DNA from: Anaerocolumna sp.
Lineage (GTDB): Bacteria > Bacillota > Clostridia > Lachnospirales > Lachnospiraceae
Length of the DNA stretch: 44,291 nt
Reading direction: 5' to 3'
Assembly (NCBI GenBank): GCA_029239975.1
Contig: JARBTX010000028.1
Span: 1-44,291, forward strand
This document shows, one piece after another, positions 1 through 44,291 of this stretch; position 1 is the stretch's first letter, and every line of letters begins with the position of its first letter. The notes beneath the pieces were generated by a model, which did not search any database, was not told the origin of the DNA, and saw only the letters and a program-made list of their open reading frames with translations. The translations under genes and the position numbers were made by a program.

Positions 1-87
1 TACTGACATAAATAGTATAAAACCTATTACAATCATTGCCATCCCTATATAATAAGTTGCTTTTCGTGTTTTTGTTATCTTTGCCAT
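1..87 (-). CDS. Membrane protein, N-terminal fragment (runs off left edge)
   Basis: Reading leftward from an ATG at 87, 29 codons stay open to the window edge. The start follows an AAAGGA ribosome binding site at about 97-102 with roughly 9 nt spacing. A nearer ATG at 92 is in another frame and stops after five codons. The visible peptide starts MAKITKTRKATYY and continues into a hydrophobic run, so it has a short basic cytoplasmic head followed by a membrane segment or uncleaved signal anchor. Function cannot be told from this fragment. It lies about 100 bp downstream of lgt on the same strand and could be co-transcribed with it. Confidence 0.6.
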   Translation of the reverse strand, partial: MAKITKTRKATYYIGMAMIVIGFILFMSV

Positions 88-188
88 ACCATGATTCCTT
101 TCAGTTAATATTATTTAAGTGATATATATTTTTTATATATAATTTTAAATTACTATTACTTTAACAACATATTAGTTTACAATTATTA

Positions 189-971
189 TTATGCAACTGT
201 ATTTTCATCCTGTACTGCTGTTTTATTCGATAGACCTCTTAGGATAACGATACCACAACCTATAATAAATAAGAAAATTGATATAAATTGAGACGTTGAT
301 AACGTTCCAACACTTCCACGTGCCAAATCTCCTCTGAAAAATTCAAGAATAAATCTTCCAGCACTATAAAAAATCAAATAAAACCCTGCTAATTGACCAT
401 CTCGTTTTATGTGTTTTGCTAATAAAATTAATACAAAAAAATGAGCAAAATTAAGTGCACTTGAAATTATTTGTGTAGGTATTAAAGGAACACCTGCTGG
501 TGCAAAACCTGATTCTGGAAAGATAATACCAAGTGGGCCTTTTGTCTCTAACCCATAACAGCAACCTGCAAAAACACATCCGATTCGTCCAAATCCTTGT
601 GCTAATGCAATGGATGGCATAACCAAATCAAAATATTTTAAGAATTCCAACTTATATTTTTTGCAAAATAAAAAACCAGAAAATATTCCACCAATAATTC
701 CACCATAAACAACAAATCCGTCTTGAGAAAGTAAAATACTTTTTGGATCAGCTATTAGGTCTTTTAACATGACAATACAATATAAAAGTTTTGCTCCAAG
801 TATACCACCAGCAGCACACCAAATTGTTAAATCAAGAATTTTCTCATGGTTTAATCCTTTCTTTTTAGCTCGAAATTCTGCAGTTAAATAAGCTGCTACA
901 ACTCCAATGGCAATCATTAAGCCATATCCGTGGATCGTAAATGGTCCAATTTTTAATAAATCATTTTTCAT
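189..971 (-). CDS. lgt: Prolipoprotein diacylglyceryl transferase
   Basis: A 260-residue integral membrane enzyme that transfers diacylglycerol from phosphatidylglycerol to the lipobox cysteine of prolipoproteins, the first step of lipoprotein maturation. Family features seen are the N-terminal IHGYGLMIAIG segment, the GRIGCVFAGCCYG stretch matching the Lgt signature region (the double-Cys variant I associate with clostridial members), the PTQ motif and a late FEFFRGD-like segment (here LEFFRGD). About seven hydrophobic segments are present. The ATG at 971 is preferred over the in-frame ATG at 977 because the GAAAGGA site at 979-985 would sit directly against 977 but is 7 nt from 971. Its substrates would include the lipoprotein sugar-binding protein at 12.4-14.0 kb. 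Confidence 0.93.
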   Translation of the reverse strand: MKNDLLKIGPFTIHGYGLMIAIGVVAAYLTAEFRAKKKGLNHEKILDLTIWCAAGGILGAKLLYCIVMLKDLIADPKSILLSQDGFVVYGGIIGGIFSGFLFCKKYKLEFLKYFDLVMPSIALAQGFGRIGCVFAGCCYGLETKGPLGIIFPESGFAPAGVPLIPTQIISSALNFAHFFVLILLAKHIKRDGQLAGFYLIFYSAGRFILEFFRGDLARGSVGTLSTSQFISIFLFIIGCGIVILRGLSNKTAVQDENTVA

Positions 972-1046
972 AATCATATCCTTTCATGATGCTTGCGTAT
1001 TTATATATATTAGATTTCATAATGAAAATCATTATTGTATTCTGCT

Positions 1047-1598
1047 TTAAACCCAATAATAGCATGTAAAATCACTATTATACTCTACTTTATACGGATA
1101 ACAATGTTCAATCAAACCCTTCCCTACGAATCTTCGAATGACACCACCGTGAGCAACAACAATAATCTTATTGTAGCTCATATATTTATTCAATGTAGGT
1201 TTTACCCTACTTATAATTTCGTCAATGGTTTCCCAATTTTTTGTTTCACCGATAGGATAAACTCCTTTACAATCACAGAAATCTTTGTGAAATTGGTGTG
1301 ATTCTTCTGCACCTTTCATTCTAAAAGTTTTATCAGGTATAAATTCATGTAAATCTACTTCAACTTGTATTGGTATTTGTGTATTTTTTGATATGATTGC
1401 TGCAGTCTGCAAAGCTCTCGTATAAGGCGATGAAACAATAAGTTGACTTCCAAATAGAATTTCATTTCTTGATACTATTTCAGATTGTTCTATACCTAAT
1501 TGTGATAAAGGAGCCATATCTCTACCTTGTCCAATAAATCCCCTATCATCACAGAGTATATAATCCGGTTCTCCGTGTCGTATAAAGATAATATCCAT
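1047..1598 (-). CDS. Histidine phosphatase family protein (phosphoglycerate mutase-like)
   Basis: A 183-residue protein of the histidine phosphatase superfamily. The phosphohistidine motif RHGEPDY is at residues 7-13, within the expected first beta strand. A second-half motif VVAHGGVIRRF supplies the second catalytic histidine. The SSPYTRALQTA segment matches the phosphate-pocket arginine region. These parts imply an active phosphatase or mutase, but the substrate (sugar phosphate, nucleotide or alpha-ribazole type) cannot be assigned. A purine-rich GTGGGGGGT stretch precedes the ATG. It lies upstream of lgt on the same strand with a 75-bp gap, so read-through is possible. Confidence 0.85.
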   Translation of the reverse strand: MDIIFIRHGEPDYILCDDRGFIGQGRDMAPLSQLGIEQSEIVSRNEILFGSQLIVSSPYTRALQTAAIISKNTQIPIQVEVDLHEFIPDKTFRMKGAEESHQFHKDFCDCKGVYPIGETKNWETIDEIISRVKPTLNKYMSYNKIIVVAHGGVIRRFVGKGLIEHCYPYKVEYNSDFTCYYWV

Positions 1599-1625
1599 AT
1601 CTACCCCCCACTTATAATTACTAGT

Positions 1626-1769
1626 TTAGTCATTCCCTTCCTTTTCACCAATAACGAACCAATGAATTTTCCACATGTGGTCATGAATATCACGAAAGGC
1701 TTTTATTGCTTCTGCTAAACAACCATCTTCTAACAAGCTTTCCGCTTCTCCATGATATACTCCAAAAAA
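1626..1769 (-). pseudogene. Remnant of an unidentified gene (C-terminal 47 codons)
   Basis: Between the phosphatase and the cysteine-rich gene, the minus strand holds a 47-codon open stretch ending in TAA at 1628-1626. It has protein-like composition (for example LLEDGCLAEAIKAFRDIH, then HMWKIHWFVIGEKEGND). It is preceded by an in-frame TAA at about 1772-1770 and has no ATG with a ribosome binding site near its beginning; only an internal ATG and a TTG are available. This looks like the 3' end of a gene that has lost its 5' part. The family is not recognised. A short gene with an unusual start cannot be excluded. Confidence 0.4.
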
Positions 1770-1889
1770 TTAATCTAATTATATTTAGTCTATAGACTTT
1801 AGGAAAATAATGTATTTTTATTATAACTTGATAAAAGTAATATTACAAGTATTATTATTAATTATTCGAACAAATATTCGAAAAAACTA

Positions 1890-1918
1890 TTGCACATAAT
1901 TACTTTTATTGGTAAAAT
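1890..1918 (+). promoter_or_regulatory. Sigma-A promoter of the cysteine-rich small protein
   Basis: TTGCAC (1890-1895) and TAAAAT (1913-1918) are separated by 17 bp. The predicted start is about 50 bp before the gene at 1975. A dyad CGAACAAATATTCG lies immediately upstream at 1867-1880. Confidence 0.6.
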
Positions 1919-1974
1919 ATGTATGTTGTAAATAATTGTAATACTTACATAACAAAATGAGAAGGAGAGTTACT

Positions 1975-2199
1975 ATGGCTGAAGTGAAAAAAGTAAAGGT
2001 TTGTAAAAAATGTTCTGGATTTAATGTGGAAGAATTAAAGGGTAAAGTGAAAACAAAGGATTATACAACTGGTTGCATAGGCAGATGTTCTTCACAATGT
2101 TCCGAATTAGTTGGTAAAGTTTATGGCTTTTTAAAAGGTGATTTTGTTGTATGTGATACCAAAGAAGAATTTTTTGATAAGATATCTAATCTGGAATAA
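1975..2199 (+). CDS. Small cysteine-rich protein, ferredoxin/thioredoxin-fold-like (DUF1450-like)
   Basis: A 74-residue protein with the cysteine layout CKKC, then CIGRCSSQC, then a final FVVCDTKEEF segment. Placement of four cysteines at the ends of two short elements, with a C-terminal helix, resembles thioredoxin-like [2Fe-2S] ferredoxins and the small DUF1450 family. A metal-binding or iron-sulfur role is therefore likely but unproven. The start at 1975 follows GAAGGAGAG at 1960-1968 with good spacing; an ATG at 1957 lies before that site and is not used. It is a monocistronic gene with its own promoter and a bidirectional terminator at 2223-2261. Confidence 0.7.
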   Translation: MAEVKKVKVCKKCSGFNVEELKGKVKTKDYTTGCIGRCSSQCSELVGKVYGFLKGDFVVCDTKEEFFDKISNLE

Positions 2200-2222
2200 A
2201 GTTAAAACAATTACAACAATAA

Positions 2223-2265
2223 AAAAGCAACGATAACATTAATTTTGTAATCGTTGCTTTTTCTT
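2223..2265. terminator. Bidirectional intrinsic terminator
   Basis: Arms AAAAGCAACGAT (2223-2234) and ATCGTTGCTTTT (2250-2261) form a 12-bp stem flanked by a T-run on one side and an A-run on the other. It can end both the plus-strand small gene and the minus-strand PTS operon that converges on it. Confidence 0.85.
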
Positions 2266-2362
2266 TTATTATCTCACTATTATCTTTCCTTTATCATTCC
2301 ATTATTTATTCATTATCTTTCAATCTCTATACATTACCTAAATTATATTCCTATTATTTATT

Positions 2363-4300
<1,938 letters not shown>

Positions 4301-4393
4301 TTAATCGTTAATTAACCAGTTACTATCTTGTTTTATATTTAAATTTCAATATAATCTCTTAACTTAATTAATTAAATTAAATGGCTAAATCAT

Positions 4394-5824
<1,431 letters not shown>

Positions 5825-5937
5825 TTATCTGTATTTGTTTCTCTTCATTCAAACTGCTCTACATTATGAAAAGCATTATGATTTAACGAAATGAATAGAA
5901 ATGTAAATTTTTATATATTATTGTGGCTTATATGATA

Positions 5938-5990
5938 TAAAAAAAACCTAAGCACAAACGTATACAAAAGTCGTTTGTTGCTTAGGTTTT
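5938..5990 (-). terminator. LicT-controlled terminator before bglA
   Basis: On the minus strand AAAACCTAAGC and GCTTAGGTTTTTTTT flank an inner ACAAACGACTT/CGTTTGT pairing, giving a long stem followed by a T-run. Its first arm shares the AAAACC bases with the antiterminator at 5985-6013, so the two structures exclude each other. Confidence 0.85.
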
Positions 5991-6013
5991 GCCTGCTTTA
6001 CCAGTAACAACCC
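5985..6013 (-). promoter_or_regulatory. Ribonucleic antiterminator (RAT) site between licT and bglA
   Basis: The 29-nt element reads GGGTTGTTACTGG then TAAAGCAGGCAAAACC, the LicT/SacY-type RAT pattern. It overlaps the terminator at 5938-5990. LicT binding should stabilise it and allow read-through into bglA and bglP. Confidence 0.85.
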
Positions 6014-6024
6014 TGATTATTTAA

Positions 6025-6855
6025 TTAATTCATTAGTATTCTTTTAATGTGTACGGTGAGATAAATCAACTCTTCATCTGGTAATATAATTTCATGCTCT
6101 TTTTCTACGTATTCTTTTATCTTTAGAGCACATTCATAAGCATCTGGGTATTGGTTTTTTATCATATCATGAAACACTTGATCCTCTCCATGATTATTAT
6201 GATTAGAAATCACCCTTTGTGAGAAAAATTTTAAATGGGTTAAAAACCTTTCATAATTTAAAGTATCTTCATTGATCACTACTTGGAAATGATATGTTAC
6301 AATTTTTAATATGTTTTGTATTAACTTCGTAATATTAATCGTATTTGGCATTTCAGTCCTAAGTTCTGCATTCACAAAATGTAATGCAATGGAAGCAGCT
6401 TCATCTTGTGTAAGTGTAATACCAAGTTTTTCTTTTATTAATTCAATTGCTTTTAAACCAGTCATAAATTCTTGGTGATAAAACTTTTTAATCTCCCATA
6501 ATAAGGCATTGGTAAAATGAATGTCTTGCTTATACCTTTGTATTGCAAAATTAATGTGATCAGTTAGCGTAATATAAATATTTTTACTTAGTTTATTACT
6601 TAACGCAGTTTTTGCATATGCTATAATTTCATTACAAACTTGTATAATTTCTAAAGGAATATCGGATAAAACTGCTTGTAATTGCTCTGACTCAACTTGA
6701 CTATCCATGCGAAATATCTTTTCAATTTTAAGATTGTCAATTTGTTGTCCTGGTTTGCTATTAAATCCAAGCCCCCTTCCCATAACAACAACTTCATGTC
6801 CCAAATCATCAAAGGAGCTTACAATATTATTATTAATGATTTTTTCAATTAACAT
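6025..6855 (-). CDS. licT: BglG/LicT family transcriptional antiterminator
   Basis: A 276-residue RNA-binding antiterminator. Residues 1-55 are the CAT RNA-binding domain (MLIEKIINNN start, VVVMGRGLGF, IEKIFRM). PRD1 spans about 65-170 with conserved His100 and His159, and PRD2 about 175-276 with His207 and His269. All four phosphorylatable histidines are present, so control by PTS phosphorylation should be intact: EII-dependent phosphorylation of PRD1 inactivates, HPr-dependent phosphorylation of PRD2 activates. GGAG precedes the ATG. The gene has a RAT/terminator upstream (self-control) and another downstream (control of bglA-bglP). Confidence 0.94.
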   Translation of the reverse strand: MLIEKIINNNIVSSFDDLGHEVVVMGRGLGFNSKPGQQIDNLKIEKIFRMDSQVESEQLQAVLSDIPLEIIQVCNEIIAYAKTALSNKLSKNIYITLTDHINFAIQRYKQDIHFTNALLWEIKKFYHQEFMTGLKAIELIKEKLGITLTQDEAASIALHFVNAELRTEMPNTINITKLIQNILKIVTYHFQVVINEDTLNYERFLTHLKFFSQRVISNHNNHGEDQVFHDMIKNQYPDAYECALKIKEYVEKEHEIILPDEELIYLTVHIKRILMN

Positions 6856-6880
6856 ATTTGGTCTCCATATGAAAAAATAA

Positions 6881-6932
6881 AAAAAACCAATCTTGTTTGC
6901 ATAGTAATACTATGTATACACAAGGTTGGTTT
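6881..6932 (-). terminator. LicT-controlled terminator before licT
   Basis: On the minus strand, AAAACCAACCTTGT pairs with ACAAGATTGGTTTT across an inner TATACATAGTATTACTATG hairpin and runs into a T-tract. It shares AAAACC with the RAT at 6928-6956. Confidence 0.85.
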
Positions 6933-6956
6933 TGCCTGCTTTACCAGTAACAATCC
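6928..6956 (-). promoter_or_regulatory. Ribonucleic antiterminator (RAT) site upstream of licT
   Basis: The 29-nt element reads GGATTGTTACTGG then TAAAGCAGGCAAAACC. It differs from the second site at 5985-6013 by a single base, and both match the LicT-type RAT pattern. It implies autoregulation of licT. Confidence 0.88.
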
Positions 6957-6997
6957 TAACATTATAGGGTTATTAATTTGATTTGTTTTATAAATAT

Positions 6998-7026
6998 ATA
7001 CTAACACACCTTTCGTAGTTTGTCAA
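6998..7026 (-). promoter_or_regulatory. Sigma-A promoter of the licT-bglA-bglP operon
   Basis: On the minus strand, TTGACA (7026-7021) and TAGTAT (7003-6998) have a 17-bp spacer. Transcription would start near 6991, about 35 nt before the RAT. Confidence 0.8.
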
Positions 7027-7180
7027 TATATAATATATTTTGTCGAATATAATATAATTTTCACCCTTATATGTTGTGCATTTTGACTACCTTCGTTGTA
7101 AACAACAAGAATTATAATTATGATTCGCATTAACTACTGATTTATACTAGATATTACACATTTTTGTGTTGATGAATATT

Positions 7181-7194
7181 CGAACATATGTTTG
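7181..7194 (+). promoter_or_regulatory. Candidate LexA (SOS) box
   Basis: CGAACATATGTTTG matches the Gram-positive LexA operator pattern CGAAC-N4-GTTYG closely. It overlaps the -35 box (7192-7197) of the radical SAM gene, a position suited to repression. Confidence 0.7.
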
Positions 7195-7220
7195 ACAACA
7201 ATAAATAATAATGTTATACT
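7192..7220 (+). promoter_or_regulatory. Sigma-A promoter of the radical SAM gene
   Basis: TTGACA (7192-7197) and TATACT (7215-7220) with a 17-bp spacer. The leader to the ATG at 7283 is about 55 nt. Confidence 0.8.
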
Positions 7221-7282
7221 AAAACTAATATTTATAATGTTCAAAAAACTCGCAATTAGCTTTATTGTAAGGAGTGTATGAT

Positions 7283-8647
7283 ATGTTTTATACTAGCCTT
7301 AGTAATCCATTATCCTATGAAGAGAAATTAAATCAGATGCAAGAAGATGCACTTTTTGATGTTGCTGATCCTAGTCTTTCATATGGATTAAAAGATACAG
7401 AAGAAGTAAGCATACCTGACCCATCTATATTTCATGATATCCGTTCAAAGCAAGCACCACCCAAAGTTCCAAAAGTCTTTATGTCTAATAAATGTATTTT
7501 TAATTGTGCTTATTGTGGGTGTAGAGCAAGTCATGAAACAAACTCTAGATATTGTAACAGTCCTAAGGAATTAGCTGAGATGGCAATACAGCAAGCTAAA
7601 AATAATGGTCATGGTGTCTTTTTAACATCTGCAATTTATCAGAATGCAGATTATACGGAAGAATTAATAATAGAAACCCTTCGCATTATGAGAAATGAAC
7701 TTTTTTATAACGGATACATCCATGCAAAGGTTATGCCTGGAACCGATCCCCTATTAATTCAAAAAGCAGCTCAATATGCAAACCGGTTAAGTGTTAATAT
7801 AGAAGTAGCTAATAATTCTGGTTTTGAGAGAATCGCAAAGCAGAAAAATAAAACCAATATACTAGCTCCAATGCAATATATTAGTAATATCGTTCAAGTA
7901 GCAAAACAAAATCGAAGTCCATCGAATCCTATTATTGCTACTTCACAAACAACACAACTTATGGCTGGAAGTACCAATGAAACCGATCGAATCATTATGA
8001 ATTTATCAGGAGCATTATACAAAAAATATCGTTTAAGCCGAGTATATTATACTGCTTTTCATTACACTCACCCAGCAAAAGGTTACGAATTACCATTAAC
8101 AACAACTCCACTATGGCGAGTGAAAAGATTATATCAAGCTGATCGCCTTATGCAGTTATATGGATTTTCCTATGATGATATTACTCCAGAACATGATCCC
8201 AATTTAATAGAAAGCCTAGATCCAAAAATGAATTGGGCGATACGAAACGTTCACCTATTCCCAATTGAAATTAATACTGCAGATTATGACCAATTATTAA
8301 GGATTCCTGGTATTGGGCTAACCTATGCAAAAAGAATTATAGCAGCCAAAAAGTATGGAACGATTACCCACCAGACTTTACGAAAAATTGGAGTTTCTCT
8401 AAAAAAGAGTAGCTACTTTATCACTTGTAATGGAAAATATGAAGGTGGTAATCTACTAGAAAACCCAGAACTTTTGAAAGACTTTTTTTCAGAACTTGAT
8501 AATACTATCGATATTAATAAATCTAATAACATTAATAATTGTGGAATTAGTAATGATAATTTTAACAAAAATACTATTGTCAACGTTAATGATAATTACA
8601 AAACATGCAATAACAGTAATAAAATTGAAACAGTCACTTCTATGTAA
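7283..8647 (+). CDS. Radical SAM protein with helix-hairpin-helix, putative DNA modification/repair (TIGR03916-like)
   Basis: A 454-residue radical SAM protein. The cluster motif is Cys71-x3-Cys75-x2-Cys78 (CIFNCAYC), followed at once by another Cys80. The central TIM-barrel region carries GTDP and EVANNSG-type SAM-binding elements. Residues about 330-360 (IPGIGLTYAKRI) form a helix-hairpin-helix DNA-binding motif. This architecture matches the family called putative DNA modification/repair radical SAM protein, whose usual partner, a uracil-DNA glycosylase-like protein, is not in this window. The last 50 residues are Asn-rich and low-complexity. The ATG at 7283 is chosen over a GTG at 7274 that overlaps the AAGGAG site. 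The SOS-like box upstream supports a DNA-damage role. Confidence 0.88.
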   Translation: MFYTSLSNPLSYEEKLNQMQEDALFDVADPSLSYGLKDTEEVSIPDPSIFHDIRSKQAPPKVPKVFMSNKCIFNCAYCGCRASHETNSRYCNSPKELAEMAIQQAKNNGHGVFLTSAIYQNADYTEELIIETLRIMRNELFYNGYIHAKVMPGTDPLLIQKAAQYANRLSVNIEVANNSGFERIAKQKNKTNILAPMQYISNIVQVAKQNRSPSNPIIATSQTTQLMAGSTNETDRIIMNLSGALYKKYRLSRVYYTAFHYTHPAKGYELPLTTTPLWRVKRLYQADRLMQLYGFSYDDITPEHDPNLIESLDPKMNWAIRNVHLFPIEINTADYDQLLRIPGIGLTYAKRIIAAKKYGTITHQTLRKIGVSLKKSSYFITCNGKYEGGNLLENPELLKDFFSELDNTIDINKSNNINNCGISNDNFNKNTIVNVNDNYKTCNNSNKIETVTSM

Positions 8648-8667
8648 AAACAAGTGACTGTTTCGTT
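8627..8667 (+). terminator. Intrinsic terminator overlapping the end of the radical SAM gene
   Basis: 13-bp perfect arms GAAACAGTCACTT (8627-8639) and AAGTGACTGTTTC (8652-8664). The first arm is the last coding part of the gene and the stop codon lies in the loop. Confidence 0.8.
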
Positions 8668-8725
8668 TAATACGATTAATTTATAACACATATTTCAGTA
8701 AGAACTTTTGAACGTAGTTTCTTAA

Positions 8726-8812
8726 TTTGTTTTAGATTTATTTTCATTTGTTTTAGATTTATTTACATTTGTTTCAGATTTGTTTTACATTTGTTTTTGA
8801 TTTGTTTTAGAG
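8726..8812. repeat. Four imperfect 21-23 bp T-rich direct repeats
   Basis: Units start at 8726, 8747, 8768 and 8790, each of the form TTTGTTTtAGATTTrTTTtCA. The last unit decays into shorter TTTTAGAG repeats to about 8825. They fill the gap between the radical SAM terminator and the end of the GH35 gene. Low-complexity slippage is the simplest origin. Confidence 0.7.
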
Positions 8813-8849
8813 TTATTTTAGAGTTGTACTAGAGTTTTTATGTTCTGCT

Positions 8850-11708
8850 TTACTCTACTCCTATAAACTGTATTCCATCTAAAACCGGTTCATCTTCCAA
8901 TGCTTCTATTAATAGAATTAATTCATTGCTTTCCTTCAAGTAACTCTTTGGTAAATATAATATAGAATCATCTCCACCACGAAACTCTGGACGGATATCT
9001 GACGGAAGCCATAGGCGCCCAATCATCTTACCATTCAATTGTACTAATACTTTTACGTTTTTACCTTTAAGTAATAATTTTAATCCCATTTCCTGTTGTT
9101 TTGTAATCTCAAAGTCTGCACATATTATTGTCACTTCGCCAGGTTCTAAGTTAACGTTAGAAAGCATTGTTAAATCTTCATATTTCTTATCATCAATTAA
9201 AGTTGTATATTCTAATATAGCTCTTTCATCTGCTCCATGACAATTAATATCTGATATTTGTCTTCCTTCATATAATATAACCACAGAATCTTTTGATTCT
9301 TGAATTGTTTTTTGTTCTAGGTAAATAGCCAATTCTATTTCTCTCTTATTACAATACTCATCTAAAGAAACTGCTGCGTTATATGGTTGAATATCTTGTA
9401 CATAATTACCATTTACAAAAACTTTTCCAAATGATTTAAATCCTTTTAATTCAAGCACCATTGCATTACAATTTGGAGATAATTTTATTTTTCTTTTATA
9501 AATTCCCTTTTGTGGTTGCTCTGGATTATTATACGCCGTGAATTTAATAATAGAATTATATTTATCTTTTTCTGATATTAGGGTTACACACTCACTTGGC
9601 AATTCATCTTTACAATAGCACCAGTATTCTGTAAGATCAGTTATATTTGTAATTAATGCCAATCCTTTTATCCCTTTTTTACTTCTAATATCCATTGCAG
9701 GAAGTCTAGAGTCAGAAAAATTGCTGTGACCCCAAATTTCACATCTTACCCCTAGTTTTAAGCTAGATTCATTCAATATATGTGGTTCCTTTATAAATTT
9801 ATGAGTACCATCTCCGATAATTGTTTTTAAATAACAGTTATTTTTATATAAATGAATAATATCCATTCCATTATAAATCATATAACCCAATGCACGTTCC
9901 TTATCATACAGGTTAACATTTCCTTCATACCAGCCATATCCGCGGTAATATCCCATGTCTTCCATGTTTTTACATTGGTTGAGTTTATTGCTATGATTAC
10001 CACATAACCCTTTTCCCATATCAGGTAAAGAGTGTTGTTTCAATTTTAGCTCATGAAATTCTATTACTTTGCTTTCACTTTTATTTACACGCATGTTGGT
10101 TGATAATTCATTTACCTTATTCTCTTGATTATTCCATGGAAATACTTTTGTTTTTAAGCCTTGTACCGCATTTGCACGAGATGTTATGTAAAGATGAATC
10201 TTTTTTCCGTTATTTAATGTTACAACTACATTACCATCTTGTTGCTTATTCTCTTTATAAAGTATAACTAAAGTACCTTCCGTTTCATATTGCATGTTTT
10301 CTACCATAATATCTACAATATTCTGGTTGGTTAAAGCAATTTCTGCCTGATGATTAGAATGTAAAAGTAGATTTAATGTGTCAAATGCAAACTCGGAATA
10401 ACAAATTTCTGCTGTACTATACGCTATTTTACAGCCAAGGTCAAAGTTATCTCGATTAGATAAAGGTAAATCAAAAGGTATAATTGGACACTCTAATGGA
10501 TTAACTTCAAAAGATGTATACACTGGTCTATTTTTTTCATTATATAAAAAATTTATATAACCTATTTTTTCATCTACATTAGCTATTGCTGCAAATTTAC
10601 CACCATTATTACATCGAAGTGTTCGATGAATACCACTTGATAGTTTACAGTCAGCAGATATATTAAGCTCTTGTTCCATTTGACTTACACTTGTACTAAT
10701 TTCTTCCTCAAAACACGTAATTAACCCACTGAATAGGTAAGCTTCATCATACTCTTTCGATACTTCCCCTTGTGGATTTATCATACCATTTAATTGATAA
10801 TCATGAGTCATATAAGTCATCGGACTTCCCCAATTATTAACTGAAGTTGTGAACCCAAAATCAGTCCCACTCACCTGATTATATGGTGCTATAAACTTAG
10901 CACCTGCAATTAATTCTCGTCGTAAAATAAAGTGAAGTGTACTTGTTTCAGTAATGCATAAAGGTAGATCCATCTCACGGAAAGTTTCCAAGTAATGATT
11001 TATTTTATCTTCTAGTGAAATTTCACTCATATCTGGGTAAAGATTTATGGTAGGTATAACCCCATCGACTAATCCACCGGCTCCTTTTATATCACATTGA
11101 CCTGCACATACTACAATCGGTACATTAATTCCTAACTCGATTGCATAATTTCTTAACGTTTGAATATATGGTTCAACCTGCTTACAGTCATAAAAATCTA
11201 ACTCATTTTCTATTTGGACTGCAATAACAGTTCCTTGTTTTCCTAATTGATAATTCGCTATGATAGGCATGATTTTTTCATACCATTTTCTTACATAGGA
11301 TAAATATATTTCGTTATAATCTCTTAATATCAAATTCTCTTTTGTTAACAGGTATGCTGGTAAAGAACCCATGTCCCATTCTGAACATATATAAGGTCCT
11401 GGTCTTGCAATTACCCATAGTTCTAATTCTCTTGCTAATGTAAGAAAATAAATAACATCTTTCTCACCAGAAAAATTCCAATCATCTTCTTCTAATTCGT
11501 GATAATTCCATGGAAAATAAATATCAATACAATTATAACCTGCTGCTTTTACTTTTTCTAAACGATCCTTCCACTCATGACTAGGAATTCTAAAATAAAA
11601 AACAGATGCACACAACACGATTCGTGGCTTATTTTCTATTACTATTCTGTCTGCCAAAAATGTTACCATATTTGAATCTTGATTCTCTGACTGTTTCATA
11701 TCCGCCAC
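8850..11708 (-). CDS. Large divergent GH35 beta-galactosidase-like protein
   Basis: A 952-residue protein with an N-terminal GH35 TIM barrel (about 15-340) and a long beta-rich C-terminal part (about 350-952) probably made of jelly-roll domains. GH35 landmarks are ARPGPYICSEWDMGSLPAYL, acid/base Glu169 in QIENEL, and candidate nucleophile Glu254 in PLCITETS, where canonical enzymes have MEFWIGW-like sequence. It is 200-370 residues longer than usual bacterial GH35 and has no signal peptide, so it should be cytoplasmic. The call uses the GTG at 11708, 4 nt after AAGGAG; the ATG at 11699 is an alternative. No clear terminator or promoter was found. Its substrate is probably a beta-galactoside but the altered active-site surroundings leave this open. 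Confidence 0.8.
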   Translation of the reverse strand: MADMKQSENQDSNMVTFLADRIVIENKPRIVLCASVFYFRIPSHEWKDRLEKVKAAGYNCIDIYFPWNYHELEEDDWNFSGEKDVIYFLTLARELELWVIARPGPYICSEWDMGSLPAYLLTKENLILRDYNEIYLSYVRKWYEKIMPIIANYQLGKQGTVIAVQIENELDFYDCKQVEPYIQTLRNYAIELGINVPIVVCAGQCDIKGAGGLVDGVIPTINLYPDMSEISLEDKINHYLETFREMDLPLCITETSTLHFILRRELIAGAKFIAPYNQVSGTDFGFTTSVNNWGSPMTYMTHDYQLNGMINPQGEVSKEYDEAYLFSGLITCFEEEISTSVSQMEQELNISADCKLSSGIHRTLRCNNGGKFAAIANVDEKIGYINFLYNEKNRPVYTSFEVNPLECPIIPFDLPLSNRDNFDLGCKIAYSTAEICYSEFAFDTLNLLLHSNHQAEIALTNQNIVDIMVENMQYETEGTLVILYKENKQQDGNVVVTLNNGKKIHLYITSRANAVQGLKTKVFPWNNQENKVNELSTNMRVNKSESKVIEFHELKLKQHSLPDMGKGLCGNHSNKLNQCKNMEDMGYYRGYGWYEGNVNLYDKERALGYMIYNGMDIIHLYKNNCYLKTIIGDGTHKFIKEPHILNESSLKLGVRCEIWGHSNFSDSRLPAMDIRSKKGIKGLALITNITDLTEYWCYCKDELPSECVTLISEKDKYNSIIKFTAYNNPEQPQKGIYKRKIKLSPNCNAMVLELKGFKSFGKVFVNGNYVQDIQPYNAAVSLDEYCNKREIELAIYLEQKTIQESKDSVVILYEGRQISDINCHGADERAILEYTTLIDDKKYEDLTMLSNVNLEPGEVTIICADFEITKQQEMGLKLLLKGKNVKVLVQLNGKMIGRLWLPSDIRPEFRGGDDSILYLPKSYLKESNELILLIEALEDEPVLDGIQFIGVE

Positions 11709-11793
11709 TTTTCTCCTTAATTAATTGATAACTATAGGTAAATGCCAAACATCAATAATATAATTATTACTTATACAACACATACAATTTTAT

Positions 11794-11886
11794 AGCTGAA
11801 TCTTAACTGCTAGGGCAACTGAAACTAGAAAATTCGTATATACTGTTTAAGAAATTCGTTAAACTATATAATTTCGCAATTGCCTA
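11794..11886 (-). repeat. Diverged half-copy of the palindromic repeat family found at 32.8-33.25 kb
   Basis: The plus strand here (AGCTGAATCTT, then CTAGGGCAACTGAA, CTAGAAAATTCGTAT and TTTCGCAATTGCCTAT) matches the reverse complement of the first half of the repeats at 32837-33251 over about 90 bp with scattered substitutions. A 274-bp MITE is inserted immediately next to its outer end. Confidence 0.75.
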
Positions 11887-12171
11887 TTTGGATTCGGGTG
11901 TCAAAAGCCCTTCAATAAACTTATCTTCGTCAAATTGCACATATACGCACTTAACTTTGCGTGATGTAAATAAAAAGTTAATGAGCAACTGTCATGAAGT
12001 CGTTGGTACTTAGACCCTGTATTTTAGGGGCTTATGTACCATTACGAACTTCATTCAAGCGAGAGCGTGTTGCGAATTATTTTTTATTTACATCACGCAT
12101 TGATAAGTTGAATTGTGCAAATTGACGTATATTAATTTTAAATTGGGCTTTTGACACCCGAATCCTATTTG
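11884..12171. mobile_element. 274-bp palindromic MITE with 7-bp target duplication
   Basis: Terminal inverted repeats GATTCGGGTGTCAAAAGCCC (11891-11910) and its exact complement (12145-12164) bound a 274-bp element. It is flanked by the direct repeat CTATTTG at 11884-11890 and 12165-12171. Inside, the two halves stay largely complementary: GCGTGATGTAAATAAAAA at about 11961 pairs with its complement ending near 12100, the CGTCAAATTGCACA region pairs with TGTGCAAATTGACG, and a central GGTAC...GTACC stem closes at about 12025. No transposase reading frame is present, so it must have moved with a helper. Which transposase family is unknown. Confidence 0.85.
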
Positions 12172-12211
12172 CATAACTACCTTTAAGCAGTAAATCATAG
12201 CCTAAAGTTTA

Positions 12212-12276
12212 GAAAAAGCTTCATATAAGTGTTTATCAGTATTAATAACACATGATACACTACCTATATGAAGCTT
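12212..12276 (-). terminator. Terminator of the ABC importer operon
   Basis: Arms 12216-12237 and 12253-12275 (AAGCTTCATATA core, near-perfect over about 22 bp) form a long hairpin. On the minus strand it is followed by TTTTTC. It lies 135 bp after the solute-binding protein gene; the stretch 12277-12410 holds nothing else recognisable. Confidence 0.75.
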
Positions 12277-12410
12277 AAGTACTACTATAATTTATTTGTA
12301 ATAATTAATTCACGCTTTCATTATTTCATTTTATAATACGTTGGGTTTTAGTAGTGCTATTATCTAGAACTTACGATTTCTATTATTATGAAAACATAAT
12401 GCAATCTTTA

Positions 12411-14045
12411 TTATTTGCCTAAGTATGCTTTATAAGCAGTTAATTGTTCTTGAAGAACTTTATATACTTCATCATATCCAGCATCTTTCATAGCTTTTCT
12501 AAAGTCAGCAACTGCTTGCTCAGGATCACCTGCTTTACCAAATGCAATCGCTGTTACATAGCTACTAAATACATCTGACATATTAGACATATAAGAAGAG
12601 ATTTCATCCGTATTAAATACTAATTGTGAATATGGATAATCAATGGAATAAGATGAATAATCAGCAAAAATCTGATCTTTACCTTCATACCATGTTGCAT
12701 TATCAAGTTCTAAGTTATCATTTCTTCCATACCAGAAGTTAGGGCTATAAGAATCATTTGTTTCATCATAACCTTCTGGACGATCTAATTTACCATCAGA
12801 TGTGATAACATATTGAGTTCCTTCAATACCATAGTTAAATAAACGATAGATTTCTTCATCATTACGTAATAAATCATATACCATTAATGCTCTTTCAGGA
12901 TGTTGAGAAGCAGCACCTACTGCTAATGCACCGTGAGTGATAACTAGATTCATTAAGTTCTTACTTGGTTCAGAGAAAGAGAAGAATTGTACATCAGAAC
13001 CAGGTTGTTTTTCATCCATTTGTGGACGAACTGTTGTGTAATATGTTTGTGTATGATGTTGGTCTGCACCAGTTTGGCCTGCATACATTTCTTCACGAGT
13101 ATCACCAGTGTAGTTAAGAACGTCTTCTCTCCAGTAACCAGCATCGCCCCACTCTTTCATCATCTTAGCAAAGTCAACATATTCTTGACCTTCCATATAT
13201 GGAGAAACAAGTGTAAACATATCATCTTTACTAGCACCAAAGAAAATTGGAACATCTAAGCCATCAATGAATAAATTCTGTGTATTAGATTGGAAGTAAC
13301 CACCTGCAAGCTGTTGACCAAATGCTTGACCACTTGCGGATGCATCCCATGGAATAACATCAGGGAAATTCGCTTTAACACCAGCAAAGTATTGACCTAA
13401 TTCTGTAAAGCTATGAACACCATTTGTTAAACCAAATTGTTTTGCCCAATCTCCACGGTACATAAATCCATGATTTGTCCATTGAGCGTAATTATCTTCA
13501 GGAATTAAGTAAATCTTTCCGTCAAGTTTACACATATTCCAGTGATCTGCAGATACGGATTCCCAAGTTTTTGGAGCATATGTCTTTAACATATCTTCAG
13601 AAAGTTCTAAGGAAGCACCTTTCTTAGAGTTTGGCCATGCATCTAACCAGTCAGTTGCAGTTCCGATTAAATCAATTGTGTTATCACCGGAAGCAAGTAA
13701 TAAGTTGTATTGTGTTTGCCAATCTGCCCATTCTACCCAATATAATTCAAGTTCTGCGTTTACTTTTTCAGTTAATTTCTTATTTAATTCAGCCATTACT
13801 GTTTCTAATTGACCATTTGTTGGTTTATTACCCAATACTACAAACTTAATTGTTACATGCTCTGAAGTGTCAATTGCAGCATCTCCTGTGGATGCACCGT
13901 CATTTGATGCATTGTCTGTTGAACCTTCTGTAGTGTCTTTTGAGTCGTTAGATGTAGTATCCTTGGATTTACCACATGCTGTTAAACTCAACACCATTAC
14001 TAAAACTAGCATTAAACTAAATAACTTCTTCATCGTTTTCCCCAT
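12411..14045 (-). CDS. ABC transporter sugar-binding lipoprotein (LplA/YtcQ type)
   Basis: A 544-residue extracellular solute-binding protein. The signal peptide ends in lipobox LTAC with Cys24 as the lipidation site, followed by a Ser/Asp/Thr/Asn-rich linker (about 25-55). Size and the C-terminal helix region (AVADFRKAMKDAGYDEVYK) fit the large clostridial/Bacillus LplA-like binding proteins that work with LplB and YtcP-type permeases and often bind oligosaccharides. The ATG at 14045 follows AGGAGGAAACAAA; an upstream in-frame ATG at 14069 precedes that site. It is the third gene of the importer operon. No ATPase gene is present, so a shared MsmK/UgpC-type ATPase encoded elsewhere is expected. 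Confidence 0.9.
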   Translation of the reverse strand: MGKTMKKLFSLMLVLVMVLSLTACGKSKDTTSNDSKDTTEGSTDNASNDGASTGDAAIDTSEHVTIKFVVLGNKPTNGQLETVMAELNKKLTEKVNAELELYWVEWADWQTQYNLLLASGDNTIDLIGTATDWLDAWPNSKKGASLELSEDMLKTYAPKTWESVSADHWNMCKLDGKIYLIPEDNYAQWTNHGFMYRGDWAKQFGLTNGVHSFTELGQYFAGVKANFPDVIPWDASASGQAFGQQLAGGYFQSNTQNLFIDGLDVPIFFGASKDDMFTLVSPYMEGQEYVDFAKMMKEWGDAGYWREDVLNYTGDTREEMYAGQTGADQHHTQTYYTTVRPQMDEKQPGSDVQFFSFSEPSKNLMNLVITHGALAVGAASQHPERALMVYDLLRNDEEIYRLFNYGIEGTQYVITSDGKLDRPEGYDETNDSYSPNFWYGRNDNLELDNATWYEGKDQIFADYSSYSIDYPYSQLVFNTDEISSYMSNMSDVFSSYVTAIAFGKAGDPEQAVADFRKAMKDAGYDEVYKVLQEQLTAYKAYLGK

Positions 14046-14118
14046 TTTGTTTCCTCCTATTTTTTTCATTGTTAGCTTCTATGTGCACTTCGTTTCTACG
14101 AAGTTAACATCAACTTAA

Positions 14119-15033
14119 TCATCCTTTTACAGCACCTACTGTGATACCTGCAATAAAGTATTTTTGAACGAATGGATATAGAAAAATAATTGGACCGGTT
14201 GCTACTACTGCAGTTGCCATCTTTAATGTTTCAAGTGGAAGTGATGTAACTGGTACATTAGAGCCTGCAACTGAGTTTCTTAATGATTGAACTTCGTTAA
14301 TAATCTTATATAAATGGTATTGTAACGGTCTAAACTTAACCGATGGTGACAAAAATAACATGGAGTTATACCATTCATTCCAATAAGCTAAAGCTAAAAA
14401 TAAACCGATTGTTGCTAGTGCTGGTTTTAACATTGGTAATATAAGTTTTATGAATATAGTAACATCACCTGCACCATCAATCGTTCCGGATTCTGTTATC
14501 TCAAACGGTATAGATTTGATAAAATTCTTCATTAAGATAATCAACCATGGTGACATTAAAAGTGGTAAAAATACTGCTAAATAGTTATCTTTTAAACCTA
14601 AGTATTTTGAAATTAATAAGTAAAATGGTACCAAACCACCTGAAAATAAAGTTGTAAAATATATGTAGAATGATATTTGATTACGGAATGGAAAATCCTT
14701 TCTCTGTAATGCATATCCAGTCATTGATATGATAAATAAACCAAGTGCGGTACCAGCTCCTGTCATGATAATTGTAACTACATAGGATCCTATTAATTGT
14801 TCTGAATTACGAAATAGTAGATCATAAGCAAAAGTAGTAAAGCCTTTTGGTATTAAAGCAAATCCTGTCTTTGTTATTAATCTCTCTGTACTAAAGGATG
14901 TAGAAATCATTAAGATAAAGGGAACTAAACAGGCTACTGAAAATATAGATATCATGATATAGGCAAACCCTCTAACGATTAGATCAGCTTTATCTAATTT
15001 AATTTTATTTTTATGTGCGGTCCTTGTTTTCAT
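14119..15033 (-). CDS. Carbohydrate ABC transporter permease (YtcP/LplC type)
   Basis: A 304-residue inner-membrane permease with about six transmembrane helices. The coupling loop EITESGTIDGAGDVTIFIKLILPMLKP matches the EAA motif that contacts the ATPase. The C-terminal FLYPFVQKYFIAGITVGAVKG ending is typical of the CUT1 permease family of this LplC/YtcP branch. GGAGGAGA precedes the ATG. It lies 73 bp before the binding-protein gene and 119 bp after the first permease and belongs to the same transcript. Confidence 0.92.
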   Translation of the reverse strand: MKTRTAHKNKIKLDKADLIVRGFAYIMISIFSVACLVPFILMISTSFSTERLITKTGFALIPKGFTTFAYDLLFRNSEQLIGSYVVTIIMTGAGTALGLFIISMTGYALQRKDFPFRNQISFYIYFTTLFSGGLVPFYLLISKYLGLKDNYLAVFLPLLMSPWLIILMKNFIKSIPFEITESGTIDGAGDVTIFIKLILPMLKPALATIGLFLALAYWNEWYNSMLFLSPSVKFRPLQYHLYKIINEVQSLRNSVAGSNVPVTSLPLETLKMATAVVATGPIIFLYPFVQKYFIAGITVGAVKG

Positions 15034-15118
15034 ATTATCTCCTCCAATTTATCGAAACGCTGAGAATTTGTGCTTTGGCACAATATTTGCAAAGTGAATT
15101 GTCTTAATTAATCATTAC

Positions 15119-15140
15119 GTGAAAAATCTTTATTTTTCAC
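15119..15140. other. Small hairpin between the permease genes
   Basis: GTGAAAAAT and ATTTTTCAC flank a 4-nt loop in the 119-bp intercistronic gap. It could be an RNA-stability or processing element that sets different levels for the permeases and binding protein; no T-tract of a terminator is seen. Confidence 0.45.
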
Positions 15141-15152
15141 ATAGTGCTCATA

Positions 15153-16115
15153 TTAGAACAATGCATAATCATTATCAATTTTCTTTGCGATCCAGTTACA
15201 AACCATAACAACGATAAACCCAAATATGGATTGATATAAACCAACTGCACTTGCTTGTGTAAAGTTAAAGTTATTCATCATGGACCTGAATACATAAGTT
15301 TCTATAATATCTGTGGTTGGGAATAACATTTTATTGGATGGCCCAATAATGTTATAAAATAAACCAAAATTACCTTTAATTATGGAACCCATAGAAAATA
15401 AGAGTAATATAACCACGGTTGGTTTTAAATTTGGCAAAATAATGTAGCGAATCTTTTGGAATGCATTCACACCGTCAACTTTTGCTGCTTCTATCATTTC
15501 TGCATCGATACCCATAATTGCTGCAAAGTATACGATAGAACCATAACCAGTTTGCTGCCACAAATGAACTAAAACGATGATAAATGGCCAAACGTGTTTA
15601 TTTGAATACACTTTAATTGGTGTTCCATCAAAAGATCTGATTATACTATTAATAAATCCATAGTCAAAATTTAATAAATTATAAAGGAGTAAACCAACTA
15701 ATACAGCGGAAATAAAGTATGGTAAAAACATAAATGTCTGGGTTACCTTTTTAAAATACTTACTGCGTATCTCATTTAATAAAATCGCCACAAAAATTTG
15801 AAGCGTATTACCAAGTATTATAAAGGCAATATTATATAAAATACTATTTCTCGTTAACATAGTGATTTTACCTGACGTAAATAAGAATTTAAAATTATCA
15901 AATCCTATAAAGTCACTACCAAATATACCCTTTGCATAATTAAAATTCGTAAAAGCTATGTACACACCAGGCATTGGTATATATGAAAAAATAAAGAAAA
16001 ATAAAATAGCTGGTGTACACATTAATAATAGCACCCTATACTTATAAACCTTCTGCCAAAATGTTAGTTGCCTCCCTATTTTTGGATGTTTTGTTCTTCC
16101 TTTTTCCCTCTTCAT
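15153..16115 (-). CDS. Carbohydrate ABC transporter permease (LplB type)
   Basis: A 320-residue membrane permease, partner of the YtcP-type protein downstream. About six transmembrane helices follow a basic N-terminus. The coupling helix region (DAEMIEAAKVDGVNAFQKIRYIILPNLKP) is a clear EAA motif. FIFSYIPMPGVYIAFTNF near residue 41 is a typical LplB-family first helix and loop. GGAGGAG lies upstream of the ATG. It is the first gene of the importer operon, with promoter and two operators in the 452-bp upstream region. Confidence 0.92.
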   Translation of the reverse strand: MKREKGRTKHPKIGRQLTFWQKVYKYRVLLLMCTPAILFFFIFSYIPMPGVYIAFTNFNYAKGIFGSDFIGFDNFKFLFTSGKITMLTRNSILYNIAFIILGNTLQIFVAILLNEIRSKYFKKVTQTFMFLPYFISAVLVGLLLYNLLNFDYGFINSIIRSFDGTPIKVYSNKHVWPFIIVLVHLWQQTGYGSIVYFAAIMGIDAEMIEAAKVDGVNAFQKIRYIILPNLKPTVVILLLFSMGSIIKGNFGLFYNIIGPSNKMLFPTTDIIETYVFRSMMNNFNFTQASAVGLYQSIFGFIVVMVCNWIAKKIDNDYALF

Positions 16116-16157
16116 GCTGCCACTCCTCCATACTTTTTTTATTCAAATTTCATCATT

Positions 16158-16171
16158 TGAAACCGCTTTCA
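16158..16171. promoter_or_regulatory. Second LacI-type operator in the importer leader
   Basis: TGAAACCGCTTTCA, 43 bp upstream of the first permease gene. Its centre is 133 bp from the operator at 16291-16304, so looping between the two is possible. The sequence also satisfies the general CcpA cre consensus. Confidence 0.65.
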
Positions 16172-16290
16172 CGCCATGATAAAAAAATATTTCCCGCTCA
16201 TAACAACTTAGTTTTTCTTCAAATTAACTTGTATTCTTGTATAATGATTTACGAAAACTTTTTTGTATATATTGTCGTATTTTTGAATAA

Positions 16291-16304
16291 TGAAATCGCT
16301 TTCA
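16291..16304. promoter_or_regulatory. LacI-type operator at the importer promoter
   Basis: TGAAATCGCTTTCA begins 7 bp after the -10 box at 16312-16317, covering the predicted transcription start. It is related to the dyads at 18919-18932 and 22776-22789. CcpA binding is an alternative because it also fits a cre site. Confidence 0.7.
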
Positions 16305-16311
16305 TATCATT

Positions 16312-16340
16312 ATTATAACAATTCAAAGTATATCTGTCAA
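16312..16340 (-). promoter_or_regulatory. Consensus sigma-A promoter of the ABC importer operon
   Basis: On the minus strand TTGACA (16340-16335), 17-bp spacer, TATAAT (16317-16312): a perfect match to consensus. Such a strong promoter fits repressor control. The rest of the 16116-16567 gap has no gene; a weak AAGGGG/CCCCTT stem at about 16527-16557 may end the chemoreceptor transcript. Confidence 0.88.
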
Positions 16341-16567
16341 TAAATAATTGAAATATTTTTATAATATTTTACTAAATTGACCGGACGTTTTTAACATCAT
16401 TCACAACATATTGGATAGGATGTTTTAGTAAATGTTCTTACGACTAGGATTTATTGAACAACCTACATTAACTATAAAAAATAATATAAATTAATAGAAT
16501 TGCATTTGCATTGATACCTAATACGAAAGGGGATGTTTTATTACAACAGAGCCCCTTAGGAATACTG

Positions 16568-18766
16568 CTAATCTAAAATAAATTGGCAAATAACATTTTC
16601 TAATTCTTTAGAATTCTCATCTAATTCTTTTGATAGTTCATTCAAAGATTTCACAGCTATTAATTGATCACTGGTAGTTTCATTGACAGAAGTTGATGCT
16701 GCTGCTGTCTGCTGTGAAATTGCTGAGATATTTTCAATTGCTAATAATGTACCTGCCCTGGCTGCATCAATATTCATAATACTATCTGTAATTAATGCAA
16801 CATTATCAATTAATTTCTCAACATTAATATTTAACGATTTTAAAGAATTTTCCGTGTTATTTACTGCTACTTCTTGTTTGGCTACAACACTATCAGCTTC
16901 ATTGGCAATATGAACTGCTTCCTTGGTCTGATATTGTATTTCTTTAATAAGATCTTCTATTTCTTTTACTGCTTTTACAGACTGATCTGCTAATTTTCTT
17001 ATTTCGGCTGCCACTACAGTAAATCCTTTGCCTGCTTCACCAGCTCTTGCAGCTTCAATGGAAGCATTTAATGATAATAAATTTGTTTGCTCTGCAATAC
17101 CATTAATTGTTTCAATAATTCTACTAATAGATTTAGATTTATCTTCTAATACTTCAATGTTATGTACGAATCTTCCAGTAATTTTTGAAGTTTCTCTAGC
17201 TTTTAAATCTAGTTCCTCCATAGATTCCATTCCTTCCGCTACGCTAGTCTTAGTCTCACGTGCAATTTCACTGATTTCTGTGGTTTTACCACTTACTATT
17301 TGAATTTTATTAGATAGATTGTCCATTTGTATTAAGCAGTTCTCAGCATCTTGTGCTTGACTACTAACACCCATTTGAATCTCATCTATGGCATCTGAGA
17401 TTTCTTTCGTAGATACTGTAAATACTTCAGATGACTTCATAACTTCTTTAGACGTCATAGAGACGGACTCACTTTGCACTTTAACTTTTTTTGTCAACGC
17501 CTTCATATTATCTATCATATTGTTAATACCATTTGATAGTATGTAGAATTCATCCTTCTTTTTTACTTTTAACTTTACTGTCAAATTCCCTTTTGCAACC
17601 TTATCAAGTTCTAAAATAATGTATCTAATAATTTGTTGAATTCCTGACGCAACTTTGATACCAACTAAAACTGCAATAAAACATGACAAAAGTACGAGAA
17701 CTATTGTTATATTCTTTATACCGCTAACTTGCTTTAAAATAATTGATTCAGGTATCAAAGCACATACTAAGGCACCTGTATCACCTATTTTTGAACTTAA
17801 AAATAAATATCGTTTCCCTTTAACAACTACATCCTTACTTGTGGTAACGTCTTTGCTTGTTAAAAAACCTGAAAAAAATTCTTTATCGCTAAAAACAGTA
17901 TCTTCCGAAGTTATATCTGAAGTATCAGATAATAACTCTCTTCCATCTTGGGTCACAAATCCAACCATGCTTCCAGAACCAAATTCTAAGTCTTTCATAA
18001 TATCTTGTAAGGTTTTCGTACTGACATCAATTACTAAACATGATTTTGTATCTGCAAAACCACAAACAAATCGAAATGCATATTCGTTTTGCTTTAATTC
18101 GAACTTTTCATCAAGAAAGTTATCACTTCCGATCCAATAGTTAGAATTTGATTTAACAGCTAACTGTTTACCACCATTACTATCTAGAAATTGTACGTAC
18201 ATCTCTTTCTCTGACTTTGTTGCTGTAGTCATAGTAAATACTGAGTTCGATAAAATATGTATATTTTCAATAAATACATCTGAAATTCTTTTTGCCAATA
18301 ACATCTTTTTAATATCTTGCATGACCTCTGTTGATTTTAGTGAATCCGTTGAGTATCTCCCATTAAAATACTGTTTTATATTCTTATCATTAATATATTG
18401 TGTTCCTGTAGCTTCAACCGATTCAAATCCAAAGCGTAAGTATTCACTTGTCATTTTTATTGATTGCAAACTTGAATTTTTGTAATTTTTAATAATTGAG
18501 TCCGATGCTTTATTGTAAGAAACAGCTCCAATTATTATTACAAAACTAACTGGAATCATAAAGGAACCAATTAATTTAACTACGATTCCGCCCTTAATTT
18601 CCTTTGAATCCATTAATTCTTTTCTTTGATTATGATTATGCTTTAACAAATGTAAAAATTTAAAACTTCCCTGTTTAAAAAATTTACGTTCTTTCTTAAC
18701 TTTAACTTCTTTTTTCTTATTAATTCCTGTAAATTGATTTTTAAACTCCAACTTTCTTTTTATCAT
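16568..18766 (-). CDS. Methyl-accepting chemotaxis protein
   Basis: A 732-residue chemoreceptor. A strongly basic cytoplasmic N-terminal extension (about 1-58) precedes TM1 (about 61-84). The periplasm-side sensor region (about 85-345) has Cache-like features ([26 protein letters not shown]). TM2 is about 346-370, then a HAMP domain to about 425, then the signalling domain with the conserved hairpin tip ([20 protein letters not shown]) at about 550-570. GGGAGAG lies 8 nt before the first ATG, so the extension appears genuine, although an internal ATG at residue 52 exists. Its promoter carries the same operator as the importer and GH35, suggesting that it senses the sugar handled by this locus. 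Confidence 0.9.
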
Positions 18767-18918
18767 ATGTTGTCTCTCCCTGTTATATAAAATCTTTTCA
18801 TAAGTTAATAAGTTTTGGGTAACTGATAAAAAGTTCTCTTCTTCACTCCCTTTCCACTACTACAAATTATTTTTTCATGTCTGTTTTTGTTTGTGCATTT
18901 TATATAATATTTCTATTT

Positions 18919-18932
18919 TGTAACCGGTTTCA
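18919..18932. promoter_or_regulatory. LacI-type operator at the chemoreceptor promoter
   Basis: TGTAACCGGTTTCA, a 14-bp dyad starting 8 bp after the -10 box on the minus strand. It is related to the importer and GH35 operators in sequence and placement. Confidence 0.7.
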
Positions 18933-18940
18933 TATATAAA

Positions 18941-18969
18941 AGTATACATTACCACTTAGCAACTGTCAA
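18941..18969 (-). promoter_or_regulatory. Sigma-A promoter of the chemoreceptor gene
   Basis: TTGACA (18969-18964), 17-bp spacer, TATACT (18946-18941) on the minus strand. The leader is about 165 nt. The remainder of the 18767-19104 gap shows no gene. Confidence 0.8.
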
Positions 18970-19104
18970 TAATATTATGTACCTATTTGTGCATTATTTA
19001 GAAATAGGTCTTTTAATAGCTTGATTTAATTAATTATGAGGTAATATTAAATATTGCATTTAGAATATTGCTATTAACAACAATATTATTAACATATATT
19101 TTTA

Positions 19105-19479
19105 TTAGTCCAACGTTATATACTTAATAATTTGAACTTCTTCTATTCCAATGAGAAAAGTTGCTTTATCAGTTGAAATCGTGTTGTGTGCACCAAGAAA
19201 TGGCTTAATTGTAATTTCAACATTTACTTTGGAATCTGGTAATATTGAAATATTATTTATATTCATATCAAACAAATCTATTTGAGCATATTCACCGTAT
19301 CGGTTCTTAACTTCTTTAGATAAATATGGATATAATAGGTTCCTAATTGTACTTATATATTCCTCATTCGTAATTTCATAAATAATTTTATTTGTTGAAG
19401 CAAAAATAGATGAATAATTAAGAGTACTTAGATTAATAATGCTAATTATTAATAATGCTATATACTTTTTAACTTTCAT
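19105..19479 (-). CDS. Small exported protein, DUF3888-like
   Basis: A 124-residue protein with an N-terminal signal peptide (MKVKKYIALLIISIINL, likely cleaved after FAS). The remainder (LYPYLSKEVKNRYGEYAQ, then KPFLGAHNTIS and IIKYITLD) has the order of features I associate with DUF3888 proteins of Bacillus and clostridia, whose function is unknown. AAAGGGG lies about 11 nt upstream of the ATG. It sits between the chemoreceptor and the LacI gene on the same strand. The LacI gene has its own terminator, so it is probably a separate unit; no link to sugar metabolism is evident. Confidence 0.65.
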   Translation of the reverse strand: MKVKKYIALLIISIINLSTLNYSSIFASTNKIIYEITNEEYISTIRNLLYPYLSKEVKNRYGEYAQIDLFDMNINNISILPDSKVNVEITIKPFLGAHNTISTDKATFLIGIEEVQIIKYITLD

Positions 19480-19682
19480 AAATTAAAAACCCCTTTCAAT
19501 TCTTTAAATTTGAACTTAGAGATATGTATTTATCCAAAAAGTTTTTAAATATAGATAATATATACCTATTAGTCTTAATTACTGTAGTATGTTTTATTCT
19601 TAATTGTTTTTCCAATAACCGGCAACTCATACATCTTGTTAAGGTATAAGATAGAAATTAACAACGGAAGAAGGAACATATT

Positions 19683-19723
19683 AAAAAAGGACTAGACAAT
19701 ATAATTGCCTAATCCTCTTTTTT
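19683..19723 (-). terminator. Terminator of the LacI gene
   Basis: AAAAAAGGACTAGACAAT (19683-19700) and ATTGCCTAATCCTCTTTTTT (19704-19723) pair with a few mismatches. On the minus strand the second arm is followed by a T-run. It lies 24 bp after the stop codon. Confidence 0.75.
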
Positions 19724-19746
19724 AAAGCTACATTTCATTTAAAGTG

Positions 19747-20775
19747 TTATAATAAACTCTTACAAGAGCTTCGTTCAGATAAATTCGTTGGAACATATCT
19801 TAATTCTTCTTTTTCAGTTTTGTTAAGAATATTAATTATAGTTTCCATAATCATTTCTGCATATAATCTAAGGTTATAACTAATACATGTTAATTGCGGA
19901 GTTATAATCTCAGAAAAATAAGTATCATCATAACCTACCACGGAAATATCTTCTGGGACACGGATGCTCTTTTCCCTAAGTGCTTTTACTATACCCATAG
20001 CCGCTGATTCATTAATTCCGATAATTGCAGTTGGAAGATTGCCTAACTTAAATAATGTTTGCATACCTTCATACCCACCCTCTATGGAATATTCCGAATC
20101 AATGATATATTCATCTCGAATAGGAATACCTTGATCTTTCAAATAATTTCTTAGTGCTACTCTTTTTTTCATAGTTGGTATAACCGTATCACGTCCGCCC
20201 ACTAATGCTATATCCTTATGTCCAAGCCCAATCAAATAGGATAACAAATCATTCATACCATGAGTTTGTTCTGGAATAATTCTATATACATTAGCACCAA
20301 CTAGCTCACCAGCAGCTACGATTGGGATTTTTGCAGCAACTTTATTCACCAATTCTATATATACAGGGTCTGGTTCTACCTCGTCCACACTACCACCAAC
20401 TTGAATTATGGCATCTACTCTTTTTTCAAGCAAGTTACGTAAATGTCCACTTTCTGAAGAAAGTTCATTAATGGTATTGCATAAAATCATGTTATAGCCA
20501 TACCTTGATGCTTCCATTTCACAATTTACAAAAAGAGTTGAATAAAATGGATTTCTTATGTCAGGAACAATCATTCCTATTGTTTTAGATTCTTGCTTAC
20601 TTAAGCTTCTTGCAAACCCGTTAGGTTCAAAATCATACTTTTTAATAATCTCTTGAACTCGATTTTTCTTTTCTTCACTGACTCTGGCACTATTGGTTAA
20701 AACTCTAGAAACGGTAGCTGGTGATACCCCGGCTTCCTTTGCAATATCATATACTGTAATTGTTCCATTATTCAT
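19747..20775 (-). CDS. LacI/GalR family transcriptional regulator
   Basis: A 342-residue regulator. The helix-turn-helix begins within the first residues (VYDIAKEAGVSPATVSRVL), followed by the hinge (FARSLSKQESKTIGMIVPD) and a periplasmic-binding-protein-like sensor domain (IRNPFYSTLF, VGGRDTVIPTMKKR, VVGYDDTYFSEIITPQLT). The ATG at 20775 follows GAGGAAAATGAA and places the HTH at the N-terminus; the upstream ATG at 20835 would add 20 atypical residues. It is encoded between the chemoreceptor and the GH35 gene, so it is the obvious candidate to bind the TGAAACC-type operators of the locus. The inducer is likely a galactoside breakdown product, by inference only. Confidence 0.9.
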   Translation of the reverse strand: MNNGTITVYDIAKEAGVSPATVSRVLTNSARVSEEKKNRVQEIIKKYDFEPNGFARSLSKQESKTIGMIVPDIRNPFYSTLFVNCEMEASRYGYNMILCNTINELSSESGHLRNLLEKRVDAIIQVGGSVDEVEPDPVYIELVNKVAAKIPIVAAGELVGANVYRIIPEQTHGMNDLLSYLIGLGHKDIALVGGRDTVIPTMKKRVALRNYLKDQGIPIRDEYIIDSEYSIEGGYEGMQTLFKLGNLPTAIIGINESAAMGIVKALREKSIRVPEDISVVGYDDTYFSEIITPQLTCISYNLRLYAEMIMETIINILNKTEKEELRYVPTNLSERSSCKSLL

Positions 20776-20854
20776 TTCATTTTCCTCTACGTCGTAATAT
20801 TTTATTTGGCTTTGTGTCCCGACGTCTTGCTTCATTCGCCTTATACTTAGTTTA

Positions 20855-20883
20855 ATAATATAAAATCATATAAGGATAGTCAA
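20855..20883 (-). promoter_or_regulatory. Sigma-A promoter of the LacI gene
   Basis: TTGACT (20883-20878), 17-bp spacer, TATTAT (20860-20855) on the minus strand. No operator copy is seen next to it, so autoregulation is not evident. Confidence 0.7.
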
Positions 20884-20916
20884 GTGTTAGAATTCTTACA
20901 AATTACTGAATACTTT

Positions 20917-22668
20917 CTAACCTATACATGGTTGATCTATTAATGAGATGGTGTCCGTAACTTTACCTTCTGTTTCAAATAATATGATTGTATTTTTTCC
21001 AACTTTAATCAAAGGACCTGGAATGTATAATCTCTTTTGTGGACCAATCTCCCAAAAGCGTCCAAGGTTAAATCCATTAATAAATGCACAGCCTTTACCC
21101 CAACCCGAAAAATCAAGGTAAGTATCTCCCTGCCTTTCACAATCAAATTCAAATAAATAAAAAGCAGGTGTTCCCTCTGTATAACCCTTTGAAAAGTCAA
21201 CATTAGTAATGTTATCTAATGACAGTGTAAAATGTTCCCAGTTTAAATGCCCGTGATCATTAATTTGTACTCCACCATCAATACCTTTACGTTGTTTTTC
21301 TAACTTAGGTCCAAAATTAACTCTTCCCATATTTTCTACTAAAATATCTATTTTACTGTTTTCAGCTAAATCAATTCCGAGAGATACCTCATTTAATAAT
21401 TCTAGATCATATAACGTTGTAATTAATTTATCATTAATAAAAATCTGCGCTCTATCAGATGCATCCCATAATCTTATCTTCTCAATCTTTTTCTCCTTGG
21501 TAAGATATGATCTGTATAGTATGTAACCATAATTTTGCCCTAACTTTTCCATAGATTTTGGATATGTGCTATTAATTCCTTCTGTTAAATCATTTATTGT
21601 TTCAGATAGACTAACTTTTTCTTTTACTTTTAAATCCCCATAATTCATATCTATTACCTGGGAAGTGTATTCTAACTCTGGGCTATTATTATATTCTTTT
21701 ATAATCTTTTTGAACGCTTCATATTTTGGTGTTATTTTACCACCTTCTGTTAATAAAGAATCATAATCATAAGAAGTAACATCTGGTGTTAACTTATCAT
21801 AATAATTAGATCCATTCATGAAGCCAAAATTAGTTCCGCCATGGAACATATAGATGTTTACATTTCCTACTTGTAAAATATCACTTAGATTCTTCACATT
21901 ATCTGATAAATCCGATGTTTGATGTTTATCACTTCCCCAATAATCAAACCAGCCAATCCAGAATTCCATACACATTAGTGGCCCACCTGATGTATGTTTT
22001 TCTAATATTTCAAATTGTTCCTTGGCTTTTGATCCAAAGTTAGCAGTCGGAAGAACACCTGGAACGCTACCACAGTTAAGAGCATCCCCCCATGGTCCAT
22101 CGGATGTAATCATTGGTACCACGGTTCCATTCTGAATCATAATGTCTTTTAATATTTCTAGATAATTCGTATCATTCCCATAATAACCATATTCATTTTC
22201 TATTTGCATCATAATAATAGGGCCACCATAATTAATTTGCAGTGGTGATAAAATTTTAAATAATTCTTTGTAATAATCTCTAACATGGTTCAAAAATGGC
22301 TCATATGACCCTCTTAATCTCATACCATCTTCTGCCAATAACCAAGCAGGTAAACCACCAAATTCCCATTCTGCACAAATATAAGGAGAAGGCCTTACAA
22401 TTACCCATAACCCGATTTCTTGTGCTAATTCAATATATTCTTTTATATCAAGCATTCCTTCGAAACAGTAAGTACCTTTATGGGGTTCATGCATATTCCA
22501 AGGGATGTATGTTTCCACTGTATTACAACCTAGATTTTTTAGTTTTACTAAGCGGTCACGCCAATATTCTTTCACAATTCGAAAGTAATGCATCCCACCA
22601 GAAATTATCTTTATTTTTTCATCATTTAAGTAAAAATCATCTTTGATATCAAAACGAGATTCAATCAT
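20917..22668 (-). CDS. GH35 beta-galactosidase, canonical length
   Basis: A 583-residue retaining beta-galactosidase with no signal peptide, so intracellular. The TIM barrel has acid/base Glu159 in QIENEYG and nucleophile Glu235 in CMEFWIGWFDYWG. GGTNFGFMNG and PYICAEWEFGGLPAWL are further GH35 signatures. C-terminal jelly-roll domains follow, including the galactose-binding-like end (GWGKGCAFINGFNLGRFW). Length is typical of the BgaC-like group, whose members favour beta-1,3 or terminal galactose in oligosaccharides. A GGGG stretch precedes the ATG. Its promoter and operator at 22776-22825 put it in the same putative LacI regulon as the importer. Confidence 0.93.
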   Translation of the reverse strand: MIESRFDIKDDFYLNDEKIKIISGGMHYFRIVKEYWRDRLVKLKNLGCNTVETYIPWNMHEPHKGTYCFEGMLDIKEYIELAQEIGLWVIVRPSPYICAEWEFGGLPAWLLAEDGMRLRGSYEPFLNHVRDYYKELFKILSPLQINYGGPIIMMQIENEYGYYGNDTNYLEILKDIMIQNGTVVPMITSDGPWGDALNCGSVPGVLPTANFGSKAKEQFEILEKHTSGGPLMCMEFWIGWFDYWGSDKHQTSDLSDNVKNLSDILQVGNVNIYMFHGGTNFGFMNGSNYYDKLTPDVTSYDYDSLLTEGGKITPKYEAFKKIIKEYNNSPELEYTSQVIDMNYGDLKVKEKVSLSETINDLTEGINSTYPKSMEKLGQNYGYILYRSYLTKEKKIEKIRLWDASDRAQIFINDKLITTLYDLELLNEVSLGIDLAENSKIDILVENMGRVNFGPKLEKQRKGIDGGVQINDHGHLNWEHFTLSLDNITNVDFSKGYTEGTPAFYLFEFDCERQGDTYLDFSGWGKGCAFINGFNLGRFWEIGPQKRLYIPGPLIKVGKNTIILFETEGKVTDTISLIDQPCIG

Positions 22669-22775
22669 ATTATATCCCCCTGCAACATTATATTAATTGC
22701 AATTCAAATTTTAAACACCCTAAATCTAATAATACATAGTATTACGATGAAGTAAAAAATCATTTTTTAGATTTA

Positions 22776-22789
22776 TGAAACCAGTTTCA
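22776..22789. promoter_or_regulatory. LacI-type operator at the GH35 promoter
   Basis: TGAAACCAGTTTCA within the perfect 16-bp dyad ATGAAAC-CA-GTTTCAT (22775-22790), beginning 7 bp after the -10 box. Its central CA rather than CG departs from the CcpA cre consensus, favouring a dedicated LacI-type regulator. Confidence 0.75.
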
Positions 22790-22796
22790 TAACGTC

Positions 22797-22825
22797 ATAG
22801 TATCACTCTAAATCCATCATGTCAA
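22797..22825 (-). promoter_or_regulatory. Sigma-A promoter of the GH35 gene
   Basis: TTGACA (22825-22820), 17-bp spacer, TACTAT (22802-22797) on the minus strand. The predicted start lies in the operator. Confidence 0.82.
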
Positions 22826-23050
22826 TCTATATTTATAGCATAATTAGAAATTATTTGTCGAAAAAAATATTGGTTTTTCTTTCAATAATTCCTTCCATTT
22901 GTACTCTAGGATGGATACTACTTATAAAATACACAAGTAAATATCCACAAATTCAGCTGTATTCGCCTTATTATCTCCTTACTATAATTTAGACCTTTGG
23001 CAAATTCAAAACATAAAATTTTATTCTAATCATGTAAATATAACTTTTGT

Positions 23051-23105
23051 TGAAACCGAATTCATTGTAATATAAACAGTATATCAGACGAACTTTTAAT
23101 GTCAA
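23051..23105 (-). promoter_or_regulatory. Possible second promoter with a degenerate operator
   Basis: On the minus strand TTGACA (23105-23100), 16-bp spacer, TATACT (23083-23078), then an imperfect dyad TGAAACCGAATTCA at 23051-23064, 13 bp after the -10. It would give GH35 a transcript with a leader of about 400 nt. The dyad could instead serve the divergent GH2 gene. No gene is seen in 22826-23050. Confidence 0.45.
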
Positions 23106-23168
23106 TATGGTTAATTTTATTATTTTTCTTAAAAGTAGCTATATTACAAATTTGTTCTTAATCAAACA

Positions 23169-23196
23169 TTGTAAAACAATTAAAATTTTGTATACT
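23169..23196 (+). promoter_or_regulatory. Probable promoter of the GH2 gene
   Basis: TTGTAA (23169-23174) and TATACT (23191-23196) with a 16-bp spacer. The -35 box is poor. The predicted leader of about 140 nt contains the pseudoknot at 23280-23332. Confidence 0.5.
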
Positions 23197-23279
23197 AAAA
23201 TTATTCAGTATGTATTTTTCAAGTACTTTTTGTTCTACAAGATTTAAGATAATCATTCATCAATCGAAAAACCGAATAA

Positions 23280-23332
23280 CAAGATTGTATTTGCGCTGTA
23301 ATCACAATCTTGATTAAGTAAAAGCAGCGCAG
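23280..23332 (+). promoter_or_regulatory. Candidate H-type pseudoknot in the GH2 leader
   Basis: Stem 1 is CAAGATTGT (23280-23288) with ACAATCTTG (23304-23312), 9 perfect base pairs. Its loop contains TGCGCTG (23292-23298), which is exactly complementary to CAGCGCA (23325-23331), extendable by G-U pairs on each side. The second stem ends 5 nt before the GAGGA ribosome binding site at 23337-23341, so its formation could influence translation start. It matches no riboswitch class I recognise. Confidence 0.5.
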
Positions 23333-23346
23333 AAATGAGGAAAAAC

Positions 23347-25836
23347 ATGAATAACATATTACTTAATACATGGAAGTTTCATTATAACGATTGCCCAGAT
23401 GCATGGTACAAAGGATTTTTAGATGAATCATGGACGAACGTAACCGTTCCGCATGACTGGTCAGTTACAATGCCATTTTCCAAGGAATATTCCAGCGGTA
23501 CAGGTTATCTTGCTGGCGGCATTGGTTGGTATAGAACGAAGTTTCATTTGCCTGAGTCGTTAAAAGGAAAAAAAATATACATAACTTTTGATGGCATTTA
23601 TAAAAATAGTCAAGTGTGGTGTAATAGTTACTATCTTGGTAAACGCCCATTTGGTTATTCCACATTTCGGTATGACATAACAAATCAAGTAACTTTTGGA
23701 GATATACCAAACGTAATAGCAGTTAGAGTAGATCATAAAGATATTTCTGATTCCAGATGGTTTACTGGATCTGGTATTACTAGAAAAGTAACTATTTCTT
23801 CAGAAGAACTTGTACATACTGTATTTCAAGGAACCTTTTTTAAAACCCCATCTGTTTCGACAAAAGAAGCTGACATCGAAGTCTCTAGTACTATTATAAA
23901 TGAATCAAACTTTGATGTTGATGTAGTTTTAGAGCATAAACTAATCCTTTCAGGAAACGAAGTAATGACATTAGTAAACACTTGCCATCTTCCTTCTGGT
24001 GTGATGACAACGGTTGATAACAAAGGAGCTTTATTAACTCCAGCTCTTTGGTCTACAGAATCTCCAAATCTATATGAATTACAAACAATCATAACATCAA
24101 AATCGAAAGATAATAGTTTTACTTCTGTAGATATATCCAAGTGCAAAGTAGGAATCCGTAATTTATACTTTGATTCAGATAAAGGCTTTTATTTAAATGG
24201 AGAATCTTTAAAAATAAAAGGGGTTTGTGTACACCACGATGCAGGATGTTTAGGTGCAGCGGTATTACCTGAAGTTTGGCTTCGCAGATTATGTACCCTA
24301 AAAGAAATGGGTTGTAATGCAATTCGTATGAGCCACAATCCACATATGCCAGAACTTTATGACTTATGCGATTCCTTGGGTTTTCTTGTCATGGATGAAG
24401 CCTTTGATGAATGGGAAGGTGCGAAGAATAAATGGTCCACTGGACATAATGTGTATCCACCAAAACATCAAGGATATTTTGAAGATTTCCCTGAATGGCA
24501 CGAAAGAGATTTATCTGATCTCATTAAACGCGATAGGAATCATCCTAGTATTATTATGTGGAGTATCGGTAATGAAATTGATTATCCAAATGACCCATAC
24601 TGCCATCCTTTGTTCACAAGCATGACTGGAAATAATGATAAAAATAAACCTGCAGCGGAAAAGCAATATAATCAGGATAAACCCAATGCAGAGAGATTAT
24701 CTGTCCTTGCAAAGCAATTAACAAAGATTATAAAACAATATGATACAACAAGACCTGTTACTGCTGCTGTTGCATTTCCGGAATTATCGACACATATTGG
24801 TTACATAGACCCTTTCGATGTAGTTGGGTATAACTATAAAGAACAATTCTACGCAGATGATCATAAACGTTTTCCAGAGAAGCCATTCCTTGGAAGTGAA
24901 AATAGTCATTCCTACGAAGCATGGAAAGCTGTTAGAGATAACGATTATATCTCAGGACAATTTTTATGGACTGGAATAGACTATCTTGGAGAAGCACATG
25001 GATGGCCAATCCATGGATCCGGTGCTGGTAATCTAACCTTAGCTGGATATCCTAAGACATCTTATTACCGAAGAAAAAGCTTTTGGTCAGAGAATACGAT
25101 GATTTATCTTGTTACAGCAAGAGCTACCCTAGAAAATGAATCAGAGCAGACCCCTACTGAATGGAAACATATGTATCGAAGTTGGAATTATGTACCTGGA
25201 GAAATGATAGAAATTAGATGTTATACCAATGTTTCAAAGGCAGTACTATTTTGCAATAATAGAAGTTTTGGAGAAAAGCAAAATGATGCTGATACTGGCT
25301 ATATCTCATGGATTATTCCTTTTGAAGCAGGTGAATTAAGTGTAAAAGGTTATGTCAATTCTAACCTAACTAATAATCAGATTGATTATTCAATCGACTC
25401 TGCATCAGATCAAACAAGTTGTTTCGTAAGTGATATGATAAAATCAACTGGAACTTCATGTGCTATTCATTTAAACCTATGGGATAATGAAGCACAGATT
25501 CAAAAACTCTTTAAAAATAATGCTATTAATATCTTAAATAATATAGCACCAAAAGAAACATCTACTCATTTGAAACAGATTGAAGTTACTATAACCGACG
25601 GTTTAGGTAACTGGGTCACCAATGATAATACCATGTTAATGGTAACTTTATCAGGCTCTGGTAAGTTGTTAGGACTTGAAAATGGTGATTTATCTGATAT
25701 AACAGAATATACTGCTGTCTACCGAAGAGCGTATGAAGGAAGACTGTTAATCTATGTTGCTGTATCAGCTGAGTCCACGGCTACTACTCTTACTGTGCGT
25801 GGTGCTGGGTTAAAAACTGCAATCTTAGAATTGTAG
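23347..25836 (+). CDS. GH2 beta-galactosidase
   Basis: An 829-residue GH2 enzyme with the usual order: sugar-binding jelly roll (about 1-180), immunoglobulin-like domain (about 180-285), TIM barrel (about 285-600) and C-terminal beta domains. GH2 motifs are IRMSHNPHMPELYDLCDSLGF, acid/base Glu410 in SIGNEID and nucleophile Glu518 in LGSENSHS. WTGIDYLGE is a further barrel marker. There is no signal peptide. The ATG at 23347 follows GAGGAAAAAC; an ATG at 23335 overlaps the ribosome binding site. It diverges from GH35 and probably acts on imported beta-galactosides; beta-glucuronidase activity is the main alternative within GH2. It ends 2 bp from the convergent AraC gene. Confidence 0.9.
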   Translation: MNNILLNTWKFHYNDCPDAWYKGFLDESWTNVTVPHDWSVTMPFSKEYSSGTGYLAGGIGWYRTKFHLPESLKGKKIYITFDGIYKNSQVWCNSYYLGKRPFGYSTFRYDITNQVTFGDIPNVIAVRVDHKDISDSRWFTGSGITRKVTISSEELVHTVFQGTFFKTPSVSTKEADIEVSSTIINESNFDVDVVLEHKLILSGNEVMTLVNTCHLPSGVMTTVDNKGALLTPALWSTESPNLYELQTIITSKSKDNSFTSVDISKCKVGIRNLYFDSDKGFYLNGESLKIKGVCVHHDAGCLGAAVLPEVWLRRLCTLKEMGCNAIRMSHNPHMPELYDLCDSLGFLVMDEAFDEWEGAKNKWSTGHNVYPPKHQGYFEDFPEWHERDLSDLIKRDRNHPSIIMWSIGNEIDYPNDPYCHPLFTSMTGNNDKNKPAAEKQYNQDKPNAERLSVLAKQLTKIIKQYDTTRPVTAAVAFPELSTHIGYIDPFDVVGYNYKEQFYADDHKRFPEKPFLGSENSHSYEAWKAVRDNDYISGQFLWTGIDYLGEAHGWPIHGSGAGNLTLAGYPKTSYYRRKSFWSENTMIYLVTARATLENESEQTPTEWKHMYRSWNYVPGEMIEIRCYTNVSKAVLFCNNRSFGEKQNDADTGYISWIIPFEAGELSVKGYVNSNLTNNQIDYSIDSASDQTSCFVSDMIKSTGTSCAIHLNLWDNEAQIQKLFKNNAINILNNIAPKETSTHLKQIEVTITDGLGNWVTNDNTMLMVTLSGSGKLLGLENGDLSDITEYTAVYRRAYEGRLLIYVAVSAESTATTLTVRGAGLKTAILEL

Positions 25837-25838
25837 TT

Positions 25839-26750
25839 TTATTTTAATACTCCTTTTGCGTAGGTTGACGGAGACACACCGGTAGCTTTTTTAAATACTT
25901 TACTAAAGTAGTATAAATCAGCAAAACCAACTGCTTGGCCAATTTCAGATAATTTCATGTTCGTAGTAGAAATAAGCTCCTTGGCATGGTTAATACGTAC
26001 CGAATTTAGATATGCAAATATGGTCTTATGAGTTAACTGTTTAAAAATACGGTTTATATAGTCAAAATTACATTCGGTTTTGGCTTCAATATCCTGACTT
26101 GTTATTTTTTCAACGTACTCTTTATTCAAAAAACTAAGCAACTCTTGAACTTTTCGATATGACTTTGGCATTCCTGTTGACATTGTCTGAGTTTTATATA
26201 AAACAAAACTACGATAGGTTTCAATCAGTACTTCGGTTACCTTTAAAGAACATAATAATTTATAGTAATCCAACGGATTATTATTATGGCTTGCCGCTTC
26301 ATCAAGTAAGCAGCAAACTTTGATAAAATCACTATAGTTTGAAAAGAGATAGTATTTTGGGAATAACAATTTATTATCTTCACTTGATAAATAGGAAAAT
26401 GGATCACTTTTTAGAAAATCATTACGTTTTGTAATGATAGACATTAATAAATCTTGCTCGGTATCAAAACTAATTTTAGCAATATTTTCATGGTGAAAAT
26501 GTACGTAATAATACTCACAATAAGATGCTTGGTATCCTTCGTGAACATATTCTGGATCCAGTACAAAAAAATCACCTGGGTTTAAAACATATTTTACATT
26601 ATTTTCAGTAAGGTACATCTTTCCTTTTTTTATAATATAAATGATATATTCATTTGCTTGTCTTCTATTATGTATAAATGGTGGTTGTATGGTAACAGAA
26701 TTCATTAACCGAATATGAAGCATTTGATTACTATCAAGTTGAAAAAGCAT
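25839..26750 (-). CDS. AraC family regulator with cupin sensor domain
   Basis: A 303-residue regulator. The N-terminal half is an AraC-type cupin (IYIIKKGKMYLTEN, LNPGDFFVLDPEYVHEG). The last 100 residues hold two helix-turn-helix motifs (SQDIEAKTECNFDYINRIFKQ and KLSEIGQAVGFADLYYFSKVFKKATGVSP). The ATG at 26750 follows GGAGGTAGTCTT; an ATG at 26801 would place that site inside the gene. It is divergent from the MATE/GH50-like operon with a 216-bp gap containing an inverted repeat, and convergent with GH2. It is therefore most likely the regulator of the MATE/GH50-like pair. The 3' ends of this gene and GH2 are 2 bp apart with no visible terminator. Confidence 0.9.
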   Translation of the reverse strand: MLFQLDSNQMLHIRLMNSVTIQPPFIHNRRQANEYIIYIIKKGKMYLTENNVKYVLNPGDFFVLDPEYVHEGYQASYCEYYYVHFHHENIAKISFDTEQDLLMSIITKRNDFLKSDPFSYLSSEDNKLLFPKYYLFSNYSDFIKVCCLLDEAASHNNNPLDYYKLLCSLKVTEVLIETYRSFVLYKTQTMSTGMPKSYRKVQELLSFLNKEYVEKITSQDIEAKTECNFDYINRIFKQLTHKTIFAYLNSVRINHAKELISTTNMKLSEIGQAVGFADLYYFSKVFKKATGVSPSTYAKGVLK

Positions 26751-26880
26751 AAGACTACCTCCATGATTTTTGTTATTACGGATTTTAATATAATAATCCA
26801 AGTGTGAGCTCGTTGTGATAAATTTTCGTGTTTTATGTCTTATTCATTAAGTATAACATTTAGTTCAGTCGAGGTGCAAT

Positions 26881-26918
26881 TGTAAAATAATATTGGTAAT
26901 TGCTAATATTATTTTGCA
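26881..26918. promoter_or_regulatory. Inverted repeat in the AraC-MATE divergent region
   Basis: TGTAAAATAATATT (26881-26894) and AATATTATTTTGCA (26905-26918) pair over 13 of 14 positions around a 10-bp centre. A possible plus-strand promoter (TTGTAA, 18 bp, TAATAT) lies inside it, so it may be the operator for the AraC protein or an RNA hairpin in the leader. Confidence 0.5.
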
Positions 26919-26966
26919 GTTTATCAACACCTTAATCCTATCAAACCATGTAAAAGGAGTTTTATA

Positions 26967-28337
26967 ATGGTATTTTTCGCTTATGACAAACAATTAAATA
27001 AATTAGAATCAGCCGAAGGTGTATTAACTTTATCTTCTTTGTTTATTCCCTTTTTTGTAGAAATGATTTTAATCAACTTAATGGGTACGGTAAATACACT
27101 TGCACTAAGTCATTATTCAGACAATGCTGTTGCTGCAGTTGGTGCATCTGCTCAATTAATGGGTATGATTTTTACCTTTTATAGCGTTATCAGTTCTGGT
27201 GCTGCCATTGTTATAAATCAAAATCTAGGTGCAAAAAAACGAGAAATGGCAGCGAATGCAGCAGTGATATCTGTATTTTTTAGTGGTTTTATAAGTATTA
27301 CCATAGGTATTCTTTTGGCAATCTTTTCTCGCCCAATATTAGTTGCTATGAATTTAAAAGATGAAGTACTGAATCAGGCTATTATTTACTTTCGAATTTG
27401 TATTTCGTTTTCCTTTTTTCAAGCTATCAATACTTCGTTTTCCGGAATATTAAGAAGTTATGGTAAACCAAAAGCTGCAGTAAAGGTTTCTCTACTTATG
27501 AATGTCTTAAATGCTACACTAAACTATATTGTTGTTCTTCGTCCTTTTGAAACACCACTAAAAGGAGTAAGCGGTATAGCAATTAGTGCTGTAATAAGTC
27601 AAGGTTTTGGGTTGCTTTTCATGCTTACTATATTTTTCAAGTCTTCTCTAGGAATTCACTTTACAAAAGATATCATAAAACAGTTTGATATTATTTTTAA
27701 AATATTAAAAATTGGAATACCAGGAGGAGTATCATCACTATCTTATTCCTTATCTCAGGTTGTTTCAACTGGAGTCATAGCTACACTTGGAGCAACTGCG
27801 GTAACTTCAAAAATATATCTTGAAAATATTTTCTTTTACGTTTATGTACTTGGTTTGGCATTGGGCCAGGCTACTTCAATTATGATTAGTCGATTAGCTG
27901 GTTCTCATGAATTTGATCATGCATATCGATTAAATAAACAAAATTTAAAGATTACCATCTTGTGTAATGTCTTACTCTCAATTAGCATTTATTTATTAGG
28001 TGGTTACATTATTAGACTATTCACCAGTAATCCAGAAATCATTCGAATTGCTCGAACAATAATGTTAATTGACTTATTTGTTGAGATAGGTAGAGGATTT
28101 AATCATATTGAAGCCAATTCCTTACGTGGCGCTGGAGATGTGGTATTTCCAATGTTAATCTCTATCATCTCTTGTTGGTCGATTAGTATTTTATTCTCTT
28201 ATATACTTGGAGTTAAATTAGGATTAGGGTTATTGGGTTGCTGGATTGCATTTGCAATGGATGAATGTTTTCGTGGAACGCTCTTTTTCCTTAGATGGCG
28301 TTCTAGAAAGTGGACTACGAAATTAATTGTGAATTAA
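26967..28337 (+). CDS. MATE family transporter
   Basis: A 456-residue membrane protein with about 12 transmembrane helices in two homologous halves, typical of multidrug and toxic compound extrusion proteins that use a Na+ or H+ gradient. MATE-like segments include FVEMILINLMGTVNTLALSH in helix 1 and LRGAGDVVFPM in the second half. AAAGGAG precedes the ATG. The following GH50-like gene starts 13 bp after its stop, so they form an operon. The substrate is unknown; drug efflux is the family default, but the pairing with a saccharide hydrolase makes a plant- or alga-derived compound or glycoside plausible. Confidence 0.88.
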   Translation: MVFFAYDKQLNKLESAEGVLTLSSLFIPFFVEMILINLMGTVNTLALSHYSDNAVAAVGASAQLMGMIFTFYSVISSGAAIVINQNLGAKKREMAANAAVISVFFSGFISITIGILLAIFSRPILVAMNLKDEVLNQAIIYFRICISFSFFQAINTSFSGILRSYGKPKAAVKVSLLMNVLNATLNYIVVLRPFETPLKGVSGIAISAVISQGFGLLFMLTIFFKSSLGIHFTKDIIKQFDIIFKILKIGIPGGVSSLSYSLSQVVSTGVIATLGATAVTSKIYLENIFFYVYVLGLALGQATSIMISRLAGSHEFDHAYRLNKQNLKITILCNVLLSISIYLLGGYIIRLFTSNPEIIRIARTIMLIDLFVEIGRGFNHIEANSLRGAGDVVFPMLISIISCWSISILFSYILGVKLGLGLLGCWIAFAMDECFRGTLFFLRWRSRKWTTKLIVN

Positions 28338-28350
28338 AGGAGGTTACTTT

Positions 28351-30417
28351 ATGAATCAAAGTGAAAAACGTTATGAATTAGTAAAAGGTGAAGAGATAGT
28401 TGTAAGTACGGATATGTATTCAAATGATGTGATATCAAACGAAGTATTACTTAATTGCCCTGCTGAAGGTTTGGATTTATGTATCTATAAAAAGAATAGT
28501 GAATTTTCAAAAGATATGAATTTAGACCAAGTTAACTATCTTGTTATGGAAACAAAGGTAAACGAAGAAAATTCCATGTGTTTTCAAATTAATTTTTATC
28601 GTTCTACCCCTGAAAAAGGAAAAGAAGCAGACTTTCGTATGATTTTTGGCTTATTACCAAATGTTTTTTTAACAGTACCAATTGATCTTAATTTAATCGA
28701 TAGTCAACAGATTTTCCCAAAGCGAACTATGGGACGACTTAAGATGACGGTATTTGGTAAGCCAATACGCAAAGAAGAAATAGAAGAAATTCATGTTACA
28801 ACTATGCCTTACATAAAAGACCATTCTATCACCATTCGTAAGCTTTACTTAGCAGAAGCAGCTCCTAAGATCACCTTAGAAAACGTGAAATTAATGGATG
28901 AATTAGGTCAATGGATACCAAAGACATGGGATACCAAGGTGAATGGTCGATTAAATTTAAATTCCTTTTTACATAAATTATTAGAAAAAGCAAATTCTTT
29001 TGATTTTAAATATCCTTATGCAAATTGGGACGAATATGGTGGTTGGACCGAACGACAATTTACAAAAACAGGATGGTTTCATACTGAATTTGATGGAGAA
29101 CGTTGGTGGTTGGTAGATCCAATTGGAAATGTATTTTTATCAACTGGTATTGATTGTTTAGTACCAGGTACGGATACAAGAATCGATATCATTAGGCCTT
29201 GGTGTAGTTTTCTACCTGAAACAGATAGTGAATTTTTTGATGCCATTGAATCAAAGGAACGTTTTGATGAACCTATGGATTTTTATAATTATGGTATATC
29301 CAATCTAATTGCAGCGTATGGTAATGAAACTTGGTGGGAAAATTGGGCAAAGATTCTAAAAATGTATTTGTACCAATGGGGGATTAATACTATTGGTAAT
29401 TGGTCTGACATACGATTCATTAAATACGCAAAAATGCCTTATGTTTTACCACTAGATGTTTATAGTACCAATGGGTATCCAACAACGAATCATAAAATAT
29501 TTAGAGATTTCCCAGATGTGTTTGCAAAAGAATACAAAGACGCAGCAATGGATTATGCGAAAGCACTACTAGAATTTAAAGATGATCCTTTTTTAATTGG
29601 TTACTTTATGAGAAATGAACCAGCATGGGCATTTGTGTATGATCTAAATATTGCAGAAGAAATGCTAGCAAATCCAGTTATAACAGAATCAAAAAAAGAA
29701 TTCGTTAGGCGAATGGAAGTAAAGTATAAATCCGTTGATACAATGAATACTGCATGGAAGCTAGAGCTTATCAGTTTTGAAGAGCTATACAAATCAATTT
29801 ATCATTCCAGTAATCTTTCTGAACAAGCGAAAAAAGACTTAGAAGAATTCTCAAGAGAAATGATTACCTTATATGTAGAAATACCAGCAAAAGCATGTAA
29901 GGAGATTGATAAAAAGCATTTAAATATGGGCATGCGATACGCTTATATTACCGATACCAGTCTTTTGTGTGGATATGAAAACTTTGATGTATTTTCGATT
30001 AACAGTTATCACATATCACCATTCGCAGAAGTCGAAAAAATCGGAACTTTACTTAATATGCCAGTAGTTGTTGGGGAATTTCATCATGGTGCCTTAGATA
30101 AAGGATTAACTGCTCATGGTATAAAAGGTGTATTAAATCAAGAAGAACGTGGAAAGGCATACCGCTATTATGTTGAACAAGGTGCCTTAAGTAAATTCTT
30201 TTTAGGTGCACATTATTTTCAATTAAACGATCAAAGTTGCTTAGGCAGATTTGATGGAGAAAATTATCAAATTGGTATCTTAGATATCTGTATGCAGGAA
30301 TATTCTGAAATGGTAGAAGCGATGAAAAAATGTCATAGCCAGATTTACCAAGTTGCATATGGTTCAAAAATGGCATCTGATACTTTGCCAGAATATGTAC
30401 CACCAATTCATTATTAA
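28351..30417 (+). CDS. GH50-like (beta-agarase-related) glycoside hydrolase
   Basis: A 688-residue protein resembling GH50 beta-agarases in layout. An N-terminal beta-sandwich (about 1-200) precedes a TIM barrel opened by FDGERWWLVDPIGNVFLSTG. Candidate acid/base Glu423 lies in GYFMRNEPAW and candidate nucleophile Glu576 in VVVGEFHHGALDKG; the corresponding agarase motifs are GYF-x-x-NE and EFH-x-GA. There is no signal peptide, so it would be cytoplasmic, unlike secreted agarases. AAAGGAGG precedes the ATG. With two GH35 and one GH2 enzymes nearby, a galactose-containing oligosaccharide is a reasonable substrate guess, but agar activity is not implied. Confidence 0.75.
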   Translation: MNQSEKRYELVKGEEIVVSTDMYSNDVISNEVLLNCPAEGLDLCIYKKNSEFSKDMNLDQVNYLVMETKVNEENSMCFQINFYRSTPEKGKEADFRMIFGLLPNVFLTVPIDLNLIDSQQIFPKRTMGRLKMTVFGKPIRKEEIEEIHVTTMPYIKDHSITIRKLYLAEAAPKITLENVKLMDELGQWIPKTWDTKVNGRLNLNSFLHKLLEKANSFDFKYPYANWDEYGGWTERQFTKTGWFHTEFDGERWWLVDPIGNVFLSTGIDCLVPGTDTRIDIIRPWCSFLPETDSEFFDAIESKERFDEPMDFYNYGISNLIAAYGNETWWENWAKILKMYLYQWGINTIGNWSDIRFIKYAKMPYVLPLDVYSTNGYPTTNHKIFRDFPDVFAKEYKDAAMDYAKALLEFKDDPFLIGYFMRNEPAWAFVYDLNIAEEMLANPVITESKKEFVRRMEVKYKSVDTMNTAWKLELISFEELYKSIYHSSNLSEQAKKDLEEFSREMITLYVEIPAKACKEIDKKHLNMGMRYAYITDTSLLCGYENFDVFSINSYHISPFAEVEKIGTLLNMPVVVGEFHHGALDKGLTAHGIKGVLNQEERGKAYRYYVEQGALSKFFLGAHYFQLNDQSCLGRFDGENYQIGILDICMQEYSEMVEAMKKCHSQIYQVAYGSKMASDTLPEYVPPIHY

Positions 30418-30478
30418 TATTAAATTCTATTATTAAAAAGTGTTGCCATGTAACTAATAAAGAAACTTAAGAATGATC

Positions 30479-30522
30479 TGTACCCCAAATGTTAGACAAC
30501 TAAAACTAACATTTGGGGTACA
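30479..30522. repeat. Perfect 17-bp palindrome, IS3-end-like remnant
   Basis: TGTACCCCAAATGTTAG (30479-30495) and its exact complement (30506-30522) flank 10 bp. The outer sequence TGTACCCCAAA-TTAGAC resembles terminal inverted repeats of IS3/IS150-type insertion sequences, as if the two ends had been joined. No target duplication is visible. Lying between convergent genes it may also act as a terminator, although no T-tract follows in either direction. Confidence 0.6.
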
Positions 30523-30564
30523 ATTTAAAAAGAGTTCCCTTGATTCATATATTAACAATTTTTC

Positions 30565-31152
30565 TTAATCATAGCCTTTGTATGGTTTTTGCTCAACGTA
30601 CAATGGTGCTATATTACCGTCAATTTTAACAAGTTCTTTATCATCACTTGAATAGCCTGTTATATCAAATTCAGAACCTTTGAATGAATTCATATATACC
30701 AACCATAACCTGGTACCATTCGTTTCAATGATTTTTGCCTGTTTTTGAGCCCCGCTTTTTTTCTCAACAATTCTAATTTCACTGATGTCTGGATTTCCAA
30801 TAACTCCAAAATATATAGGGAGTCCAACTTTTTCAATGCTTGGAAAATAGGTGTATGACATACCAAACTTTTCAGATACTAATTCTATATCCCCTTGTAC
30901 ACCGCTGTATGCAATTTTATATCCTGTTATGCCCTTTCTAGCAATTGCAGTGTATAAGCCATTTCCATCTGATACATAACCGAAAACTATACTCGCCTTA
31001 CCATGTTTTTCTTCATGTAGGATACTTACTTTATCTGAATTATCTTTGTTTATTACTTCTTCTATTGTTTTTGTACCACCGTTTAATTTTATTACAAAAA
31101 GTAATAACGCGGCTACTATTGCTAATACAAAAAAAGTAACTTTCTTTTTCAT
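30565..31152 (-). CDS. Unknown exported or membrane-anchored protein
   Basis: A 195-residue protein with one N-terminal hydrophobic segment (KVTFFVLAIVAALLLFVIKL, about residues 4-23) acting as a signal anchor, followed by a beta-rich extracytoplasmic domain. The latter has repeated short strands (KASIVFGYVSDGNGLYTAIA, GYKIAYSGVQGDIEL). No family is recognised. The ATG at 31152 is preferred because GGGGGAG lies just before it; the in-frame ATG at 31164 overlaps that site. It is monocistronic, downstream of glyS on the same strand but 233 bp away, and ends near the palindrome at 30479-30522. Confidence 0.75.
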   Translation of the reverse strand: MKKKVTFFVLAIVAALLLFVIKLNGGTKTIEEVINKDNSDKVSILHEEKHGKASIVFGYVSDGNGLYTAIARKGITGYKIAYSGVQGDIELVSEKFGMSYTYFPSIEKVGLPIYFGVIGNPDISEIRIVEKKSGAQKQAKIIETNGTRLWLVYMNSFKGSEFDITGYSSDDKELVKIDGNIAPLYVEQKPYKGYD

Positions 31153-31397
31153 AAACTCCCCCATAATTCACTTTTTGTTGTACGTTTACTCTAAATAATG
31201 TTTCTTCAAGATAAGCGCTTTTATTTCAATAGATACTTTTCTGTATAATAATACCACATTCTAATGGACAACTCCATATGAATTATATTTAATCCTATTC
31301 ATAATTTTTGTTTAATCAAGTTGTAGATTCCTAATTATGAAAGGAACCTACTAAAAAGTACTATTGTTAGTTAATGATTTATACATTACTCTCTAAT

Positions 31398-32792
31398 TTA
31401 CTTTTCTGATTTACTAGATATACAATCATTTATTTCTTTTTTAATGTATTCCACTAACTCACTAATTGGCAAATTAATCTGCTTCATGGTGTCTCTATCT
31501 CGTAAGGTAACAACATCCTGATTGATTGTATTTTCATCAATGGTTACCGCAAATGGTGTTCCAATTGCATCTCCACGACGATAACGTTTTCCAATATTGC
31601 CTGCTTCATCGTAGGAAACCATAAAATGTTTACGTAGCATCTGATATACTTCCATTGCTTTCTCACCATGTTTATTTTTCATTAATGGCAGCACATTTAC
31701 CTTAATTGGCGCTAACATAGGATTAAGTTTTAACACTTGTCTTGTGTCACCTTTCTCTAGCTCTTCTTCTACAAATGATTCAAACATAACTGCTAAAAAG
31801 ATTCGATCTAAACCATACGTTGATTCAATAATATATGGAATGTATTTTTCACCTGTAACAGCATCAAAATATTCCATACTTTTACCAGAAAACTCTTGAT
31901 GTCTTGTTAAATCAAAGTCAGTTCTGTTATGAGTACCATTAATTTCTCCCCATCCAAAAGGAAATAGATAGTCAATATCACAAGCTGCTTTTGCATAATG
32001 AGCTAATTTTTCATGATCATGATATCGTAGATGTTCTTCTGGTAATCCTAAAAAATTAAAAAACTTAATTCCATATACTTTAAAAAAATCATATAGTTCT
32101 TCATCATTTCCCTTCTTACAAAACGTTTGGTATTCCATTTGTTCAAACTCAATGGTACGGAAGGTAAAATTACCAGGAGTGATTTCATTACGAAACGCTT
32201 TACCAATTTGACCAATGCTAAATGGTAATTTTGTTCTCATTGTTCGCAACACATTTAGGTAATTTACATATTCACCTTGGGCATTTTCTGGTCTTAAGTA
32301 GATTGTGTTTGCACTACTTTGTGTTACCCCACGCTGAGTTGCAAACATTAGATTAAACTGTCTAATATCTGTATAATTGGATTTACCACATTTCGGACAA
32401 GGAATCTTCTTATCCTGTATAAATGTTAACATTTCATCCTGTGTCATGGCATCTGCATTTGCTGTAGAATCAAAATCGTTGATTAGATTATCTGCACGAT
32501 GTCTTGTTTTACACTCTTTACAATCTAAAAGGGGATCTGAAAAACTTGATATATGACCACTTGCTTCCCATACCGTCGGATTCATTAAAATATCTGCGTC
32601 TATCTCAAAACTATTATCACGATTTTGAATAAAGTAATATCTCCAAGCATCCTTTATATTGTTCTTTAATCTTGTTCCAAGGGGGCCATAATCCCAAGTG
32701 TTTGCTAAACCGCCGTAAATTTCACTTCCTTGAAATATAAATCCGTACTGATTACAAAATGCTACTAACTCTTCCATTGATAATTTCTTCAT
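31398..32792 (-). CDS. glyS: Glycyl-tRNA synthetase (dimeric class II type)
   Basis: A 464-residue class II synthetase of the homodimeric alpha2 type that charges tRNA-Gly. Seen are an N-terminal GFIFQGSEIYGGLANTWDYGPLG, a zinc-site pair (CKECKTRH and CPKCGKSN), motif 2 region (FRNEITPGNFTFRTIEFEQMEY), a class II motif 3-type region (ESTYGLDRIFLAV) and a C-terminal anticodon-binding domain (about 360-455). Length is standard. GGAGAGGAAG precedes the ATG. It is under T-box control from a leader starting near 33548, and the path from terminator to start codon is lengthened by 2.5 copies of a palindromic repeat. The symbol follows common usage; glyQS is equivalent. Confidence 0.95.
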   Translation of the reverse strand: MKKLSMEELVAFCNQYGFIFQGSEIYGGLANTWDYGPLGTRLKNNIKDAWRYYFIQNRDNSFEIDADILMNPTVWEASGHISSFSDPLLDCKECKTRHRADNLINDFDSTANADAMTQDEMLTFIQDKKIPCPKCGKSNYTDIRQFNLMFATQRGVTQSSANTIYLRPENAQGEYVNYLNVLRTMRTKLPFSIGQIGKAFRNEITPGNFTFRTIEFEQMEYQTFCKKGNDEELYDFFKVYGIKFFNFLGLPEEHLRYHDHEKLAHYAKAACDIDYLFPFGWGEINGTHNRTDFDLTRHQEFSGKSMEYFDAVTGEKYIPYIIESTYGLDRIFLAVMFESFVEEELEKGDTRQVLKLNPMLAPIKVNVLPLMKNKHGEKAMEVYQMLRKHFMVSYDEAGNIGKRYRRGDAIGTPFAVTIDENTINQDVVTLRDRDTMKQINLPISELVEYIKKEINDCISSKSEK

Positions 32793-32836
32793 TTTATTCT
32801 TCCTCTCCTTTTATATTTAGTCATTTTTTAGTTACA

Positions 32837-33251
32837 TTGCGAAACTTTATAGTTTATTGAATTTAGCATACCATTAATACGAATTTTCTAGCTTCAGTTG
32901 CCCTAGGCGGGCAAGATTCAGCTAGAAAACACGTATCAATGGCATGTTAAATAAGCAAGTCTTTTATGTTTCGCAATTGCCTATCAGTCCTAGTTTAGGG
33001 AATTGTGAAACTATTTAGTTCATTGAATTTATCATGCAATTTATACGAACTTTCAAGCTTCAGTTGCCCTAGGCGGGCAAGATTCAGCTAGAAAACTCGT
33101 ATCAATGGCATGCTAAATAAGTAAGTCTTTGATGTTTCGCAATTGCCTTTCAGTCATTGTTTAGGTAATTGTGATACTATATAGTTCATCGAATTTATCA
33201 TGCAATTTTTACGAAATTTCTAGCTTCAGTTGCCTTAGTGGGCAAGATTCA
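32837..33251. repeat. 2.5 tandem copies of a ~165-bp palindromic repeat
   Basis: Copies begin at about 32837, 33001 and 33167. Each full copy folds on itself: the ATTTAGCATACCATTAATACG-like left arm pairs with CGTATCAATGGCATG-like right arm, both ending in CTAGCT or AGCTAG. At the tip TTGCCC-TAGGC-GGGCAA forms a small GC-rich hairpin. The outer ends carry TTGCGAAAC and GTTTCGCAA. The third copy stops halfway at GATTCA next to the T-box terminator. No reading frame runs through them. A reversed half-copy is at 11794-11886. Confidence 0.85.
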
Positions 33252-33256
33252 ACCAT

Positions 33257-33545
33257 AAAAAAAGTCCGCTCTAAGCTAAACGCTTAGGGCGAACTAATAT
33301 GTCCGTGGTACCACCTAATTTCAGGATATCCTGCACTCATTACAACACGAGATAATAAACATATCTTTATGTCGCTTTCCTTGATAACGGTGGAATCTCC
33401 GTTGGTATCTACTTGAGTGTTCCCTTTCAATCCACAGCTAAAAGGCGCCTTCTAGTTTTCATCATAAAGATTCGCACCAACCATCTTCTCTCTGAAATCA
33501 GATAAACCTATACTATTCCTTCTCATTGCTTTTATTGCTTTTTAA
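33257..33545 (-). promoter_or_regulatory. T-box riboswitch (tRNA-Gly) of glyS
   Basis: On the minus strand a Stem I with distal loop GGTTGGTGCGAATC is followed by a candidate specifier GGC within GAAGGCGCC (33444-33452). The T-box sequence AGGTGGTACCACG lies at 33316-33304, and then the terminator (arms 33282-33294 and 33264-33276, T-run 33263-33257). Uncharged tRNA-Gly should pair with the specifier and the T-box bulge to favour the antiterminator. The promoter is just upstream. Confidence 0.93.
33264..33294 (-). terminator. T-box terminator
   Basis: On the minus strand GTTCGCCCTAAGC, loop GTTTA, GCTTAGAGCGGAC, then seven T. It is the off-state structure of the glyS leader. Confidence 0.9.
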
Positions 33546-33554
33546 ATTTTACTC

Positions 33555-33583
33555 ATTCTATCACCAAATATATACAAAGTCAA
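33555..33583 (-). promoter_or_regulatory. Sigma-A promoter of the glyS T-box leader
   Basis: TTGACT (33583-33578), 17-bp spacer, TAGAAT (33560-33555) on the minus strand, immediately after the end of the rhamnosidase gene. Predicted start near 33548 gives a leader of about 755 nt to glyS. Confidence 0.82.
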
Positions 33584-33596
33584 GGATGAATTATAC

Positions 33597-36488
33597 TTAA
33601 TTTGGCATAACTATTTTAGATAATTCTTTCTCGATTGTACCAATGATTTCAGGATTAAAATATTGAAATAGTTGGTAATTTGTAAGGAATTTTTTTAGTG
33701 GATGTTTCTTCATGTCTTCTACGATTTGTTGTTCTTTTTTCAATGCTTCTCCTACAAATTGTTTTAAAACTCCACAAGCTTCTTTATGTTCTAACACTTT
33801 ATAAAGACTTACATATAAATTAAATTTTGCAATGTAATCTTTTACTGGCATATAAATAATTGTATAATTACCAGTATATAAGGTTACTTCCACAAACCCG
33901 TCTAACTGTATGCCTTCTGCATTTTTTTCATTTATCATAACATTATTTAGATCAGCATCTGGTAATAATACAGTTGCCTTAGCATCAAAAGGTACTTGTA
34001 TCTCAAATTTTAATCTACCATCCCCTAGCACTTCCCATTCACTAAGGTAAGTACCTGCACTTGATTTTAGAACTGTTTTTGCCCTTTTTAAACGATTAGT
34101 TGGATGTGGAGCTATTCGTATTTCTTTAAAACCAGGTTTATTCATTACTGGATTAAAACCACAGGTATCACGGTATAACCATTCTACGATGGAGCCATAA
34201 GCATAATGATTTAAACTATTCATTCCAGTTCCGCTAATACTTCCATCTTCTAAAACCGAATTCCATCTCTCCCATATAGTAGTTGCACCCATTTTAACTT
34301 CATAAAGCCAACTAGGAAAATCATCATTTAATAATAAGTGATATGCATAATCATCGCATTTCATCTTTGATAAGGCCCTACATATAAATGGTGTACCAAC
34401 AAAACCAGTATCAAGATGCATATTTTTCTTTTCAATCAGATTTAACAAATCTTTTATACATCTTTGTAGTTGCTCTTCTGGTACTAAATCCATAAAAATA
34501 GCTAAAACTAAGGCTGTTTGTGTCATGATGGTACTTCTTCCACTAGGTGAAAAGTACTCACGTTGAATCGCCTTTTTTATCTCATCTTTTTGTGATTCAT
34601 AAAATTTCACATCATCAGTCTTACCTAGAATCTCTGCTGCCATGGATAAGATATTCGTAGAGTAATAATAAAATGCAGATGCAACATAGTATGGATCGGT
34701 TCCACCAAAATAGGAATTAGGGTCTTCATAATTATCAAGACCTAACCAATCTGCAAAATGGAAGCCTGATTTAATCAGTTTATCTCCACCATCCGCATTA
34801 TCTCTTTTTATACAGTAGTCTACCCATGCTTTCATTCCAGCGTATTGATTATTTAATAAGTTTTTATCTCCATAATGTAAATACAAATTCCAAGGTATAA
34901 TCACTGCTACATCTGCCCAAGGCGAAGCACCATGTCCGTCAATAAACCCATTACTAGGAATTGGTTTCAGGCGCGGAACGGTATGTGGAACAGAACCATC
35001 TAGTATCGATTGTTCTAAATTAACATCTTCCATATACTTTGTAAAAAATGCGGGAGAATAGGTGTTAAAGCAGGCAGTTCCACTAAAAATTTGTGCATCT
35101 CCAGTCCATCCTAACCGTTCATCTCTTTGTGGACAATCTGTTGGCACATCTAAGAAATTACCTTTTTGGCTCCATAACGCGTTTTGAAATAATTGGTTTA
35201 CAGCCTTATTTCCAGTTTCAATGGTACCAATTTGTTCCATCTCTGACATGAGAACACAAGCTGTAAAGCTATTCGTATCAATTGGTTCTTGGAATCCTTC
35301 TATTTTTACATAACGAAAACCATAGAAAGTAAAGTGTGGCCGTATAAGAGTTTCTTCCCCACCAGATATATAGGTAAATTCTGCTTTCGCTGATCTAAGA
35401 TTTTCGCGGTAAAAACATTCATCTTGCATGATTTCACCATAAGTTAGTTTAATCTCTTCTCCAAGTTTTACATTAACCTTACAAGAAACCCAACCAGTCA
35501 TAATCTGACCAAAGTCAAGAACCCACTCATCCTTTGGAGTCTTTATTAATTTCACTGGTTTTCGCTCTTCGATTACTACGACCGGTAAGCTCGTTCGCTC
35601 TTCCAATGGCCCAAATCTTAAATCACTCGATAATCGAACTGGTTTCCAGGTGGATTCATCAAAATCTGTCTTACTAAACCCATCCAACTCTAATCTGGCA
35701 TCATAAACTTCACCATCATAAATTCCACTAAATACAACAGGACTTATCTCACTCTTCCAAGATTCATCGGTACTAACAATCTCATTGCTTCCGTCTGTAA
35801 AAAGTACATGTAGTTCACAAATAAAGTAATAGTCATCACCATATAGATTGGTATAACCACCATCAAAACCGATTCTACCTTTAAACCAACCTGGCCCCAT
35901 CATTACTCCAATGGCATTTTCACCTTGATCCAAGTATTTCGTCACATCATATGTTTGGTATTGAACACGAAAATCATAGGAATGAAACCCAGGTGATAGA
36001 TATTCGTTACCTACTTTTTCACCATTCATGTAGAATTCATACAAACCAAGACCAGCTACATACGCTCTTGCACTTACAACTTTTTTATTTGTATGAAACA
36101 ACTTACGAAGAACCGGATGATTATTCTCTTTTGTATTTGGTGAAATCCACTTACCTTGCCAAGGTTCATCTAATTTACCAGTTTCAAAGAAAGCAACATC
36201 ACTTAATGCTTCATTCCCAAGTTCATCCCATACTTGTACTCTCCAAAAGTATCTAGTTCTTGGGGCCAATTCGAGTTCAACCATAAAACTTACACTATTT
36301 GCAGTTTCATCCTTTCCACTATCGTATACTACGTTGTTAAAATACTCATCGGTTGCGATAATAATTTGTGCAGCTGTTTGCGTTTTAGAATCACTACTTT
36401 CTGTTATCCATGAAAAACTAAGTCCTTTTAATTTAAAGCCGATAGGATTTTCAAGGTGGTTCACTCTTAACTTCGTAATTTTTAACAT
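33597..36488 (-). CDS. Alpha-L-rhamnosidase, GH78
   Basis: A 963-residue GH78 inverting hydrolase that releases terminal alpha-L-rhamnose from plant polysaccharides or glycosides. N-terminal beta domains include the fibronectin-like segment (about 1-105) and the galactose-binding-like part with YVAGLGLYEFYMNGEKVG. The (alpha/alpha)6 barrel contains the family signature DVPTDCPQRDERLGWTGDAQ at about 443-462 with its acidic catalytic residues. MNSLNHYAYGSIVEWLY precedes the C-terminal beta-sandwich. A helical extension of about 80 residues beyond the usual end is unusual. No signal peptide. AAGGAG precedes the ATG. It is divergent from an AraC regulator, its probable activator. Confidence 0.93.
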   Translation of the reverse strand: MLKITKLRVNHLENPIGFKLKGLSFSWITESSDSKTQTAAQIIIATDEYFNNVVYDSGKDETANSVSFMVELELAPRTRYFWRVQVWDELGNEALSDVAFFETGKLDEPWQGKWISPNTKENNHPVLRKLFHTNKKVVSARAYVAGLGLYEFYMNGEKVGNEYLSPGFHSYDFRVQYQTYDVTKYLDQGENAIGVMMGPGWFKGRIGFDGGYTNLYGDDYYFICELHVLFTDGSNEIVSTDESWKSEISPVVFSGIYDGEVYDARLELDGFSKTDFDESTWKPVRLSSDLRFGPLEERTSLPVVVIEERKPVKLIKTPKDEWVLDFGQIMTGWVSCKVNVKLGEEIKLTYGEIMQDECFYRENLRSAKAEFTYISGGEETLIRPHFTFYGFRYVKIEGFQEPIDTNSFTACVLMSEMEQIGTIETGNKAVNQLFQNALWSQKGNFLDVPTDCPQRDERLGWTGDAQIFSGTACFNTYSPAFFTKYMEDVNLEQSILDGSVPHTVPRLKPIPSNGFIDGHGASPWADVAVIIPWNLYLHYGDKNLLNNQYAGMKAWVDYCIKRDNADGGDKLIKSGFHFADWLGLDNYEDPNSYFGGTDPYYVASAFYYYSTNILSMAAEILGKTDDVKFYESQKDEIKKAIQREYFSPSGRSTIMTQTALVLAIFMDLVPEEQLQRCIKDLLNLIEKKNMHLDTGFVGTPFICRALSKMKCDDYAYHLLLNDDFPSWLYEVKMGATTIWERWNSVLEDGSISGTGMNSLNHYAYGSIVEWLYRDTCGFNPVMNKPGFKEIRIAPHPTNRLKRAKTVLKSSAGTYLSEWEVLGDGRLKFEIQVPFDAKATVLLPDADLNNVMINEKNAEGIQLDGFVEVTLYTGNYTIIYMPVKDYIAKFNLYVSLYKVLEHKEACGVLKQFVGEALKKEQQIVEDMKKHPLKKFLTNYQLFQYFNPEIIGTIEKELSKIVMPN

Positions 36489-36664
36489 GAAATATCACTC
36501 CTTATTTTTTAGTATTATAATGAAAGAAAATCTAACTGAATCTATAAGTATTATTCTATTTATACATTTACTAGCTATGTGCTCTAGCTAAGATGCAACT
36601 AAAAACAACACAACTGTCTTTAACTTCAATGGCTACTTACCACCTAATATAACTATAAGCTTTC

Positions 36665-36689
36665 TTTGACAATCTTCCAATTGTCCAAA
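36665..36689. promoter_or_regulatory. Inverted repeat in the GH78-AraC divergent region
   Basis: TTTGACAAT (36665-36673) and ATTGTCCAAA (36680-36689) form a dyad with one extra base. It lies between the two divergent genes and just upstream of the AraC gene promoter. Candidate operator; no other structure stands out in 36489-36751. Confidence 0.4.
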
Positions 36690-36702
36690 TTACTCAATTT
36701 GA

Positions 36703-36731
36703 TTGATTTATTTTAATCTATATCTTATAAT
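36703..36731 (+). promoter_or_regulatory. Sigma-A promoter of the GH78-linked AraC gene
   Basis: TTGATT (36703-36708), 17-bp spacer, TATAAT (36726-36731). The leader is only about 14 nt and leads directly into AAAGGAG. On the opposite strand the GH78 gene has TATAAT at 36519-36514 but no good -35 box, as expected for an activator-dependent promoter. Confidence 0.65.
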
Positions 36732-36751
36732 CAAAACAAAAGGAGATATCT

Positions 36752-37807
36752 ATGAATCAAAAATCCTTGCTCCATCAACTACATACATTAACAGAACCTG
36801 AATTATTTTATAAAACTTATTATGAAAAACAAAAAGATGAAAAATCCTTGCAAGATTATTTAGACTCAATGGATTTAGAGAGCTTTTTAGATAAACATCA
36901 TATTTCTATTCCTGAATTTGAAGATTCTATGGATTATGAATATTTAGAAGAATGGTTTTTTGGTAATGATCTAAAACAAAATATTTATATTCATAAACAC
37001 AATTGTTATTCCCCACCTATCCTGCATAAACATAGATTTTTTGAAATTATTTATGTTTACAAAGGACATTGCACCCAAGAGATACATAATCGTAAGGTAA
37101 CAATGACCTGTGGAGATTTACTCTTAATTCCACCTGGAGTTTTTCACACAATTTCTGTATTTGATGAAAGTATTATCATTGACATTCTAATTCGCAAAAG
37201 TACATTTGAAGATATTTTCTTTAATTTTTTACGAAGTGATAATATCTTATCTATGTTCTTTGTAAATAGTATTTATTCAAAGCATGTCAACGATTACATT
37301 ATCTTTCATACTGGTACTGATAAAATGATTCAAAATATGATTTTGGATTTATATCTTGAATTTATGAATAAAGAACTATATTACAAAGAAGCACTAGATT
37401 CACAGCTCTTGACCTTTTTTGCAAAGTTACTAAGAAAATATGAAAAAACTTGTGAACTACCTTCCTTTGTTAAGAAAAGCGACGCACAAGCATTTGGATT
37501 AATACGATATATACAAGATAATTTTACTGAAATCACTTTAGAAGATATAGCCGATCATTTTCACTTCACACCAGAATACACATCAAAATTAATAAAAAAT
37601 ACAACTGGCTATACTTATACTAGGTTATTACTTCAAATTCGTATGGAACGTGCCTTATCTTTGCTCAGTGATACTAATATCTCCATAGGGGCAATCTGTC
37701 AGCAAATAGGGTATTTAAACCCAGAACATTTTATACGAACCTTTAAGAAATGTTTTTTGGTGACACCAAGTGAGTACCGAAGACAATACAATAAAAATAC
37801 GCTCTAG
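36752..37807 (+). CDS. AraC family regulator, probably of the rhamnosidase
   Basis: A 351-residue regulator. An N-terminal acidic region (about 1-75) precedes a cupin sensor (CYSPPILHKHRFFEIIYVYKG, TMTCGDLLLIPPGVFHTISV; about 80-150). The C-terminal AraC DNA-binding domain (about 250-348) has two helix-turn-helix motifs (TLEDIADHFHFTPEYTSKLIK and SIGAICQQIGYLNPEHFIRTFKK). AAAGGAG lies 7 nt before the ATG. The divergent arrangement with GH78 suggests it responds to rhamnose or a rhamnoside and activates that gene. The last codons form one arm of its own terminator. Confidence 0.92.
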   Translation: MNQKSLLHQLHTLTEPELFYKTYYEKQKDEKSLQDYLDSMDLESFLDKHHISIPEFEDSMDYEYLEEWFFGNDLKQNIYIHKHNCYSPPILHKHRFFEIIYVYKGHCTQEIHNRKVTMTCGDLLLIPPGVFHTISVFDESIIIDILIRKSTFEDIFFNFLRSDNILSMFFVNSIYSKHVNDYIIFHTGTDKMIQNMILDLYLEFMNKELYYKEALDSQLLTFFAKLLRKYEKTCELPSFVKKSDAQAFGLIRYIQDNFTEITLEDIADHFHFTPEYTSKLIKNTTGYTYTRLLLQIRMERALSLLSDTNISIGAICQQIGYLNPEHFIRTFKKCFLVTPSEYRRQYNKNTL

Positions 37808-37840
37808 GCTAATGCTTAGAGCGTATTTTTATTGTATTGT
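37783..37840 (+). terminator. Terminator with 24-bp perfect stem
   Basis: Arms 37783-37806 and 37817-37840 are exactly complementary over 24 bp with a 10-nt loop (GGCTAATGCT). The core is AAAAATACGCTCTA/TAGAGCGTATTTTT. The coding end and stop of the AraC gene lie in the first arm. It probably works in both directions. The gap to 37952 has no gene. Confidence 0.85.
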
Positions 37841-37952
37841 AGGTTTTTATTACATTCTTTAAATTTTATAATATAGTAATCTTTTGATAAATGAATTGTG
37901 TTTTATTCTAAATTTTTCATTTATTAAGATTTGATACAATTTTTATCCATTA

Positions 37953-39887
37953 TTATTTTCTAGTTAATTCAAAATAAGTTCCACCACCAGATATAATTAA
38001 TGTATTATCATCCTTTACCAAAAAGTTGCTTACAAAACCATCTTTGTTGGTTACAGTAACTTCCGTGATTGAATCTGATGTAATACCTAATTTATCAAAA
38101 GTCATGCGATAATTGGTCGTAAAATCACTGCTTGTTAAGTTAGTTTCTAAATAATCCGGATTACTGGTACTTTCTTTCATAACGGACGGTGAATCGCCAA
38201 AATAATTCGCTTTATCACTAGAAAAAGTAATACTTTTTCCAATTAAACTTTCTGCATCTTCTTTGCTATAAGTTCCTACAGAACCAAAAGCTATCACTTT
38301 ACTAATTTTCCATTCTCCAAGATAACCCTGACTAGATGATGATGCGAAAGTACCATCCGAACTTACAGGATTTGAATTATCTGCACTGCCAGCTACAGCT
38401 TCTGATGTACTAGAACTATTCGTATTACCGGTATCACTTTGGGCAGGTTTCGGTTCATCTGCACTATCTCCTGAAGGTTCAGAAGTACCTAATGTACCTT
38501 CACTTGGGTTTGAAACATCGATACCAGCTTGATTCTCACTTGATTCACTAAGTGATTCCGTTCCATTGTTATCTGCATCGTTTGATGTTTCAATACTATT
38601 TGACTCAGTACTGTTTGATTCATCGCTACCAGAAACTGTATTGTCACTGTCTATATTCTCTGGATCTGTATTATTATCCGTAACAGTTTGGTCAGTAGCA
38701 CCTGCCGATGTTTGTAATTGATTTGTATTATTTTTTTCCGTTTGCTTACAACCAGTTAATCCGATACTACCAATGAATAAAATTAGAGCAAATCCTAATA
38801 AAGATTTTGTCCATCTGCCTTTTTTATATTTACTTATCATAATAATTCTCCTTCTATAGCTTGATTTATTCTTACTGATTCCAGCAGTCACTGGAATAAA
38901 ATTAGATTCTGAGACTAGCTTAATCAGTTTAATAATTGTATTTCCATATTGATTATACTCTTCTTCCTTTATATAACTTAGTGCTTTTTCATCGCAAGCA
39001 ACTTCACAATCTTCATGTATTCTTTTAATTGCATACCATACCAATGGATGAAAGAAATATATAACCTGTAAACAAGTAAGAACCCAATTCATAATAATAT
39101 CTTTTCGTTTATAATGGGATAATTCATGCATAAATATATACATAATTTCATCATCACTTAGTTGATTCATATAGTTTTCGGATATCAATATTTTTGGCTT
39201 AAAAAAGGTATAAAGAGATGGTGTTCTCTTGGCTTTTGATGTAAGAAGTGAAATATTTCTTAGGATTTTCATTCTTTTTTTACATTCCAATAAAATTCCA
39301 TTCAATCTTTCATCTTGAACTTCCACATAATTCTTATGAACCTTTAGTGAAAAACTAACATTGATATAAATTACATAAATACTTAATAATAAAACGACTA
39401 GTAACCATAATAATGCAGCGATAGAAAAAGCATAATAATTACTGATATCTTTGTTTGATTGATTCAAATTAGTGGTATTGGTATTACTTCCTTGTTCTGT
39501 ATTTCCACTATTTATATTAGTGTTATTAGTAACAGTAGTAGAATCTGTTGGATCACTGTAAAATCCATTCGCATTTGTATTTCCCATTAATCCTGTGGTG
39601 CTATCAATTTCGTTTGTGTTATTACCTTGAAATAACGTACGGAATTCATCAACTGGTAGATTTATATTTTCAGTTACTATGTAAAACAAATTAAAGACAC
39701 TTATAGAACTCTCCGGTGAATAAGGAATCATTAACCGAATGAGTAATAAAACCCAGATATAATAGTGCCATTTAGGTGCTAATATGCTAGAACAAAGTTT
39801 TTTTATCAATACTATTAAAACTATTAATATACTAGATATAGCGCTAAGATAAAGGATTCCTTTAAATATAAATATTAAATTATTCAT
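37953..39887 (-). CDS. BlaR1/MecR1-like M56 metalloprotease with atypical C-terminal domain
   Basis: A 644-residue membrane protein. Transmembrane helices lie at about 8-30, 41-57, 151-175 and 364-380. The cytoplasmic M56 zinc protease region has HELSH at 254-258 and the downstream HEDCEVACDEKAL acidic ligand region. Residue 380 lies in a lipobox-like LTGC at the end of the last helix. A long Ser/Asn/Thr/Asp-rich linker (about 385-520) leads to a compact domain (about 522-644; GEWKISKVIAFGSVGTYS, ISGGGTYFELTRK). Instead of the penicillin-binding sensor of BlaR1, this domain looks lipocalin-like. It lies 4 bp after the BlaI gene, so they are co-transcribed. It should cleave or trigger removal of the BlaI-like repressor on an unknown envelope signal. 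Confidence 0.85.
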   Translation of the reverse strand: MNNLIFIFKGILYLSAISSILIVLIVLIKKLCSSILAPKWHYYIWVLLLIRLMIPYSPESSISVFNLFYIVTENINLPVDEFRTLFQGNNTNEIDSTTGLMGNTNANGFYSDPTDSTTVTNNTNINSGNTEQGSNTNTTNLNQSNKDISNYYAFSIAALLWLLVVLLLSIYVIYINVSFSLKVHKNYVEVQDERLNGILLECKKRMKILRNISLLTSKAKRTPSLYTFFKPKILISENYMNQLSDDEIMYIFMHELSHYKRKDIIMNWVLTCLQVIYFFHPLVWYAIKRIHEDCEVACDEKALSYIKEEEYNQYGNTIIKLIKLVSESNFIPVTAGISKNKSSYRRRIIMISKYKKGRWTKSLLGFALILFIGSIGLTGCKQTEKNNTNQLQTSAGATDQTVTDNNTDPENIDSDNTVSGSDESNSTESNSIETSNDADNNGTESLSESSENQAGIDVSNPSEGTLGTSEPSGDSADEPKPAQSDTGNTNSSSTSEAVAGSADNSNPVSSDGTFASSSSQGYLGEWKISKVIAFGSVGTYSKEDAESLIGKSITFSSDKANYFGDSPSVMKESTSNPDYLETNLTSSDFTTNYRMTFDKLGITSDSITEVTVTNKDGFVSNFLVKDDNTLIISGGGTYFELTRK

Positions 39888-39891
39888 GTTT

Positions 39892-40260
39892 TTACCTGCT
39901 CTTCTTTGAATCCAACAAGTTCCTAAGTTCTTCTAACTCATTTTCTGTTAGTTTATCATCTTTAATAAAATTAGAAATTAACATATTAAAAGAACCATTA
40001 AAACACTTTTCTAAAAATGTCTTAGTTTCTTCTTTCACGCATTCATCTTCTGTAACTGCTGCATAATAAGAATAAAACGTATTTTCTTTTACTGCAGTAA
40101 TAGCTCCTTTTGCAACTAATCTTCTTATTAACGTGTGTATCGTCTTTGGATTCCAATCTGTATCTTTTTCTAGCTCTTCTACGATTTCGCTCCCTGATTT
40201 TGGTGAACCTTTCCATAGCACTTTCATTACTTTCCATTCAGAATCTGAGATGTTATTCAT
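39892..40260 (-). CDS. BlaI/MecI/CopY family repressor
   Basis: A 122-residue winged-helix repressor. The DNA-binding domain is residues 1-75 (ISDSEWKVMKVLWKGSPKSGS, WNPKTIHTLIRRLVAKGAI), followed by a helical dimerisation region (TKTFLEKCFNGSF, LEELRNLLDSKK). The ATG at 40260 follows AAAGGAAATGGTT; upstream in-frame ATGs at 40266 and 40296 are less well placed and 40296 lies in the operator. Two TACA-N2-TGTA dyads at the promoter indicate self-repression. Its partner is the M56 protease immediately downstream. Confidence 0.92.
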   Translation of the reverse strand: MNNISDSEWKVMKVLWKGSPKSGSEIVEELEKDTDWNPKTIHTLIRRLVAKGAITAVKENTFYSYYAAVTEDECVKEETKTFLEKCFNGSFNMLISNFIKDDKLTENELEELRNLLDSKKSR

Positions 40261-40280
40261 AACCATTTCCTTTCTCGTAT

Positions 40281-40290
40281 TACAATTGTA
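40281..40290. promoter_or_regulatory. BlaI-type operator, downstream site
   Basis: TACAATTGTA, matching the TACA-N2-TGTA core bound by BlaI/MecI repressors. It is located just after the predicted transcription start of the repressor gene. Confidence 0.75.
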
Positions 40291-40302
40291 GTACATGTGA
40301 CT

Positions 40303-40331
40303 ATATTACACTTGTAATACCGAGAAGTCAA
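40303..40331 (-). promoter_or_regulatory. Promoter of the BlaI-BlaR1-like operon with overlapping operator
   Basis: On the minus strand TTGACT (40331-40326), 17-bp spacer, TAATAT (40308-40303). A second BlaI-type dyad TACACTTGTA (40307-40316) sits in the spacer and touches the -10 box, so repressor binding would block the polymerase. Confidence 0.8.
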
Positions 40332-40405
40332 TAAAGAATTTCTTACGTTTTTTTTAATAAAATCCATTAGAAATATTAAAATAAATTTATAAATTATAAA
40401 AAAGC

Positions 40406-40498
40406 GTCTATTTAATAATAAAGGTCTATTTATAATAAAGGTCTATTTATAATAAAGGTCTATTTATAATAAAGGTCTATTTATAATAAAGGTCTATT
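40406..40498. repeat. 17-bp tandem repeat, four perfect units plus partial ends
   Basis: The unit GTCTATTTATAATAAAG occurs perfectly at 40424, 40441, 40458 and 40475. It is preceded by an 18-bp variant at 40406 and followed by a truncated unit at 40492. The unit contains TATAAT, so each copy presents a -10-like hexamer. There is no spacer sequence, so it is not a CRISPR array. Confidence 0.9.
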
Positions 40499-40525
40499 AA
40501 AAAATTGGTAATTCTACAAATTAAT

Positions 40526-40567
40526 AAGAACGTTGAAACAGACTTTTTTATCCATTCCAACGTTCTT
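40526..40567. terminator. Hairpin after the 43-residue gene
   Basis: AAGAACGTTG (40526-40535) and CAACGTTCTT (40558-40567) form a 10-bp stem with a 22-nt loop. On the plus strand it is followed by a T-rich run; on the minus strand the run is weaker (ATTAATTT). It is probably the terminator of the small gene. Confidence 0.5.
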
Positions 40568-40575
40568 GCTTTCTT

Positions 40576-40707
40576 TTATTTTAGAATCTTAGCATACCAA
40601 AAATAAGACTCCGAATATTCATTTCCAGTTCTTTTATAATGTATCAAATAGCAACAACCCATATATATAATTAATAATAAGAGAAATACGAAATAGAATA
40701 TATCCAT
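40576..40707 (-). CDS. 43-residue small membrane protein
   Basis: A short gene with a strong AAAGGAG site 8 nt before the ATG at 40707. The peptide begins MDIFYFVFLLLLIIYMGCCY, a single hydrophobic helix (about 3-22) with a double Cys at its end, and continues with a charged tail ending WYAKILK. It is followed by a hairpin. The ribosome binding site, clean helix and downstream hairpin support a real gene. Function is unknown; it could be a regulatory micro-protein of a membrane partner. It lies upstream of the BlaI-like operon on the same strand but is separated from it by the 17-bp repeats. Confidence 0.65.
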   Translation of the reverse strand: MDIFYFVFLLLLIIYMGCCYLIHYKRTGNEYSESYFWYAKILK

Positions 40708-40858
40708 AATCATAGCTCCTTTGCTTTACATTCACGATACTTTTGTTACAAGATGAGCATATCATGATCTATTTCTTCCTTCTATGTCAGTAATGTAAAA
40801 TAAAGGATAAATTCATGTAAAGCGAAGCTACTTAATATTATATTAAACTTAAAAACTT

Positions 40859-40894
40859 AAAAGCAGGGACCAATAAACGCTGTCCCTGCTTTTT
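40859..40894 (-). terminator. Terminator of the unknown-protein/ArsB-like operon
   Basis: AAAAGCAGGGAC (40859-40870) and GTCCCTGCTTTT (40882-40893) form a 12-bp stem with an 11-nt loop. A T-rich tract follows on the minus strand. The rest of 40708-40928 holds no gene. Confidence 0.85.
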
Positions 40895-40928
40895 AATCTT
40901 TACTTCTTGATCTTTACTTTTATTATTT

Positions 40929-41399
40929 CTATTTTTTTAAATCATCATGTACTACTTTTTCACTTGTATGTTGTATTTCATCCATAGTTTTATTAAGTTG
41001 TTCTAACTGCTTCCAGACATTTGTCATCATATCATCTGATACATTATAATTCATAAAAGTTTCTTCCATTTTATGAATTATTTGGTGGAGTTCTAAATTA
41101 ACTTTAGTAAAACTATTAAATAATGAACTTTTTACTGCCGTCTTATATAAGGTTATGTCTTTTTTAATATAATCCACAATTTCGCAAGGTTTTGTGAATA
41201 CTCCTGCTCCAACTGGATATGGTAAAACTTTTTGTAAATAATACTGATCCTTAGCATTTACGTTGTACACATAAAAAATCTCAGTTCCATTAATATCAAA
41301 TCGAACGAAACACACAAGCCCATGGATACTTTTAACCTTGGCGCCCATTTGAGTTAACATCATATCGATATTATCTTGTTCTGCAGATACAATATTCAT
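40929..41399 (-). CDS. Unknown 156-residue cytoplasmic protein linked to an ArsB/NhaD-family transporter
   Basis: No family is recognised. The first 75 residues look like a small alpha/beta domain (VKSIHGLVCFVRFDINGTEIFYVYN, then QKVLPYPVGAGVF). The second half is helical and probably coiled-coil (SFTKVNLELHQIIHKMEETF, WKQLEQLNKTMDEIQHTSEK). There is no signal peptide or membrane segment. AAAGGGAGGG precedes the ATG. It begins 18 bp after the transporter gene and shares its terminator, so it may be an accessory or regulatory protein for that transporter. Confidence 0.8.
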   Translation of the reverse strand: MNIVSAEQDNIDMMLTQMGAKVKSIHGLVCFVRFDINGTEIFYVYNVNAKDQYYLQKVLPYPVGAGVFTKPCEIVDYIKKDITLYKTAVKSSLFNSFTKVNLELHQIIHKMEETFMNYNVSDDMMTNVWKQLEQLNKTMDEIQHTSEKVVHDDLKK

Positions 41400-41417
41400 A
41401 CATTAACCCTCCCTTTT

Positions 41418-42689
41418 TTATATTAAATAAAAAATTACTAGATATATTGTAGATAATATAATCGATAATATCATCAGTGGGAAACCAGTTTTAAGATATC
41501 TTCCAAATGTAAGCTTATAACCATGTTTATCAGCTAAACCAGCTACAATAACGTTTGCAGAAGCACCAATTAAGGTACCATTACCACCAAGACATGCACC
41601 TAAGGAAACTGCCCACCAAAGTGGTTCAATATTCATACCGGACGCACCCATAGCTTGAATCAAAGGAATCAAAGTGGCAACAAATGGAATATTATCAAGG
41701 AATGCCGAAAAAATAGCAGAAAACCAAATAATTAAAATTCCGGTTAATAACAAATTATTACCTGTAATTCCAATAACAACATTCGCTAATTTCTCGATTA
41801 GCCCAACTTCTTCTAAAGAACCAACTATTATAAATAATCCCGAGAAGAAAAATATAGTTGGCCACTCAACGCTTTGTGTTGCTTCATCAATACTTTCACC
41901 ACTAATTAAAAGTAATAATACAGCTCCTGATAAAGCAACCACTGCAGAAGAATAACCTAACTGCGAATGGAATATTAATCCCAAAATAACGATACATAAT
42001 ACAACCAAGCATTTTTTTAAAAGTGGTAAATTCTTAATACAAATTTTCTCATCAAGCTCTGTGATTTGTCTCTTTTTATCATTACTAACATTAAATTTAT
42101 TCTTATAACTAAATCTTAATACCAAAAATGTTGCAATAAATATTACAATAACAATTGGTGCAACATTTTTAATAAAATCAATAAAGTCTAATTCTGCTTC
42201 ACTACCTATCATAATATTTGGTGGATCACCAATTAAGGTTGCTGTACCACCAATGTTACTTGCCATTATTTCGGGGATCAGAAATGGAATTGGGTCTAAC
42301 TCAAGTATTTCGGTAATTACAAATGTCATTGGTACAATTAATAATACGGTAGTAACGTTGTCTAAAAATGCTGATGTTAAGGCTGTTATAATACTAAGGC
42401 TAAGTATGATTCTCCAAGGATCACCTTTCGCTTTCTTTGCTGCATAAATTGCCAGATATTCAAAAACTCCAGTGTTTTTTACTATTCCAACAATTATCAT
42501 CATTCCGATTAATACCCCAATTGTATTAAAATCGATATATTCCAGTGCCTTTTCACCAGAAAATATGTGCATGACGATTATAACACTAGCTCCAGCAAGA
42601 GCAGCTACTGTTCTGTTAATCTTTTCGCTGATAATGAGAGCCATAACCACAATAAATACAGATACTGATAATAAAGTATTGAATTCCAT
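41418..42689 (-). CDS. ArsB/NhaD-family ion transporter (SLC13-like)
   Basis: A 423-residue integral membrane protein with about 11 transmembrane helices in two repeats. Two related hairpin motifs carry the family pattern: TALTSAFLDNVTTVLLIVPM and SAIFSAFLDNIPFVATLIPL. Each half is followed by NIGGTATLIGDPPNIMIG or GGNGTLIGASANVIVAG. These repeats characterise the ArsB/NhaD superfamily, which exports arsenite or exchanges Na+ for H+, or takes up dicarboxylates. The substrate cannot be chosen; no ArsR or ArsC genes are nearby, making arsenic resistance less likely. The ATG at 42689 follows AAGGGAAAAG; an upstream in-frame start at 42716 is less likely. First gene of a two-gene operon. Confidence 0.88.
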   Translation of the reverse strand: MEFNTLLSVSVFIVVMALIISEKINRTVAALAGASVIIVMHIFSGEKALEYIDFNTIGVLIGMMIIVGIVKNTGVFEYLAIYAAKKAKGDPWRIILSLSIITALTSAFLDNVTTVLLIVPMTFVITEILELDPIPFLIPEIMASNIGGTATLIGDPPNIMIGSEAELDFIDFIKNVAPIVIVIFIATFLVLRFSYKNKFNVSNDKKRQITELDEKICIKNLPLLKKCLVVLCIVILGLIFHSQLGYSSAVVALSGAVLLLLISGESIDEATQSVEWPTIFFFSGLFIIVGSLEEVGLIEKLANVVIGITGNNLLLTGILIIWFSAIFSAFLDNIPFVATLIPLIQAMGASGMNIEPLWWAVSLGACLGGNGTLIGASANVIVAGLADKHGYKLTFGRYLKTGFPLMILSIILSTIYLVIFYLI

Positions 42690-42761
42690 AAAACTTTTCC
42701 CTTCGTCGTGTCTCAATGTAATGTTTTCTTATTGTAAGTATTTCATAAAATACAAGACCTT

Positions 42762-42789
42762 ATTATACTCTGCTTGTTAAAAATGTCAA
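42762..42789 (-). promoter_or_regulatory. Sigma-A promoter of the ArsB-like operon
   Basis: TTGACA (42789-42784), 16-bp spacer, TATAAT (42767-42762) on the minus strand. Predicted leader of about 65 nt. Confidence 0.8.
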
Positions 42790-42830
42790 TGAACATATTA
42801 CATAATAAAATGATGTTAAAATAGTCAATT

Positions 42831-44291
42831 TTAATATTGCATCAGATAAATTCCAAAACCAAATGCTTCTAATAAAACTTCATTGGCATTTTGTCTTTGT
42901 ATACCATCCTCTAATAGTACTTGTTTGGTATAAGGCAATTCTATTTGTTCGCTATTCTCACAAACATTCATACAAACCATGACTTTATCGTTATCTCCCA
43001 TTCTTATAAATGAAAAAATGCTACTATTCTGTTCAGCACGAACAACTTGATATACAGATTTACTGTTAATATATTTTTTCCTTATTAAGATAACTTCTTT
43101 CACAAAATTCTCTAATTCATTATCTGCTAATTGCCAAGGCATTGGGCTTCGATATTCGTCTTCTTTAATACCAATAATTTTCTTTTCATCTCCGTAAAAT
43201 AAACTTGGGACACCTGGGCAAAACATTAGGAATAAAAACGCTAACTTCCATTTCTTTATATTATTATCGCAGATAGAAAGAAAACGTGGTACATCATGAC
43301 TATCTAATAAATTTAATTGTCCTAATGTGATATTAGTTGGATAGCGTAATAACATTTGCGATATCGCTCCAGAAAATGAGAATGCATCCATTTTATCAAG
43401 TCCAAAAAAATCACGACAGTGCTTTCGAAAGTCATAATTCATGGTAGAGTCAAACACATCGCCTCTTAACCAGGTTTCTGCATTTTCCCATACTTCACCG
43501 ATTAGTACCACATCCTTTTTAACTCCCTTTGTAGCATTTCGAAATGTTCTCCAAAAATTCCGATCAATTTCATTTGCAACATCTAATCGCCAACCATCTA
43601 TATTGTACTCTGTAATCCAATAGGTACCCACTTTTGCAAAGTATTGTTGAACTTCTATGTTAGACGTATTAAGCTTTGGCATCTTTCTCTCGTATGCAAA
43701 ACAAGCATAATTTGGTATATCCTTTTCTGAATCAGGACGTATCACAGGATAGTTTAAATCATAAAACCAATCCTTATACTTTGATTCTTCACCATTTTTA
43801 ACCACATCATCAAAGGCAAAAAAGTACCAGCTACAATGATTAAAAACTCCATCGATAATAATGTACATATTATTTTCATGTATCTTATTGACTAACTCTT
43901 TGAATTCTTCATCTGTTCCAAAACAAGGATCAATATGATAATAATCCAATATATCATATTTATGATTTTCACCTGCAACAAAGATCGGATTAAGATAAAT
44001 ACAGGTAAAACCTAAGTTTTTAATATAGTCAATATTGTCCATAATCCCCTTAATGGTACCGCCTTGTTTTGATTTCACAGTTAACCCATTATCTAGTAGA
44101 ATGTTAGACTCTTTCGTTTGTTCTAACTTCTTCTTACCAGTCGCAAAGCTATCTGGAAATATATTATAAACGACAGCATCTTTAAACCACTCCGGGACAT
44201 CTAAAATTTCCTCCCTTAATATAAATGGGTATTGATAATATTCACTACGACCCTCTATCATTACTCCATTCAAGATAATATCAGGTAAATC
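42831..44291 (-). CDS. GH13 neopullulanase/cyclomaltodextrinase-like enzyme (5' end beyond right edge)
   Basis: The frame remains open to the window edge (visible N-terminus DLPDIILNGV), so the gene continues to the right; an internal TTG at 44273 is not its start. The 486 visible residues begin inside an N-terminal domain and enter the barrel at VPEWFKDAVVYNIFPDSFA. That layout is typical of GH13_20 enzymes with a preceding CBM34 domain. The four GH13 regions are present: DGVFNH, GWRLDVANE (nucleophile Asp), GEVWE (acid/base Glu) and LLDSHD (transition-state Asp). It should hydrolyse alpha-1,4-glucans, maltodextrins or cyclodextrins inside the cell. The C-terminal beta domain is intact. Confidence 0.9.
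   Translation of the reverse strand, partial: DLPDIILNGVMIEGRSEYYQYPFILREEILDVPEWFKDAVVYNIFPDSFATGKKKLEQTKESNILLDNGLTVKSKQGGTIKGIMDNIDYIKNLGFTCIYLNPIFVAGENHKYDILDYYHIDPCFGTDEEFKELVNKIHENNMYIIIDGVFNHCSWYFFAFDDVVKNGEESKYKDWFYDLNYPVIRPDSEKDIPNYACFAYERKMPKLNTSNIEVQQYFAKVGTYWITEYNIDGWRLDVANEIDRNFWRTFRNATKGVKKDVVLIGEVWENAETWLRGDVFDSTMNYDFRKHCRDFFGLDKMDAFSFSGAISQMLLRYPTNITLGQLNLLDSHDVPRFLSICDNNIKKWKLAFLFLMFCPGVPSLFYGDEKKIIGIKEDEYRSPMPWQLADNELENFVKEVILIRKKYINSKSVYQVVRAEQNSSIFSFIRMGDNDKVMVCMNVCENSEQIELPYTKQVLLEDGIQRQNANEVLLEAFGFGIYLMQY

Follow-up and report, generated by a model that had tools for sequence, protein, structure and literature searches.

Approximately 90% of LacI-family regulators are local, and most sites of the family are palindromes of even length centred on CG (PMC4052901). 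The locus described here, in a window of 44,291 nucleotides (the whole stretch of DNA analysed) from a Lachnospiraceae bacterium, resembles the local sugar regulons outlined in that source in having the regulator gene beside its targets, an even palindrome, and an importer and glycoside hydrolases as targets, with a CG centre in four of the five sites (PMC4052901). It differs from them in its two conserved importer operators, its one CA-centred site, a chemoreceptor as target and, in this genome, no visible self-regulation; the main text of PMC4052901 does not use the word "chemotaxis". A chemoreceptor attached to a LacI-regulated sugar pathway has a counterpart in Shewanella, where the N-acetylglucosamine pathway has the LacI-family regulator NagR and, as an auxiliary part, the chemoreceptor mcpNag, although phylum, sugar and transporter differ and the likeness is by description, not by sequence (PMC2996990). 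The same gene kinds also stand side by side in the biogas-digester fosmid FC1 (LacI-type, MCP, ABC-transporter and GH genes), which differs in being a lignocellulose cluster of GH5, GH8, GH9 and GH2, with operators not described in that account (PMC4466528). Literature searches for chemoreceptors that belong to LacI sugar regulons, both generally and in clostridia or Shewanella, returned nothing on point besides PMC2996990. The switch at this locus is of a well-known kind and its regulatory logic is ordinary; for a LacI-family regulator that has no description in the literature found, there is now a set of predicted operators backed by genome-wide and comparative evidence. The features concerned are as follows:

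12411–14069, minus strand: importer solute-binding lipoprotein with a DUF3502 C-terminal domain (PF12010)
14119–15033, minus strand: importer permease (BPD_transp_1), 64–86% identity across 12 relatives
15153–16115, minus strand: importer permease (BPD_transp_1) that opens the operon, 59–82% identity across 12 relatives
16158–16171, unstranded: second importer operator (predicted), TGAAACCGCTTTCA, lying 133 bp further downstream than the operator at 16291–16304
16291–16304, unstranded: first importer operator (predicted), TGAAATCGCTTTCA, 7 bp after the −10
16312–16340, minus strand: importer promoter, TTGACA-17-TATAAT (promoter scan 12/12)
16568–18766, minus strand: methyl-accepting chemotaxis receptor, 732 aa, with dCache-like sensor, HAMP and MCP signal domain
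18919–18932, unstranded: chemoreceptor operator (predicted), TGTAACCGGTTTCA, 8 bp after the −10
18941–18969, minus strand: chemoreceptor promoter, TTGACA-17-TATACT (promoter scan 11/12)
19747–20835, minus strand: LacI-family regulator of 362 aa and candidate repressor for all the sites, scoring below the equivalog cut-off for CcpA
20917–22668, minus strand: GH35 beta-galactosidase, 583 aa, nearest solved structure 4e8c
22776–22789, unstranded: GH35 operator (predicted), TGAAACCAGTTTCA, 7 bp after the −10, with CA and not CG at its centre
22797–22825, minus strand: GH35 promoter, TTGACA-17-TACTAT (promoter scan 10/12)
23051–23064, unstranded: fifth dyad, TGAAACCGAATTCA, upstream of GH2
23335–25836, plus strand: GH2 glycoside hydrolase, 833 aa

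The promoter scan placed the three minus-strand promoters, each with TTGACA, a 17-bp spacer and a good −10, exactly where an earlier note on this DNA had put them, and the dyads that it had described 7–8 bp past the −10 start at 7, 8 and 7 bp. The LacI-family gene does lie between controlled genes, namely the chemoreceptor and GH35, and the 22776 site does lack the central CG. The three dyads of the earlier note stand, but its list was incomplete, having missed 16158–16171 and 23051–23064, so that the importer has two operators and GH2 is a probable further member of the regulon. The 14 letters of the GH2 dyad recur identically upstream of GH2 in two relatives (G005 and G013), and the stretches from four others (G004, G006, G012 and G157) showed no dyad at GH2.

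Under a strict rule (promoter score at least 10/12, spacer 17, dyad 3–15 bp further on with at most two mismatches), promoter and dyad together occurred three times in the window and in none of 60 shuffles, and a looser form occurred four times as against two in the 60 shuffles together. Dyads alone were found in the window at six places at up to three mismatches, with 2.26 expected and six reached in 1 of 100 shuffles; chance is rejected for the combination of promoter and dyad, and only weakly for the dyads alone, whose count is marginally above it. In the 4.8-Mb assembly, which is 92% complete, TGAAACCGGTTTCA at up to two mismatches has 15 places, five of them within 6.9 kb around the regulator gene, and the only three 1-mismatch places of the palindrome all lie in that 6.9 kb. 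The targets are thus few and limited to a single pathway, five sites in one stretch, and the remaining 10 places look like chance background because the reversed control pattern likewise yields 15. The binomial figure for five of 15 places falling in the cluster (1.8e-11) is partly circular, since the search word was drawn from these same sites. A matrix built from the relatives only, run on 254 kb of this genome (253,773 bases), ranked the five window sites 1, 2, 4, 5 and 6.

The window sites also differ from the other places in their position relative to coding sequence, with 0/5 against 8/10 inside an ORF of at least 120 aa (Fisher p 0.007). With ORFs of at least 90 aa the figures are 2/5 and 9/10, which is not significant (p 0.08), and across cut-offs p is 0.08 at 90, 0.007 at 120 or 150 and 0.04 at 200 aa. 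The contrast weakens at 90 aa because both importer dyads fall within a 101-aa ORF (16013–16318, plus strand) that runs antisense to the permease start and is probably spurious. A more striking form of the contrast, in which 5/5 window sites were intergenic against 1/10 of the others (Fisher 0.002), was discarded, as the two groups had been judged by unequal rules.

Comparison with 12 relatives that have an orthologous regulator and importer gave further evidence, with palindromic sites kept at the adjacent sugar genes and travelling with regulator and importer. A cultivated relative, Clostridium sp. KNHs205, has the conserved cluster. In 11 of the 12 relatives the dyad at the importer promoter follows the −10 at a distance of 7 bp, in the remaining one (G012) at 5 bp, and all 12 have two or more dyads at the importer. 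Helical phasing between the two importer operators was not found (10 spacings, with three identical spacings merged and G020 left out; R 0.22, p ~0.6 at 10.5 bp). The protein at 19747–20835 has a LacI HTH and a periplasmic-binding-like sensor domain (PF00356, PF00532 and PF13377), and its recognition-helix stretch SPATVSR is identical in eight genus orthologs. On this sequence evidence it is the best candidate regulator of the sites, and the reading of the earlier note that the local protein binds them all is supported to the extent that the dyads travel with protein and importer in 12 genomes. The genome has 14 further places with a LacI-type HTH; the recognition helix was captured at 3/15 of the places, and other LacI proteins may also bind the dyads. 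An operator of the regulator's own was not found in 20836–20960 (matrix scan, best score −4.7), and several relatives do have one at the regulator gene.

One sugar-responsive repressor very probably controls the importer, the sugar-cutting enzymes and the chemotaxis receptor together. We give a probability of roughly 0.85 to a local sugar regulon in which the LacI-family protein represses importer, chemoreceptor and GH35 via the dyads until the sugar releases it. A dimer of the protein would sit on 14-bp dyads near TGAAANCGNTTTCA at the transcription start and would stop RNA polymerase from firing the three strong promoters, with the importer having its second operator and GH2 probably having one too. 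We infer that the regulator binds these sites, that it represses and does not activate, and that a beta-galactoside, once taken up, or its cleavage product would act as inducer and free it, whereupon uptake, hydrolysis and chemoreceptor would increase together.

The CcpA/cre system of Firmicutes has an operator word similar to these dyads, and a distinctly improbable alternative is that they are cre sites of a global CcpA-like catabolite regulator, with the local LacI protein having other targets or sharing them. In its favour, TGAAATCGCTTTCA and TGAAACCGCTTTCA match the cre pattern, and it is the local LacI protein that gives the best match to the CcpA model in this genome, at 199.8 bits. The equivalog cut-off for CcpA, 442.35 bits, is reached by no protein, although an assembly that is 92% complete could miss the gene, and the CA centre of the 22776 site also speaks against cre. 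Exact TGWAANCGNTTWCA occurs at only five places in 4.8 Mb, three of them here, and the cre pattern at up to one mismatch has 64 places, rarer than the 85 of its reversed control. Unlike the CcpA/cre system, this genome therefore offers neither a CcpA equivalog nor a genome-wide cre population, and CcpA as a common cause is unlikely; the suggestion in the earlier note that CcpA could bind some sites fails this genome-wide test, and the dyads did not turn out to be cre sites throughout the genome, an outcome that the note had set against its own reading and that was looked for. Hardly credible is the further view that the dyads are activator sites or leader-RNA stem-loops instead of repressor operators: they lie at or just past the expected transcription start and would therefore be transcribed, but a protein sitting on the transcription start fits repression and the word is of LacI-family type.

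The chemoreceptor raises a separate question, whether control by the local LacI protein ends with importer, GH35 and GH2, the dyad at the receptor being a relict or a match by chance and the receptor being regulated otherwise. This would agree with the absence of the receptor from the fetched parts of 11 of the 12 relative clusters. It would also agree with the surroundings of the nearest receptor relative found (G002, 53%), whose neighbouring genes have no connection with sugar uptake and whose genome has no close copy of the regulator. The site at the receptor nevertheless has the same kind of promoter, offset and word as the others and is one of just three in the whole assembly that differ from the palindrome by at most one mismatch, which makes this alternative unlikely. 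Under the local regulon favoured here the chemoreceptor looks like a recent addition with its own predicted operator, which is known from one genome. Computation offers few ways of approaching the ligand of a receptor, regulon membership being one, and here it provides a lead for this receptor among the 40 MCP-domain places of the genome; that the receptor senses the sugar of the importer is a guess.

HAMP and MCPsignal domains were found in the receptor, whereas its sensor domain gave no match to any Pfam Cache model at E 0.001 and none in a sequence search of solved structures. The predicted fold of the sensor is dCache, the model (mean pLDDT 83.7) aligning in Foldseek with the tandem-CACHE domains 6mni, 8bmv and 9hvj at TMt 0.59–0.69 and TMq 0.41–0.49. 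Structure alignment A1 took in 36 of the 46 sensor domains found. In another genus, a distant relative of the receptor lies 65 bp behind GH35 (G179), the link in that genus being known from this one genome. The two receptors are not sisters in a tree of 46 rows (L170 and L195 left out, being either too short or not supplied), in which the G179 branch is long and its placement unsure. It is conceivable, if doubtful, that the same Lachnospiraceae beta-galactoside regulon has twice independently captured a dCache chemoreceptor, with its own operator here and behind GH35 in G179, as a sensor of the importer's glycan or of the loaded binding protein, for which 5swa, 5mlt and 5suo are distant solved relatives; such a double capture would pair receptor and importer around a beta-galactoside of plant or host origin.

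The idea that, throughout the genus, this receptor subfamily is paired with importers of the CUT1 type was considered and is not supported, since an importer permease within 8 kb was found at 11/46 receptor loci and at 2/20 controls (Fisher p 0.31). The 46 loci are what remains of the 48 non-window rows once a weak row and an additional fragment of an already counted gene are removed, the controls are 20 other receptors hand-picked before neighbours were inspected, and contig ends cut 6/46 loci and 1/20 controls. Four close relatives of the receptor (L141, L142, L159 and L161), spotted post hoc, follow a same-strand permease at a distance of ~2.4–2.6 kb.

Five dyads in the window are candidate sites of a single LacI-family regulator, two upstream of an importer (16291-16304 and 16158-16171) and one each upstream of a chemoreceptor (18919-18932), upstream of a GH35 gene (22776-22789), and on the GH2 side (23051-23064). 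The genes concerned are as follows.

12411-16115, minus strand, importer genes (two permeases and a DUF3502 lipoprotein)
16568-18766, minus strand, chemoreceptor
minus strand, small DUF3888 protein
19747-20835, minus strand, LacI-family protein
20917-22668, minus strand, GH35
23335-25836, plus strand, GH2, with an AraC-family gene also past GH35

The window is contig C178 of a 180-contig, 4.8-Mb assembly (G000; 92% complete, 6.5% contaminated), which holds 15 places with a LacI-type HTH. No importer ATPase was found among the scanned window proteins, and a shared one encoded elsewhere in the genome is assumed. Another GH35 protein, longer at 952 aa (8850-11708), lies past the importer genes, with no dyad near it at up to three mismatches.

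The earlier note placed minus-strand promoters, each followed by a dyad, before the importer, chemoreceptor, and GH35, and a promoter scan and the dyad offsets show its coordinates to be correct. The three promoters score 12, 11, and 10 of 12, every spacer is 17 bp, and the gap from the -10 to the dyad is 7, 8, and 7 bp, respectively. The joint promoter-dyad pattern occurs three times in the window versus 0 in 60 dinucleotide shuffles, and a looser form four times versus two in 60 shuffles taken together. Dyads without promoter context are a less striking signal, with six in the window at up to three mismatches versus 2.26 expected and one in 100 shuffles reaching six. Also on the minus strand, 13 bp before the fifth dyad, a promoter of the form TTGACA-16-TATACT (23078-23105) is directed at GH35 and is possibly a second GH35 promoter.

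The importer arrangement is conserved, as a regulator ortholog adjoins orthologous importer permeases in 12 relatives (G003, G004, G005, G006, and G010-G013 of the genus; G020, G157, G179, and G220 of other genera), drawn from 14 other genus genomes and, at E 1e-75, from 298 other family genomes. The family search at this threshold matched nine genomes besides G000; five of these, G127, G186, G192, G249, and G277, were left out, since in the fetched stretch the regulator has no orthologous importer permeases beside it or only distantly related ones. Orthologs share 40-59% identity across almost their whole length, except in G006, where two partial pieces (72% and 89%) lie at contig ends; the three named contigs that carry relatives of the regulator belong to Clostridium sp. 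KNHs205 and to two MAGs, one of Anaerocolumna and one of Clostridiales. With at most two mismatches allowed against the palindrome, or one against a degenerate form, all 12 have at least two dyads upstream of the importer. The promoter-proximal dyad follows the -10 by 7 bp in 11 of the 12 (5 bp in G012), and the promoter spacer is 17 bp in nine, 16 in G179, and 18 in G020 and G220, the G220 promoter being weak (9 of 12). The window dyad at 16158-16171, absent from the earlier note, is a predicted second importer operator, and a second dyad is present in 12/12 relatives; in G020 and G220 it lies upstream of the promoter, not downstream.

GH35 has its own dyad in the window and in G186, there 9 bp past a TTGACG-18-TAAAAT promoter, and in most relatives it comes after the importer genes instead. 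Upstream of GH2, the window, G005, and G013 share one and the same dyad; G011 has a related one, and the stretches of G004, G006, G012, and G157 showed none. Read by eye, the shared dyad may overlap a GH2 -35 region in G005 and G013. A conserved word like AGTCGCTAWWTTACAA also lies upstream of GH2 in the window (about 23140-23160), G004, G005, G011, G012, and G013, and more weakly in G157; it may be where the adjacent AraC-family protein binds.

The palindrome word TGAAACCGGTTTCA occurs at up to two mismatches in 15 places in the assembly, as does its reversed control. Five of the 15, including all three with one mismatch, are in the window, although a binomial figure for this share is partly circular because the word was drawn from window sites. 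Under one ORF rule applied alike to all 15, ORFs of at least 120 aa contain 0/5 window sites versus 8/10 other places, and ORFs of at least 90 aa contain 2/5 versus 9/10, the two window sites being counted because a 101-aa antisense ORF spans both importer dyads. No promoter abuts the sole ORF-free place outside the window (L028), the closest scored one ending 46 bp off. A dyad matrix built from 19 sites in relatives with the window left out, and run on 253,773 bases of G000 in partly overlapping stretches, ranked the five window sites 1, 2, 4, 5, and 6, with rank 3 at a C140 site within an ORF. As for the alternative that CcpA binds the dyads as cre sites, the cre-type pattern TGWAANCGNTTWCA is matched exactly five times in the assembly, three in the window, one on C52, and one within the C140 ORF, and a CcpA equivalog was not found in the 92% complete assembly. 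At L117 (C52, 9750-9763), TGTAAACGCTTACA lies 3 bp past a TTGACA-17-TAAAAT promoter adjoining another LacI-family gene. This is the same promoter-operator design, which may serve a second LacI regulator that recognises a different word.

A protein bound to the dyad at the transcription start would repress sterically, which fits because the site is at that start and its distance from the -10 is conserved to the base. The predicted second importer operator is conserved and not helically phased, which does not favour looping, and a roadblock or added occupancy would be just as likely. According to PMC4052901, local regulons are the rule for the LacI family (about 90%), and PMC2996990 describes a Shewanella sugar pathway that likewise has a chemoreceptor (mcpNag) and a LacI-family regulator (NagR), so the proposed window regulon is of an already known type.

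The sugar is most safely stated to be a beta-galactoside. The structure nearest to GH35 is 4e8c (E 2e-176), a pneumococcal GH35 with a preference for Gal-beta-1,3-GlcNAc, and the importer binding protein is no more than distantly similar to 5swa, 5mlt, and 5suo. A dCache fold is predicted for the chemoreceptor's sensor domain (mean pLDDT 83.7), and PscC (6mni), McpH (8bmv), and a Roseburia uracil receptor (9hvj) are among the 50 listed of 896 Foldseek matches. Ligands named among those listed are amino acids, uric acid, uracil, organic acids, histamine, and taurine, with no sugar, and the imported sugar is therefore not to be presumed as the receptor's ligand. With 40 MCP-domain places and two dimerisation domains of the CheA type in G000, chemotaxis is plausible.

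Within the fetched stretches (about 15 kb on either side in most genus genomes, elsewhere 18 kb in total or less, and truncated by contig ends in G006, G010, and G020), no relative of the chemoreceptor occurs in 11 of the 12 regulator clusters; receptors 7-9 kb from the regulator in G004 and G012 match it in the signalling half only (26-28%). A receptor of the same family in G179 (sensor-domain identity 33%) begins 65 bp behind GH35; no dyad separates the two genes, and they are probably read together, though a run of T lies in the gap. The sensor domain was found in 0/298 evenly sampled other family genomes at E 1e-70, a threshold that misses looser relatives, the G179 one included. The nearest relative found (53%) is in G002, where the regulator's best match is 34%, and its neighbours there are genes for tRNA modification, pantothenate kinase, biotin ligase, and similar functions. 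In the simplest history, the chemoreceptor was recruited recently and gained its predicted operator. The receptor gene (GC 0.302, GC3 0.206) is close in composition to the regulator and GH35 genes (GC 0.341 and 0.324; GC3 0.229 and 0.228), and there is thus no sign of a chimeric contig. By eye, a palindrome around AAAACCGGTT lies downstream of a TTGACT-17-TATAAT promoter at the G002 receptor (L138, about 10029-10042). At four loci in four genus genomes (L141, L142, L159, and L161), a relative of the window receptor shares its strand with importer permeases and lies ∼2.4-2.6 kb behind them.
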